A stretch of DNA of 64,000 nucleotides from Zoroaster sp. YZ-2022. Lineage: Eukaryota; Echinodermata; Asteroidea; Forcipulatida; Zoroasteridae. The translations under genes were made by a program, and so were the position numbers. This document shows, piece after piece, positions 1 to 64,000 of this stretch. The notes under the pieces are model-generated. The model searched no databases, had not been told where the DNA came from, and saw nothing but the letters and a program-made list of their open reading frames with translations. Positions within the stretch are counted from its first letter, which is position 1; every line of letters begins with the position of its first letter. The stretch lies in the NCBI GenBank assembly GCA_029582265.1, contig CM055816.1, positions 8,948,959-9,012,958 of the forward strand, written 5' to 3'.

Positions 1-289
1 GTATTGAAAGCACGCACACTTTGTTTTCAACTTGTGACTCCAAGGCAATAATAATTCAATGTGTTATTACAAAGACTGAACTGTTTTCCATCATTTCAAA
101 AGGATTGTATCGCTGACATGGTAGCCATTGGTGTATTTCTATTATTTTACAAAACATACATCACGTGCAAGTATAACACTTAACGATTTATTCTAGAATC
201 CTATAAAGATAAAGTGGGCAGTACATTTGTGTACGTAGACAGAATAACAACGAGAAAATATACAAATTAAAAATCTAGGGGTTCCGGGG

Positions 290-660
290 ATCGGGAGAGA
301 TTCAAAGTCGTCGTGTAGGGGTACTAGGTTAGCTAGGGGTCCTACTTATACCATCCCTCTCGTCGTCTCTAGAAATCATCGCCACTTTTAAACCTTACCC
401 CCTCATCAGACACCACGTAAAGGCACAAATGCATTTGCTTATGGCTTCATGGAAACTAATACTAAGTGTCATTGGCAGATCGGGGGAGCCAGGGGGAAGA
501 TTAGCGGATAAAGGAGGCAGGCAAAGAGGACCCCATTCATCACCTTGCAATAAATGTACCCTAGGCCTATTATGTGGACCACTTTTAGGCAGTTTCACCC
601 ATTTTTGCTGTACGATGTCTCATTTTCATTTCAGCTACGCTGGATCCATCCCTGCTTATA
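290..660 (+). repeat. Direct repeat, copy 1 of 2
   Basis: Begins near GTACTAGGTTAGCTAGGGG and ends near CTGCTTATAAAAGGT. Nearly the same sequence occurs at 2275-2640. The differences are a few substitutions and small indels. Short open frames inside it are not conserved between the copies. Confidence 0.8.
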
Positions 661-1140
661 AAAGGTATGTAAATGATCTGACCTTACTTTGACATAGCTT
701 TGCGCGCGAATCATTTCCAATGTTTAAATATGTAAAAATGTGTGATTTAAGGTCATTTTCAAATAATTTATTTAGCGTTAATTTTATGATTAAAAAGGTA
801 CGATTTTGATGTTCTCTTCTACGTTTATGTAAAAAAGTACATTCAACATTTAAAATATTGAAATATAGATTATAATTGCATGCCACCATGACTAAAAAGA
901 GTTTCGAAAAGACAGTTTAAAGGATACATGTGTATGTGTAGGTTAGTGAAAGACATTGTGTACAATGAACAGTTGCATTGATTCATTCCAGCATCTGCAG
1001 ATCCATCCCATAGCAGATGTAGTGTTCCTTCCATACAAAAATCCCGTTAAATGTACGGCACAATTTGTAAAACTTCCACCGTAACATTTACGGTGCTCTA
1101 CCTGGCAGCTATAGGGTACCAGGAATTTGTTTACAGTGCC

Positions 1141-1168
1141 GACGACTAAAATACGTATTTTAGTCGTC
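1141..1168. repeat. 28-bp perfect palindrome followed by related half-sites
   Basis: The arm GACGACTAAAATAC is followed at once by its exact reverse complement. Related half-sites (ACGTCGTTTAATCGTC, ACGTCGTTTAGTCGTC) follow up to about 1232. A short hairpin (CCGTAA-CAT-TTACGG) lies just upstream near 1080-1094. This may be the end of a foldback element. Confidence 0.75.
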
Positions 1169-1399
1169 AGAAACAGACGTCGTTTAATCGTCTAGTTGTC
1201 GGGAAAAGACGTCGTTTAGTCGTCAGATCAGAAAAAGACGGCGTTTTGTTTTGCATATAGGCCTACGACCAAAACAAGACATTTATAAGACGTCAGTAAT
1301 TTAAGTCTAAAAGAAGTCTTAGAGACGTCGTGTGCCCACTGGGATGTACTGTTTGTACTGTTACAGATAATATTATAGTCTGCCAAGTAAAAAAACTCA

Positions 1400-1815
1400 A
1401 AATTATTAATTTCATATCTATCGGTGACAAATGATTTATATTACTATTCGGTAGTTTTATTGTCATTTTGTGTGAGATAATAACCGTTACAAGCACAACA
1501 ATACCGAACAAAAACCGCTTAAAATTCAATAGTTTGTTCTCAGTAAGAGCTGAAACCTCTCATATGATACGAGCCGACAGCGTGCGAAAAAACGTAATGA
1601 AACACTAAATTGTCCTGTCATCAAGGCTTCGAATTTATTGATTCCATATCTCTCACTGACAAATGATTGATGTAATATTCGGTAGTTTTATTGTCATTTT
1701 GTTTGAGATAATTACCGTTTCAAGGACAACAATACCGAACAAAAACCGCTTAAAATTCACTAGTCTGTTCTCAGTAAGAGCTGAAACCTCTCATATATTA
1801 TTTCCAAGCCGACTG
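1400..1815 (+). repeat. Tandem duplication, about 240 bp apart
   Basis: The stretch containing TTCGGTAGTTTTATTGTCAT, AACAATACCGAACAAAAACC and GTAAGAGCTGAAACCTCTCA occurs twice (about 1445-1570 and 1675-1800) in the same orientation. It is diverged, so not recent. Confidence 0.75.
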
Positions 1816-2274
1816 CGGGTGTTTCCACTTAATGAGCCAGTTCAAGTACAAAGGCCTTGACGTTTAATTTAGTAATTGATTGTTATTGAAATTCAGTAAA
1901 TTAATGTTATTGAAATTCAAATTCAACACGCGATTTCAATTGCAATTGCGTCTCGAACCATTGGCGGATCGGGAAGGGGGCAGGGTCAAAGGGGCAGTTT
2001 ATAATAATCATAATATGTAATTTAACGACTTTTTAAAATGCGTGACGAGTGTCTATTTTCAAAATTTTGAATGAAGGCACCTGGGGGCACAGACCTCGGC
2101 TGGGGGCAGGCACGTGGGAAACTTGGGAAACGTTGGAGTTTGCTTCCTAAAAACGTATTTTCTGCGGTAATTCTTATTTCGTTGGTGTATTGTATTGACA
2201 TAACATACAACGGATGTTTTATGTTGCTGTTTAGCTTTAATTATTGTACTGCGTGTAATAACATGGGATCTTTT

Positions 2275-2640
2275 GAGGTGTACTAGGTTAGCTAGGGGTC
2301 CTACTTATGCCATCCCTCTCGTAGTCTCGAGAAATCACCGCCACTTTTAAACCTTACGCCCTCATCAGACACCACGTAAAAGGCACAAATGCATTTGCTT
2401 ATGGCTTCATGAAAACTAATACTAAGTATCATTGGCAGTTCGGGGGAGCCAGGGGGAAGTTTAGCGGATAAAGGAGGCAGGCAAAGAGGACAAGTGTCCA
2501 TTCATCACCTTGCAATAAATGTACCCTATACTTTATATATGTGGACCTCTTTTAGGCAGTTTCACCCCTTTTTGCTGTACGATGTCTCATTTTCATTTCA
2601 TCTACCCTGGATCCATCCCTGCTTATAAAAGGTGTCTGTA
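2275..2640 (+). repeat. Direct repeat, copy 2 of 2
   Basis: Second copy of the 290-660 segment, about 1.95 kb downstream and ending at the same TTATAAAAGGT. Confidence 0.8.
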
Positions 2641-3257
2641 CTGTTTGGACTGTTAAAGATAATATTGGTCTGTCGTCAAAAACAAATGTGATGGCTGTTT
2701 GACAGCTCTGAGGTATTTAGACCAATAAAAACGTCTATGTTGGGGGGGGGGGGGTTGATATTGGGGGATGGCTGTTGGGGGGGGATCGGATGATGGCGGT
2801 ATCTGAGTTATTGATGATGTTCTTCGATAGCAGGTGGCTTTTATGAATGGGCCATGGGTTTGTATACATGGCAGGATGTTGTATTTGTGGCCTTGACTAC
2901 TATTGTGAGTGAAAAAAGTACAGATTTTGTGTTTAACAATGAGTTGTTTTAGGAAAAATTTGTTTTTTTTGTGTTAATTAAGTAATTATTTTTCTAAGAA
3001 AAACATAAAAATTAAAAGAAAATTGATAGAAAACATCTCTAGACCCTCTGAAACAAGTTAAAATTGATAACATTGGGAAAATCAGTTCATTTACCCATGT
3101 AATTAACGATTTTACAACCTACTACACGGTGTAGTTGTGCTTGTTACGCCGCGTATAATTTAAAACTGGCAGGCACGCAGGGCAAAGAATCTTATTCATA
3201 TTATAAATACTTCCTCAGTAATTGAGTCTTTAGTTTATGTTTCAATTAAAAGATGTT

Positions 3258-3385
3258 AAGACGTCTGCAATAGTCAGCAGGAGGACGTGGGTTCGATTCC
3301 CACCTGAGCCGCCTATAATTTTTTACAGACACTTGGAAAGCACTGAGTATGCAGTGCCTACACGTCGGTGCAGGGCAAAATTAAA
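3258..3385 (+). mobile_element. SINE family C fragment (tRNA-derived)
   Basis: It carries a B-box-like GGTTCGATTCC within a tRNA-like 3' arm (GTGGGTTCGATTCCCAC). The tail has ACAGACACTTGGAAAGCACTG and ends near CACGTCGGTG. The same tail is seen inverted at 15001-15147 and 51462-51545. The A-box half is missing, so this is 5'-truncated. Confidence 0.65.
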
Positions 3386-3387
3386 TC

Positions 3388-4440
3388 AATGTTAATATTT
3401 TGTCTAGTAAGATTTAAAAAAATGTTTTTATTATGACACGATTGAAACTCTTTTTGCTAAAAACAGTTCTTCTAACACCTGATTTGAATTATGCAATTCT
3501 TACTTAGGGTAAACCCACTGCATTTTGTTAGGGTTTCTACAGAAACGAGCAGTTCGCATTGTAAACAAGGTTGGGTTCCCTGATCTTTTATTTTGAAAAT
3601 CCTTTATTTGAAAATCTCAAACTTTTAAAACTGAGAAACATCTATTATCTTAATTTAGGGAAATTTAGGTTGAAATATATTCATAACGTACTGCCTGTTA
3701 GTTTTCAATTTTGGTCAGTGGCGGCGCTACAGGGGGAGGGGGGCAAATGCCCCCCGGTTACTTTCTTTGCCCCCAATTTGTTCACCGATGGTAAGTCAAT
3801 GCTTTTTCAGCAGTACAAAATTACATTAAAGGTTAACGTTTGTCCCCCCCTAAATTTAAGCTTGTCCCCCTCTTTCCCCCTCCCCCCAGTTTAACAGGTC
3901 TGGTGCCGCCGCTGATCTTGGTTTACATTAATTGCTTCTGTTCACTCCTATGAGACTCGTAGTTCATCAAATGGTAATATTTATGTTAATTTTAGTAGGA
4001 CAACTCACTCAAAAAGTAGCCTATTACAGAGTCGTGTTTTGTACATATTTAAGACAAGCCGTTTCCCCGACATCTTCCCCGACATCTTTTAGCCAAAAAC
4101 TTAAAAGTAGTATTTTAGAATTGTATATGTATTACATCCAGTCTAAAGCTACATCCAGTCTTACTCCTGTTTTTTGCTGGACTTGTGTTTGTCTTGTATA
4201 TATTTCCTGTTAATTGTGTTTTGTTTGTGTTTGGGAAGAGTACAAAAGCTTTCCTTCCTCATTTTCCTTACATGTTAACATTATTTAATTTGTTTTGTTT
4301 AGTTGCTTATTTTGTTTATTTTGTGTTAATTAATTTACAGCTTATAGATTTGTTGCATCTGTCTTAATATATGAATTGGAACAAATAATGAAAATGTATT
4401 TCTTTATGAAGTTGGCATGAAATAAATGTTTCTAAATAAT
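3388..4440 (+). mobile_element. Dead CR1/Jockey-like LINE, 3' end (copy 1), with nested MITE
   Basis: This is the C-terminal part of a non-LTR reverse transcriptase with its 3' UTR. It is homologous to the copies at 23468-24770 and 29403-30770. Recognisable remnants include the segments before and after LQKRAVRIVN and the later HSYETR motif typical of these LINEs. Frames are broken. The copy is interrupted at 3716-3914 by a hAT-like MITE that the other two copies lack. It ends near an AATAAATG stretch, then the repeat modules at 4470 and 4795 follow. Confidence 0.75.
3716..3914. mobile_element. hAT-like MITE, 199 bp, with 8-bp target duplication
   Basis: The ends are CAGTGGCGGCGCTAC and, reversed, CAGCGGCGGCACCAG. 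It is flanked by ATTTTGGT (3708-3715) and ATCTTGGT (3915-3922), an 8-bp target duplication with one mismatch, as expected of hAT elements. The LINE copies at 24.3 and 30.3 kb show the uninterrupted site. The interior is C-rich with no coding capacity. Confidence 0.8.
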
Positions 4441-4469
4441 CATTTTTCTGCTGATGATCTGGTACTGAT

Positions 4470-4640
4470 GGTTACATATCGTTTCAAATGAACACCGGTG
4501 TTTTCTCAGCCTGCCAGCGCAACATCCGTCAGCCTGGGCACCGAGGAACCCCGGAGACCTCGCTCGGCTTCGCCGAAGCCGTTTACGTACACTGGCTACA
4601 GTCTGTAAAACTCCCCCTGTGGAAAATGTATTAAATTTGT
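4470..4640 (+). repeat. Repeat module A (copy 1)
   Basis: Starts GGTTACATATCGTTTC and contains CTCGCTCGGCTTCGCCGAAG, whose GGCTTC-GCC-GAAGCC forms a hairpin. Homologous modules lie at 20371, 24848, 28926, 30850 and 35957. This copy lacks the segment after CTACAGT. Confidence 0.8.
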
Positions 4641-4739
4641 TGATTTTGATATCCCTCTTAATAATTTTGTTTTTGCATTAATAATTAAATGTTAATTAAT
4701 TTCTTGTTGAAATAAACGTTGATCTCATGTCATTAGAAA

Positions 4740-5015
4740 GACGCTTTTCTGCAAAATTATTTCTTGATCTGGTGCTGATGGCTGGCATACATTTGTTTAT
4801 TTCAAATTGAACACCAGTGTTTTCTCACCCTGCCAGCGCGGCAAGAGCCAGTCTGGACACCGGGATGAGAACACTGGAGACCTCGCTCGAATATACTCAC
4901 ATGTGTATGCACGTGTATTTGTATAATTATAAAGGTGATTATTTTTGTTTTATTGTGTACAAGGTAACACATAAAATCAGACAAGTATTTTGAACAGACC
5001 TCAGAGCTGTTCTGA
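4740..5015 (+). repeat. Repeat module B (copy 1)
   Basis: Shares with module A the stretch TCAAATTGAACACC...TTTTCTCA..CTGCCAGCGCG...GACCTCGCTCG, then continues differently (AATATACTCACATGTGTATG). Copies occur at 20740, 25215 and 31195. Homology to those ends near 5015, within AGACCTCAGAGCTG. Confidence 0.8.
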
Positions 5016-6148
5016 GATTTCTTGACAAAATTTTTTAGAGGTATGAGTGTAATGACATGTTCATTAACACATCAAAAACGTGAAACGTAAGGATTTGTTA
5101 TAGTAAAATGATATAAATATGTAATTTGGCACCTTATGAAGTAATAATTATGTAACTTCAGAATTAGTCTTACAAATATTCGTATTTCATACTTCTTAAG
5201 TCTCGTCGCGGTCGGACGTTGTTAGTATTGATAAATAACGCATGCCGATATTGATGATGTAATGATGACGCGTGCAAACGAAATATGTCAGTTTCAGAAG
5301 AGAGTCTATTCTGAACAATACAGACGAAGTTTACAATTCAGGATTAATTAAGTCTAATCTGAATGTTTATTAACAAAACAAACCAGACTTGAACTAAGAC
5401 TAGTCTTTAATAGAATACTTATGTTGCTAGCAGTAGTCCCTTGCACCTCCAACAGTGGTATTGCAGAGAGTAGGATATTGACGCTTGAGCCAATACTAGT
5501 CTTTGATATTCGATATTGTCTGTATGTACAATACAGACACCAACATAAATATGTACAGGTATTTATACATATTTATACCTGTACATATTCTATTTTTCTA
5601 TTGAAAATTGTGTAAAATTGTATCATAACAAATATCGAATCCTCTTCGTCAAACGAATAATGCCCCAGTAATTATCAAGTAATTATCCAAACATTTTATG
5701 TGCTAAACAAATTCACATAGGCATTAATTCATACAGGAAAAACAAATTATTTCCTCAAACCATTAAAACAATTCAGGTTGGGACTATCTATTATTGAATA
5801 ATCTTTTTTAACCAATTTGTGAGGAAACAAAAAACAGATAAAGCTGAGCCTTATCAAGTTTCTGTCAACCAATCAGGTGATACATGTAAATCACCATTCA
5901 GCAGTGACTTCACTTTGACCAATCAGTGCTTTACGCATGCAATCCTTTGGATCGCAAACATTCAATATAAACACTCATCGGTCGATGCTGTGTTACATTT
6001 CTACATTTTGTGCAGTATAGTGTTTCAATCAAACAGTTGGTCAACCGATGATACCGAAATACTTGATTGAATATAAACTGATAGTTCTACTTATTTAATT
6101 GGATTTACATTGAAACGTTTTCACCCATATACAAACAATACATTGAAG
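5016..6148. other. Upstream region of the fibrinogen-related gene
   Basis: AT-rich; no coding sequence recognised. A short inverted pair near 5555-5590 (ACAGGTATTTATACATA with TATTTATACCTGT) could form a hairpin. The gene's promoter should lie in the last 200-300 bases. Confidence 0.5.
5966..5972 (+). promoter_or_regulatory. Candidate TATA box of the fibrinogen-related gene
   Basis: TATAAAC lies about 180 bases upstream of the chosen ATG. That would put the transcription start near 5995-6000 and leave a 5' UTR of about 150 bases with a few out-of-frame ATGs. This rests on motif and position only; an upstream non-coding exon would change it. Confidence 0.3.
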
Positions 6149-7186
6149 ATGACGCAGCAAGTACTCTTGATGTGCGTACTCCATTTCAAAATGATGTTCG
6201 TGTTTATAGTACCACTGATATCACAAGCGGTAAGCTTGGGAAGTCAATGTGGTGGGCTTGCAAACGAATATCTCCCCGCAGATAACCGAGCACTCAAAAA
6301 CTTCACGTATGCCAAGAAAACTGTACCCTATTACGTCATGTGCGGACGAGACTGTAACATGGATAAGAACTGTAAGTCGTTTAACTTCTATGAATGCAAT
6401 AAAATGTGTGAGTTAAATAACTCCACAAGGACTGAGTATCCTGAATCATTCGTTGAAGATCAAGAAAGTGTGTACTTCGATGAAAATGAAGACACACCTC
6501 TCTTCTCATTGCCTGATATCTCCTTTGATCGCTACAAAAGTTGTAAAGGGCTAATGGAGGCAGGTTACCGCACAAGTGGTGTCTACAAGATCTACCCAGA
6601 CGGATTCAGCGATGGTCTCAAAGTCTATTGTGAAATGGACATTGATGGCGGCGGATGGATTGTGTTTCAGCGCAGAGAGGACGGCAATATTGGCTTTTAT
6701 CGTGACTGGAGTGAGTATAAGTCTGGCTTCGGTGATCTAAGCGGGGAGCATTGGTTAGGCAATGATAACTTGGTGAGTCTGACATCTGATAAATCACACG
6801 GGACATGGGACCTCCGCATAGATCTCACAGATTGGAGTGACGGTACGGCATTCGCGAAATACACGGATTTCCAAATCACTGGTGAGAAGTACACACTGAA
6901 TTATGGCGAATACGATGTAAGCAGCACTGCTGGTGACTCTCTTGGGCATCACAAGGGAATGTACTTCTCAACTGAGGATAATGACAATGATGCGTCAGGG
7001 CTGAATTGTGCACAATCCCGTGAAGGAGCCTGGTGGTTTAGTAAATGTCACGACTCTCACTTAAATGGTCCTTATTACCCAGATGGGCAGAATCAGGTGG
7101 CCAAAGGCATTGTGTGGTATCACTGGCATAACAACTGGAATACTCTCAAAGCATCCAGCATGAAAATGCGTGAAACAGACATGTAA
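6149..7186 (+). CDS. Secreted PAN/apple plus fibrinogen C-terminal domain protein (fibrinogen-related protein, 345 aa)
   Basis: The open frame reaches upstream to 6110, but the first ATG is at 6149 (context AAG-ATG-A), giving 345 residues ending in TAA. Residues 1 to about 29 are a hydrophobic signal peptide. Residues about 33-110 resemble a PAN/apple module: closely spaced cysteines in MCGRDCNMDKNC and ECNKMC, with an N-glycosylation sequon NNST. Residues about 128-345 are a fibrinogen-C (FReD) domain: SCKGL, GGGWIVFQRR, the acidic calcium-site stretch FSTEDNDND, and GAWWFSKCHDSHLNG. Cysteines flank the calcium loop as usual. Family knowledge: secreted invertebrate FReD proteins often bind acetylated sugars and serve in innate recognition. 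A lectin role is inferred; no ligand can be read from the sequence. The frame is intact in one exon. GTAAGT at the stop codon is a good splice-donor match, so an alternative 3' exon cannot be excluded. No related gene is nearby. Confidence 0.93.
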   Translation: MTQQVLLMCVLHFKMMFVFIVPLISQAVSLGSQCGGLANEYLPADNRALKNFTYAKKTVPYYVMCGRDCNMDKNCKSFNFYECNKMCELNNSTRTEYPESFVEDQESVYFDENEDTPLFSLPDISFDRYKSCKGLMEAGYRTSGVYKIYPDGFSDGLKVYCEMDIDGGGWIVFQRREDGNIGFYRDWSEYKSGFGDLSGEHWLGNDNLVSLTSDKSHGTWDLRIDLTDWSDGTAFAKYTDFQITGEKYTLNYGEYDVSSTAGDSLGHHKGMYFSTEDNDNDASGLNCAQSREGAWWFSKCHDSHLNGPYYPDGQNQVAKGIVWYHWHNNWNTLKASSMKMRETDM

Positions 7187-7690
7187 GTACACCAATTAAC
7201 ATTACAGGAAACATACTGGAAAAACAGAATATAAAATAATAGTTTTATTTGGCGGTCAAAAACATAAATATGTGTGTTTCCCATCTACCCGCAGTCACCT
7301 AACACATCACGCATATACCTTTATCATTTATTTATAAATAATTATAAATAAATAAAACATATGATATTATAGGCCTTATATTTTGTGTTTAGGCCAAATT
7401 ATTTCTTTACAAATAATAATAATAATAATAACAGGAGCTGAAAAGGGTATCCATTTGTACCCACCTTACTTTGTATAATTATAAATGGAAACACTTAATA
7501 TTTTGGTCTTAATTTTGAAAACCTCATATTGAAAGTTCAGTTTATTTATTTATTTTTAATATTTAAAAAAATAACGACTTAACAAACTGTTTCACCATTT
7601 CGGAAAATTAAATCTCTTGAGATTAACAAAATAATTGATAGCCTTGACCAAGTCGCATCGGAACGGTTTGGTCGCGTAATTTTGCCCCAC
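7187..7690. other. 3' flank of the fibrinogen-related gene
   Basis: AT-rich, with an AAT microsatellite near 7419-7432 and several A/T homopolymers. Nothing else is seen. Confidence 0.5.
7351..7356 (+). terminator. Candidate polyadenylation signal
   Basis: AATAAA lies 165 bases after the stop codon of the fibrinogen-related gene, in AT-rich DNA where such hexamers also occur by chance. Confidence 0.35.
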
Positions 7691-7699
7691 AGTGCATGA

Positions 7700-8060
7700 A
7701 TCCATATGTATACACACTGTATGTACATGTATAATTATGTAAATACAGACAATGAACACTCGTTGGATAGATGTACATGTACGTGTCCTGTACAATGTAT
7801 GTGTGTTATGTACATATATGTAAATACAGACAATGACCACTCGTTGGATAGATGTACATGTACGTGTCCTGTACAATGTATGTGTGTTATGTACATAATT
7901 ATATGTAAATACAGACAATGACCACTCGTTGGATAGATGTACATGTACGTGTCCTGTACAATGTATATGTGTTATGTACATGTATGTAAATACAAACAAT
8001 GACCACTCGTTGGATAGATGTACATGTACGTGTCCTGTACAATGTATAATGTGTTATGTA
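7700..8060 (+). repeat. Minisatellite, four units of 80-85 bp
   Basis: Units start at GTAAATACAGACAATG near 7739, 7820, 7905 and 7985. Each contains CACTCGTTGGATAGATGTAC, ATGTACGTGTCCTGTACAAT and GTGTTATGTACAT. Unit lengths differ by small TA/AT indels. The long open frames across it on both strands are artefacts of the periodicity. Confidence 0.92.
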
Positions 8061-10690
8061 TATTATATGAAATGAAATGCACAGTGTATGCTGAATTTCT
8101 CTGGCCAGAAATCGGTACGGGTTGGAGATACCGTACGATAACAGCCTTGGTCAACGCTATATAATTGATAAAGATTGGATATGGATAACGAGAAATTAAG
8201 TGAATGAATGCATTGATGATGCAGCTGGATTCATTGCTCTTCAAAATAATGGCACCTACGATAGACTGTTTAACAGTGCTTTTTACAATGTCAGTGGTTT
8301 TACAATGTCACTAACAATAAGGTTGATACATTTCTTACTAAATAGGAAAATATAACTGTACCGGACTTGCCGGTAAAATAGCGAATCATTTGGGACACGT
8401 ATATTTAAAAAAAAAACTAATGTTCTCATCACTTTGGACATTAAGATAGAAGTTTAAATATGAAGTTATCTTGACTGAATTGAAAGCATTTTATGTCTGT
8501 CACGGTACATTATATCATCAGAAATACATAACACTGAATGAACTTGAGATATTTGTCTTGTTAGTTCACTTAATGAAGTTTTCAAAGTTAGGAATCATGA
8601 AAAAGGCTTCGACCTTTCAGCGATTACACAAGAATTCCTTTTGCTTTTCGTAAAATTCCGCACTGGCTTTTCTTGGCCGCTGGAAAAGTTGTGCGCATTT
8701 TTGTTTGGTCATATAGAAAAATATATTTGGTGTTTAAAGTTTGTCTGAATGTAATTGTAATTATAAATGTATGCACTGCACTGAAAATGACACAATATTT
8801 GTAAATGTAATCATATTAGTATCGTAAACACTGGCCCGTAAACTGGGGATCTATATTTTAGAATGAACCCCCCCCCCCCCGCCTTCCCAGATATGTTGCA
8901 CTTGCTCTGTTTTTAAACCTAAATATACTTTGAAACATCATTGCGACAAATGTGTAATGAGTTCCATTGGAAAACAAATGTGCAATGTTAGTGTACACGT
9001 TTGCAAATAACACCCGATTACATGATTACTAAAACATGATTACTAAAAACTTACTTTATGTGAAGTTATTTGCTCGTACCAAGCATCTAGAGAAATTATT
9101 CAATCTGAGATTCTGTAAAACGTGAGAAATGTATTACAAATTTGGAATGGATCCATTTTCTACATTTGAATACATGCAAACAAATCTGATAACGTGTTCG
9201 CTATTTTCTCGCTAACGACGAGAATAAACTGAAACTTTCACATTTATTTTATTGTATAAATATCTCTTCATTCTTATAAAGTATGGATGCATTTATAGAC
9301 ATATTACTAATAGTGTTGTATACAATCTCTTTAAGCCATCCCATCCCTTATTTTCAAACTAGTCTACGGGTCTAAATCATATATGAATGGTGTTTAGCTT
9401 TGTTTAGTGGATTTTACTTACTACCGAAAAAGGTTAATACTAAAATGTGAACAAATAACAGACCATGTCAACAAAATATTAATTAAGGTGATCGTCCTTG
9501 CTCAACCTAATGAATTAGGCCTGAGTTGATTTATGTTATATATTTTATATCCAATAATTGGTTAAATAATTGTCTAATAATAAAAAATATATATATATAT
9601 ATATAAAAAATTGGGTAGGTAGTTCCAATTGCATCTTCCTCCCAGCATATTCACGATGGATATGAACGGTAAAATAATCCCAGTTGACTTCAGCCGGACG
9701 GTAATTTTTCCCCAAACCAGATTACAGTGAAAGCAGCATCGTTGTATCTGTATGTGGTGAAAATAAATAAATAAATACAATTAATCAACCCGACCTAATT
9801 TTTCGATTTGAAAGGACTATCACTAGTTTATTATTTATTACATGGTCTTATTAACAATTAATAATAATAAATACTATAAAAAAAACTAAATACAAAAGTA
9901 CAAAAATTCAAACGAAAAAAATACGAAAAAATATGTATATATACAAAAACAAAATAAGAGTAATAATACAAAAATGATTTTACATTCTATTAGCCAGTAA
10001 TTGTTAGCCAGTGACTCGGGCAAAATGTTGTGAAAGTATATCTGTCAGCATATCTCTGTCTTAGAAATCTTTACTGAAATCTTTTAAATGAATATTTGAA
10101 TGTATTTGTAGAATTTACATATATCCTAGTCTCTTGTCAACAATTACAATCTGTTGAATTCTTCAGAATTTGAAATGTCCTTGGAGAAGGACCCTTCAAT
10201 TGATGTGTTTTCTTTTGTTATCTGATTCACGTGAGTGTACATACGGGGAAAGTGACTGATGAAAAACAAAACATAAGTAGTCTGCAGAATTTAAGCTGTC
10301 GTTGTTGACAATGGATTTGAATTGTTTACAATTTACTTAATTTTTATAATTAAAGTCATTAAAGATATTAATATATTCCATGCTCAAGCGATGCTGGTCA
10401 CTAAAGTTAAACATGTCATTTTAAATGAGAAACCATTATAAAATAATTATGAATTTATGATGTAATGTCATAAATTCATTTAAATTTTATATAACCATTC
10501 TTTAATCCTTATTACCAAACTAAAACAGCATTTCAAAATTGAAATATATTTTCCAAGTAAACTCACTTTGAGCACGGAATATCAATCTTTGAGAACAATC
10601 GTTGTAATTAAAAGAAAATTGCCTGTACATAACGCATTGATGTTATTAATTAGCTGTCAGAGGCCATCCACAATTTCAGACATTTTCAAA
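8061..10690. other. Intergenic DNA, no gene recognised
   Basis: AT-rich; no supported coding sequence. It contains a poly-C run (about 8871-8880), an AT dinucleotide run (about 9587-9604) and many A/T homopolymers. Confidence 0.6.
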
Positions 10691-10700
10691 GGAGAATAAT

Positions 10701-10857
10701 GGACGTGTTTGGCAATTTTTGTCTTGAAAATGCCGAGTACTCAAATGTCGAAAATGTTGGATAGCCTCAATTAAATTATGGACGTGTTTGGCAATTTTTG
10801 TCTTGAAAATGCCGAGTACTCAAATGTCGAAAATGTTGGATAGCCTCAATTAAATTA
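10701..10857 (+). repeat. 79-bp tandem duplication, essentially perfect
   Basis: The unit beginning GGACGTGTTTGGCAATTTTT and ending CCTCAATTAAATTA occurs at 10701 and again at 10780. I see no internal mismatch, so it is recent, or an assembly slip. Confidence 0.9.
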
Positions 10858-11184
10858 ATACTGTTGAAAAACCTGGTTCGAATCAAGTGCAATAAACTGA
10901 GTGATAGGAACCGAATACAAATGTTTTCTTTCATTTCTGAGTTTGTGTATAAACGAAGTCTTCTAAACTTGACCACGTGACCTGACAGATGAGGACAAAC
11001 GGCGACAGGAGTTTACAGAGACTATAGATAACTAAACCTCTCTCTGACATTATTGAAGGGACATCTAACATAACATTACAAAGGGACACTGTTTTTTTTT
11101 AAATCTTTTTCATTTCCAGTATTAAGTCGAAAATTTAGTGGACCACAATAGATTTTCACTAAATTTCGACTTGATGCTGAATAG

Positions 11185-11375
11185 GGAGAGGCGTTGGATG
11201 GGGTGGGAGGAGGAGGAGGTGGATGGGGAGGAATGGGGAGGGGTGGGAGGGAAGGGGAGGGGTGGAAGGAAGGGGAAGGGGGAGGGGAAAGGGAGAGGAA
11301 AAGGAAAGAGGAGAGTTAGATGGGTAGAGTCCGGGAGGAAGGGAGGGGAGACTTCTGGGGTGGGGAGAGGAACGT
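11185..11375 (+). repeat. Purine-rich low-complexity tract
   Basis: About 190 bases of almost only G and A on the + strand (blocks of GGGGAGG, GGAAGGGG, GAGGAGGAGG). The open frames through it are compositional. Such tracts can adopt triplex structures. Confidence 0.8.
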
Positions 11376-11389
11376 GATCAAATGCCAAG

Positions 11390-12230
11390 TTACCAAATAA
11401 ATATCAAGGGGCATCCTACGTCCAAGCTACTCATTTTGGGGGTATTTATTTCCCCTTGATATTTATCGGATTACACGGCATTTGCTCCCCTTCCTCTCTC
11501 CCCGCCCACCCCTTTCCTCCTCTCCGTCTCCTCACAAAAAGAGGGCGCTGTTTAGGTTGGGTGAACTCTTGCAGTTACACAAGATTTACCCATTCTGAAA
11601 AGCGCCCTCCTATGTCTGACACACCTCAAAAAGTCCAATGGGGTTTCAACGTGTTTCCACATGGTCTGATCATTATATCCTTCGTGCCCCAATTTGGAAC
11701 CAGCAGTGTTAAACCAGTGTTGGATTACGGCCACGATCTCTTGGGGTGTCGGGGGGGGGGGGGAGATTGGCGAGCATAATAGGAAGGCGCTTTCCCCTTC
11801 CTCTAGCTACAGGGTATACACAATGACTTCCTAACCCCTTCCCCGTCCAAGACAGAGACAAGAGACGACTGTGATCCATGTGAAAAGCCCGCCCTCTATC
11901 GATGGATAATTGTATTGGTCACCCCAGTCAAATCTTTAGGGGATATAACCCACATCCCTCATGAAGATTTGAGCTCCTGCCCATTGTTGTAGATTTTGTT
12001 TATCCTAATCTTCAACATTCCAATGACTACCCCTAAACGTATCTTCCTGTCATAACCCCCCCCCCCCCCCCCATGGCCCAACCCACCGCCACCTGAATAA
12101 AACAAATCATTTGGGTTTGAAACATTAATTTGGTTTTTAAAATATAATTATAAAGAAATTCTGAGAAATTAGAAATCATTTTGGAAAATGTTAAGGAAAT
12201 TTCTGAAAATGGCTACCAATGATTTTGCTT
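11390..12230. other. Intergenic DNA, no gene recognised
   Basis: Mixed composition with G and C homopolymers near 11749-11762 and 12057-12072. The open frame at 11456-11779 has no recognisable motif and runs into the G tract, so I do not call it a gene. Confidence 0.5.
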
Positions 12231-12706
12231 TTACGGTACCTTTTGATGGCATCGGATACAGTACAATAGACCGGCGAGCCACGTCGTTGAGTGCGCTAGT
12301 TATTACATTATTGCTTTACCCCAATGGAACCATTATTGGCCATTGTGTATTGTTTGTTCCTCACACATGTCTATCATAGTCACGTTCCCTATTTACAGGC
12401 GGTATCGTTATGATTGGAAACATCACATTGTGAGGAACCTGTCTACTAGTTCAGTTGTACATGTGCCTCATTCTGATTCCCATAGACTACTCATTGCACC
12501 TATGTGATGGGAAGATTAGGTTTACAACGAATATGGATATTTAAGAAATAATAATATTTTTTTGCATTTTCCAAGATGTTTTGGCTAATTGATGTCTGAA
12601 GGGGTTCAAATAAGCCTTGCTATAGATGCAACAAAAATCCCACGTCAGAAAAGTGTTAAGCCTGCTGCTGCTGGTCGCAACTAAATCTATCAGCTAGAAC
12701 AATTAT

Positions 12707-12887
12707 GTTTAGCGGTCTAGCGCACCGAACTCAAGTTCTGGTGTTGCCAGCAGCAGGGTGTGGGTTCGAGCCTCGGTCGTGACACTTGTATCCTTGAGCA
12801 AGGTACTTAATCATAATTGCTTCGTCCTTCGGATGGGACGTAAAGCCGTAGGTCCCGTGTGTTGTATAATGCACGTAAAGTGGATTG
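12707..12887 (+). mobile_element. tRNA-derived SINE family A, 5' part
   Basis: It has AGCGGTCTAGCGCACCGAAC (A-box region), GGTTCGAGCCTC (B box), then the body TCCTTGAGCAAGGTACTTAA and TTCGGATGGGACGTAAAGCC. It is truncated at the 3' end and joined head-to-tail to a second copy. Confidence 0.8.
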
Positions 12888-13226
12888 TCGTGGCCGAGCG
12901 GTCTAGCGCACCGAACTCAAGTTCTGGTGTTGCCAGCAGCAGAGTGTGGGTTCGAGCCCCGGCCGTGACACCTGTGTCCTTGAGCAAGACACTTAACCAT
13001 AATTGCTTCTCTCCACCCAGGGGTTAAATGGGTACCTGTGAAGGCAGAGATGGTTTGCTCTCTATGCGCTAGAAATGGCAGCAATTGAGCTGTATACTCC
13101 CCAGGGAGCTGAGATGATTTATGAGCCTTATGAGCCTTATGAGCAGGGATAATAATATAATGCGCCTTGAGCGCCACTTAGTTGGTGGATACGTGCGCTA
13201 TATAAATCTATACATTATTATTATTA
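12888..13226 (+). mobile_element. tRNA-derived SINE family A, near full length
   Basis: It has TGGCCGAGCGG (A box, Leu/Ser-tRNA like) and GGTTCGAGCCCC (B box, 12949-12960). The body is TCCTTGAGCAAGACACTTAA, and the tail GTGCGCTATATAAATC ends in a TTA microsatellite. The anticodon loop is not that of a functional tRNA, so this is a SINE. The minus-strand copy at 16616-16958 shares the whole body. Confidence 0.88.
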
Positions 13227-14003
13227 CTGTGGGCAATATGATCCATTATAATGTTAAACTCCTTGTTGAATTTAAGCATGGTTAGGGATAAGCTCCATCT
13301 TACCAGAGCACACACAGCCTAGACTGTGTTTGGCGTCAGTGAAACCCGTTTTGATAGTATCAATTCTGCCTTTTTGTAAGAGCGCCCTCTTGAGTTCAGA
13401 TGTCACTGAAGTGGATGATGTATAACATGTACAAAGGTTTTCGTCCAAATGTTCTTTGTACCACGTGTCTTTCTTTGTGTATGCATTTCTCTATGAGTTA
13501 GCTTTGGCTTATTCAAGAAAACAAATTTTGAACTTTATGAAAATAATATTTTTCATGAATTCATCCCGTTTTTTTTTTAAATGATGATATTGTCAATTAA
13601 TTGTAAATATCAAATCGTCGCATTTTTTACATAGTGACGAACCGGGAAAAATGCATTACGATTAACTCTCGGGAAATGACTGTTTTCATTATTGTAATTT
13701 GATACTGTAAACAATCAAGGTCACTAAGTGTGAAAATTATTAATAATTTGTTTATCTTTGGACTACTGAAGTAAGTAGAATATCAACTAAAGGTTATCAG
13801 TTTTATTGGTAAATATTGTGCGCTCGGTTATCAAAACAAGTCAAAACAAGACCCGTTGTCAGGTGATGACGTTGGGGTCTTTTATAAGGTTTGTTGTAAA
13901 AATGTGGCACGCACGCGGGCCTTTACCGTCCAGCATGTTTTAAGTCGGACACAATTCGCTGATAGTTTCTTGGCTTTGTTAATGTGTTAATAAGTACCTG
14001 GTT

Positions 14004-14205
14004 CACTCTTAAAACTAAAGTGTTGAATCAACATTTTAAATAGTTCAGTCAGTGACAACTCTTCATAAAGTTGGATTTAACTTTAAAAAAGTGTTGAATT
14101 AACATTAATAAAGTTAGACTTAACTTGACTCCGTGTTAATTCAACACTTTCTTTGAGTTGCATTTGACTTTATCAGGTTGATTCAACAATTTAGTTTTTA
14201 GAGTG
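14004..14205. mobile_element. MITE, 202 bp, about 28-bp inverted ends
   Basis: The left end CACTCTTAAAACTAAAGTGT and the reversed right end CACTCTAAAAACTAAATTGT match closely and continue into GTTGAATCAAC on both sides. No clear target duplication is seen. The interior repeats GTTGAATTAAC-type words. Confidence 0.8.
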
Positions 14206-14519
14206 TTGGTACTTTGCTGTGTTTGCTTTGTTTAAAATGTTGATTATCTATGTGTAACGATGGCTTGAACTTATTCGTCACTATGTAAAAATTCAAATGC
14301 CGCGTGGTCGCCTATTTGTCACTTCAACACAGGCACAGCGTATATGCTTATACTTTCTTATTCATCACTGTGTAAAAAAACAGAAGTGCCGCCGGTGCTT
14401 ATTCGCCACCCATGTACGTACTCTGTAAGGCCGATATTACCAATAAGTATCAACAAATGAATGCACTTCTTAACGAAAAGATGTAAATACCTTAGATCCA
14501 TGTTTTTTTTGGTGTTATA

Positions 14520-14790
14520 TTGCAAAACAAACTAAAACTTGATGTTTTCTACAGATTACGCTGCTCAGTCTGTGGTACCAGCCGTACGTGCACAGTGAAC
14601 GGTAACAAATCTATTATGCAAGATGACCCCATAGGGATGAGCAGATTCTTGTTCGTTACTTTAAAACAAATTGACATAGGAATACAAATCCAGATATTGG
14701 ATAGCGAAACAAAAGCAGAAGTGACTTTCTTAACTCACAACAAAAATCATGGAAAAACTCACTGAAATTTGCCAAGGCCGCGTTGGAATT
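14520..14790 (+). repeat. Duplicated exon-like segment (paralogue of 17032-17890)
   Basis: Both copies start TTGCAAAACAAACTAAAAAC-like, have a splice-acceptor-like TTTTCTACAG, and then share a short open stretch containing SRFLFVTLKQIDIG. The reading frame differs upstream of that motif, so it is not a conserved protein. This copy is the empty site for the insertion at 17208. Confidence 0.6.
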
Positions 14791-15000
14791 GATTGCCCAT
14801 TAACGAAAGCGAAAATAACAAACTTCTACAATATCCTTTGCGCATCGATGATTGTTAATTTGACTGCATCAATCGCGAAAAGATACGAAACATTAAATTT
14901 TAGGATGACATAGTTGAAGTCATGAATGCCGAAAAACGAAATAAAACTAAATGTAGTATGATATGAACGAAATAATAATTAATTGATTTAATTTTGCCTT

Positions 15001-15147
15001 ACACCGACGTGTGTATAGCACTGTATGCTCAGTGCTTTCCGAGTGTCTGTGAAAAAACTACACAGGCGACTCGGGCGGGATTCGAACCCACGACCTCCTC
15101 CTTACTCGTGCAGACGTCTTACCTCTCGACCACCGAGCATGCCCGAT
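15001..15147 (-). mobile_element. SINE family C, inverted
   Basis: On the minus strand a tRNA-like head (GTCGAGAGGTAAGACGTCTG, B box GGGTTCGAATCCC) is followed by the tail CAGACACTCGGAAAGCACTG and ends CGTCGGTGT. Family members or parts lie at 3258, 24426, 51462 and 56845. Confidence 0.75.
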
Positions 15148-15696
15148 GACGATTGGCCGGCTAGAATCCTATATAGCAGCGGGTTCCGCGATATATATAA
15201 TTTCACCAATCTAGAAATAATAATTGTTTGAAATCAATTAAATTAAACGCAACAGTATATAAAAAGAAACCATGGATTGATTGGATCACTAAAACGGCGT
15301 GAATTTGAATATTCTTGAACGAAAATTAACAAAAAGGTTTTGAAATTGGACGGGAAAACCTATATTATCCCCAGACAAAATGCGATGTCTCTGACAGGTA
15401 TATAGCCCGCCCTCTATCACCATTATTGTTTCATCAGTTAGGGGTTGATTCAGCGTTGGAGAAAGAACGCACGTAATAGCGTATAAATCTACTCGTATGA
15501 CGATGAAAATGATGAATTGCACCCTTTGCACATCAATTTATCATACGTTATTAGTTAGCCCCCTTGTTTGGCAGTATAACCCCGCCCCTTTATCTACACC
15601 CAGGATCCACCCCTGTATTACATTATCGTTTTACACCAATGGAATAATAATTACCCATTGTGTATTGTTTGTTCCTCACACATGTCTACCTTAAGC

Positions 15697-16020
15697 CCCA
15701 GTCACACATTCACGATTTTGCCCGGAATTCCCACGAGTTGGAAAATCGGGGATATCCGTGGTATATCCGTGGTGAGACCCTACTGGCAACGTGGTCATTT
15801 TTGAGTAATCTTGAGTGTTCTTGGAACATCTTGATAGCCTCCCGATAGTTTTGGATATGTTCAAAACCATCGTGAGTCACCCACGATTTTTTGAATTCTT
15901 GAGGCATTCTTACACCAGTCGTGAGGGGATCGTCAATAGCCGTACGGGCACCGTAGACAAGGTCGGGATACTCGGGGATATTCTTGGGGTAATCGTGCCA
16001 CCTGGCAAGTACGGTTGTTA
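15697..16020 (+). repeat. Unassigned repeat-like insert
   Basis: Starts AAGCCCCAGTCACACATTCA and is rich in CACGA/TCGTG words. It is present only in the right copy of the segmental duplication. It may be a piece of a DNA transposon, but no matching inverted end was found. Confidence 0.35.
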
Positions 16021-16615
16021 AACTTACACTGCACTAATACAACTGCAAACATGTGATGGATTTTATTTTCAATTGTTTGTATTTCATTTGTATAAGTGCT
16101 TATGTTTGAAAGCTATATACAGAGCACACACAGCCCAAACTGTGTTTGGCGTCAGTGAAACCCGTTTTGAAAGGATCAATTCTGCCTTCATGTAAGAGCG
16201 CCCTCTTGAGTTCAGATGTATTTAAAGGGATGAAGTATAACATGTACAAAGGTTTTTGTCCTAATGTTCTATATACCACGTGTCTTTCTTTAAGTATGCA
16301 TTTATTACTTTGTAATAAAAAAGTGCGGCCGGCGCTTATTCGTCACCCATGTACTTACTCTGTAAGGCCGATATTATAGTCCGTGGTTATAGCTGGTACC
16401 AGCCGTCCGCGCACAGTGATGACTTGAACGTATTCGTCACTATGTACAAATCAAATGCCGCGTGGTCGCCTATTCGTCACGCCAACTCACGCACAGCGTA
16501 TGCCTATTCTTTCTTATTCATTACTTTCTTATTCATTCATTACATTAAAAAAAAAAACACACAACAACAACAACAGAAGTGCCGCTTATTCGTCACCTCT
16601 GTAAGGCCAATATTA

Positions 16616-16958
16616 ACAATAATAATAATAATGGCGGCATTTTAAAGCGCTCTCACAGCGCTGTACGTTATTACCCCCTGCACATCAGGCGCATAAATCA
16701 TTCCTGAAACCATCTCAGCTCCCTGGGGAGTATACAGCTCAATTGCTGCCATTTCGGCGTATATAGGGCTAATCAAACACAACAACCAACTCTGCCCTCA
16801 CAGGTACCCATTTACCCCTGGGTGGAGAGAAGCAATTATGGTAAAGTGAGCTCAAGGACACGAGCACCACGGTCGCGGTCAGGATTCGAACCCACATTCT
16901 GACGACTCGGCCATCAGAACACAAAACCGATACACTAAACCGCTCGACCACGGCACTA
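16616..16958 (-). mobile_element. tRNA-derived SINE family A, full length
   Basis: On the minus strand: TGGTCGAGCGG (A box), GGGTTCGAATCC (B box, about 16882-16893), then the body and the CTCCCCAGGGAGCTGAGATG region shared with 12888-13226. It ends in an ATT microsatellite at 16616-16632. Confidence 0.88.
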
Positions 16959-17207
16959 CCAATAAATATCGATAAATGAATGCACTTCCTAAAGATGTAA
17001 ATACCTTAGATACATGTTTTTTTTTATTACATTGCAAAACAAACTAAAAACTTTATGTTTTCTACAGATGACGCTGCTCAGTCTGTCCGTGGTTATAGCT
17101 GGTACCAGCCGTCTGCGCACAGTGAAGGGGAACAAATCTGGTCTTCAAGATGACGCCATAGGGATAAGCAGATTCTTGTTCGTTACTTTAAAACAAATTG
17201 ACATAGG

Positions 17208-17722
17208 TAAGACTAATTGCGGTGACACCATGTGGAATCTCAATTGAGTAGTAATTAGTTCTGACAAGAACTGGGGGTACAACTCGACGTTTCGATCAGT
17301 ATGCTCTGATCGTCCTCAGGAGAATGCCGGACTCTGGAAAATGCTGCTGCTTAAGTAGACTGCTGGAGGATCATCCCACCCTCCTTCCCCTGTGCTTGTT
17401 AACAACTGATTCAGTTCAGTGAGCACACACTCCTCTCCCCCAACCCCTAGGATCCTAGTCTCATAGTTTCCCGCCTGCGCGCCTCAACGAACTAATCCTC
17501 CAGCATCCATTCATGGGATGATCCTCCAGCAGTCTACTTAAGCAGCAGCATTTTCCTGAGTCCGGCATTCTCCTGAGGACGATCAGAGCATACTGATCAA
17601 AACGTCGAGTTGTACCCCCAGTTCTTTTCAGAACTAATTACTACTCAATTAAGATTCCACATGGTGTCACCGCAATTAGTCTTACTTATCATCCTCACCA
17701 TGCAAAGCTACAAGTTTTACCT
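17208..17722. mobile_element. Foldback element with ~170-bp inverted arms and 13-bp target duplication
   Basis: Arms 17208-17379 and 17515-17684 are inverted copies with few mismatches; both contain ACTCGACGTTT and TGCTGCTGCTTAAGTAGACT. The loop is about 135 bases and non-coding, and a 38-base asymmetric tail (to 17722) follows the right arm. AAATTGACATAGG flanks both sides (17195-17207 and 17723-17735). The paralogue near 14668-14690 has it once, uninterrupted. Confidence 0.88.
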
Positions 17723-18059
17723 AAATTGACATAGGAATAAAAATCCAGATATTGGATGGCGAAACAAAAGCACAAGTTTCGAAAAAATAGGCCTTAGTGA
17801 CTATCGAACTCACAACAACAAACATCATGGAAAAACTCGCTGAAATTTGCCAAGGCCGCGTTAGAATTGATTGCCCATTAACGAAAGCGAAAATACATGT
17901 GCCTCATTCTGATTCCCATAGACTTGTGTACAGGAAAGCAAAGATGGCTGCGGTTTATTAATTAAAGGTCTATTACACCTATAGGATGGAAAGATTCGGT
18001 TGAGAAGAGATCTTGTTGAATTTGAGAATGGTTAGTGATAAGGCCCATCATATCCGTTA

Positions 18060-18880
18060 TTCTGACATAGTCCTTAAGATAATCAAGCTGGCGACCGTAC
18101 TTAACCCAAATGTCAATACTTTTATTTTTAAGAACAGAGGCCTAACACATACATATGTACATCTTGTGGTGTTTTAATTTACCGATCTAATTAAAAATAT
18201 CTGATCACTTCACATGCCTTGAATTTCGTCCTCGTAGGAGCATAGGTAGAAGCAAAACTATTTTCCCTCAAGGAACTTTTCCATTACATCAAAATGGATA
18301 GTATGAGGATAGTATAGTTGACATCGACCTCGTGCAAGTAAACTAGACATGCATGGTCAATTTGCCATGACTTTATTGTTTTTAATTTAAAGCAATCATT
18401 GCTTGCCAGGAAGTCGTCTTATCCATGCTTTAATAGATCCTCATCACATTGAGGCCATATTTGTCTGGTAACCTGACAGCTAATCATAAATCACTATGAG
18501 TTTGCAAGGCACCACACTATTTAAGACAAGAGCATCAGGGAACCAAAATTGACCATTCTTGAATGAAGTTCAGTTTGTCTATGAAATGAACAAATATCCA
18601 CAAAGCAAGATATTGACTGTCCGGCAGTGTTTTGTAACAATGATCTGTTCTGCCTTTTTAAAATTAGTTTTATTTGATGTATATTAAATTTTATTTGTTG
18701 TTTTCTTGTATTATTGTGATTTGTTTTAAATGTAATTCGTCATTTTGCAGTTTTGATTCCAACTATTAGAAAATAACGGATTCCTTTTGTATGCATTTTA
18801 AATTATTCCTTTTTTGTCCACACTTAAGGGGACAACAAAATTATGCACTTATGAAATATTTAATATTAAATTAATATAAT
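18060..18880. other. Intergenic DNA, no gene recognised
   Basis: AT-rich single-copy-looking sequence between the two duplicated blocks. No motif or gene was seen. Confidence 0.5.
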
Positions 18881-20370
18881 TATGAATTTTCATGAAGCTT
18901 GTTCAAGCAGGGACCTTATTATTCATAATGTTATAGGCACAGTAAACGTTAAACTCCCAAAAGGACATGTACACAAGAATCTTATTTATATTATAAATAC
19001 TTTCTTAGTAATTAAGTCTTTAGTTTATGTTTTAATTAAAATATTGAATATTTGTAAAATATTTCCACAGAATTCCACAACTTGGGGACCTTCATGGTCA
19101 ATTTCTTTGAGTAAGAGTGGTTGGAGGAAATGATTAATGTTAGTCATCACATTGCCTGGTAAATTGTTGGTATATAGTCATGCACACTTAACAACACTAT
19201 TGAACATGGAGCAAATAGAGTCGGGCAATTTATTTGTATAACGTTGGAAAACGAAGGCCCCTAACTGAAGAAGATTATGTTATTTAATATACAAGTAAAT
19301 TATAATGAAAAATTATAATGAAGACACACAACACAGAGTAGGCCTAATATAAATTTTTGTTGAATTTAATATTGTTGTTTTAAAGGTAGGTAATAGAAGT
19401 GATATTTAAAAAAAAATTGTTTTTAAATACCTATGAATGTTAATGTACAACTTAGTTGGTATAAAGATGATGATGGTATAAATCTTCACAATAAACTATT
19501 TAGTCTGAGGAACTGCTATTTTAAAGAAAGATATTATTTCCAAAATGTTTTTTCCCCTAAAGTTGATGATAACTATAAATGTATTAAACAGAATTAAAAT
19601 AAAAATGATTCACAGAGAAGCAGTTTTGCTAACATTTTACAAATATTGTTGTTTCATCCCTTCAACATTGCATATAATGAATCTGCCCTAAACTTTCATA
19701 CCCGGGCCTGAGAATTGAACGTAAACATGTGACAAATGAATGCCAATTGATAAAATTGAATTCTTGATCGATCACTTAAGACTGGTTCTTTTGAAATTGA
19801 ATGAACTTAACAACACTTTCAATTGGAACGTACTTATTTTATCAATGAGTTGGGTTAAATGACGATAGAATGATCAACTTATAAGTTTGAATGTATATTT
19901 TTGCTGATTGAATGATGACGTAAAGGAGCATTCATTTCATATCATATTTAATGAGTCGCGTATTAAATTGAATGCACTTTTTTAATTCATCTGAAAAACC
20001 TATAATAAAATGGATAAAATGAACAACCTTAAACAAATAACTGTGATGCTCATGGGTCTTCATGTAGGGTATACATTTATTTTAATATCATGATCCATCC
20101 TCTCGCTGAGTCATTTGAAATGTACTCTATATGATTAACATTTATTTCATTTAGGATATTCATATATTTAATTTAATTCATTTACTTCACAATGTGTTTC
20201 CAAAGAATTTGCATTTAGTAAAACTAATTATTGTGCTTACAAATGAAGAAGGGCAATAAAGTTGTTCTTCAAATGTTTATTAATAAAGGTCTCCAGTTTC
20301 TGGTCATAGGTCGGCTTCAAAATCGGTGCAGTGACATACTAAGAGAGGCCTCACAAATCAGGCAAATCTA

Positions 20371-20640
20371 TGGTTACATATCGTTTCAAATTGAACACCG
20401 GCGTTTTCACAGCCAACCAGCGCGGCAAGCGTCAGTCCGGTCACCGGGGAACCCCGGAGACCTCGCTCGGCTTCGCCGAAGCCGTTTACGTACACTGGCT
20501 ACAGTGTGTGAAACTACCACACTGTGTATGGATGTAGGTGTGATGAATGGTTTGGGAAGCCTCCTTTTAATTATTGAACTACCCAAACTTCCCCCTGTGG
20601 AAAATGTATTAAATTTGTTGATTTCGTATCCCTCTTAATA
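20371..20640 (+). repeat. Repeat module A (copy 2)
   Basis: It includes the GGCTTC-GCC-GAAGCC hairpin and, next to it, ACAGTGTG...CACACTGT, a perfect 8-bp stem with a 9-base loop. The open frame across it is shared by DNA homology among copies and shows no known domain. Confidence 0.8.
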
Positions 20641-20739
20641 ATTTTGTTTTTCCATTAATAAATTAAATTGTAACTAATTTCTTGTTGAAATAAAAGTTGA
20701 TCTCATTATGTAATTGGAAAGACGTTTTTTTCTACAAAT

Positions 20740-21260
20740 TTATTTCTTGATCTGGTGCTGATGGCTAGTATACATATAGTTAACATGTAACTTGTTCTTT
20801 GTTTCAAATTGAACACCAGCGTTTTCTCACCCTGCCAGCGAGGCAAGAGCCAGTCCGGACACCGGGACGGAAATCCTGAAGACCTCGCTCGAATATACTC
20901 AAATGTGTATGCACGTGTATTTGTATATGCGTGTATATACATATACGTGCACACGAAAAACACGCACGTGCCTCGGAATTTTCCCTTTCAGATACGAATA
21001 GCTCAGAAATATAATTCTTTGATACATCAATTGATATGGGCAGATACTGCAGTCCTCGCCAAAGATAATTACGTTGATATAATGTCTACAATTACATCGG
21101 GACAGCAAAACTGAGTCAAAAAGTTATAACAAAAAGTTATAAAGATGTTTATTTTTCTTTTATTGTGAACAAGGTGATACATCAAACTAGAGATGTTTCT
21201 CTTTTTGAGCAGACCTCAGATCTGCCTGTATATATTCCGTAAGTGCTCCTGCTAATAATT
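20740..21260 (+). repeat. Repeat module B (copy 2)
   Basis: Module B with its downstream block: an alternating purine-pyrimidine stretch of ACGTGTATATACATATACGTG type, then CAG-ATACGAATAGCTCA, then TATTGTGAACAAGGTGATAC. Confidence 0.8.
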
Positions 21261-23467
21261 ATGCAAAATTATTGTGGTTTGATCTAATTTTATAATAACA
21301 AGAAATCGCATCCTCTTCTAGTGATCCTCAGATTGCTGCTTCCCAGGTTGTATTTTATTTATTTATTTCTGATATTTTATCAGAATTGGTATATGTGCCA
21401 ATTATATTTGTGAGCTCAATTCTTGCACACATGCCAGGGTGAGAGATAATTTCCCCTCACCCAATACACTGTTTTTGTTTTACTAAAAAAATATTTTTTT
21501 CAAAAGTTTTAAATTAATAAAATTTTTGAGGGGATCACCATAAATCAATCTGTTATTATCATGTACATCACTCTGTGAGTGATTTAGTTCAAACATTTGG
21601 CATAGCAACCCTCTCCCACCGATCGGTGTGTTATACTAACTTTTAGCAAATCATGAATGTTGTGTAGCATTTTTGATACATGGTTCACTGTTAGAAGTTT
21701 GAACATGCATTTCAACATGCAAATATTCAATATTAATTGATTCATATCAAGTGTAGTTTTATAGTGTAGCAGTGTAGTTTTGACACAATGGCTAGTTAAT
21801 TGTACCAGCCTACAAGGAATTGTTCCCTTCTTTTTTTTAGAAACCCATGCACCGCTGTCGATTTGGTATATTGTGTATGATTACAATATCTATTCATTGC
21901 AACGATTATACACTGTATATATTTTGCTTATTCAAGGACCACAAATTTCAAGTTGCTTTTTGTTTCTTTGTTATAGAAACCCGTGCACCGGTGCTGATTG
22001 TGTATATTGTACGGTATATCAACATAATGGCACGTAATGATTACAATTAGACCCATTCATTGCAACAATCATACTGTGTATAAGGCATCAGCCAGCGTCA
22101 CTGGCACTGCCTATGGGGACTCCGCATGAAATGGATGGATCAAGAGAGAGTTAAAGAAAACAAATTGTTGTTCTATGTGATAAATAACTCCTGAACCAAT
22201 CCAAGGCGAAATCCACGCACACCGTAATGCTCTAATATTCAATATTTGTAAAAGATTGCCACAGAATTCCACAACTTGAGGACCTTCATTGTCAGTTTCT
22301 TTGAGTAAGAGTGGTTGGAGGAAATTATTAATGTTAACCATCAAATTGCCTGGTAAATAGTCATAATACACTTAACAGCAATATTGAACATGGAGCAAAT
22401 AGAGTCGGGCAATTTATTTGTGTAACGTTGAAAAACGAAGGACCCTAACTGAAGAAGATATATATTATTTAATATACAAGTAAATAATAATGAAAAATTA
22501 TAATGAAGACACACAACACAGAGTAGACCTAAAATAAGTTTTTTTGAATTTAATATTTTTGTCTTAAAGGTAGGTTATAGAACTGATATTAAAAAAAAAA
22601 ATATAAAAAAAATACCTATGAATGTTAATGTACAACTTAGTTGGTATAAAGATGATGATGGTATCAATCTTCACAATAAAGTATTTAGTCTGAGGAACTG
22701 CCATTAGGAATGTATTAAACAAAATTCAAATAAAAATGATTCCAAGAGAAGCAGTTTTGCTAACATTTTACAAATATCGTTTTTCCATCCCTTCAACATT
22801 GTATATAATGAATCTGTCCTAAACTTTCATACCCGGGCCTGAGAAAAGTACAAATGTGACAAATGAATGCCAATTTAAAAAAAATGAATTATTGATCAAT
22901 CGCTTGTGACTGGTTCTTTTGAAATTGAATGAACTTAACGACACTGTCAATTGGAACTTACTTATTTTATCAATGAGATGGGTTAAATGACGATAGAATG
23001 CTCAACTTATGAATTTTAATTTATCTTTTTGCTGATTGAATGATGATGTGAAGGAGCATTCATTTTCATATCATATTTAATGAGTCGCGTATTAAATTGA
23101 ATGCACTTTTTTTAATTCATCTGAAAAACCTATATTAAAATGGATAAAATAAACAAATAACTGTGATGCTCATGGGTCTTCATGTAGGGTAAACATTTAT
23201 TTTAATATCATGATCCATCCTCTCGCTGAGTCATTTGTAATGTACTCTATATGATTAACATTTATTTCATTTAGGATTTTCATATATTTACTTTAATTCA
23301 TTTACTTCACAATGTATTTCCAAAGAATTTGCATTCAGTAAAATTAATTATTGTGCTTACAAATGAAGAAGGTCAATCAAATTGTTCTTCCATTAATAAC
23401 TTAAATGTTTATTAATTTCTTGTTGAAATAAAAATTGATCTCATTATGTCATTGGAAATACGTTTTT

Positions 23468-24770
23468 AGAGCCTGACGTTCACCTGAACTTGCAGTTTCT
23501 AATGTTTTAAATTCCATTATTGAAGCCATTATGTAATTCATAACATTCTTATTTCTAAATTAGAGAATTACGGTGTGCGTGGATTTCGCCTTGGATTGGT
23601 TCAGGAGTTATTTATCACATAGAACAACAGTTTGTTTCCTTTAACTCTCTCTTGATCCATACATTTCATGCAGAGTTCCCCAAGGCAGTGTATTACGTCC
23701 CTTATTGTTTATTATTTATATTAATGATATTTGTAATTCATCAAAAATTATATCCTTTTGTTTATTTCCTGATGGTATAAATTTAATTTATATCCATCAC
23801 AATGTAAATAATGCAGCTCGTATTATACACACTGAGCTAGTTAAAATAATTAATTGGCTCTTTCTATTAATTTGCTGAAATCCAACTTCATAGTCTTTTG
23901 TTCTAGACAACTCAAATATACGTGATCTGTTCCTCTCAGTTTAAATGTTAATCAACTCAAGCAAGTTAAAGTAAGCACCAAATTCCTTGGTATTTATATT
24001 GAAGAGAATCTCTCATGGAACTACCATGTTAATATCTTGCCTAGTAAGATTTCTAAAAATGTTGGTATTATGAGACGATTGAAACATTTTTTTCAACCAA
24101 AAACAGTTCTTTTAACACCTGATTTGAATTATGTAATTCTTACTTGGGGTAAACCCACTACACTTTATTACAAGCGATTCATTCTACAAAAACGTGCAGT
24201 TCGCATTGTAAACAAAGTTCTGTGATCTACCCCTTTTTTGAAAACCTTTTATCTTAATTTGGGGGACATTTAGGTTTAAATATATTCATTACTTACTGCC
24301 TGCTAGTTTTCATTCTTGGTTTACAATTAATTCCTTCTGTTCACTCCTATGAGACTCGTAGTTTATCAAATTATAATATTTATGTTAATTTTTGTAGGAC
24401 AACTCACTCACAAATATAGCGTCTTACAGGCAACTGGGGCGAGATTCGAACCCACGACCTCTTGCACAGAATGGTGTTAAGTCATACTGACTAAGACAAA
24501 CTGTTTCCCAGATATCTTTTGACAAAAAACTTAAAAGTAGCATTTTACAATTGTTTTTAGAATCTGTTTTCTTTCATAATCTCTCAAATGAAGCTACATC
24601 CAGTCTTACTCATGTTTTTTTTGTCCTGTCTTATTTTGTATTATGTCATAATGATTGTGTTTTGTTTGTCCATAGGGAAGGGTACAAAAGCTTTGCTTCC
24701 CCATTAATTAATTTACAGCTTATACTTTTGTTGCATTTTGTTGCATCTTAATAAAGAATTGGAACAAATG
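23468..24770 (+). mobile_element. Dead CR1/Jockey-like LINE reverse transcriptase (copy 2)
   Basis: The segment 24037-24225 reads as SKISKNVGIMRRLKHF and LNYVILTWGK...LQKRAVRIVN, the region after the catalytic box of LINE reverse transcriptases. Upstream, the motif around the first catalytic Asp is deleted and the FADD box reads FPDG. Frames are broken in several places. A SINE family C piece sits at about 24426-24477. The copy ends AATAAAGAATTGGAACAAAT. Confidence 0.85.
24426..24477 (-). mobile_element. SINE family C fragment inside the LINE
   Basis: GGCGAGATTCGAACCCACGA (B-box region) interrupts sequence that is continuous in the LINE copy near 30420. Confidence 0.55.
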
Positions 24771-24847
24771 ATCTAATTTATTTCATAATGTTTCGAAATG
24801 TTTCTAAATAATACTTTTTCTGCAAACTTATTTTTTGATGGTTGCTG

Positions 24848-25130
24848 ATGGTAACATATCGTTTCAAATTGAACACCAGCCTTTTCTCAGCCTGCCAGCG
24901 CGACAAGCGTCAGTCTGGGCAGCGAGGAACCCAGGAGCCCTCGCTCGGCTTCGCTGAAGCCGTTTACATAACACTGACTACAGTGTGTGAAACTACCACA
25001 CTGTGTCTTGATGCAGGTGTGATGAATGGTTTGGGAAGCCTCCTTTTAATTATTGAACTACCCAAACCTCCCCCTGTGGAAAATGTATTAAATTTGTTGA
25101 TTTCGTATACCTCTTAATAATTTTGTTTTT
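24848..25130 (+). repeat. Repeat module A (copy 3)
   Basis: Homologous to 20371-20640. The hairpin reads GGCTTC-GCT-GAAGCC. Confidence 0.8.
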
Positions 25131-25214
25131 CCATTAATAAATTAAATTGTAACTAATTTCTTGTTGAAATAAAAGTTGATCTCATTATGTAATTGGAAAG
25201 ACGTTTTTTCTGCG

Positions 25215-25790
25215 AATTTATTTCTTGATCTAGTGCTGATGGCTAGTATACATATAGTTAACATGTAACTTGTTCTTTGTTTCAAATTGAACACCAGCGT
25301 TTTCTCACCCTGCCAGCGAGGCTAGAGCCAGTCCAGACACCGGGACGGAAATCCTGAAGACCTCGCTCGAATATACTCAAATGTGTATGCACGTGTATTT
25401 GTATACACGTGTATATACATATACGTCTACACGAAGAAACACGCACATGCCTCGGAATTTTCTCTTTCAGATACGAATAGCTCACAAATATCATTTTTTG
25501 ATATATCAATTGATATGGGCAGATACTGCAGTCCTCGCCTTAGATAATTACGTTGATATACATGCCTACAATTACATCGGGACAGCAAAACTGAGTCAAA
25601 AAGTGATAACAAAAAGTTATAAAGATGTTTATTTTTCTTTTATTGTGAACAAGGTAATACATCAAACTAGAGATGTTTCTCTTTTTGAACAGACCTCAGA
25701 GCTGCCTGTATATATTCCGTAAGTGCTCCTGCTAATAATTATGCAAAATTATTGTGGTTTGATCTAATTTTATAATCACAAGAAATCGCA
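25215..25790 (+). repeat. Repeat module B (copy 3)
   Basis: Homologous to 20740-21260 and followed by the same ATTATTGTGGTTTGATCTAA block. Confidence 0.8.
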
Positions 25791-26095
25791 TCCTCTTCGA
25801 GTGATCCTCAGATTGCTGCTTCCCAGGTTGTATTTTATTTATTTATTTCTGATATTTTATCAGAATTGGTATATGTGCCAATTATATTTGTGAGCTCAAT
25901 TCTTGCACACATGCCAGGGTGAGAGATAATTTCCCCTCACCCAATACACTGGTTTTGTTTTGCTAAAAAAATAATGTTTAAATTAATTTTAAAAAAAATT
26001 TCGGGGATCACCATAAATCAATCTGTTATTATCATGTAGATCACTCTGTGAGTGATTTAGTTCAAACATTTGGCATAGCAACCCCCTCCCACCGA

Positions 26096-26250
26096 TCAGG
26101 GACCCTATATTCATAATGTTATGAGCAAAGTAAACGTTAAACTCCCATGAGGACATGTACACAAGATAAGTAAGACAATGTTAACCCATGTTAACAAAGA
26201 ATCTTATTCATATTATAAATACTTAGTAGGCCTATTTGAGTCTTTAGTTT
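26096..26250 (+). repeat. Fragment of the composite-repeat 5' block
   Basis: GGGACCCTATATTCATAATG and AACGTTAAACTCCCATGAGG match 18907-19036. GAATCTTATTCATATTATAA also matches near 3188. It continues to TGAGTCTTTAGTTTA. Confidence 0.75.
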
Positions 26251-26264
26251 AGGCAAAAATTGTT

Positions 26265-26340
26265 GGTGCGGTGGTTTCTGGTCCTAGGTCGGCTTCATTG
26301 TCGGTGCGGTGGTTTCTGGTCCTAGGTCGGCTTCATTGTC
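26265..26340 (+). repeat. 38-bp perfect tandem duplication
   Basis: GGTGCGGTGGTTTCTGGTCC ... CGGCTTCATTGTC is repeated exactly at 26265 and 26303. Confidence 0.9.
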
Positions 26341-26971
26341 ATTGTTTCTTTTTGTTATCTTTTTAAAGTGGTACATGTATACGCGGTTATTGGAACCGGG
26401 ACGTTATACTTTGGATCAGCCCATGTTCTATAATGCTGACATGATCAGTGAATGTCGCACTTCATTCTGATATCATCTAGTGTGCCTCAAAGTAAAAGTT
26501 GATCATCAACATTAAACCCACGAGGCAAACTGACTTCACGTACACAAACCGACCCAGCATGACAATCAACCCGTGCCACGGATTAACCGCCTTTACACAA
26601 AATACGTTTCCTTATGTCACGCGCTTGGCATTTAAGCAGGTGGCGTGAACGAGTTTTTATGACCATAACTGGATTGGATATATGCTAAACCAACAAAGCA
26701 AAAAATCCATACAAGACTCGACTTTTGGATTTAATCAAGTTAGGTATCTGCAGATGAGTGCAATAATTTGGTGTCTGGGCCCCATCGCCAAGTTAACAAT
26801 TTCAACGGAGTCTTAAAAATGCTAAAATAGAAAGGGCCCCACATTTATGAATCAGACCTTCTCTTGCTGTTTATAGCCGCACTAATGAGTGAGAGTATTG
26901 CCATTACATTTTAGTACATGCAATATAGGCCTGTTATTTTTTATAGCACAATGACTACTGAAGGTAATATA

Positions 26972-27122
26972 CACTGCTCAAAAAAAAAATAGGACTCAAA
27001 AGTATTTCTTGGTCCATTTTGTCCATGTGAGGACACAAAAGCAGTTTTTGGTGGAAGTAAAGTACTAAAGGTTACTCTGCAATATTTTAAACACTTTTCA
27101 CGTGTTGTGCATTTTGAGCAGT
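26972..27122. mobile_element. Tc1/mariner-like MITE, 151 bp, TA target
   Basis: The ends are CACTGCTCAAAA and TTTTGAGCAGTG, flanked on both sides by TA (26970-26971, 27123-27124). The interior is non-coding. It sits exactly where copy 3 of the composite repeat begins. Confidence 0.85.
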
Positions 27123-28798
27123 GTAGTTTTGACACAATGGCTAGTTAATTGTACCAGCCTACAAGGAATTGTTCCATTCTATTTTTAGAAACCCATGCAC
27201 CGCTGTCAATTTGGTATAATTGTGTATGATTACAATATCTATTCATTGCAACGATTATACACTGTATAAATTTTGCTTTTTCAAGGACCAGGAATTTCAA
27301 GTTGCTTTTTGTTTCTTTCTTATAGAAACCCGTGCACCGGTGCTGATTGGGTATATTGTACGGTATATCAAGATAATGGCACGTAATGATTACAATTAGA
27401 CCCATTCATTGCAACAATCATACTGTGTATAATGCATCAGCCAGCGTCACTGGCATTATATACAAATTGAGCATTTCAAGTTGCTTTTTGTTTCTTTGTT
27501 ATAGAAACCCATGCACCGGTGCTGATTGTGTATATTGTACGGTATATCAACATAATGGCACGTAATGATTACAATTAGACCCATTCATTGCAACAATCAT
27601 ACTGTGTATAAGGCATCAGCCAGCGTCACTGGCACTGCCTATCGGGACTCCGCATGAAATGGATGGATCAAGAGAGAGTTAAAGGAAACAAATTGTTGTT
27701 CTATGTGATAAATAACTCCTGAACCAATCCAAGGCGAAATCCACGCACACCGTAATGCTTTAATATTGAATATTTGTAAAAGATTGCCACAGAATTCCAC
27801 AACTTGGGGACCTTCATGGTCAGTTTCTTTGAGTAAGAGTGGTTGGAGGAAATGATTAATGTTAACCATCAAATTGCCTGGTAAATAGTCATATACACTT
27901 AACAACAGCAATATTGAACATGGAGGAAAAGAGTCGGGCAATTTATTTGTATAACGTTGAAAAACGAAGGACCCTAACTGAAGAAGATATATATTATTTA
28001 ATATACAAGTAAATAATAATGAAGACACACAACACAGAGTAGGCCTAAAATAAGTTTTGTTGAATTTAATATTTTTGTTTTAAAGGTAGGTTATAGAACT
28101 GATATTTAAAAAAAAAAAACCTTTGAATGTTAATGTACAACTTAGTTGGTATAAAGATGATGATGGTATCAATCTTCACAATAAACTATTTAGTCTGAGG
28201 AACTGCCATTTTTAAGAAAGATATTATTTCCAAAGTTTTTTTCCCCTAAATTTGATGATAACTATGAATGTATTAAACAATGCATATACTGAATATGTCC
28301 TAAACTTTCATACCCGGGCCTGAGAATTGAAAGTAAACATGTGACAAATGAATGCCAATGGATAAAATTGAATTCTTGATCAATCGCTTGCGATTGGTTC
28401 TTTCAAATGGAACGTACTTACGTTATCAATGAGTTAGGTTACATGACGATAGAATGCTCAACTTATAAATTTGAATGTATCGTTTTGCTGATTGAATGAT
28501 GACGTAAAGGAGCATTCATTTTCATATCATATTTAATGAGTCGCGTATTAAATTGAATGCACTTTTTTTAATTCATCTGAAAAACCTGTAATAAAATAGA
28601 TAAAATGAACAGCCTAAACAAATAACTGTGATGTTTTTTAGTTTTTTTTAATATCATGATCCATCCTCTCGCTGAGTCATTTGTAATGATTAACATTTAT
28701 TTCATTTAGGATATTCATATATTTACTTTAATTCAATTACTTCATAATGTATTTCCAAAGAATTTGCATTTAGTAAAATTAATTATTGTGCTTACAAA

Positions 28799-29160
28799 TG
28801 AAGAAGGGCAATAAAGTTGTTCTTCAAATGTTTATTAATAAAGGTCTCCGGTTTCTCGTCATAGGTTGGCTTCAAAATCGGTGCAGTGACATACTAAGAG
28901 AGGCCTCACAAATCAGGCAAAAGTATGGTTACATATCGTTTCAAATTGAACACCAGCGTTTTCTCAGCCTACCAGCGCGGCAAGCGTCAGTCTGGGCACC
29001 GGGGAACCCCAGAGACGTCGCTCGGCTTCGCCGAAGCCGTTTACGTACACTGGCTACAGTGTGTGAAACTACCACACTGTGTATGGATGCAGGTGTGATG
29101 ACTAGTTTGGGAAACCCCCTTTAATTATTGAACTACCCAAACTTCCCCCTGTGGAAAATG
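28799..29160 (+). repeat. ATGAAGAAGGGCAATAAAGT block plus module A (copy 4)
   Basis: Homologous to 20243-20640, located upstream of the LINE in copy 3. It is followed by a second, partial pass of the same AATTAATTATTGTGCTTACA block near 29280. Confidence 0.78.
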
Positions 29161-29402
29161 TATTAGATTTGCTGATTTCGTTATCCCTCTTAATAATTAA
29201 CATTTATTTCATTTAGGATTTTCATATTACTTTAATTCATTTACTTCACAATGTATTTCCAAAGAATTTGCATTTAGTAAAATTAATTATTGTGCTTACA
29301 AATAAAGAAGGTCAATAAAATTGTTCTTCCATTAATAAATTAAATGTTTATTCATTTCTTGTTGAAATAAAAATGTATCTCATTATGTCATTGGAAATAC
29401 AT

Positions 29403-30770
29403 TTTTACAACCTGACGTTCACCTGAACTTGCAATTTCTAATGTTTTAAATACCATTGCTGAAGCCATAGAAAATAAGCAGTTTTCTGTTGGTATTTTCC
29501 GGAACCTTTCCAAGGCTTTTGACACTGTAAATCAAAACATTCTTATTTCTAAATTAGAGCATTATGGTGTGCGTGGATTTAGCCTTGGATTGGTTCAGGA
29601 GTTATTTATCACATAGAACAACAGTTTGTTTCCTTTAACTCTCTCTTGATGCATCCATTTCATGCAGAGTTCCCCAAGGCAGTGTATTAGGTCCCTTATG
29701 GTTTATTATTGATATTAATGATATTTGTAATTCATCAACAATTATATCATTTTGTTTATTTGCTGATGGTACAAATTTAATTTATATCCATCACAATGTA
29801 AATAATGCAGCTCGTATTTTACACACTGAGCTAGTTAAAACAATTAATTGGCTCTTATCTAATAGACTTTCTATTAATTTACTGAAATCCAACTTTATAG
29901 TCTTTTGTTCTAGACAACTCAAATATACGTGATCTGTTCCTCTCAGTTTAAATGGTAATCAACTAAAGCAAAATAAAAGCACCAAATTCCTTGGTATTTA
30001 TATTGATGAGAATCTCCCATGGAACGACCATGTTAATATCTTGCCTAGTAAGATTTCTAAAAATGTTGGTATTATGAGACGATTGAAACATTTTAAAACC
30101 AAAACAGTTCTTTTAACACCTGATTTGCATTATGTAATTCTTACTTGGGGTAAACTCACTACACTTTGTTACAAGCTATTTATTCTACAAAAACGTGCAG
30201 TTCGCATTGTAAACAAAGTTCTGTGATCTACCCTTTTTTGAAAACCTTTTATCTTAATTTGGGGGACATTTAGGTTTAAATATATTCAAACTTACTGCCT
30301 GCTAGTTTTCATTCTTGGTTTACATTAATTTCTTCTGTTCACTCCTATGAGACTCGTAGTTCATCAAATGGTAATATCTATGTTAATTTTAGTAGGAATC
30401 TCACTCACAAAAATATCCTCTTACAGAGTAGTGTTAAGTCATACTGACTTAGGACAAACTGTTTCCCTGACATATTTTGACAAAAACCCTTAAAAGTAGC
30501 ATTTTAGAATGTTTATGTAGATAACTTAATTTTATTTTTTCCCTCTGTTTATTATATATCTTTTTTTTCTTTCATAATCTCTCAAATGAAGCTACATCCA
30601 GTCTTACTCATGTTTTTGTTTGTCCTGTCTTGTTTTGTATTATATCATAATGATTGTGTTTTGTTTGTCCATAGGGAAGGGTACAAAAGCTTTGCTTCCT
30701 CATTAATTAATTTACAGCTTATAGTTTTGTTGCATTTTGTTCCATCTTAATAAAGACTTGGAACAAATGA
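29403..30770 (+). mobile_element. Dead CR1/Jockey-like LINE reverse transcriptase (copy 3)
   Basis: This is the best preserved of the three. LSKAFDTVNQNILISKLEHY is the motif around the first catalytic residues, with Asn where LDLSKAFD normally has Asp. FADG stands in for the FADD box. SKISKNVGIMRRLKHF and LQKRAVRIVN follow. In-frame stops and frameshifts are present, so it is inactive. It ends in the same 3' UTR (AATAAAGACTTGGAACAAAT). Confidence 0.87.
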
Positions 30771-30849
30771 TCTAATTTATTTCGTAATGTTTTGAAATGT
30801 TTCTAAATAATTATTTTTCTGCAAACTTATTTTTTGATGGTTGCTGATG

Positions 30850-31120
30850 GTTACATATCGTTTCAAATTGAACACCGGCGTTTTCTCAGCCTGCCAGCGC
30901 GACAAGCGTCAGTCTGGGCACCGAGGAACCCGGGAGACCTCGCTCGGCTTCGCCGAAGCCGTTTACGTACACTGGCTACAGTGTGTGAAACTACCACACT
31001 GTGTATGGATGCAGGTGTGATGAATGGTTTGGGAAGCCTCCTTTTAATTATTGAACTACCCAAACTTCCCCTTGTGGAAAATGTATTAAATTTGTTGATT
31101 TCGTATCCCTCTTAATAATT
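30850..31120 (+). repeat. Repeat module A (copy 5)
   Basis: Same structure as 20371-20640, hairpin intact. Confidence 0.8.
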
Positions 31121-31194
31121 TTGTTTTTCCATTAATAAATTAAAATGGTAACTAATTCTGTAATTATGTAATTGGAAAGACGTTTTTTTTCTGC

Positions 31195-31780
31195 AAATTT
31201 ATTTCTTGATCTGGTGCTGATGGCTAGCATACATATAGTTAACAAGTAACTTGTTCTTTATTTCAAATTGAACACCAGCGTTTTCTAACCTTGCCAGCGC
31301 GGCAAGAACCAGTCCGGACACTGGGACGGAAATCCTGAAGACCTCGCTCGAATATACTCACATGTGTATGCACGTGTATTTGTACTACGTGTAGATACAT
31401 ATACGTACACACTAAGAAAGACGCACATGCCTTGGATTTTTCTCTTTCAGATACGAATAACTCAGAAATATCATTCTTTGATATATCAATTGATATGGGC
31501 AGATACTGCAGTCCTCGCCAAAGATAATTACGTTGTACAATTACATCGGGACAGCAAAACTGAGTCGTGTGTTAAGTTATAAAGATGTTTATTTTTATTT
31601 TATTGTGAACAAGGTAATACATCAAACTAGAGATGTTTCTGTTTTTGAGCAGACCTCAGAGCTGCCTGTATATATTCCGTAAGTGCTTTTACTAATAATT
31701 ATGTGGTTTGATCTAATTTTATAATAACAAGAAATCGCATCCTCTTCTAGTGATGCCCAGATTGCTGCTTCCCAGGTTGT
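31195..31780 (+). repeat. Repeat module B (copy 4)
   Basis: Same structure as 25215-25790. Confidence 0.8.
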
Positions 31781-32089
31781 ATTTTATTTATTTATTTCTG
31801 ATGTTTTATCAGGGCATCGCGTTCATATAACACGTGGTCTCCCTCGTGGCCCTGGGAATTAAAATGCAATTCAAAAGATAAAATTAAAATGATCAATAAA
31901 CAATAAACATAATAAAACATATAAACAAATAAAACTAAAATAAAAGATAAAATTAATAACTAATTCAGTTACAAACAAAACCCACTGTGGTAAGAAATAT
32001 ATAAGTGAAATAAAACATTATGTTCATTGTAAAAAGGTACTTGAGTTCATAGAGATAATCAAATGTTCCTAATTATTTTAAAGTCTATG

Positions 32090-32188
32090 CACTCTAAAAA
32101 CAGATTGGTTAAAAAACTACCAATTTAAATGGTTAACACTATTTTTATTATTTTAACCGAGAGATTGATCAATGTGGTTTTAAGAGTG
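32090..32188. mobile_element. MITE, 99 bp
   Basis: The left end CACTCTAAAAACAGATTGGT and the reversed right end CACTCTTAAAACCACATTGA are related to the ends of the 14004-14205 element. TATG flanks both sides, a possible 4-bp target duplication. Confidence 0.65.
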
Positions 32189-33146
32189 TATGTTGGTTGT
32201 ATTATTTATTTAGTGCCTGATGTGTTTGTTGTATACGTTTTGTAGCATGAAATTCTTGAGCCGTATAGAAGTATTACCCTAACTCTCGCTTTATCATTCA
32301 TTGTGTTCAAATCGAGCGACCCAACACACCTCATTCGTAGATTGAGAAAATAGGCCTATACAACGACTCACTTTGCTCATCGGGTGAGGGATATTGAGGT
32401 TTGTTGTTTGTGTGTGATTGTTTGACCCTCAAGTGGATAGGGAATGGACGGTGAGGCACCGGGGCTGGCTTTCAATAAGACTATTCGAGAGCACAGAGGT
32501 GCATGTAGTTGTACCACCTCAATTAACCTATCGCCAGCATCATCAACCAAGCCACTCTCCAATTCTTTTAACAAGCAAATTTGTCTTACCTTTTATTTCT
32601 TAGATCAATCCGTATTCAGATTTTATGATGTTTACACCTGTTAAAATAAAAATCATTCCATTTCCATTTACATTCTTGTAGCTCAGGTGTAGAATAAAAT
32701 AAGGATAGTTCGGTTGAGGTTCCTCAAGTGTCTATACTATGCCAGTTATTTTGGGACAAGATAGTACTGGTCTAAAATCACAAATAAAGTGTCGGTCAAG
32801 TGCCAAATATTAAGCACCTCAAGTGCCTCAAATGCTCTTATTATGCACTTCATTTTTTATGTTTTTAAAAAAAAAATTGCATCTCACGAGCCAGGTTTTA
32901 AGGGGACAAAATAGTGATGGATTGTAGAAGAAGTGCAAATAATGTTTACAGTGTATATCAAAGAGGTAAACATAACAATGTGGTTAGTACCTGATTAACA
33001 ATTAGAATACAGAATACACTAAATAAAATTTATATTATTTTGTATGGTAACATGGGGCGTGATCCGTGGCTATACGGCATTCTGTGACTTCTGACTACCG
33101 CCCCCTGAACAAAGATATTGATCAATTATGTAGACCGCCAATGTAG

Positions 33147-33235
33147 GACTAGATAGCTCACTTGGTAGAGCATCAGCACATTAACCGTGAGGTCACAGGT
33201 TCAAATTCACTTCTATTAAGTTGTTCTTTGTTTAT
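33147..33235 (+). mobile_element. tRNA-like SINE unit
   Basis: It has an A-box-like TAGCTCACTTGG and a B-box-like GGTTCAAATTC, as in a tRNA body. The acceptor ends do not pair and there is no TTTT stop, so I do not call it a tRNA gene. Confidence 0.55.
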
Positions 33236-33288
33236 TCCAAACATTATGAGTGACATTATATGTAATTCAAAATAGAGAGACCGCCAAC

Positions 33289-33350
33289 ATAGGGCTAGAT
33301 AGCTCAGTTGGTAAAGCACCAGCACATTAACCCAGAGGTCGTTAATTCCA
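33289..33350 (+). mobile_element. tRNA-like SINE unit, tandem partial copy
   Basis: TAGATAGCTCAGTTGGTAAA and CAGCACATTAACCCAGAGGT recur 142 bases after the previous unit. The B-box part is lost. Confidence 0.5.
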
Positions 33351-33665
33351 AACATTATTATTAGTAACATTATATGTAATTCAAATGATTACTTTCACTG
33401 TTACGTACATTTTTAGTCTGATTAACACAATTACAAATGTCTCATAGGTTTTTGATGGCTGCTAAATGTTGACTCATTGGAACAGTTGTAACAAGCAAGA
33501 AAATTAAACAAGACAGATTTCCACGTTCATACCACAGCGAGGTTTATCAAATTATCAAGTATTTTTATGTGAAAATGTCTTGAATTAAAAAATCTTGAAA
33601 TATAAGTAAGTATACAGTGTATCATTTACAGGCTACAGTTGAATATTCTACATTGTATCAAGAAT

Positions 33666-35010
33666 ATAGTCTCGTGCTGATCAGTTCATACCTCAACTGG
33701 CTACAATGACAAATAAATTATGCGGAAAGCTGGAAACGGAACTACAGTGCAGTGTGTTAGTTATGCTTGGCTAAAATATTGACTTTGCTGTCAGTAACCC
33801 TACGTGACAAAAGACTGTCGTAGCTGCTGTAAAATATCAAGATTGTTTAGTATTACAATTCAACAAGTGAGACGGAGAAAAATATTGATTTACAAACCAC
33901 GTCTTGCTTGCCTCTTCTTTCCTCAATTAGGCCAAACAGAAATAAGTTTATATTTTCAGAGACCAAAACACTTGCATGTGTTAACCTCAAAAAAGTTTAG
34001 CTACAACAACAAAACTGAAACCTCTTTTCTACCATTATACAACTTTATTGTACATCAAATTGAAACACATCTGAGATTTACAAAGTATTTAATCATTGCC
34101 ATCAGGGAAAATCATACCGGTATTTAATTGTAATTGTATTGTAATGTGCTGTCACCCCCCCCCCCCCCGATCCACCCCTGACTGAAGTAAATATTCCACC
34201 CCTGCCTGGGGGTGTGGGGAAGCACAATTTTATGAATTAAGATATAAATTATTTCCTGCTGACATCTCATTAAAACTGAAGATTTAATGGTTTTCATAAA
34301 GACAGCGTTTTGACAAGATATGGAATTTAAATTTAGATTATTAGTTTGGTTTGCAGTGATCAATTTACTGATCGATAAATTGATTTCCTGTCATGGGAAC
34401 TTGAATATAGTAATGGCGTAAATTTGTTGACATGACATGGTTCGGTTCCAAATTTTGAATTCCAATAATTATCCGTCCCTGATGAACATCAACCCAAGTA
34501 TTACACAAATACCCCTGAATAATTTGTCGTTGTCCTGTAATGTTGAACATAAGCGTCCCGTGATAACCTCGTTCACAGGGTCTACCTCGTTCTCACTACT
34601 AGACCCTGATGGGAAAAATAATTTCCACAACGCTGATTGGTTAGTACAAAATATATGGCCTTATCATGTCAATTGAGGGGGAATTAAATTTTTACATTTT
34701 ACAAGCAATATGTAGTGTTTTTTCTTTGAATTTAAACTGCTCTTTTTATGAATTAGGAATTCGGATTGATGTTGTGAAAATAATGTCGTGGGTAGAAAGA
34801 GTTTTACGCAAGCAGTAAACTGAATTAAAAATTGTTCAATATTTTTATTTCATTTTGAATGTACCTCATTGTACTTCGTTAAATTGTACAGCAAGTCAAA
34901 CCTTAGATTATTGTAAAAAGCAAAAAATAATAATAAATAAATAAAAAAAGAAGCGTATATTCAATATTTAATATTCAATATTTACATTATCTTAAATAGC
35001 ATTAACTATC
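33666..35010. other. Intergenic DNA, no gene recognised
   Basis: AT-rich. Open frames at 33804-34127 and 34437-34676 have no recognisable motif. A poly-C run lies near 34155-34168. Confidence 0.45.
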
Positions 35011-35232
35011 CACTCACTGGCCAACATGCTCAAAATAGCACTTTACAAGTAACAGGTTAGATGATCATTTAATCCGATTTCATCGATCGTATATTACATA
35101 ATTTCCGAGCAAGAACAGTAAAAAAAAGAACATTGACTTCAAAACACAGGCACTTTCAAGAAGTCTTAAGAATAAAATAAATTATTGTAACACAGTTCTC
35201 CAAACTGTTTCAATACTTATGGCCAGTGAGTG
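35011..35232. mobile_element. Tc1/mariner-like MITE, left end damaged
   Basis: It has CACTCACTGGCC and, at the other end, GGCCAGTGAGTG followed by TA. Internally it matches the reverse complement of 53489-53744 (shared GTGCCTGTGTTTTGAAGTCA in reverse). A deletion has removed part of the left end. Confidence 0.8.
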
Positions 35233-35744
35233 TATCAGATATTTGGTGTGTTTAAAATAATTGATATGGCAAATCCTGACTTAATGAATCAGTTGAACTA
35301 TTAATGTTTGTGTGATTATCATCTCTGTAATTAGCTGCATACTGATTATTAAAATACGCACTCAATGATTTTTATGGATTATGAAATAACAGTTGAATTT
35401 GCAAGTATCTTTTCATGATTTCGTATCCATTATAATAAATCCACAGGGCCTCATCAGAATAACTTTATTTTCATCCCTGAATTCAATACAATCACAGCGT
35501 TTCTTTGTGCTTTTTACACAATAAACATCTGAATTCTCAATCAAGTCAAAGTGTAATTTACAGTTAAATTTGTATTTAAGAGTTCATTTATCCTGGGGCG
35601 AACCGCTGAGTGTTTTATTTTATTTTATTTATTTTATTTATTTATTTTGAAAACTAATATTGACATGGAAAGTGTTGATAATCACTGCTTTCTTTTTCAG
35701 AGAAGATTAAGCAGAAACATCTGATTAGCAAAATACCTTTAATT

Positions 35745-36365
35745 CATCTATTTACTTTAATTCATTTACTTCGCAATGTATTATCAGAGAATTTGCATTT
35801 AGTAAAATTAATTATTGTTCTTACAAATGAAGAAGGGCAATAAAGTTGTTCTTCAAATTTATTTATTAAAAAAGGTCTCCAGTTTCTGGTCATAGGTCGG
35901 CTTCAAAATCAGTGCGGTGACATACTAAGAGAGGCCTCACAAATCAGGCAAATCTATGGTTACATATCGTTTCAAATTGAACACCGGCGTTTTCTCAGCC
36001 TACCAGCGCGGCAAGCGTCAGTCCGGTCACCGGGGAACCCTGGAGACCTCGCTCGGCTTCGCCAAAGCTGTTTACGTACACTGGCTACAGTGTGTGAAAT
36101 TACGTTGATATATATGTCTACAATTACATTGGGACAGTAAAACAGAGTCCATGTGTTAAGTTATAAAGATGTTTATTTTTCTTTTATTGTGAACAAGGTA
36201 ATACATCAAACTAGAGATGTTTCTCTTTTTGAACAGACCTCAGAGCTGCCTGTATATATTCCGTAAGTGCTCCTGCTAAAAAGTATGCAAAATTATTGTG
36301 GTTTGATCTAATTTTATAATAACAAGAAATCGCAACCTCTTCTAGTGATCCCCAGATTGCTCCTT
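35745..36365 (+). repeat. Composite repeat, partial copy
   Basis: It contains ATGAAGAAGGGCAATAAAGT (35828), module A (35957) and, joined after a deletion, the TTATTGTGAACAAGGTAATA block (36187) to the TTCCCAGGTT end. Confidence 0.8.
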
Positions 36366-36387
36366 CCCAGGTTATATTGTATTTATT

Positions 36388-36730
36388 AGGTGTTCGAGCG
36401 ACAGCGCGAACACCACTTGATATTGTTCTGGGTTTTTTAGGTGTTCGAGTGACAGCGCGAACACCTCTTGTTATTGTTCGTTTTTTTAGGTGTTCGAGCG
36501 ACAGCGCGAACATTTCTTGATATTGTTCTGGGGTTTTTCTTCTTCTTCGATGCGCAGAGGATTTTTTAAAGAATTTATTTGTTATTTTTGTTTTCGTTTA
36601 TAGCCAATCAATTTCATAGTAACAGTTTTCCAGTGCATCTTTGACAAATAGTTTTCAGGTACTGGAGCTAATTTTGAATACAAAATTAATTAGGTGTTCG
36701 GGTATGTACCCGAAACACCTATTGTTTTTG
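36388..36730 (+). repeat. AGGTGTTCG hairpin cluster
   Basis: Three tandem units of about 50 bases start at about 36389, 36438 and 36488. Each has GGTGTTCG-AGYGACAG-CGCGAACA, a stem-loop followed by TTGTTCTGG or TTGTTCG and a T run. A fourth, variant hairpin (AGGTGTTCGGGTATGTACCC then GAAACACCT) lies at about 36692. Confidence 0.85.
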
Positions 36731-36839
36731 TTCGTTTTTTTTGTTTTGTTTTTTTTCCCTTTTTTTCTTCTCCTTCTACACAAAACACATACTTGCAAAC
36801 TTCACATGAACTTGAAACTTGGCAAATACTTAGAACTTA

Positions 36840-38345
36840 ACGCATAGATGAAACATGAGTTGTGACATCAGATGAAACACGAGTTGTGACGTCATGATGA
36901 GGTCATCAGATATCGAATTACGATAAATCAAAGTTTAATATTTAAAAAAATCATATCTCAACCACAAGAGGTAAATTCACAGTTTTTGCACTATTGTACA
37001 GATTGTTAACCGTCAAAAATGTTTACAAAAACATGACCCCAATTTGACCTTTACTTCCTGTCTAAACTGGAAGTCAAAGTTTAATATTAAAAAAATAATA
37101 TTGCAAAGTTTCTTTAAAAAACATTCTGACGTCATCATCACTGCCCTGACAAAACTCGAACACCTATGTGTTATATTTGATTTTGAGGCAAGAGATCTAG
37201 ATCTTCTTTTTAACTTGTGTTTTATTTCTTTTATTTTTATTATTTTATCAGCGTAATTAAATTAAATTTTGCAAATGGAATGATATGTATAATTTTTAAC
37301 CAAAACAATTAATAAATTTCCCATAATGATTGTTAAACAATGTGGCAAAAAAGAGTCTAGAAAAACAAAATGGTTGGTAAATATTTCCAAAATTGTTGGG
37401 TGTTAACATTTAAATATTGGTTTTTTGGTTAGCCGGTTAGCAAATTTCTAAATGGTCAGTGAATTTTTTTTCATTTTAATTTATGTAAGAACCAAATGAT
37501 ATGTTTCATTATATTTTTAGCCTTTGATATCTAAAACAGCAAAAATTAATAAATAAATAAATAAATTAAAAAGATTAAGGCCTAAACATTTTAAGCATTA
37601 TTGTGGTACAGAACCTTAAAACGCATAGTTAGACCTTAACATGTAGTTGTATCCTTGGTTGTGACGTCATGGTGAGGTCATCAGATATCGAATTACACTA
37701 AATCAAAGTATAATATTTCAAAAAACCAGATCTCATGAACCACAGAAGATATTTTCACAATCTTTGCATCATCTTAAAGACCTTGAACTATGCCACATTT
37801 CGTTTACAGACATGACACTAATATGACCTCTCCTTCCGTTCTAAACCGGAAGTTTAAGTGAAGAAATATTCTGAATCACTATTCTGTAAATGTATTTGTA
37901 CAGCCAAAATATAGTTGCGGAGTTCAAAGAACCTTAAAATTTAACACATAGTTAGACATTAACATATAGTTCCAGGTAACGTTGTGGCGTCATGGTCAGG
38001 TCATCTAATGAATTATTACGTAATTAATTAATTATAATTAAAACAATGTATTTTATATCTCGTGAACCACAATAAATATTTTTTTATTCCTTCATAATCA
38101 TACAGAACATGGAGGACTCGACATTTGATACACAGATATGACCCTATTGACCCTTACATGTACTTCCGGTCCAAACTGGAAGTTCAAGTTGTAAAACCTC
38201 TTTATATATTGACGCAAATTTGAATAGGTTTTCGAAAAAATAATTTTGGGTTTATATGTTAAGTGGGATCTGCTCTTTTCAAAAATATATTTGGTGACGT
38301 CATCGCTTTTAACAGCGCCCTCTAGCGACAGGTTTTTAAAAAGTC
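36840..38345 (+). repeat. Diverged tandem repeats following the hairpin cluster
   Basis: Repeats of GTGACGTCATGATGAGGTCA-type sequence lie at about 36885, 37663 and 37983, and of TTACTTCC..CTAAACTGGAAG at about 37050, 37834 and 38161. It ends near GCGCCCTCTAGCGACAG. Reversed, the unit matches the 61778-62540 array. Confidence 0.8.
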
Positions 38346-38409
38346 ACTTTTTGCTATCTTGAGAAAACGTTAAACATAATTTTTCCAAATTTGGCACAAT
38401 TGACACTCA

Positions 38410-39460
38410 TATTACGGGCTGGCTTTCAATGAGACTATTCGAGAGCACAGAGGTGCATGTATTTGTACCACCTCAATTAACATATCGCCAGCATCATCAC
38501 CCAAGCCCCTCTCCAATTATTTTACCAAGCAAACCTGTTAAAATAAAACATATGTTTACTTTTCAAAGCATGTGCCCATTCATTTCTGATTTTCCATTTA
38601 CATTCTTGTAGCTCAGGTATAGAATAAAATAAGGATAGTTCGGATAAGTGTCCGTACTATGCCAGTTATGTTGGGACAAGATAGTACTGGTCTAAAATCA
38701 CAAATAAAGTATCAGTCAAGTGCCAAATATTAAGCACCTCAAGTGCCTCAAATGCTCTTATTATGCACTTCACTTTTTTAGGTTTTTAGTTTTTTTTTGC
38801 ACCTCAAGTTTTAGGGGGACAAAATAGTGATGGAATGCAGAAGAAGTGCAAATAATGTTTACAGTGTATATGAAAGAGGTAAACATAACAATGGGGTTAG
38901 TACCGGATTAACAATTAGAATACAGAATACACTAAATAAAATTTATATTAATTTGTATGGTAGCATGGGGTGTGATCCGTGGCTATACGGCATTCTGTAA
39001 CTTCTGACTATCACCCCTGAACAAAGATATTGATCAATTAGGTAGACCGCCAATATAGGACTAAATAGCTCACTTGGTAGAGCACCAGCACATTAACCCA
39101 GAGGTCACAGGTTCAAATTCACTTCTATTAAGTTGTTCTTTGTTAATTTCAAACATTATGAGTAACATTATATGTAATTCAAATGATTACTTTCACTGTT
39201 ACGTACATTGTTAGTCTGATTAAAACAATTACAAATGTCTCATAGGTTTTTGATGGATGCTAAATGTTGACTCATTGGAACAGTTGTAACAAGCTAGAAA
39301 ATTAAACAAGACAGATTTCAAGTTCATACCACAGCGAGGTTTCTCACGTTATCAAGTATTATCAAGTAAATGTCTTGAATAAAACAACTTGACATGTAAA
39401 TAACTCAAGTATACAGTGTACCATTTACAGGCTACAGTTGAATATTCTACATTGTGTCAA
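38410..39460 (+). repeat. Duplicated segment, copy 2
   Basis: Counterpart of 32460-33665 at an offset of about 5.95 kb, with a tRNA-like unit at 39056-39122. It ends just before the TIR element at 39481. Confidence 0.85.
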
Positions 39461-39480
39461 GGAAAACATAGACGATGCAT

Positions 39481-39984
39481 ATGTGACGCGGTATGTCAAA
39501 ACCAGGCGGAATTGGGCAGAGCTACGAATGGAGGAACAGCTGCAAAATTGCGATTTTGAGATTTCTAACTGAAATTTCATCGACAAATTAAAAAAAAAAA
39601 CTTTTAGAGAGGCATTATAATTTCACAAAATGATGCCTTGTTCGAGATTTTGCTTGGAAATGACGCCAAATTTAGAGTAACTTCGAGCTCACTTGCGAAC
39701 GTAAAATCGCACCGCCCCTATACAAATTTGGTATTGCCGGAAACGTCAGACTTTCGCTAATAAAGGAACTGAATAATTCATTAGGTATTTCCCCAGGAAA
39801 ATGACATCATCTCACTGTTTTGGACAGTCCGATTTCAAATCTTAATAACTTCGCTATGGAATATCCGATTTGAAAAAAGAAAGCGGCATTGTAAAGTGCA
39901 AGGTCTATATTTTACTAATATTTCAATAACTCAAAATTGACCTCTTGCCCAATTGTGCCTGGTTTTGACATACGGCGTCACATA
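39481..39984. mobile_element. Non-autonomous TIR element, about 504 bp
   Basis: The left end ATGTGACGCGGTATGTCAAA and the reversed right end ATGTGACGCCGTATGTCAAA continue to AATTGGGC, giving about 37 bp with 3 mismatches. No coding capacity. The target duplication is unclear because the end itself is ATAT-rich. Confidence 0.88.
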
Positions 39985-40260
39985 TCAGAAGTGACAAGAA
40001 ATATCTCGTCTGGTTTATTAACAAATTTCACTTGAGACTTCAATATTATAAATTATAGTGTATTATTTTATTTTTTTGCAAAACGTTTTTAATATAAGTT
40101 GAATGCGATTGTATTTATTGTAATTTATCGTAATTTATTGTAGCTATTACCACAAACACACTATAAACTCCGGATGCTTGTCGTACCGGTATTTCTGTGA
40201 CATAAGAATCCAATAAAACATTTTGAGCTAACGACTTTCAGTTAAAGCCTTTGTGTCTAA

Positions 40261-41692
40261 TCATCTGTCAAAATGCTGTGAGAACAACTTATTTATAACA
40301 TTACGCCAAATACTCTTCCAGTCGTGGGGGCCTGACACCAAAGTAATCTGAAATCTGGGAACCCCAGAGGCATGTGTGTGGCAGTTGGTCATCAAGACCG
40401 CAACTTTGTACGTTTTGCCCACAGATTGCAAATATAATTTCTGATTTTTCTTGAAGTCGACAAAGGCAAACAACGACACAACCTTTCCAAATGCCCACTC
40501 GACACATATACGAACACTGCTCATTTTCTTGTTGAACAGCTGCTGCTCCTCCGTCAGATTAGCTCCCTTGAATGGCCCTAGTAGCTGTGGTCGTAACGGG
40601 TAAGCTGTATTCCCGTATAAGCAGAATGACTCCCCTGATGAATGGTTGGGGAGCATCTGAAGATCTTCCAAGAGGTTGCTTTCGGTTAGCAAAGCTGAGT
40701 CGTGGCGTCTCCCTTCCATTGGCCCGAACATGTTGGCAATAAGGCCATTAGGGGTAACGACTGACTGATATTTAAGAGCGTGCGTTCTCTTATGGCCGTT
40801 GTAGCCCTGTTGAAAGAAAATGCAATCATTTAGGAACGTTTACCAAACTAACATGTGAAACATCATCGGACTTAAGACAGTCCAGTCACAACTAAAATAT
40901 CTTACATGAGGTTATTGGTTTTTGCCCTCACGATTATTAACCGAAATCAGAACAAATTATTCCTACTTCTCGTTGATGCCTGCCAGGTCGACAAATCGGG
41001 CGTACGGTACCATCAATGAATCCCCAGATCGAGGTAAGTGGACTCCCACGCTGATGGATGGCAGATGAGAATTCTTCCAATGAGTGGGACAACCAGGGTT
41101 GATGGAGATCGGATAACTTATCTCCAGCATTTTCCCATATAATATCTTGGATGGCATTGATCATTATGGACAACTCTTCAGGATGGCGGCCAAACAGCCT
41201 GCTAAGATCCGTCAATCTGTAGTGTAACGAAAATGCTACGTCATAGGCATCTTTAAATTATGTTCAAAAAGTTTCCCATTCCCAGATGAATTATTTCCCC
41301 TGTTCTTTGATCTTATGCACACAATAATAAAAGTAAGCTAAACCAAATGCATCAGGGAAAAAATCGTACAAAATAATGATAGTCTGTGAAAGGTTTAAAA
41401 TTGTAAACGAACCTGTTTGGATACGCCAGACGTCTAAGCAAGAAGAACATGGCATCCTGGCCAGACACTGTGGACTTGTTGTAGCAAGTGATTTCAGGAG
41501 GGATTCTCAGTAGAGTAGTTATCTTTCTAACCTGATCATGGCTAAATCTGAACAGGTTCAGGCATTCACTATCAGTGAAGCTACTCGTGACAAGCCTTGC
41601 GCAAAGAACTCTTGGTACTTTTACTCGTCATCAGCATCAGTTTCCTCACTCATCAAATACGCAAAAGCAATATCGTCGAAACCCGCTGCCAT
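40261..41692 (-). pseudogene. Harbinger (HARBI1-type, DDE_Tnp_4) transposase pseudogene, three exons
   Basis: Three exons join in frame on the minus strand. Exon 1 (41692-41413) starts MAAGFDD and ends FFLLRRLAYPN. Exon 2 (41216-40967) has LTDLSRLFGRHPEELS and the first catalytic Asp in GFIDGTVRPI. Exon 3 (40806-40261) has GYNGHKRTHALKYQSVVTPN, GPMEGRRHDSALL, YGNTAYPL, and the catalytic Glu in VRICVEWAFG. Splice sites are GT/AG: donors at 41412 and 40966, acceptors at 41217 and 40807. Known HARBI1-like proteins have GDPAYP where this has GNTAYP, so the second catalytic Asp is Asn (codon 40609-40611, GAT to AAT). Exon 1 also has a stop after DADDE and a frameshift. Excision activity is therefore not expected. 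The Myb-like partner gene of Harbinger elements was not found nearby. This is an old transposon copy, not the domesticated vertebrate gene. Confidence 0.9.
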
Positions 41693-41775
41693 AGTTGAGA
41701 TGATAACAATGCTATATTGCACGAACACTTCAGCTGGGGCTGCGGGGTGGGCAACTTAAACTCTTAACCACGTCT

Positions 41776-41826
41776 GCGTACGGCAACGCGTACTGGAAGA
41801 AGCTTCCAGTACGCGTTGCCGTACGC
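41776..41826. repeat. 24-bp perfect inverted repeat with 3-base loop
   Basis: Arms 41776-41799 and 41803-41826 pair exactly (GCGTACGGCAACGCGTACTG... against its complement) around AAG. It is CpG-rich and contains ACGCGT. It lies at the left edge of the 41.8-46.9 kb transposon. Confidence 0.92.
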
Positions 41827-42526
41827 GTTCAGCAAAAACGCGTAACTTAACCTCACCTCACGCAACTTTACACGAATACGACAATAGCACGTATGCAACT
41901 GATAATTACTGTCTGCGTGTACGACCATATGAATTTCTCGTGCACAAAATTGTATTACTATATTTCCCGTATATAATGTGCAGGAGCACACAGCGCGCGC
42001 GCGTGTGCGACCCACACTTCGCACACTAGCACTGCAACAAACAAGGTCAATACCATTGTGCGGATGGGGAGGTTCTGGCAATTGGGTAAACTGGGGGGGG
42101 GGGGGTGTAATAAAAAGGACATTATAAATCCTAGACGTTTTTTAGCCAATAATAACGTTTTCATTCATTTATTAACAATAAATTCCACCAAACCATTCAC
42201 TTAATTCATGTTAATGGGAGTGTAACTAACATGTTAAAAATTGCACACAACAATAAAGTATAAATAACTTAATCTTTCTTGTTCTATTTTTTTCATGGAA
42301 TATTTGTTAAACAAATTAATTTTGTGAGGTAGGTTTCATAAGCACAACAAATGTCACCTTTGGAAGGAAGAATTCATTGTTTAACATTATTGAACAACAC
42401 TTAAATAGATTAAAACATGTGTCCTACATTACGTAAATTAATTGTCCTGCAGGAATTTTTTACAAGAAAAATGTAATATTTTTAAACAAATTCTTTAACT
42501 TTAAAAAGTTTAATAATACCATTTAG

Positions 42527-43168
42527 TTATATTTTATTTATATTGAAATTCACACAGCATGAACGTTTATTATGGCCTTTTTCATGACATTTGCTGCATG
42601 TTATTTCAAAACACTTGTCCCTTTTGCATGTAGGATACAAGTACTCTACCCGATTTGCTTTGTCCATTACCTGTTTCAATGCTTGTGGACCCTTGTGGTC
42701 TGAGCTATGAAAAAAACATTTGGTTAGGAAATCGTTAAGCTTTTCAAAGCCTTGCTGTGAGTATTGTTGTAGACCTCCATGCAATATCATGGCTTCTTCA
42801 ACATGTTTGGCCATTATGTGCATATAAACAGTAACATCTTTCGCCAAATATGTGTCTTTGTACAAAGACACCCAAGCTTGTGCTTTTAGTGTAAAACTTC
42901 CTGGATTTTCCTTATCTATGTCTTTCTTCATCATTGCCATAAGAACAGGAAATTCTTCCCAGAGCTTTACTACTTTATCAAGCTTTTTATGCCACGGAAT
43001 AAGACCTACCAAGTTGATGGCTCTCTGTATTTTTTTGTGCTCAGGGCCAATGAAATCACGATATGTGAGAAGACCTGAAGTTTTGTCTGTTGAGAATTTC
43101 CACTGAATACCTAGACCCTGGACAAAATTTTCAAAAGCCATTATATTAGCACACTTTGTCTTGTCCAC
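42527..43168 (-). pseudogene. RAG1/Transib-like recombinase, C-terminal part: zinc-binding His pair, catalytic Glu, CCGHC knuckle
   Basis: 213 codons on the minus strand, in another frame from the upstream piece; the two overlap at 43141-43168, so one frameshift separates them. Residues 117 and 122 form HIMAKH (H-x4-H). Glu142 in GFEKLND follows the second His by 20 residues and has Asn three residues on. In RAG1 the matching residues are H937, H942 and E962 (spacings 5 and 20), with Asn three after the Glu. Residues 191-204 (TCSKCHEKGHNKRSC) fit CX2CX3GHX4C, a tail motif reported for RAG1-like transposases; similar knuckles also occur in MULE and other transposases. The role expected from the family is completing the DDE active site for strand cleavage and transfer in the nucleus. 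This copy is inactive because of the frameshifts. Confidence 0.75.
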
Positions 43169-43986
43169 GTTTTTTGGTTTTTCTTTACGTTGTCTTCTGT
43201 ATGAATGTCTTTCACTAATTGTCTGATGAGCTGATCAGACACTCGTAAATACAAATGAAGAGGGTCCATAATCACTTTACATATTTCAATGGAAAACATC
43301 GGGGGCCGTAAACATGCAAAATGATCTTTGCGTTTTCCTGGCAGTTTGGATTCTCTTTCAATCTCCTGAATTGTACGAGCACCTTTTGAAAGATCAGTTA
43401 AAGACCAATCAATAGACATGTCCCAATATTTGCTAGCTGGGCACTTACACCAAGCACAACTATACTCACTAGAGCAGCTTCCCAATCCTAACATTTCGTT
43501 AATGAATTTCAAATCTGCACAAAATACATAGTCCAAATGTACAGTTTTTCCCTGGAAGAACAGCGACGTTACTTCCTCAATTTCTTGGGAAAGATTCATT
43601 TCCAAAAAGATGGGTTTCAAAGCATCAAATTTTTCTGGTTGATGTGTAAGTGCAAGTACATGTTCAGACGATTTATAGCTTCCATAGATCAAAACAAACC
43701 CAATATTTGTTACTGACTTTCTGGAGCCAAAACTTGTCCCATCACCTGTAATTTTTACAACAACCGTATCACCATCTGTCAAAGTCATTTGTGGAAACAT
43801 TGCTGCCATGTTTTGCATAGCACGTATCAATTTGTTTTCTAGGGGCTCCCAAACAAACTGTTGCTCGTCGTTTATCCTTACACCAAATTTTGCATTGGGT
43901 TCTTCTGCTCTATTTTGAAGACTATAGAGGGATGGCAAATTGGTATCAGAAGCACAATTTCTTGATATGCTTCGTTCCCGATACAA
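43141..43986 (-). pseudogene. RAG1/Transib-like recombinase, central part: two catalytic Asp and CxxC zinc pair
   Basis: 281 codons on the minus strand. Asp82 in VVVKITGDGTSFG (codon 43741-43743) is the candidate first catalytic residue. Asp158 in CADLKFINEMLGLG (codon 43513-43515) is the second, 76 residues later. Cys177 and Cys180 in YSCAWCKC follow Asp158 by 19 and 22 residues, exactly as C727 and C730 follow D708 in RAG1, with Gly-Leu and Tyr at equivalent positions between. Downstream, MDPLHLYLRVSD resembles the RAG1 segment with a conserved Asp-x-Leu-His. The D1-D2 distance is shorter than in RAG1 (76 against 108). I recall the same arrangement in unannotated proteins of sponges and cnidarians. 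Transib, RAG1 and CMC (Chapaev/CACTA) elements all share D-D-C2-H2-E, so superfamily placement stays open. The N-terminal residues 1-10 belong to a shifted frame. Confidence 0.78.
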
Positions 43987-44449
43987 TATCTATCTTTGAC
44001 AAAGAGCATACGATCGATGGAGGGAGTTTTCACACTGCATGAGCATTTGGGTTCATTTGCAGCAACTTTATCAATTGTGTTTCCATATAAGTCACTGACA
44101 GAAATATGTTTAGGGATAAAACCTGCCTCATGAAGGAGATCACATGTTAGGTTAACCTCACTTTGTAGCACTTTCTTTTGCTTTCTTTTCCATCTTGTAC
44201 TGTAAGAAACCTTTCTAACTACACGCCTTTGCTTTTCTGTTATGCGCCGTTTACTCAGTCGAGCAAGAACCAACTTTGCCCTTTTAACCTCTTTTTTGTA
44301 AGCACAGACCCTTTTTTTTCTCTCATGTAGTTGCTTTTTTGTCTGTATTAATTCATCTTCTACAACTTTTCGTCATTTCTTTTCACTCTCTAACAAATCT
44401 TGGGCCTTTCGTTTTGCACCTCCAAGAACCAATCGATATGTATCTTGTT
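43878..44449 (-). pseudogene. Basic coiled-coil and N-terminal region of the recombinase
   Basis: The frame reads from about 44449 (TKALFDKLKQDTYRLVLGGA) through one stop (TGA near 44372-44374) and a Lys/Glu-rich helical stretch. Then comes LSKRRITEKQRRVVRKVSYS, likely DNA-binding, then KVLQSEVNLTCDLLHEAGFI, and LFVKDRYCIGNEAYQEI, after which the frame shifts into the DDE part near 43985. The motif order and unbroken homology-like character suggest one original protein of more than 600 residues. The function of this region is inferred from charge and position only. Confidence 0.6.
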
Positions 44450-44815
44450 TTAATTTGTCAAAAAGAGCTTTTGTGGTTCTACCACCTTTTTTTTGGCTTT
44501 CTTAACATGTGGGACTAGTCTCTTCACTTTGCTGGTTAATTTTGATATTGCACCTTCAATATCAACAAATTCCAAGTTAACACCACTGTCCTTGCATAAT
44601 GTTTCCAAAACTGCATGTGAACACTCTCTTTGGTGATACTGAAAGTTGCTGTTTTTAACCAAGTTATACAGAACATAATTGTTCACCTCTATTACCCACT
44701 CACCCAAATCACTTGGATAGCAAATCACAATGTTTTTTGAAATACACAGCAATATTGCTATTACTGTAATACACAGATGCTTTGACATTATGCACACAAA
44801 ATTCTTTGTGCACAC
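44450..44815 (-). pseudogene. Linker ORF of the same transposon
   Basis: About 120 codons between the chromo-barrel ORF and the coiled-coil region, shifted in frame from both. It contains LGEWVIEVNNYVLYNLVKNS and a Lys-rich end, VKRLVPHVKKAKKK. The N-terminal 35 residues are hydrophobic, but that may come from a wrong frame or start. I do not recognise the fold. It is probably part of the same original protein, or a separate short ORF. Confidence 0.5.
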
Positions 44816-44819
44816 AGTT

Positions 44820-45497
44820 TTAAGGTTTGATCAGAATATGCATGTCACTGTTGCCTGTACGTTTAACATAACGAACCACACAATTATATCCGCGGTGCAC
44901 AAGTCTCTTCTTCAGATCTCTGGTGTATTCAACAAATGGCTGGCGTTCTGTAATCCACAGTTGTAGAGTTTCCTCTTCTACATATGCGAAGTCACCGGCT
45001 TCATTTCCCACTCGCCACCACCAATCCTCACCAAGAACGTTGGACCATGCTGACAATGGAGCACGGAAGATTTTCCTTACACCCTTGGTTTCATTAAGTT
45101 CACCTTTTATGTCTTTAACAAACGCATCAAAGTTTTCCCGCTGCACCGGTATCTGAAGTGTCACCTCCGAGTTTTGTATCCTTGAGAGATTTAAGTTCTC
45201 CTTCACTTGAATCTTGATCTGACTTATTAACAGCAAATAAGCATCACTGACTTCATGGTCAATTGGAGTGTTAACTATATCATACATGTGACGCCATTCA
45301 TCCCATTTACTAGACCATCCACTGTAGTGAACAAGAACTTGTTCCTCGTCCTCATGTAGTCTCTCTCCAATAATTTCTAATTGCCAAAGTTTAGATGTAG
45401 GCCATTTATCATCTTTCACAAAACACCCACTTTGAGGTATGTCCTCCCCTTTATCTAACTGACGATAATCAGGTTTTGGGTTTTTCCGTAATTCCAT
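44820..45497 (-). CDS. Chromo-barrel/Tudor-knot-like protein of the transposon (225 aa)
   Basis: The open frame is intact. Residues about 32-75 contain LWQLEIIGERLHEDEEQVLV then HYSGWSSKWDEWRHMYDIV, the hallmark VHYxGWxxxxDEW of MRG/MSL3-type chromo-barrel (Tudor-knot) domains that read methylated histones or bind RNA. The rest (for example DWWWRVGNEAGDFAYVEEET) has no fold I can name, though the pattern repeats in the recombinase family as I remember it. A good 3' splice site (poly-pyrimidine tract then CTTCAG) ends a few bases before the ATG, so an upstream exon may exist. It is transcribed in the same direction as the DDE pieces, just before them. It may be the N-terminal part of the recombinase or a separate partner. 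A targeting role through chromatin is inferred. It could alternatively be a host exon captured by the element. Confidence 0.65.
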   Translation of the reverse strand: MELRKNPKPDYRQLDKGEDIPQSGCFVKDDKWPTSKLWQLEIIGERLHEDEEQVLVHYSGWSSKWDEWRHMYDIVNTPIDHEVSDAYLLLISQIKIQVKENLNLSRIQNSEVTLQIPVQRENFDAFVKDIKGELNETKGVRKIFRAPLSAWSNVLGEDWWWRVGNEAGDFAYVEEETLQLWITERQPFVEYTRDLKKRLVHRGYNCVVRYVKRTGNSDMHILIKP

Positions 45498-46740
45498 TCC
45501 ATCTGAAGAAAAAAAAAAAACTAGAACAGATTACTTATCACAATCACATCAATATGCAAAATTAAATAAATTATTTGTTCATTATGCTTGTTCCACATTA
45601 AGCCTTACTCCTAAGCTCAGCAGTCCATATATAATATGGTTGAAAATATGGCTTAAAACAACCTCTCCTGACGAGCTGAATTCAGTTTTACAGGTTAATG
45701 GATATATCTTCCATGAGAACACATGAGGTTTTAAGTTTGTTATGCTTGGCAGCGAATGTCACTGCCACTGCTACAGTGCTAGCCGAATGGCAATTTTTTG
45801 TTTAATAATAATAGATCAGAAACTCAAACGAATAATGACCTTGAGTTGACTCTTATCTTAAGTCAGGTTAGTTTGCAGAAAAGTTAAGATATTCTGGAAC
45901 TAGACACAAAATGTGAATTTTATTTCACACGTTATTACATAACAGAAAAAGAACGAATATTTCTGTGTGGACTAACGGTTGTGTGCTCTTGACTTTCGCA
46001 TGTCAATGACATGTACGTAATACCCAAAGCGAAATGGAATGGTCCAACAAAACTTTTAACGCTCGCTGTGTGCTGGCGTGTGGATTGCAGACCCAATTGT
46101 GTACTGTATTTCCTTCACTCTAACTAAAGAATAAGTAACATAAATAAAAATATATATCAAAATATAATCTATAATCTTTCAGCTTTCATACCATATAACT
46201 AAATCTACAATTGGTATTCTTAATGAGGAGAAACTTACCAACATACGGAGACGTAGTACGGTGTCAATGTAGTACGGTGTCAATCTGGATCCTTCAATCA
46301 CGAAACGTGTGTGATCAATAGGCGGTGGTTGTACGTTTCAAAGAGAAATTTTGATTGGCCAAAAATAGTTATCGTCCAAATGCCGGTGCTTAACATTGAC
46401 CAATTGCAATGACTTTTGGAACAGTAAAAGGCAAGGGTTTGCAATGTCAAATACCGCGCGAACGGAACGTTTCGCCTCAGCGGTTGCCGAGTTACTGTAG
46501 AACACGTAGTATGATTGGTAAGATATTTCCCGACACATTTTATGCTCAGCGTACGGGAGTACACAGGGAGGAAACGGTTTTCTTTTAAAATTTGACTTAA
46601 TGCCGAGGACAAATATAATTTTAAAAACATACAATTTCTATGATAGAATAATATACAAATCAAACTGTCTGATGGAGAACGATCGGAAGTGTTAGCATAA
46701 GTGGTTGATCTGTTATGATACAATCTTTTCAAAAAAGTGA
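45498..46740. other. Non-coding 5' region of the transposon
   Basis: No supported coding sequence. The open frames at 46298-46936 have no motif. A small tandem duplication (GTAGTACGGTGTCAAT) lies near 46253-46283. Confidence 0.45.
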
Positions 46741-46935
46741 CCTGTCCCTGCACTTGGCTTCTTGTAGTTCGCGCTCGCGCGCTGTGTGTGCGGCCGCGCG
46801 GTTCTTTAAGTTCCCTTGGGGAATTCATATGAATAGCACGTACGTGTCTGGTAATTACTGCATGGTGTATGCAACCGACATTATTGCTGTCTGTCTGTAC
46901 AATAACGACACCTACGCAACTGGTAATTAATAACA

Positions 46936-47660
46936 TACAGTTAACAACGTTTGATAATTTAGAATCTTTTGGCCAATAGAAACACCTGATTAACTGAAGT
47001 TTATCAATGGTTTAAGTTTGGAAAACGCCCTTTTAATAATTGGAACCTCCCAATTGAAACCTCCCAAGGTGAGGAACTTCATGTCTTAGGAAGTATCCTA
47101 TAGAAATACTAACATGAGGTTGTCTGTACCTGTTGAACACAATGCGCGCCATGGTGATCACACGCATAATCATGAATGATAGTATTTGGTGTGATGCCAA
47201 GTGTTGCGTATAACGGTAATAGACAATGTAATTTTTAGAACATTTTCTTTAATTTTTAGAAAACTGCCAATAGGTTGGACGGACATTTTGGTTTATAATT
47301 ATTTACCTTTTAGGTTTTCCATATTTGGTCCAAGGAAACAATACCCTTTTTAATTTCCTTGTTTTCATTAATCTTGGCGCGATTATTGTTACTGTGTCAA
47401 GGATGTTCCATAGTTTTACTCACCATTGCAGTCTTAAGGCGGTCACATTATGAGATTTTTCAATACGGCTTTTCGGACTGGGCACGAGGCTAAAAGTCCT
47501 TCATCTCAAAGGCTCTTGTACACACTGAGCTCTAATTGGTTGATTAGTTACCTGCGGTCGCTAATTCCTGTTTATGATGGTTGTTTCATAGATCGCACAC
47601 TGGTCTCTACTAGATAGAGGATTGCCTATTGGTGCCTTACAAATAAAGGCATCCACCCCA
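46936..47660. other. Intergenic DNA before a LINE
   Basis: No gene recognised. The stretch after about 47450 may be the 5' UTR of the LINE that follows. Confidence 0.4.
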
Positions 47661-47665
47661 GGGCC

Positions 47666-48249
47666 ATGTTGGTACTCCACTATATCTCTATAGATACATG
47701 TTGTTATTTCGATATAGATTCATTCAACCAGCTCACTCATGATTCTTTTTCTCTTTTTCATGTCAACAGTCGTAGCCTCAACACAAAATTTAATTCAATT
47801 AGTGACTTTCTGTCTCTCCTTAACCATGAGTTTTCTGTCATAGGCTTCAGTGAAACATGGTTTAGTGATCAAATATCCCCATTAATTCAACTCGAGCACT
47901 ATACACATGTAGAAAGTCATAGACAAAATAGAAAAGGGGGAGGGATATGCATCTTTATTTCAAATACACATAATTTCATAAAAAAGAGTGACATCTCCTT
48001 CTTCAATTCAGTGATTGAAAGTCTTTTTATTGAGATCACCGACTTGAATGGAAAGAGTGGCATTATTGGTGTAGTTTATAGACCTCCACCTGTAGAGTTC
48101 CATTTCTTCCTTCAATGAGTATATAAATACTATCCTGAATAAGATCTCATGTGAAAACAAAGATTATGAGCGATTTTATTATGAGCGATTTTAATATTGA
48201 TTTACTGAAGAGTGGGTCTGCTGATCTCAAAAACTGTAAAAATTTTTTT
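47666..48249 (+). pseudogene. LINE (CR1/Jockey-like) APE endonuclease domain, cut by the scaffold gap
   Basis: The segment shows the order of an apurinic-type endonuclease of non-LTR elements: FHVNSRSL, IGFSETWFS, RKGGGICIFI, GVVYRPP, then SDFNIDLLKSG. The first frame stops at 48118; the continuation (FNEYINTILNKISCENK, then DFNIDLLK) is in other frames. A duplicated 15-mer (ATTATGAGCGATTTT) at about 48165-48194 explains part of the break. The domain would nick target DNA to prime reverse transcription. The reverse transcriptase part, if present, is lost in the gap. It is the same general LINE type as the copies at 23.5 and 29.4 kb, but overlap cannot be tested because those retain only the 3' part. 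Confidence 0.85.
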
Positions 48250-48749
48250 NNNNNNNNNNNNNNNNNNNNNNNNNNNNNNNNNNNNNNNNNNNNNNNNNNN
48301 NNNNNNNNNNNNNNNNNNNNNNNNNNNNNNNNNNNNNNNNNNNNNNNNNNNNNNNNNNNNNNNNNNNNNNNNNNNNNNNNNNNNNNNNNNNNNNNNNNNN
48401 NNNNNNNNNNNNNNNNNNNNNNNNNNNNNNNNNNNNNNNNNNNNNNNNNNNNNNNNNNNNNNNNNNNNNNNNNNNNNNNNNNNNNNNNNNNNNNNNNNNN
48501 NNNNNNNNNNNNNNNNNNNNNNNNNNNNNNNNNNNNNNNNNNNNNNNNNNNNNNNNNNNNNNNNNNNNNNNNNNNNNNNNNNNNNNNNNNNNNNNNNNNN
48601 NNNNNNNNNNNNNNNNNNNNNNNNNNNNNNNNNNNNNNNNNNNNNNNNNNNNNNNNNNNNNNNNNNNNNNNNNNNNNNNNNNNNNNNNNNNNNNNNNNNN
48701 NNNNNNNNNNNNNNNNNNNNNNNNNNNNNNNNNNNNNNNNNNNNNNNNN
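48250..48749. other. Assembly gap (500 N)
   Basis: Exactly 500 N, a conventional placeholder, so the true length is unknown. Open frames predicted across it are meaningless. Confidence 0.99.
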
Positions 48750-49868
48750 TTGAATCTCGACCTGATGAGGGCGCCAAGCTCGATTTTTAAGATAGAATTA
48801 AGTTTTTCTTTTGTTCTAAGAGGACCTGCCTGGTCTCCGGTGTGATTTCCGGCGCAGACTGAAGGTCGTCAATAGTCCGATTTATTTTAAAAGAGCTTCG
48901 CGTTTCTCGGAAGCAATTTTTAGAAAATGTTTGAGTAATGTTTTGATGTGGGACTTGCCAAAGTCCCACCAAGAATTTAAATTGGGGAAATCGGACTGTT
49001 TTGGACGCCATTCTCCCCAGAAACAAGTTATAATTTGTTTGTATGCTTCATCCTGAAGAAGTGAATTATTAAATGCCAGTAGGCGCTACCCGAAATTAGC
49101 CGAGGGTAGTTGAATTTTTAAAGAAATAGCGGAGTGATCAGAAAGAGAACAGGGTGTTATTTTGCACGAATGAATAGAGGATAACATATCAGGATGAAGA
49201 TACAAACGATCTAACCTGGCTTTGAAACACCACAATCCCTGGAAGGGTTATTCCGCAGCCAGGTAAATTGTTGTTTCTGGGGATTCAGTCTACGCCAAAC
49301 ATCACACAGAGAGAGTGCACCAACAGTTTCCTTGAGAGCTGCTGCGACTCTGGATCTACGCTCGGTGGGCGCATGCAGACGGTCCAATGCAGGATTTTCC
49401 GTGCAGTTAAAGTCACCTCCGACCACAACGACACCGTCACTGTTACAAGAAGATAAATGTTTAGAAAAGGAGTTAAAGACTTCAAAAGCAAGAGCGTCGC
49501 TCTGGGGTACTAACAAATTATAAATATGGAAAATAGTTTGGTTGTGCTTAATTTTAGAGTAAAGGACATGTCCTTTACAAACATTAAAATTAGAAAGTAT
49601 TTCAATTTTTTTTATTGTTGATGAGTGTGGTTACCCCAGAGCCACGGGAAATGGAAGGGGAGGAGAAAGGAGTGTGGGGCCATAGGCTCCAGCAGAAGCT
49701 CATTTCCGTGAGGTTATAAGTCTCCTGCAGGAGCACTATGTCGGAAAAGGGAAAGAAATTTTCAAAATAAGCATTTATGGCGGCGTTTTTGGTAGGCGTT
49801 GAACAGCCGCCGGTGTTCAGGGAAATCAGTGACAGTGTCATTGCGACCAAGCCAATCAAGACCGCCAT
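48750..49868 (-). pseudogene. Tx1-like LINE ORF2: endonuclease domain and start of linker
   Basis: Minus strand. The pieces LISLNTGGC and DIVLLQETYNL (about 49868-49710) are followed in another frame by IFHIYNLLVPQSDALAFEVF and VVGGDFNCTENPALDRLHAP, LCDVWRRLNPQKQQFTW, then SDHSAISLKIQLP and SWWDFGKSHIKTLLKHF. This is the L1/Tx1 clade endonuclease order, with the catalytic GDFNC and SDH. Several frameshifts and stops are seen. The element continues toward the gap, so the reverse transcriptase is not visible here. It lies just downstream of an ORF1 on the same strand. Confidence 0.88.
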
Positions 49869-49884
49869 AGAAAAGCAAAGGAAA

Positions 49885-50661
49885 TTATTTATCCAAGGTT
49901 CTGATCAGCTTGGCTACGCGTTGTTGTAAGCCTCTGTTGATGAGTGGGTTGTTGTGTAGCTTCAGTTGTTTGACGAGGCGGGCATTAGCGGTGAATCTCT
50001 TGGCCACCTCAGCAGGCTTTTTTCGTTTTTTAACGGAGGCCAAGAAATTCATGAGTTCTTTAGAGGACAAGGGACCTTTTGTGTTGGAAATGCACTCAGG
50101 CACCGCCTCGTCTTCGGTAGTCTGAGTGTCTTCCCTGTCATCTTGGTCGTTCGTCGACGAGGCCGGGGTAGAGACAAGGAGGATTGTGAGTTAAGGACTT
50201 GGTTAAGGACTTGGGTGATGGAAGGGGAGTTGACTGTCATGGGCATCGCCACTTTTTTTGCTATTTTACGAGGGGGAGAGGGTGTCTTTAGAGGAGTGAA
50301 ACCGTGTATCCTTAGAGGGGGCTTGAGGTGAGGATTTTCTCTTGGATACAACATCCGAAAAAGTCTGACGGTAGTGGTGGCGATCCCCAGACAGAGCAAC
50401 CGGGTTTGATGGGGGTGGGTAGGTTGACAGGGGATGAAGGTTGGGAAGGAGGAGGGAGTGGTGGGAGGGGTAGGGAAGGGTGGGAGAGGGAGGGGAGAAG
50501 GGGGTTGCAGATGACGCTGGGGCTACGGACGACGCAGGGACCCCCGACGCCGGAGAAGCCACCAGGGAGGCGAAGGCCCGACAGACCCCGCCGAGCCGCC
50601 CAGGTTGAAGCCGAGTTGCTCGCCCCGTGCTCTCACGGGGACCATCATATGCTGACATCAA
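49885..50661 (-). pseudogene. Tx1-like LINE ORF1 remnant
   Basis: Minus strand, directly upstream of ORF2. The 3' piece (50103-49885) has LSSKELMNFLASVKKRKKPA and a Lys/Leu-rich end, resembling the C-terminal part of Tx1 ORF1. The 5' piece (50661-50266) is Pro/Ser-rich low complexity. ORF1 proteins of this type bind element RNA. Assignment rests mainly on position before ORF2. The frames are separate, so it is broken. Confidence 0.6.
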
Positions 50662-51461
50662 TTTGTACCTTTTTTTTCCAATTTGTTATTTTTTATACCC
50701 TTTTGGTTATGAGAAAACATAAAAACAAAAAAAAACAGTAAATTAATGTTTCACTTTTTATATAAAAAATGTATTTATAAAACTGTATTTGCAATTATGT
50801 TTAAACTGTCCATAAGCTTGGATATTTGGTAAAATTTCTATCCGATCAAAAAATTGTATTTTATAGGCCTTTTAAATCTCTTCATTAATGTTCTTTTGTT
50901 TATTGAGACATATTATAGGCCTATTCAGACTCGAGCTGTCATGTTTGACCTTACTATGGCTAATTTGAATCGTGATTCCACTTATAACTCCATTATATCT
51001 TCAGTTGATGGCGAAAAAGATTTGCTTTTTTGCATGGTGGGGCCGGAGGACCTGCACTGACGTTTATAACAAACTCATATTCTGGGAAAATGCAGCATAC
51101 GGGCGTGCGTCATAACACAATAACCTCAAATTATAGGCATGTTTGCAATGTATTTTCCATTAATTATTTTGTGCACAATAGTCCATTCCCCAGTGTACAA
51201 CATAGTAGAATACACAATTAGTGCTCAACTTTTGAATAGAGACGTAATAATGAAAAGAAAACAATTTCATGAAAGGCATTTTCAAAATAACAGGACCTCA
51301 GAATGGAAACAGTTACAGTTACATTATAGGCATATTTGCAATTTATTTTCCATTAATTTTTTTGTGCACAATAGTCCAATCAGTGTACAATATAGTCGAA
51401 TACACAATTAGTGGCAACAACTTTTGAATAGAGACGTAATTATAAAAGGAAAATGTTGTTC
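50662..51461. other. Intergenic DNA with a diverged local duplication
   Basis: TTATAGGCATGTTTGCAATG-type sequence at about 51131-51245 recurs at about 51324-51440 (shared TTTTCCATTAAT and AATACACAATTAGTG). No gene recognised. Confidence 0.6.
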
Positions 51462-51545
51462 TACACGACGTGTGTATAGCACTGCACACTCAGTACTTTC
51501 TGAGTGTCTGTGAAAAAACTTCACAGACAACTATAAACTCATAGT
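51462..51545 (-). mobile_element. SINE family C tail
   Basis: CGACGTGTGTATAGCACTGC and AGTGTCTGTGAAAAAACTTC match the tail at 15001-15065. The tRNA-like head is absent. Confidence 0.65.
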
Positions 51546-51729
51546 TTATTGTCTGTTTTTTATAAGAACGACACGTCAAAATGTACCCGTAATCATTTAT
51601 GTTTTGAGGGATACCAAATGTTGTACCTTTTTCCTAGCTTAATGATATGGTGCTTTAGAGCATGGGGAGTATACTGAAAAACAGAAAGATTCAAATGAAT
51701 ACAAAAATCAGAATGATGAACTGCTATGT

Positions 51730-52237
<508 letters not shown>

Positions 52238-52452
52238 TTGACTTTTCAATACAAAACTTTATTTACAAAGCAATTGTACAAAGAATAAAAACAATGTTTA
52301 ACCAAAAATAGTAGTTAACAGTATTACTGTAATAATAATAATTAAATTCGGTTTACATTGTTAACAAATAATAACAAAGAAACATATGCCAAAATGAGAA
52401 ACAATAAAAACATTCAAAAATCATAAGAACAATCGAAATAAAACAAAGAAAA

Positions 52453-52844
52453 GTGGAAGAAAGGAAAAAAAGGAAAGGGTTCTCTAAAGGAGACTACAAA
52501 CCATGGTGCAAGCAGACCCCGAGGATCCCTGGGTGGGGGAGCCACTGGCATTACTGTGGGCCTTTAAAACCCACCCAGTGGCTCCAAAGAGAAAGGAAAA
52601 AGAACAGGAAAGAGAGGACCCCACTCATGAACAGTGGCAGAGGTTTGCCCAATCAGAGAGAATTGAGCAGCTGTTCACAAGGTGGGTCGAAGAAAAGGGG
52701 GGAAAAGGACCCCGAGAGGGGTCAGGCAGAGAGAATGAGAGAGACCGACTATTCCAAAACATGAAGCGAAATATGTTGCCGAAATATGAAATTCGCACAC
52801 GACCGCATTTTCATATAAAAAAATCGTCTCAGCTGAGTACATAA
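52453..52844 (+). other. Unrecognised open stretch with hairpin
   Basis: The open frame at 52503-52844 (MVQADPEDPWVG..., with THEQWQRFAQSERIEQLFTR) has a charged, coding-like composition, but I recognise no domain. GAGCCACTGG (about 52540) pairs exactly with CCAGTGGCTC (about 52575). It may be a fragment of a mobile-element ORF1. Confidence 0.25.
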
Positions 52845-53160
52845 ATCACCAATACATTTGAAAGGTTGAGGTTTGGCCTTGACTTGTTCTTTTTTAATAA
52901 AGACCAATTTAAAACCGCAGACAATATTTCACCATTGCTGAGTTATATTGCATTAACGGGAAGGTACGTCACTGATAATGTTGAGGAAACGGTTACGAGA
53001 CGAATCATGCGGTCAAGGACGTAGCGTGGCATAGTATATAACTCAAAAATCCAAAATCCTTTTCTAGCTAACTGAATTTTAGCTTAATGTTTGCCGTTCG
53101 CTTTGACTTCGTTTCAACATCGAGTCAGTCAAACTTATCTCTCGTCTCAAGATTCGGAAT

Positions 53161-53161
53161 T

Positions 53162-53197
<36 letters not shown>

Positions 53198-53200
53198 TTA
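53161..53200 (+). repeat. (CTTT)n microsatellite
   Basis: About ten TTTC/CTTT units follow GGAATTTC. They are followed by TATTCTCTTGAATGGAGTTA, typical of a repeat tail. Confidence 0.85.
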
Positions 53201-53488
53201 TTCTCTTGAATGGAGTTATACAACTCCTTTTATTTCACATCATCACATACATTGACACGAGTCTACAATAACAAAATTACTCAATAAATAAATTGCTATT
53301 AAAGAGCGTTAACTGGATAAAATAAATTACACTAATATATACAATTTAAAGTGACATATAGTCACCAAAACAGATAAAAAGCAAAACAAACTTAAATTAA
53401 GTCTAATTTAATCAGGGCAAAGCAACCCAATCCCTTGTAATCAAACTTCAGCTCATTAGTATGAACGTAACAAAGAGTTATATTTCTA

Positions 53489-53744
53489 CACTCACTGGCC
53501 ATAAGTATTGCAACATACACCAAAGTTCAGTTTGGAGAACTGTGTTACAATAACTTATTTTATTTTATTTACACTACTTAAGACTTCTTGAAAGTGCCTG
53601 TGTTTTGAAGTCAATGTTCTTTTTTACTGTTCTTGCTCAGAAATTATGTAATACACGATCGATGAAATCAGATTAAATGATCATCTCACCTGTTACTGTA
53701 AAGTTCTATTTTGAGCATGTTGCAATACTTTTGGCCAGTGAGTG
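53489..53744. mobile_element. Tc1/mariner-like MITE, about 256 bp
   Basis: The left end CACTCACTGGCCATAAGTAT and the reversed right end CACTCACTGGCCAAAAGTAT share about 27 bp (continuing TGCAAC). TA flanks the left side; the right flank is TT, so the target duplication is imperfect. It is the inverted relative of 35011-35232. The interior is non-coding. Confidence 0.85.
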
Positions 53745-53884
53745 TTGTATAACATAATTCGAAGGGCTTCGACTTCATTCTGCCTTTTCTATAAAAATCA
53801 AGTGTTTTAAACTATTTCTGAACTGCGTAATGATCTCGATTTGCGCAGGTTCAAAAATAATTGTCCAAAAACATTTACACCGAA

Positions 53885-54165
53885 TATTAAAAATGTCGTC
53901 CCCAAATTTGCCATAGTGACCAATCCCGAATTAAGTTAGCATAGTGACCAATGCGGTATTCACTTCTGCCAAATGCTAAAAAATAGCCAGTTAGAGCATC
54001 CGTCATTTGAATGCATTCTCTATCTCCAAAACTATAAGGAATACATGCATGTGGATTAGATACAATGGTAGGTCTCTTCCTGAATGTACGTATGGGCGGG
54101 AAAACTTAAAATTGAAAAAAGTCGGATTGGTCACTATGGCAAATTAGGGACGATTTGTTCTAAGC
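53885..54165. mobile_element. Foldback/TIR element remnant
   Basis: GTCGTCCCCAAATTTGCCAT..AGTGACCAATCC at 53894-53927 reappears reversed at about 54122-54152 (GGATTGGTCACTATGGCAAA). A further AGTGACCAAT word lies at 53942. Non-coding. Confidence 0.65.
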
Positions 54166-54479
54166 ATTTACCAAACCAATTCAACACAATTGATGTCAAC
54201 AAGACGCATTCCCCGAAATTCTTTCGGACCGGTGATTGTATTCCTCTTGATTTTTTTTTTCAATCTTACCATCCCAAAAAGAAATTCCACATCATATTAC
54301 TCATCTTCTTAATAACCTCCACCAGACAGGCTATAACACTGCCCAGGTAATTTTCAACTGACCCAACCAAATTATTTACAAAAACAACCTTTCCATTATA
54401 GTTTAAATTACGTTATAACCATTTATCTAAAGTACATCGGATTTTATTTTTCTGTCTCAAATTATCAATTGGTATGGCA

Positions 54480-55760
54480 TCGTTCCCAACAATAATCCTT
54501 ATGATTTTGAGCTTATTACACCACTGAAAGTTACACGGTTTATCAGTTCTATTATTCCATTTCCGAGCCACAAACCTTTAGGACTTTTCTACATTGAGTT
54601 TAGACCCACTAATTTTTACAATATGTATTAAGAATAGCATAAAATTCATTGTTATCACTGGACAAAGAATGTAGTGTCGTCAGCGTGTTGTATTAACCGA
54701 ATACTTTCACCTTCAGGCGTAATAATGCCGTTTAAGTTACAATAATGTTCTAACCAAACTCCGCTTCAGCCCTTTCAGCACATATGGAGTAAAGGAGTGG
54801 GGGACAGAGGACACCCTTGTCTGATCCCTCGATAGACTTTAACCGGAGAGCCAATAAAATTATTAATAATGATATTACAATTAGATTACCATACAATAGC
54901 TTAACTCAACTAATCAAAGACGGATGAGATCCCATTTTCGTCATAGCAGTAAACATAATTCCAAGCAATTCTGTCAAAGCCTTCTCTTGGTCTATACTAA
55001 TGAGAGCAGCCTCCAAATTTTCTAAATTTACATAATCGATAGCATCACGCGAGACCATAAGATTATCTTGAACTTTCCTTCCGACAACCCCAAATTTGTT
55101 CTTCTCCTATAAGGAGTGGCATAACAGTTTTAATTATTCGTAATGACTTTTGATAAAATCTTATAGTCTTAACAGTGAGCAAACCGATAGGGCGCCAGTT
55201 TTTCAATTCACACCTGTTACCCCTGTTTTTATAAATAAGTCTAATTAAAGCAGAATTCAGAGTTACACAAACAGCCATTTTTGAAACAATAGTTATAAAC
55301 TTCTAAGATATCAGAACCGATAATGTTCCAAACAAGTCTGGTAAAATTCCACTGTCAGCCCATCCAAGCCCGGAGACTTGTTTTTTCTTCATTTGGAAGA
55401 GAGCTAATTTGATTTTTATCAGCCCCACATCTCTTTTCTAGATCACAATAGATATCATCTGGTATATGTTTTCCCCAATTTTGGATGTAATGTCATTTAA
55501 ATGCTCAGTAGAAATGACTTCCGCTTTATACAGATCAGAATAGAAGTCATTGGCGCAGACTAACATAGTATGAGGTTGATCAAACATATTTTCCTTCAGA
55601 ATTAATCAACCTATCAATTTTACTATTTTTGGATTTTTTTGTTTTCTAGATTCAGGAATAATTTAGAAGCTTTTTTCAACCCTTTAAAATAGTATTTTGA
55701 ACTCTAACTTTAGCTTTGGACCACTGTAGATTTTTAATAGCATCAGCATTTGAGATAGGA
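54480..55760 (-). pseudogene. Tx1-like LINE reverse transcriptase remnant
   Basis: Minus strand, many frameshifts. Readable motifs in order: NSALIRLIYKNRGNRCELKN then WRPIGLLTV (55260-55170), VMPLLIGEEQIWGCR (about 55130-55090), ENLEAALISIDQEKA (about 55020-54975), a degenerate QGC-type box with PPLLYSICAE (about 54815-54780), and the catalytic HADDTTFFV (about 54700-54665). The Asp pair of the active site survives, but the frame does not. It is the same clade as the pieces at 48750-50661 and may be another copy. The 5' part is missing. A foldback arm abuts it near 55833. Confidence 0.85.
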
Positions 55761-55832
55761 TTATCCATAAGAGAATTTGTACCTTCTCTGTAAATCAGTT
55801 TGTTTTGTTTTTGACAAGCATCCAGTCATCGC

Positions 55833-55991
55833 CTGATCCTTCCAGCAGCCTACTTAAGCAGCAGCATTTATCCCAGAGTCCGGCATTCTGAGGATGATCA
55901 GAGCATAATAATCGAAACGTCGAGTTGTAACCTCCAGTTATTTTCAGAACTAATTACTACTCAATAGAGATTTTCACCGCAATCAGTCTTA
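55833..55991 (+). mobile_element. Solo arm of the foldback element
   Basis: It matches the right arm at 17515-17684 (CCTACTTAAGCAGCAGCATT, GATCAGAGCATA, AACGTCGAGTTGTA, AACTAATTACTACTCAAT). It is followed by TTAAATTAACATAGG, close to the flank at 17722-17735. No left arm is seen. Confidence 0.8.
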
Positions 55992-56844
55992 CTTAAATTA
56001 ACATAGGTTTAATGTGTGGACCCCTTTTGGAAGCCCCCCCCAATTTTATCTGGATGCAACCTATGGCCACCTACCCCCATTCTTGGTCCCTCCTGGATCC
56101 CGCAATTGTGTAATCACAAATATACGCTGAAGAAACGTGAATCTTTAACTCCCTTATCAACTCATATTTGTTTAAGCAAGTACTTTTTGCACCAACTATA
56201 CACTAGCGGGAAATTCCGTTGATCTGGTTGGACGAGATTTTGTCAGATTCAGTTGTTTTTCCGCTCTAAATTTGCCTGTTGATCTTGATTACGACATGAA
56301 AGTCTCACTCTCCATCCGGAATTGTCAACACAAGATTACAATAATATTAGTCATCTACCGTTTTGAGTATTTAGTTTATCCAAGAGAGTGATCCCTTTTC
56401 ACAGATACACACGTTTCGTGTTTTTTGTCTGGATTTATAGATGCCAATGCTTATTTAATTGGGAAATTGGTCTTTGCAGCTGGGCCCAATAGTCTACTTA
56501 GATATTTGGTCGGATTCTCAAAAACATGCTGGATTATATAGGGACGGGTCCAGTTTTAAAGTGAGTAAATTAAACGGACCACAGAATGTTGGCCGTCTTG
56601 TTGAGGTTCTTGTCTCACAAAGCTGTTGGATTAATTGAATTGTTGATGAAGTTTTTTGATGTACAAACGTTCTTGTTGTGATATTTACATAATTGAACCT
56701 CTAGAACTCCAAGCTTCCTGATGACATTGGAACACACCCTGCTTCTTAAAGATAGGTCAGTGAAATGGCAAACATTAAATCAATTGTTAAATATCCCGAA
56801 GAAAGTGTTTCATCAATAAATGCAACATATGGTAAGTGATGCTT

Positions 56845-56985
56845 TACAGCTGTCATCGAGGAGGTCATTGGTTCGAATCCCGCCCAAGTCGCCTGTTGAT
56901 TATTATCATGATTATGATTATGATTTTTATTTATTTATTTCCGTAGATACACTGAAAGCACCGAGTATACAGTGTGGGTCACATA
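56845..56985 (+). mobile_element. SINE family C, diverged
   Basis: GGTTCGAATCCCGCC (B box) and GTCGCCTG, then an AT-rich insert, then ACACTGAAAGCACCGAGTAT. The A box is not recognisable. Confidence 0.5.
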
Positions 56986-59900
56986 TATAATCAGTTGTTA
57001 ATATCCCAGTGCAAGAATTTCATCAATAAATATTCAAGAACCCTTTTGGGGGAAAAGAAACATGTTTATTTTTTTTCTACAAGATTCTAGAAACATTTAG
57101 ATTTTGTATTAAACCTAAAACATTCGACCTGTAACATCCGACCATTTAAACCCTGATATGGCTACAAATTGATAAATTTCGTGTCCCAGTCAGTGGTAAC
57201 GCGGTACGCATAACCGAAACAGTTCAAACCTTTTGTTTATTTTGAAACAACTCTCAGCAGAATATGCATGACATACTGTTAACACAGAATTGACTTATAT
57301 TCAAATGAGGTGGGGTGCCACTTAGTTCGCATACTTGTTCAAAATCATCGGTGTGGTTCGATTTTCCTTTGCTCACTTCCCCTTTTCAGCCCAACACCTA
57401 TGTCCCCAATACATGAACAGAACTGCACCCACATCCACGGTAAAGGAACCTTCCTTGTTTAAACATGTTTGTAAATGCATCCATACTTTACACTAATGAG
57501 CCTAATAAAGCAGTCACCATAAAACAAATCCTGTCTTCATTATTATAATTTTTGTTTTGGTTATTTTAAGTAAAGACTATATCTCTTATCTTATTCATTG
57601 ATACTTGTTTTAATTCATGCAAACATTCCCTGCAGTGAAATCACCCTATGTTCTGTAGGACATCCCAGATGTAAACATAGATAAGATCTATAAGCATACT
57701 CCACGGGAAATGTGTACAATTATTTCCCTTCCTTTAAATACTATAATTCCACTGTTCAAGCAAATCTCTGTGATGTAAACTATCTTTGAAATGAACATTG
57801 CCATTGTCAGCCGCGCTTTGTACACATCAAAGTCATATATTATACCCCATGCGGTGACATACTTACAGTAAGTCACTTTCGAGCGATAAAAACACGTGTT
57901 GCGTTTGTATTTGGGATATATTGTCCAAATCAACTGCAAAAATACCATTGATTTCAATATTCGCAACTCCGTGTGCATGAAACTGTTGAGGGCACAGTCA
58001 TGTTGTTAGATCTGTTGATCGACTTGACAGCGATAAAGTTTACCGGCACGCGTGGCGTATTGCAGTTGATGTGTGTGATCTTGTTTGCAAATCATTGGCT
58101 GGCAGAAGTACACGCGCGTAATGGAAAATTTTACATACGTGTCCCATTGGCTTCACCATTTGATTGTGATCGATATCACACCAAGTCTCTCTAACCTAAA
58201 AGCATGTGACCTAAAAAGTTCAGGTCATACACGGTGATGCAATAGAGAAAGGTAGGGGTTCAATGTTTCCGTAATGCACATACTACCGTCAATCCCATTG
58301 GAGGCACGAGACAGTAATGAAGGATAGGAAGTGCTGCAATATGAATCACACATAGAGCCTTAACATATAATGGCTTAACACAAAAAATGCCAACTGATTA
58401 AATTCCTCTACTTAATCATTCAAATGTGTTTCCAGTCGTTGAGAAGTTGAAAGTCATCGGGCCGAGGAACGGGAAACATATATCATTGAAGGTATAGGTA
58501 TGTAGACGGACCGTCGGCATAGGCCATTCTAACGCTGTCAGCGCGCAGGGCCACTTCCTTGATGAAACCCTACTGTATAATAAGCACAGTAAAGACAAAT
58601 AATAGCACAGCATCTGGAGATACTTTCATATACCAAAACCAAAGTGTTTCACCAAATTGTACTGACAGACGTAAAACAAATAATATTTAAAACCATTAGG
58701 ATTAATAATTGAAAGTTTTCTTGATGATTAATTAAATAGTAGTATTACACATGACATCATTGCTTTCTTCATTATGTAAGAAGCATTTATTTATATTATG
58801 AAGGTGATATATTCGGCCCTTGTAGGGGTCGAAAGGGGGTCGTCACCAGGGTATACTCCCTATTGATGACCCAGACAATCTCAATCCTCGGTACGTAAAA
58901 GGACTTCAAGTCATATAGGTACCAGTTGCATAGGACCTTTCACAATTAATACGGACCGCTATGTTCATATTTAAACTGCATGTGTGTTTAATATAATTAT
59001 ATCATGATCTCACGATGTCACATTTTTACTTAATTCTCATTAAGCGTGTTATTGAAACAAGCTGCAAGGATAATTGTGATAATTGAATTATATTATTTCA
59101 ATACACCACAATATTTTCTGGATTGAAATCCAGGAAAAACAAATAGAAAGATCTACAGAAAAAAAAGTGGGTCAATGTTTCCGTTGCACTGCAGAGACTT
59201 GAAAGTTATGACGCCCGCTAGCCATATCAAAACAGCCGTAGGTGTCTACACACATTGAAACAATACATAATTGGGGTCAACTCCACGCTGGATATTAACC
59301 TTGTCAATACCGGTCCAAAAACCATGACATCAATAATCCTTCTACACTTTAAATTCATTTATTGTTTACAATTCTTTACAGGCTACATTAAAATTATAAT
59401 TAATCAAATACTAGTGTGTGTTTGGACATACATTGTACAAATAGTACACTATATAGGTGGTGGATGGGTTCATCAGACGATGAATATTCCAACAACATTT
59501 TGGTCGAGGCTAATTACATTTTTTGGATAACTTCTCGCACTTCTCATTTCTTTGGTTTTCTGGAATTCTCATTTCTTTTAACTGCTTCATTAAATGTTAC
59601 TTTGTTTTCATCTCCTGTCATTTTGGTTATCATTTCCCATCCGGGTATGGGGTTGGGGGAGTATACGTAGTTGATCGATGATTGACACCGTCAGGTTTCA
59701 CTGGGGTGTACCCTCTGCTGGAATCATCCGTCGGTTCACAACGGTGCTGGCGTAAGGCGCAAGTTTAGTGGCCTCGTCCCAGGGTGGTCCTCTCCTCTCA
59801 AAGTTTAGGTAACCTCCTTCTCCATATTAAAGGCCATCTATAATTGAAATAGACCAACCAAAACTATCGAAAACATGGGTTTTATATCGCAACAATTTAA

Positions 59901-61740
59901 ATGAAAATATTTCCTTGTTTGTATTCCTTAACCGAACTTAAATTAATCTAGTTGCGTATTGGAACAACTAACAATACTTCTCTTAAATCCACTCAACATT
60001 TCGGTACTTATTCTAACATTAAATAATCCACAAGGATATCACCTATTTTTAAAGCGTTTTTTTTTGGAATCAAAGTTATTAAACACAGTCATTGCATTTA
60101 TGTCAGAAAGAAAAGTGGGTTTTAAACTTACAGTTTGTATTATTGCAGTGATCGTAGACCTTGAGTTGGGTATGCTGCCGCCAACATGGGCCAATGCCCT
60201 GCAAAAGCTGGAAAGATCTGTCCAAGGTGCCTACTTCACCCGGCTAAGGCCTTGCACCTGTAATATGTAAGCACATGGGGCACAGATCTAACTATAGTGG
60301 ACTGTTGGTAGGTGGACAAAGCTCCCAACCTCTTTTCTCAAACTGTTTTTCCCACACTGTACATTCACACTTTCACTAACCACCCACTATAACTTTTACA
60401 TGAACTACCTCTCATTAATAAATTATATTCTTCTAGTATTTAAATTAACCCTCCTTTGCTCACTTCTTTCCTTGCAAATAAAGGATATCTGGAACTTGGG
60501 TGCAACTACAGATTCTGTTACTATTTTCTATATTATTGCAATTTCAACAGTCACTTTCAAAATTGAAAGCATTTTCATTAAATGAGTGATTAGAATCAAA
60601 ATGGTTTGTCTTCTGTTTGAAAACTTGACAAGACCTCGGACTTGCGTTTCTTTTGCTGTCCTCGGACTTGCGTTTCTTTTGCTGTTCAGTATATTTATAT
60701 ATTGATGAGTGTACAATGGAATTCTATACTTCAAACAAAATATCGCCACCTCTACCCCACAGTTTCAAGTTACAGGCATCGTGCAGATCCTGGTATGAAC
60801 GCATACGAAAAAAGAGAAAATAAAACAAACACAATACACACCTAGATGCCAACGACGTCAAACGTAAACCATGTATCACAAAGTACAAGTGAAAGTGCGA
60901 TACAACTTATAGAGGCGCCATTCAATTTAAACTCTTATATCCTTATACGGTATTTATTAGTATTTATCACTACAGCTCTGACAGTGTAATTTGTTAAAAC
61001 AAAATTAGAGAATGGTTATTTCTTTTATTTTCCAATTAATTTCCCACGTTTAACCAGGGTAAAATAAGAATAAATACTTGACCTGCCCCATACATTTCAG
61101 GGGTTTAAAGGGTCTAAGAAATAGACCGTTTTAACAGTGTAAACAATAAAGTATGCATATAGGGAATGTATTTGCCCCTTTGTCCATTTTTCTGGTCCGT
61201 TTGTACAAATTAAAAAATAATGGGGCGCAAAGGTTCCTCCCATTCCTCCTTATTGACATAAAAATCTGTGACATATACCTAGGAGATCTTAGCACTATTG
61301 CCAGTCTTTACTTATCCTTTCACCATGCTGTTGCTGTGTTTTTACATAAGTACATGCTTATTACATGTCTTGTAAAATAATACGTTGCTAGCAGTTCATG
61401 TTAGTGGCCCAGCACTGAACAATGATTAAAAGGTATGCTAGCAAACGATTTGTTTGCTTTGGATCTCTTGGGAAATCCAGTTGGAAGTGATTGTATATTA
61501 TGTAAAACACATGTGACGCACTCATGGTTAGACTGGTACCTGTACTGCCTGGGCACCAGACCATGCCACCTAGCAAAGGCTCCCCGCCCAGGTGCACGCG
61601 TAACGTCTGAACAGCGCCACGCGTCGTGCAAAATTTGAAACATTTTTAAATTGAATTAAAATAAAATCCACCAAGACACAAAATAAACTTAAAATTGTGT
61701 TTTATTCATATAAACTGAAAATAATAAGAACTAGAGATTG
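56986..61740. other. Intergenic DNA, no gene recognised
   Basis: About 4.7 kb of AT-rich DNA without a coding motif. None of the short open frames shows a recognisable domain or a convincing exon structure. A 24-bp tandem duplication (TCCTCGGACTTGCGTTTCTT-type) is visible near 60634-60683. Single exons of split genes could be missed. Confidence 0.45.
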
Positions 61741-62540
61741 GTGTTTGTATTGACAAACACTAGGTGTTCACCGTAAAGGTCAAATTAGTCAACTTTGTTT
61801 AAATATGTTTTGACAATTAACGATCTGTAAATTTTGGTGAAAAGATTGTGAATTTACCTCTGTGGATGATTTTTGTTAATTAAACTTTGACTTTCGGTTT
61901 GGACAGGAAGTAAAGGTCAAATTAGTCACCTTTTGTAAATATTTTTGACAATTAAAAATCTGTACAATGGTGCAAAACTGTGGAATTTACCTGTTGTGGT
62001 TGTTGAGATATTATTTTTTAAATATTAAATTTTGACTTCCGGTTTGGACAGGAAGTAAGGTCAAAATTAGTCACCTTTTTGTAATTTTTTTTACAATTAA
62101 CAATCTATACAATGGTGGAAAGATTGTGAATTACCCCTTGTGGTTGTTGAGATATGATTTTTAAAATACTTAAAATTTTGACTTCCGGTTTGGACAGGGA
62201 AGTAAGGTCAAATTGGGGTCACCTTTTTGTAAATAATTGTTCACAATTAACAATCTATACAATGGTGGAAAGATTTGTGAATTTACCCCTTTGTGGTTGT
62301 TGAGATATGATTTTTAAAATATTAAACTTTGACTTCGGTTTGGACAGGAAGTAAGGTCAAATTGGGGTCATCTTTGTGTAAATATTTTTCGACAATTAAC
62401 GGTCTGTACAATGGTACAAAACTGTGAATTTACCTCTTGTGGTTGTTGAGATATGATTTTTAAATAAAGTTTGACTTCCGGTTTGGACAGAGAAGTAAGG
62501 TCAAATTTTTTTGTAAATATATTTTGGACAATTAACGATT
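61735..62540 (-). repeat. Tandem array, six repeats of 136-149 bp
   Basis: Unit starts (GGTCAAA) lie at about 61779, 61915, 62059, 62208, 62354 and 62499. Each unit has CAATTAACRATCTGTA, a GTGAATTTACCTCTTGTGGT-type stretch, GTTGAGATATGATTTTTAAA and GACTTCCGGTTTGGACAGGA. The array is preceded by GTGTTTGT-ATTG-ACAAACAC, then AGGTGTTCACC. The reverse complement matches the repeats at 36840-38345. Confidence 0.9.
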
Positions 62541-64000
62541 TTGTACGACATTCGTCCTTGAGAATACAGACTAATTACGTTGTGGTGGAATTAAATAATG
62601 TATCATCACAGCTTTATCATTACATTTTTGGCCCTGAGGTGAGGTGTGTGCAGGTCTTGTACAATACAATGACAAATTCGATCAAGTGTTATAATATTTA
62701 AATGTTTGGTTCAGTTTTTTAAAACAATACTTAGGGAAGAGACAGGACAATGTAATTTGAAGGATAACTGTAAATAAAAAAACAAACAATACTGAAATAT
62801 GATCTTCTGATTGTTACATGTATATGTATTTATGTGTCATTAACTGTTGAAAATACATTTTCATAAATAGTAATATTAAAGTTATTGTTTAAAAAGGTGG
62901 TAATATCTTCACGATCAACAGGGCATGGAATCAGAATTCAAGTTCTAGTTTAACTCAGTGACTGGAAATAATACTCACATGATAAGGTCCTTATTCGCGT
63001 TGTTGCTGCATAAATGAGCCAGTAATTTTAGTCACTATGTTCGTCTTAAACCAGGACACCAATTCCATGGCCCGTTTGTAGAAAGTCTCTGTTTAACCAA
63101 TTGTGTTTATGGGATTGATGGTCAGTACTATTCCCAATGCGAGCATACAACAAATGGGAACTTTAATTGGGTGATCTGGCAAATGGTATTCCAAGGCTGA
63201 CACACCCATGCAATGAAGATTGGGGCGGGGTGGGTGGAATGTTTACTATGTTTATATGGCCCAACTGCCAGTGATTCACTGTCGGCAATATACATTTTAC
63301 TAGATCACCAACAGATATTGCTTAATAATTTGTGAGGATTTTTTTGGGTTCAGTCAAAAAAATTATAAGAATTCCTCTACTATTTTTGTTCTAACATGTT
63401 AAAGAAATTCCTAGAAAGACCTAGGTGTGTCTTGAGGTCCTGAAAAAACAATTCCCTTGAGGGTAAAGACTGCCACAGATAGGATAAGTCCATATAAAAT
63501 AATTTGAATAATACGTTAACTCCTTTGATGAATGGATAAACTTCAAATACTGGCCATTGGATCACAAAGTTACACAGACTCTAACACACCTTGTAGCAGT
63601 AGCACAAATGGATATCGTTGATCTGAAATATAAACGAATATGTAAAAACAATATTAAATGTTTTCAAAGAGGACGAAGAATATATGGGTCATGCTAACAA
63701 AACACACATAACTTAGAATGCCCTTAACATATGTTATTATCAGGATGATGGATTGATGTAACTTCAGAAAAATGATCCTTCAGAACAATGCCTTTAAGTT
63801 AGGTTTTTACAATGGAATAGAACCACATGTGACGTCTTCCTTCCTCCATGATGTGACTGTTTCATTATCTCAATAAAGGTGCTGATATTTGTTTCTGGTC
63901 TACTTAGTAGAAAAATTAAGTGTTAGTATAAAGTAAACTGCAATGCAGCCATCACCACAGGACATAAGTACTACTAGTACTACTATAAAAATGTGAAAGT
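62541..64000. other. Intergenic DNA, no gene recognised
   Basis: AT-rich; nothing supported by motif or repeat structure. Confidence 0.45.

Follow-up and report, generated by a model that had tools for sequence, protein, structure and literature searches.

A broken animal DNA transposon with a RAG1-fold transposase, CATAT-type ends and no regular target-site duplication

RAG1 is the enzyme that cuts antibody genes, and enzymes of its type work by nick-hairpin cleavage and 5-bp staggered insertion. The active and zinc sites of RAG1 are formed by the residues D600, D708, C727, C730, H937, H942 and E962. As described in the available text of the papers cited here, the ends of Transib and RAGL transposons begin with CAC and their insertions are flanked by 5-bp target-site duplications (TSDs) (PMC7204232). 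Chapaev transposons have invariable CAC/GTG termini and 3-4 bp TSDs (PMC4079192) and carry the Chapa zinc finger (PMC4411706). One paper assigned the domain DUF1280 to Chapaev and grouped it with RAG1 in a single clade (PMC3985635), and another counted DUF1280 domains in Hydra (PMC7642931). All these belong to the CMCT clan (EnSpm/CACTA, Mirage, Chapaev, Transib and RAG1), whose members have C(2)C and H(3-4)H motifs between the second D and the E of the catalytic triad, mostly 5'-CA..TG-3' termini, and 2-5 bp TSDs (PMC12730594).

We analysed a stretch of 64,000 nucleotides, hereafter the window, and found in it a 4,906-bp transposon copy that was bounded by comparison with near-identical copies at other places of the same genome. 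With a probability of about 0.8, we consider it a dead two-gene cut-and-paste DNA transposon, whose second gene (ORF2) encodes a RAG1-fold DDE transposase and which forms a lineage of its own in the CMCT clan. The initial annotation had marked a recombinase at 42527..43986; the recombinase frames are real, and they are only the last two frames of an element that spans 41926-46831. The element ends, the first gene (ORF1) and the missing target duplication had escaped the initial annotation. The element and its main parts are as follows.

41926..46831, genes on the minus strand: complete transposon copy; similarity to copies in the same genome starts and stops here
41926..41936, plus strand: terminal inverted repeat, 3' side of the genes; of the first 15 bases, 12 agree with the other end
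46821..46831, minus strand: terminal inverted repeat, 5' side of the genes, from the comparison of copies
46867..46929, plus strand: diverged neighbouring repeat unit, an unoccupied version of the insertion site to which the joined flanks align
44820..45530, minus strand: ORF1, about 230 aa, with an N-terminal chromodomain or chromo-barrel-like part (Tudor-knot, MSL3 type)
44450..44830, minus strand: ORF2 piece 1, the helical N-terminal portion of the transposase; resembles the N-termini of the related proteins P0005 and P0006 by eye
43878..44372, minus strand: ORF2 piece 2, a basic region and the beginning of the RAG1-like core
43141..43989, minus strand: ORF2 piece 3, RNase H-like half with D82, D158, C177, C180 and the DxLH motif
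42527..43234, minus strand: ORF2 piece 4, with H139, H144, E164, N167 and the C-terminal CCHC knuckle

The element in the window reads 5'-CATATGAATT...AATTCATATG-3' at its ends. Across copies the terminal inverted repeats are short, with 12-15 of the first 15 bases matching, and all 11 copies bounded by comparison, which belong to four families and are 4.9-6.3 kb long, start with CATAT and end with ATATG. One further copy, L020, has AATAT instead of CATAT at one end; this is its left end (L020:64), and some 1.3 kb of additional sequence is present in this copy. Three more families (L024, L025 and L027) were located via CATAT-type ends and were not counted for the end rule, because they had been found by searching for such ends. 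Core matches numbered at least 139 in the 1.0-Gb genome (616 contigs), and 15 of the 139 genomic core rows lay in open frames of at least 700 aa without a stop in the match. In five copy pairs from three families, ORF2 differed by 2-8 substitutions and 0-6 indel columns per about 2.3 kb. Such near-identical frames indicate that this abundant animal transposon moved recently. Its copy in the window is defective, with ORF2 split into four pieces that lie in several frames.

Insertion of this transposon left no regular target duplication. None of 14 insertion sites was flanked by an exact direct repeat of at least 3 bp; exact repeats of 1 bp were seen at six sites (3.5 expected) and of 2 bp at two (0.88 expected by chance). 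The count leaves out L010, L011, L012 and L023 (an end missing or not found), L020 (AATAT end), L026 (its flanks are those of L025) and L028 (no end pair found), and it includes L024, L025 and L027 thanks to the ends found by the end search. The direct repeats that flank the window copy (family D1) were considered as a long target duplication and rejected, as they belong to a diverged 72-bp local repeat.

Unoccupied repeat units allowed three of the sites to be compared with their empty state. L022 lies in a satellite, and its joined flanks align without a gap at the junction to 8/8 unoccupied units of the same array; thus nothing was duplicated or lost at this site. Across the whole genome the joined flanks matched 87 rows, of which 41 span the junction. 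Among six more distant units of that satellite in the window, three agree and three are gapped at or beside the junction, with one two-base gap that would, taken alone, fit a 2-bp duplication. L024 lies in another satellite, and in 50 of 62 alignments the empty unit there is one base longer than the joined flanks; this reflects either a one-base loss or a terminal C common to element and target. The joined flanks of the window copy align to the neighbouring unit with 74.6% identity (E 6.7e-5) and no junction gap. None of the three comparisons shows a duplication, and exactly 0 bp is clean at one of them. The missing duplication suggests that both target strands were joined at opposite or nearly opposite positions. 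Alternatively, the transposase may be a staggered one whose excised blunt ends are usually re-inserted into breaks by host end joining, which would hide the duplication. The 0 bp and -1 bp sites fit blunt joining with occasional loss, but more trimming would then be expected than is seen in the 11 copies bounded by comparison, all with intact ends, and we regard this account as unlikely.

Pieces 1 and 2 of ORF2 share one open frame in copy L013, and pieces 2, 3 and 4 form one open frame of 606 aa in copy L010. The catalytic and zinc-binding positions named by the initial annotation are present, with D82, D158, C177 (+19) and C180 (+22) in the 43141-43986 minus-strand frame, and H139 and H144 (5 apart), E164 (+20) and N167 (+3) in the 42527-43234 minus-strand frame; its His117, His122 and Glu142 are our H139, H144 and E164, with a constant numbering offset. 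Read directly from the sequence, all on the minus strand, these sites and the C-terminal knuckle are:

43741..43743, minus strand: first catalytic Asp, D82, in a GDGT motif
43513..43515, minus strand: second catalytic Asp, D158, in a DLKF motif
43447..43458, minus strand: C-x2-C half of the zinc site, C177 and C180
42803..42820, minus strand: H-x4-H half of the zinc site, H139 and H144
42743..42745, minus strand: catalytic Glu, E164
42557..42598, minus strand: C-terminal zinc knuckle, C-x2-C-x3-G-H-x4-C

A search with the two window frames returned 57 related proteins; the named relatives seen in this and in the profile-based search described below come from a sea cucumber and an abalone. In an alignment of 56 of them (A2; the 57 matches minus P0002), counted over rows with a letter at the site, the first D was conserved in 54/55 and the second in 55/55, the zinc Cys in 55/55 and 54/55, the zinc His in 54/54 and 55/55, and both the catalytic E and the N three residues on in 55/55. 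The spacing set (19,3,5,20) was found in 50 of the 53 rows complete at the seven sites and (19,3,5,21) in the other 3, and the strict knuckle pattern in 46 of 52 rows of the family alignment. Two further alignments were used, A1 with 30 of the 57 proteins and A3 without P0002, P0011 and P0057. Of 20,000 shuffles of the two peptides, 257 showed the first half of the residue pattern, 17 the second and none both together, which bears out the view of the initial annotation that the spacing agreement is unlikely by chance.

ORF2 begins with Met and a strongly hydrophobic, signal-peptide-like stretch (44721-44790), which is also found in all four element families read (L022, L018 and L017 besides the window copy) and in P0005, P0006, P0008 and P0010. 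Between the family of L022 and P0008, 13/27 positions of this stretch are alike and 478/717 of the remainder; between that family and P0010 the numbers are 8/27 and 407/713. The stretch may be part of the protein, or it may belong to an intron, as its pyrimidine-rich end. A fusion of ORF1 to ORF2 by splicing was also considered; the phases disagreed in both families that were checked by eye.

Searches of Pfam and PDB with the single window frames were uninformative, and a family profile was therefore needed. Searched against solved structures, the profile of 30 members matched RAG1 and RAG1L chains as the top 14 of 39 rows at E<=10, with a best E of 6.5e-6. An AlphaFold2 model aligned to RAG1 over model residues 238-702, with about 14-16% identity in the aligned structures, and showed helices in the N-terminal region of ORF2 ahead of the RAG1-like core. 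RAG1 was far ahead of other structures in Z and aligned length, and also in Foldseek E-value. HzTransib had lower scores in this comparison, and integrases, Hermes and ISCth4 ranked below the P element, which we attribute to the general likeness of RNase H folds; among the structure matches listed there was none of EnSpm type. These results, together with the multiple copies with intact frames, support the proposal of the initial annotation that this is a deep, unnamed Transib/RAG1-like or CMC family, and both the profile search and the structure prediction that it had suggested led to RAG1. Chance similarity, or a DDE enzyme of the hAT or P-element type, would leave unexplained the lead of RAG1 in Z, aligned length, Foldseek E-value and sequence profile, as well as the joint residue pattern, and it is extremely improbable.

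At the family level, the relatives scanned singly matched no Pfam family at the cut-off, and the element leads to a group of animal proteins that lack annotation. Another protein search, with a profile, gave 33 proteins; those listed all belonged to this family and had no Pfam domain, and the search therefore offered no bridge to a named family. No confirmed relative was found in the bacterial and archaeal contigs and IMG/VR entries scanned. Neither Transposase_21 nor DUF1258, the profiles that would point to EnSpm, Mirage or ESTA, was among the best 25 of 55 Pfam families for the family members.

A diverged Chapaev (DUF1280) family with changed termini and duplication has some evidence on its side. 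The DUF1280 profile matched 7 of 56 members, with a best E of 1.3e-4, the published placement of DUF1280 puts Chapaev in the same clade as RAG1 (PMC3985635, available text), and the C(2)C, LH and H(4)H motifs of Chapaev and Chapaev3 are present. The element, however, has CAT/ATG ends where those described for Chapaev are invariably CAC/GTG, and 0/14 sites with a TSD of at least 3 bp where 3-4 bp are described (PMC4079192, available text). The Chapa finger (PMC4411706, available text) has left no sign in the frames of ORF2: before P0005 residue 240, the alignment (32 rows, N-termini of predicted frames) contains no column of Cys or His that is conserved in 60% of rows; an unread exon with this finger, outside the predicted ORF2 frames, is possible. 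Taken together, we find this reading quite improbable.

The other close candidate, a Transib or a RAGL transposon without RAG2L, shares the fold of the RAG1 core, and RAG1 and RAGL (ProtoRAG) further share with ORF2 the DDE spacing, the CxxC/HxxxxH site and the DxLH motif. With its C-x2-C-x3-GH-x4-C pattern, the C-terminal knuckle resembles both the CCGHC tail found in invertebrate RAG1L and the tail called type I in Subgroup I Transib, a likeness that is weak by itself because CCHC knuckles are common. Against this, CAC ends and 5-bp TSDs are described there (PMC7204232, available text), whereas the present element has CATAT ends and no such TSD; it also carries an extra chromodomain-like ORF unlike Transib, and HzTransib was absent from the 39 sequence-profile matches at E<=10. 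This reading is very improbable.

Since the definitions of RAG1, Transib and Chapaev each apply only in part, the element is placed as a probable new lineage, separate within this RAG1/Transib/Chapaev (CMCT) clan, from the comparison with published termini and TSDs. It resembles the clan in its DDE enzyme with C(2)C and H(3-4)H motifs and in its CA..TG termini, and differs in the 2-5 bp TSD (0/14 sites with at least 3 bp, 2/14 with 2 bp). Insertion without a TSD is a trait that it has in common with Spy/PHIS, eukaryotic DDE transposons reported to insert in this way, which have a different, Harbinger-related transposase that is not known to carry the RAG1-type zinc insertion. The Dada superfamily was also considered and set aside, its 6-7 bp TSDs in small RNA genes (PMC3706591, available text) being unlike the present element.

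ORF1 lies on the same strand as ORF2, is encoded in all four families read, and looks like a chromodomain-like protein. Structural matches (Foldseek) were limited to the chromodomain part; the C-terminal domain (residues about 110-225, window 44820-45170) had no match, and its pLDDT was near 90. As in RAGL transposons, a second gene carries a domain of the chromatin-reader type, and ORF1 would occupy the place held there by RAG2L. In RAGL, however, RAG1L and RAG2L are convergent, while the chromodomain-like gene here is on the same strand. None of the ORF1s scanned matched RAG2, and the longest open frame opposite ORF2 was 188 aa in 13 copies of four families, with no larger convergent ORF; a RAG2L interrupted by introns is possible.

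By analogy with the fold and active site of RAG1 and Transib, a dimer of ORF2, with one Zn site (CxxC and HxxxxH), the DxLH motif and the C-terminal CCHC knuckle, would bind the short 5'-CATATN ends, nick them, form hairpins and cut the element out. It would then transfer the freed 3' ends to phosphates of new target DNA that oppose each other exactly or nearly so, with zero stagger, although host end joining could take over this last step. ORF1 may bind methylated histone tails or chromatin, tether the complex and steer insertion; at least 2 of the 14 insertion sites are in satellites, too few to test such steering.

It is an even question in our view whether these elements, next to Transib, TransibSU/RAG, Chapaev and Chapaev3, are a fifth branch in which a RAG1-fold transposase inserts with zero stagger and is paired with a chromodomain protein. 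If so, RAG1-type enzymes came to be paired with histone-reading partners on more than one occasion. A multi-family, recently mobile relative that has other ends, no visible duplication and a chromodomain-like partner bears on how insertion stagger and the partnership with RAG2 evolved in RAG1-type enzymes: it offers RAG1 evolution an outgroup, and the setting of target spacing in the RAG1 fold a tractable case. Among the titles and abstract beginnings searched, we found no paper describing such an element; a Repbase entry is possible, Repbase Reports being the usual place for naming such families.

Several other features were observed in the window. Directly outside the element lies a perfect 24-bp inverted repeat with a 3-base loop (41776-41826). 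Farther out are the remnant of a second DNA transposon gene at 40261-40839 (Pfam DDE_Tnp_4, E 3.7e-23), presumably Harbinger-like, and at 39479-39985 a unit of about 507 bp with 40-nt inverted repeats that are 93% complementary, likely a MITE. The satellite that hosts the L022 insertion elsewhere forms a tandem array at 61879-62507, with a unit of about 145 bp. An open frame at 6077-7186 with PAN and fibrinogen C-terminal domains is probably a host gene and suggests that the host is an animal. The region 48139-48868 holds six open frames of 193-216 aa that overlap one another on both strands, a pattern as from low-complexity or repeat DNA.
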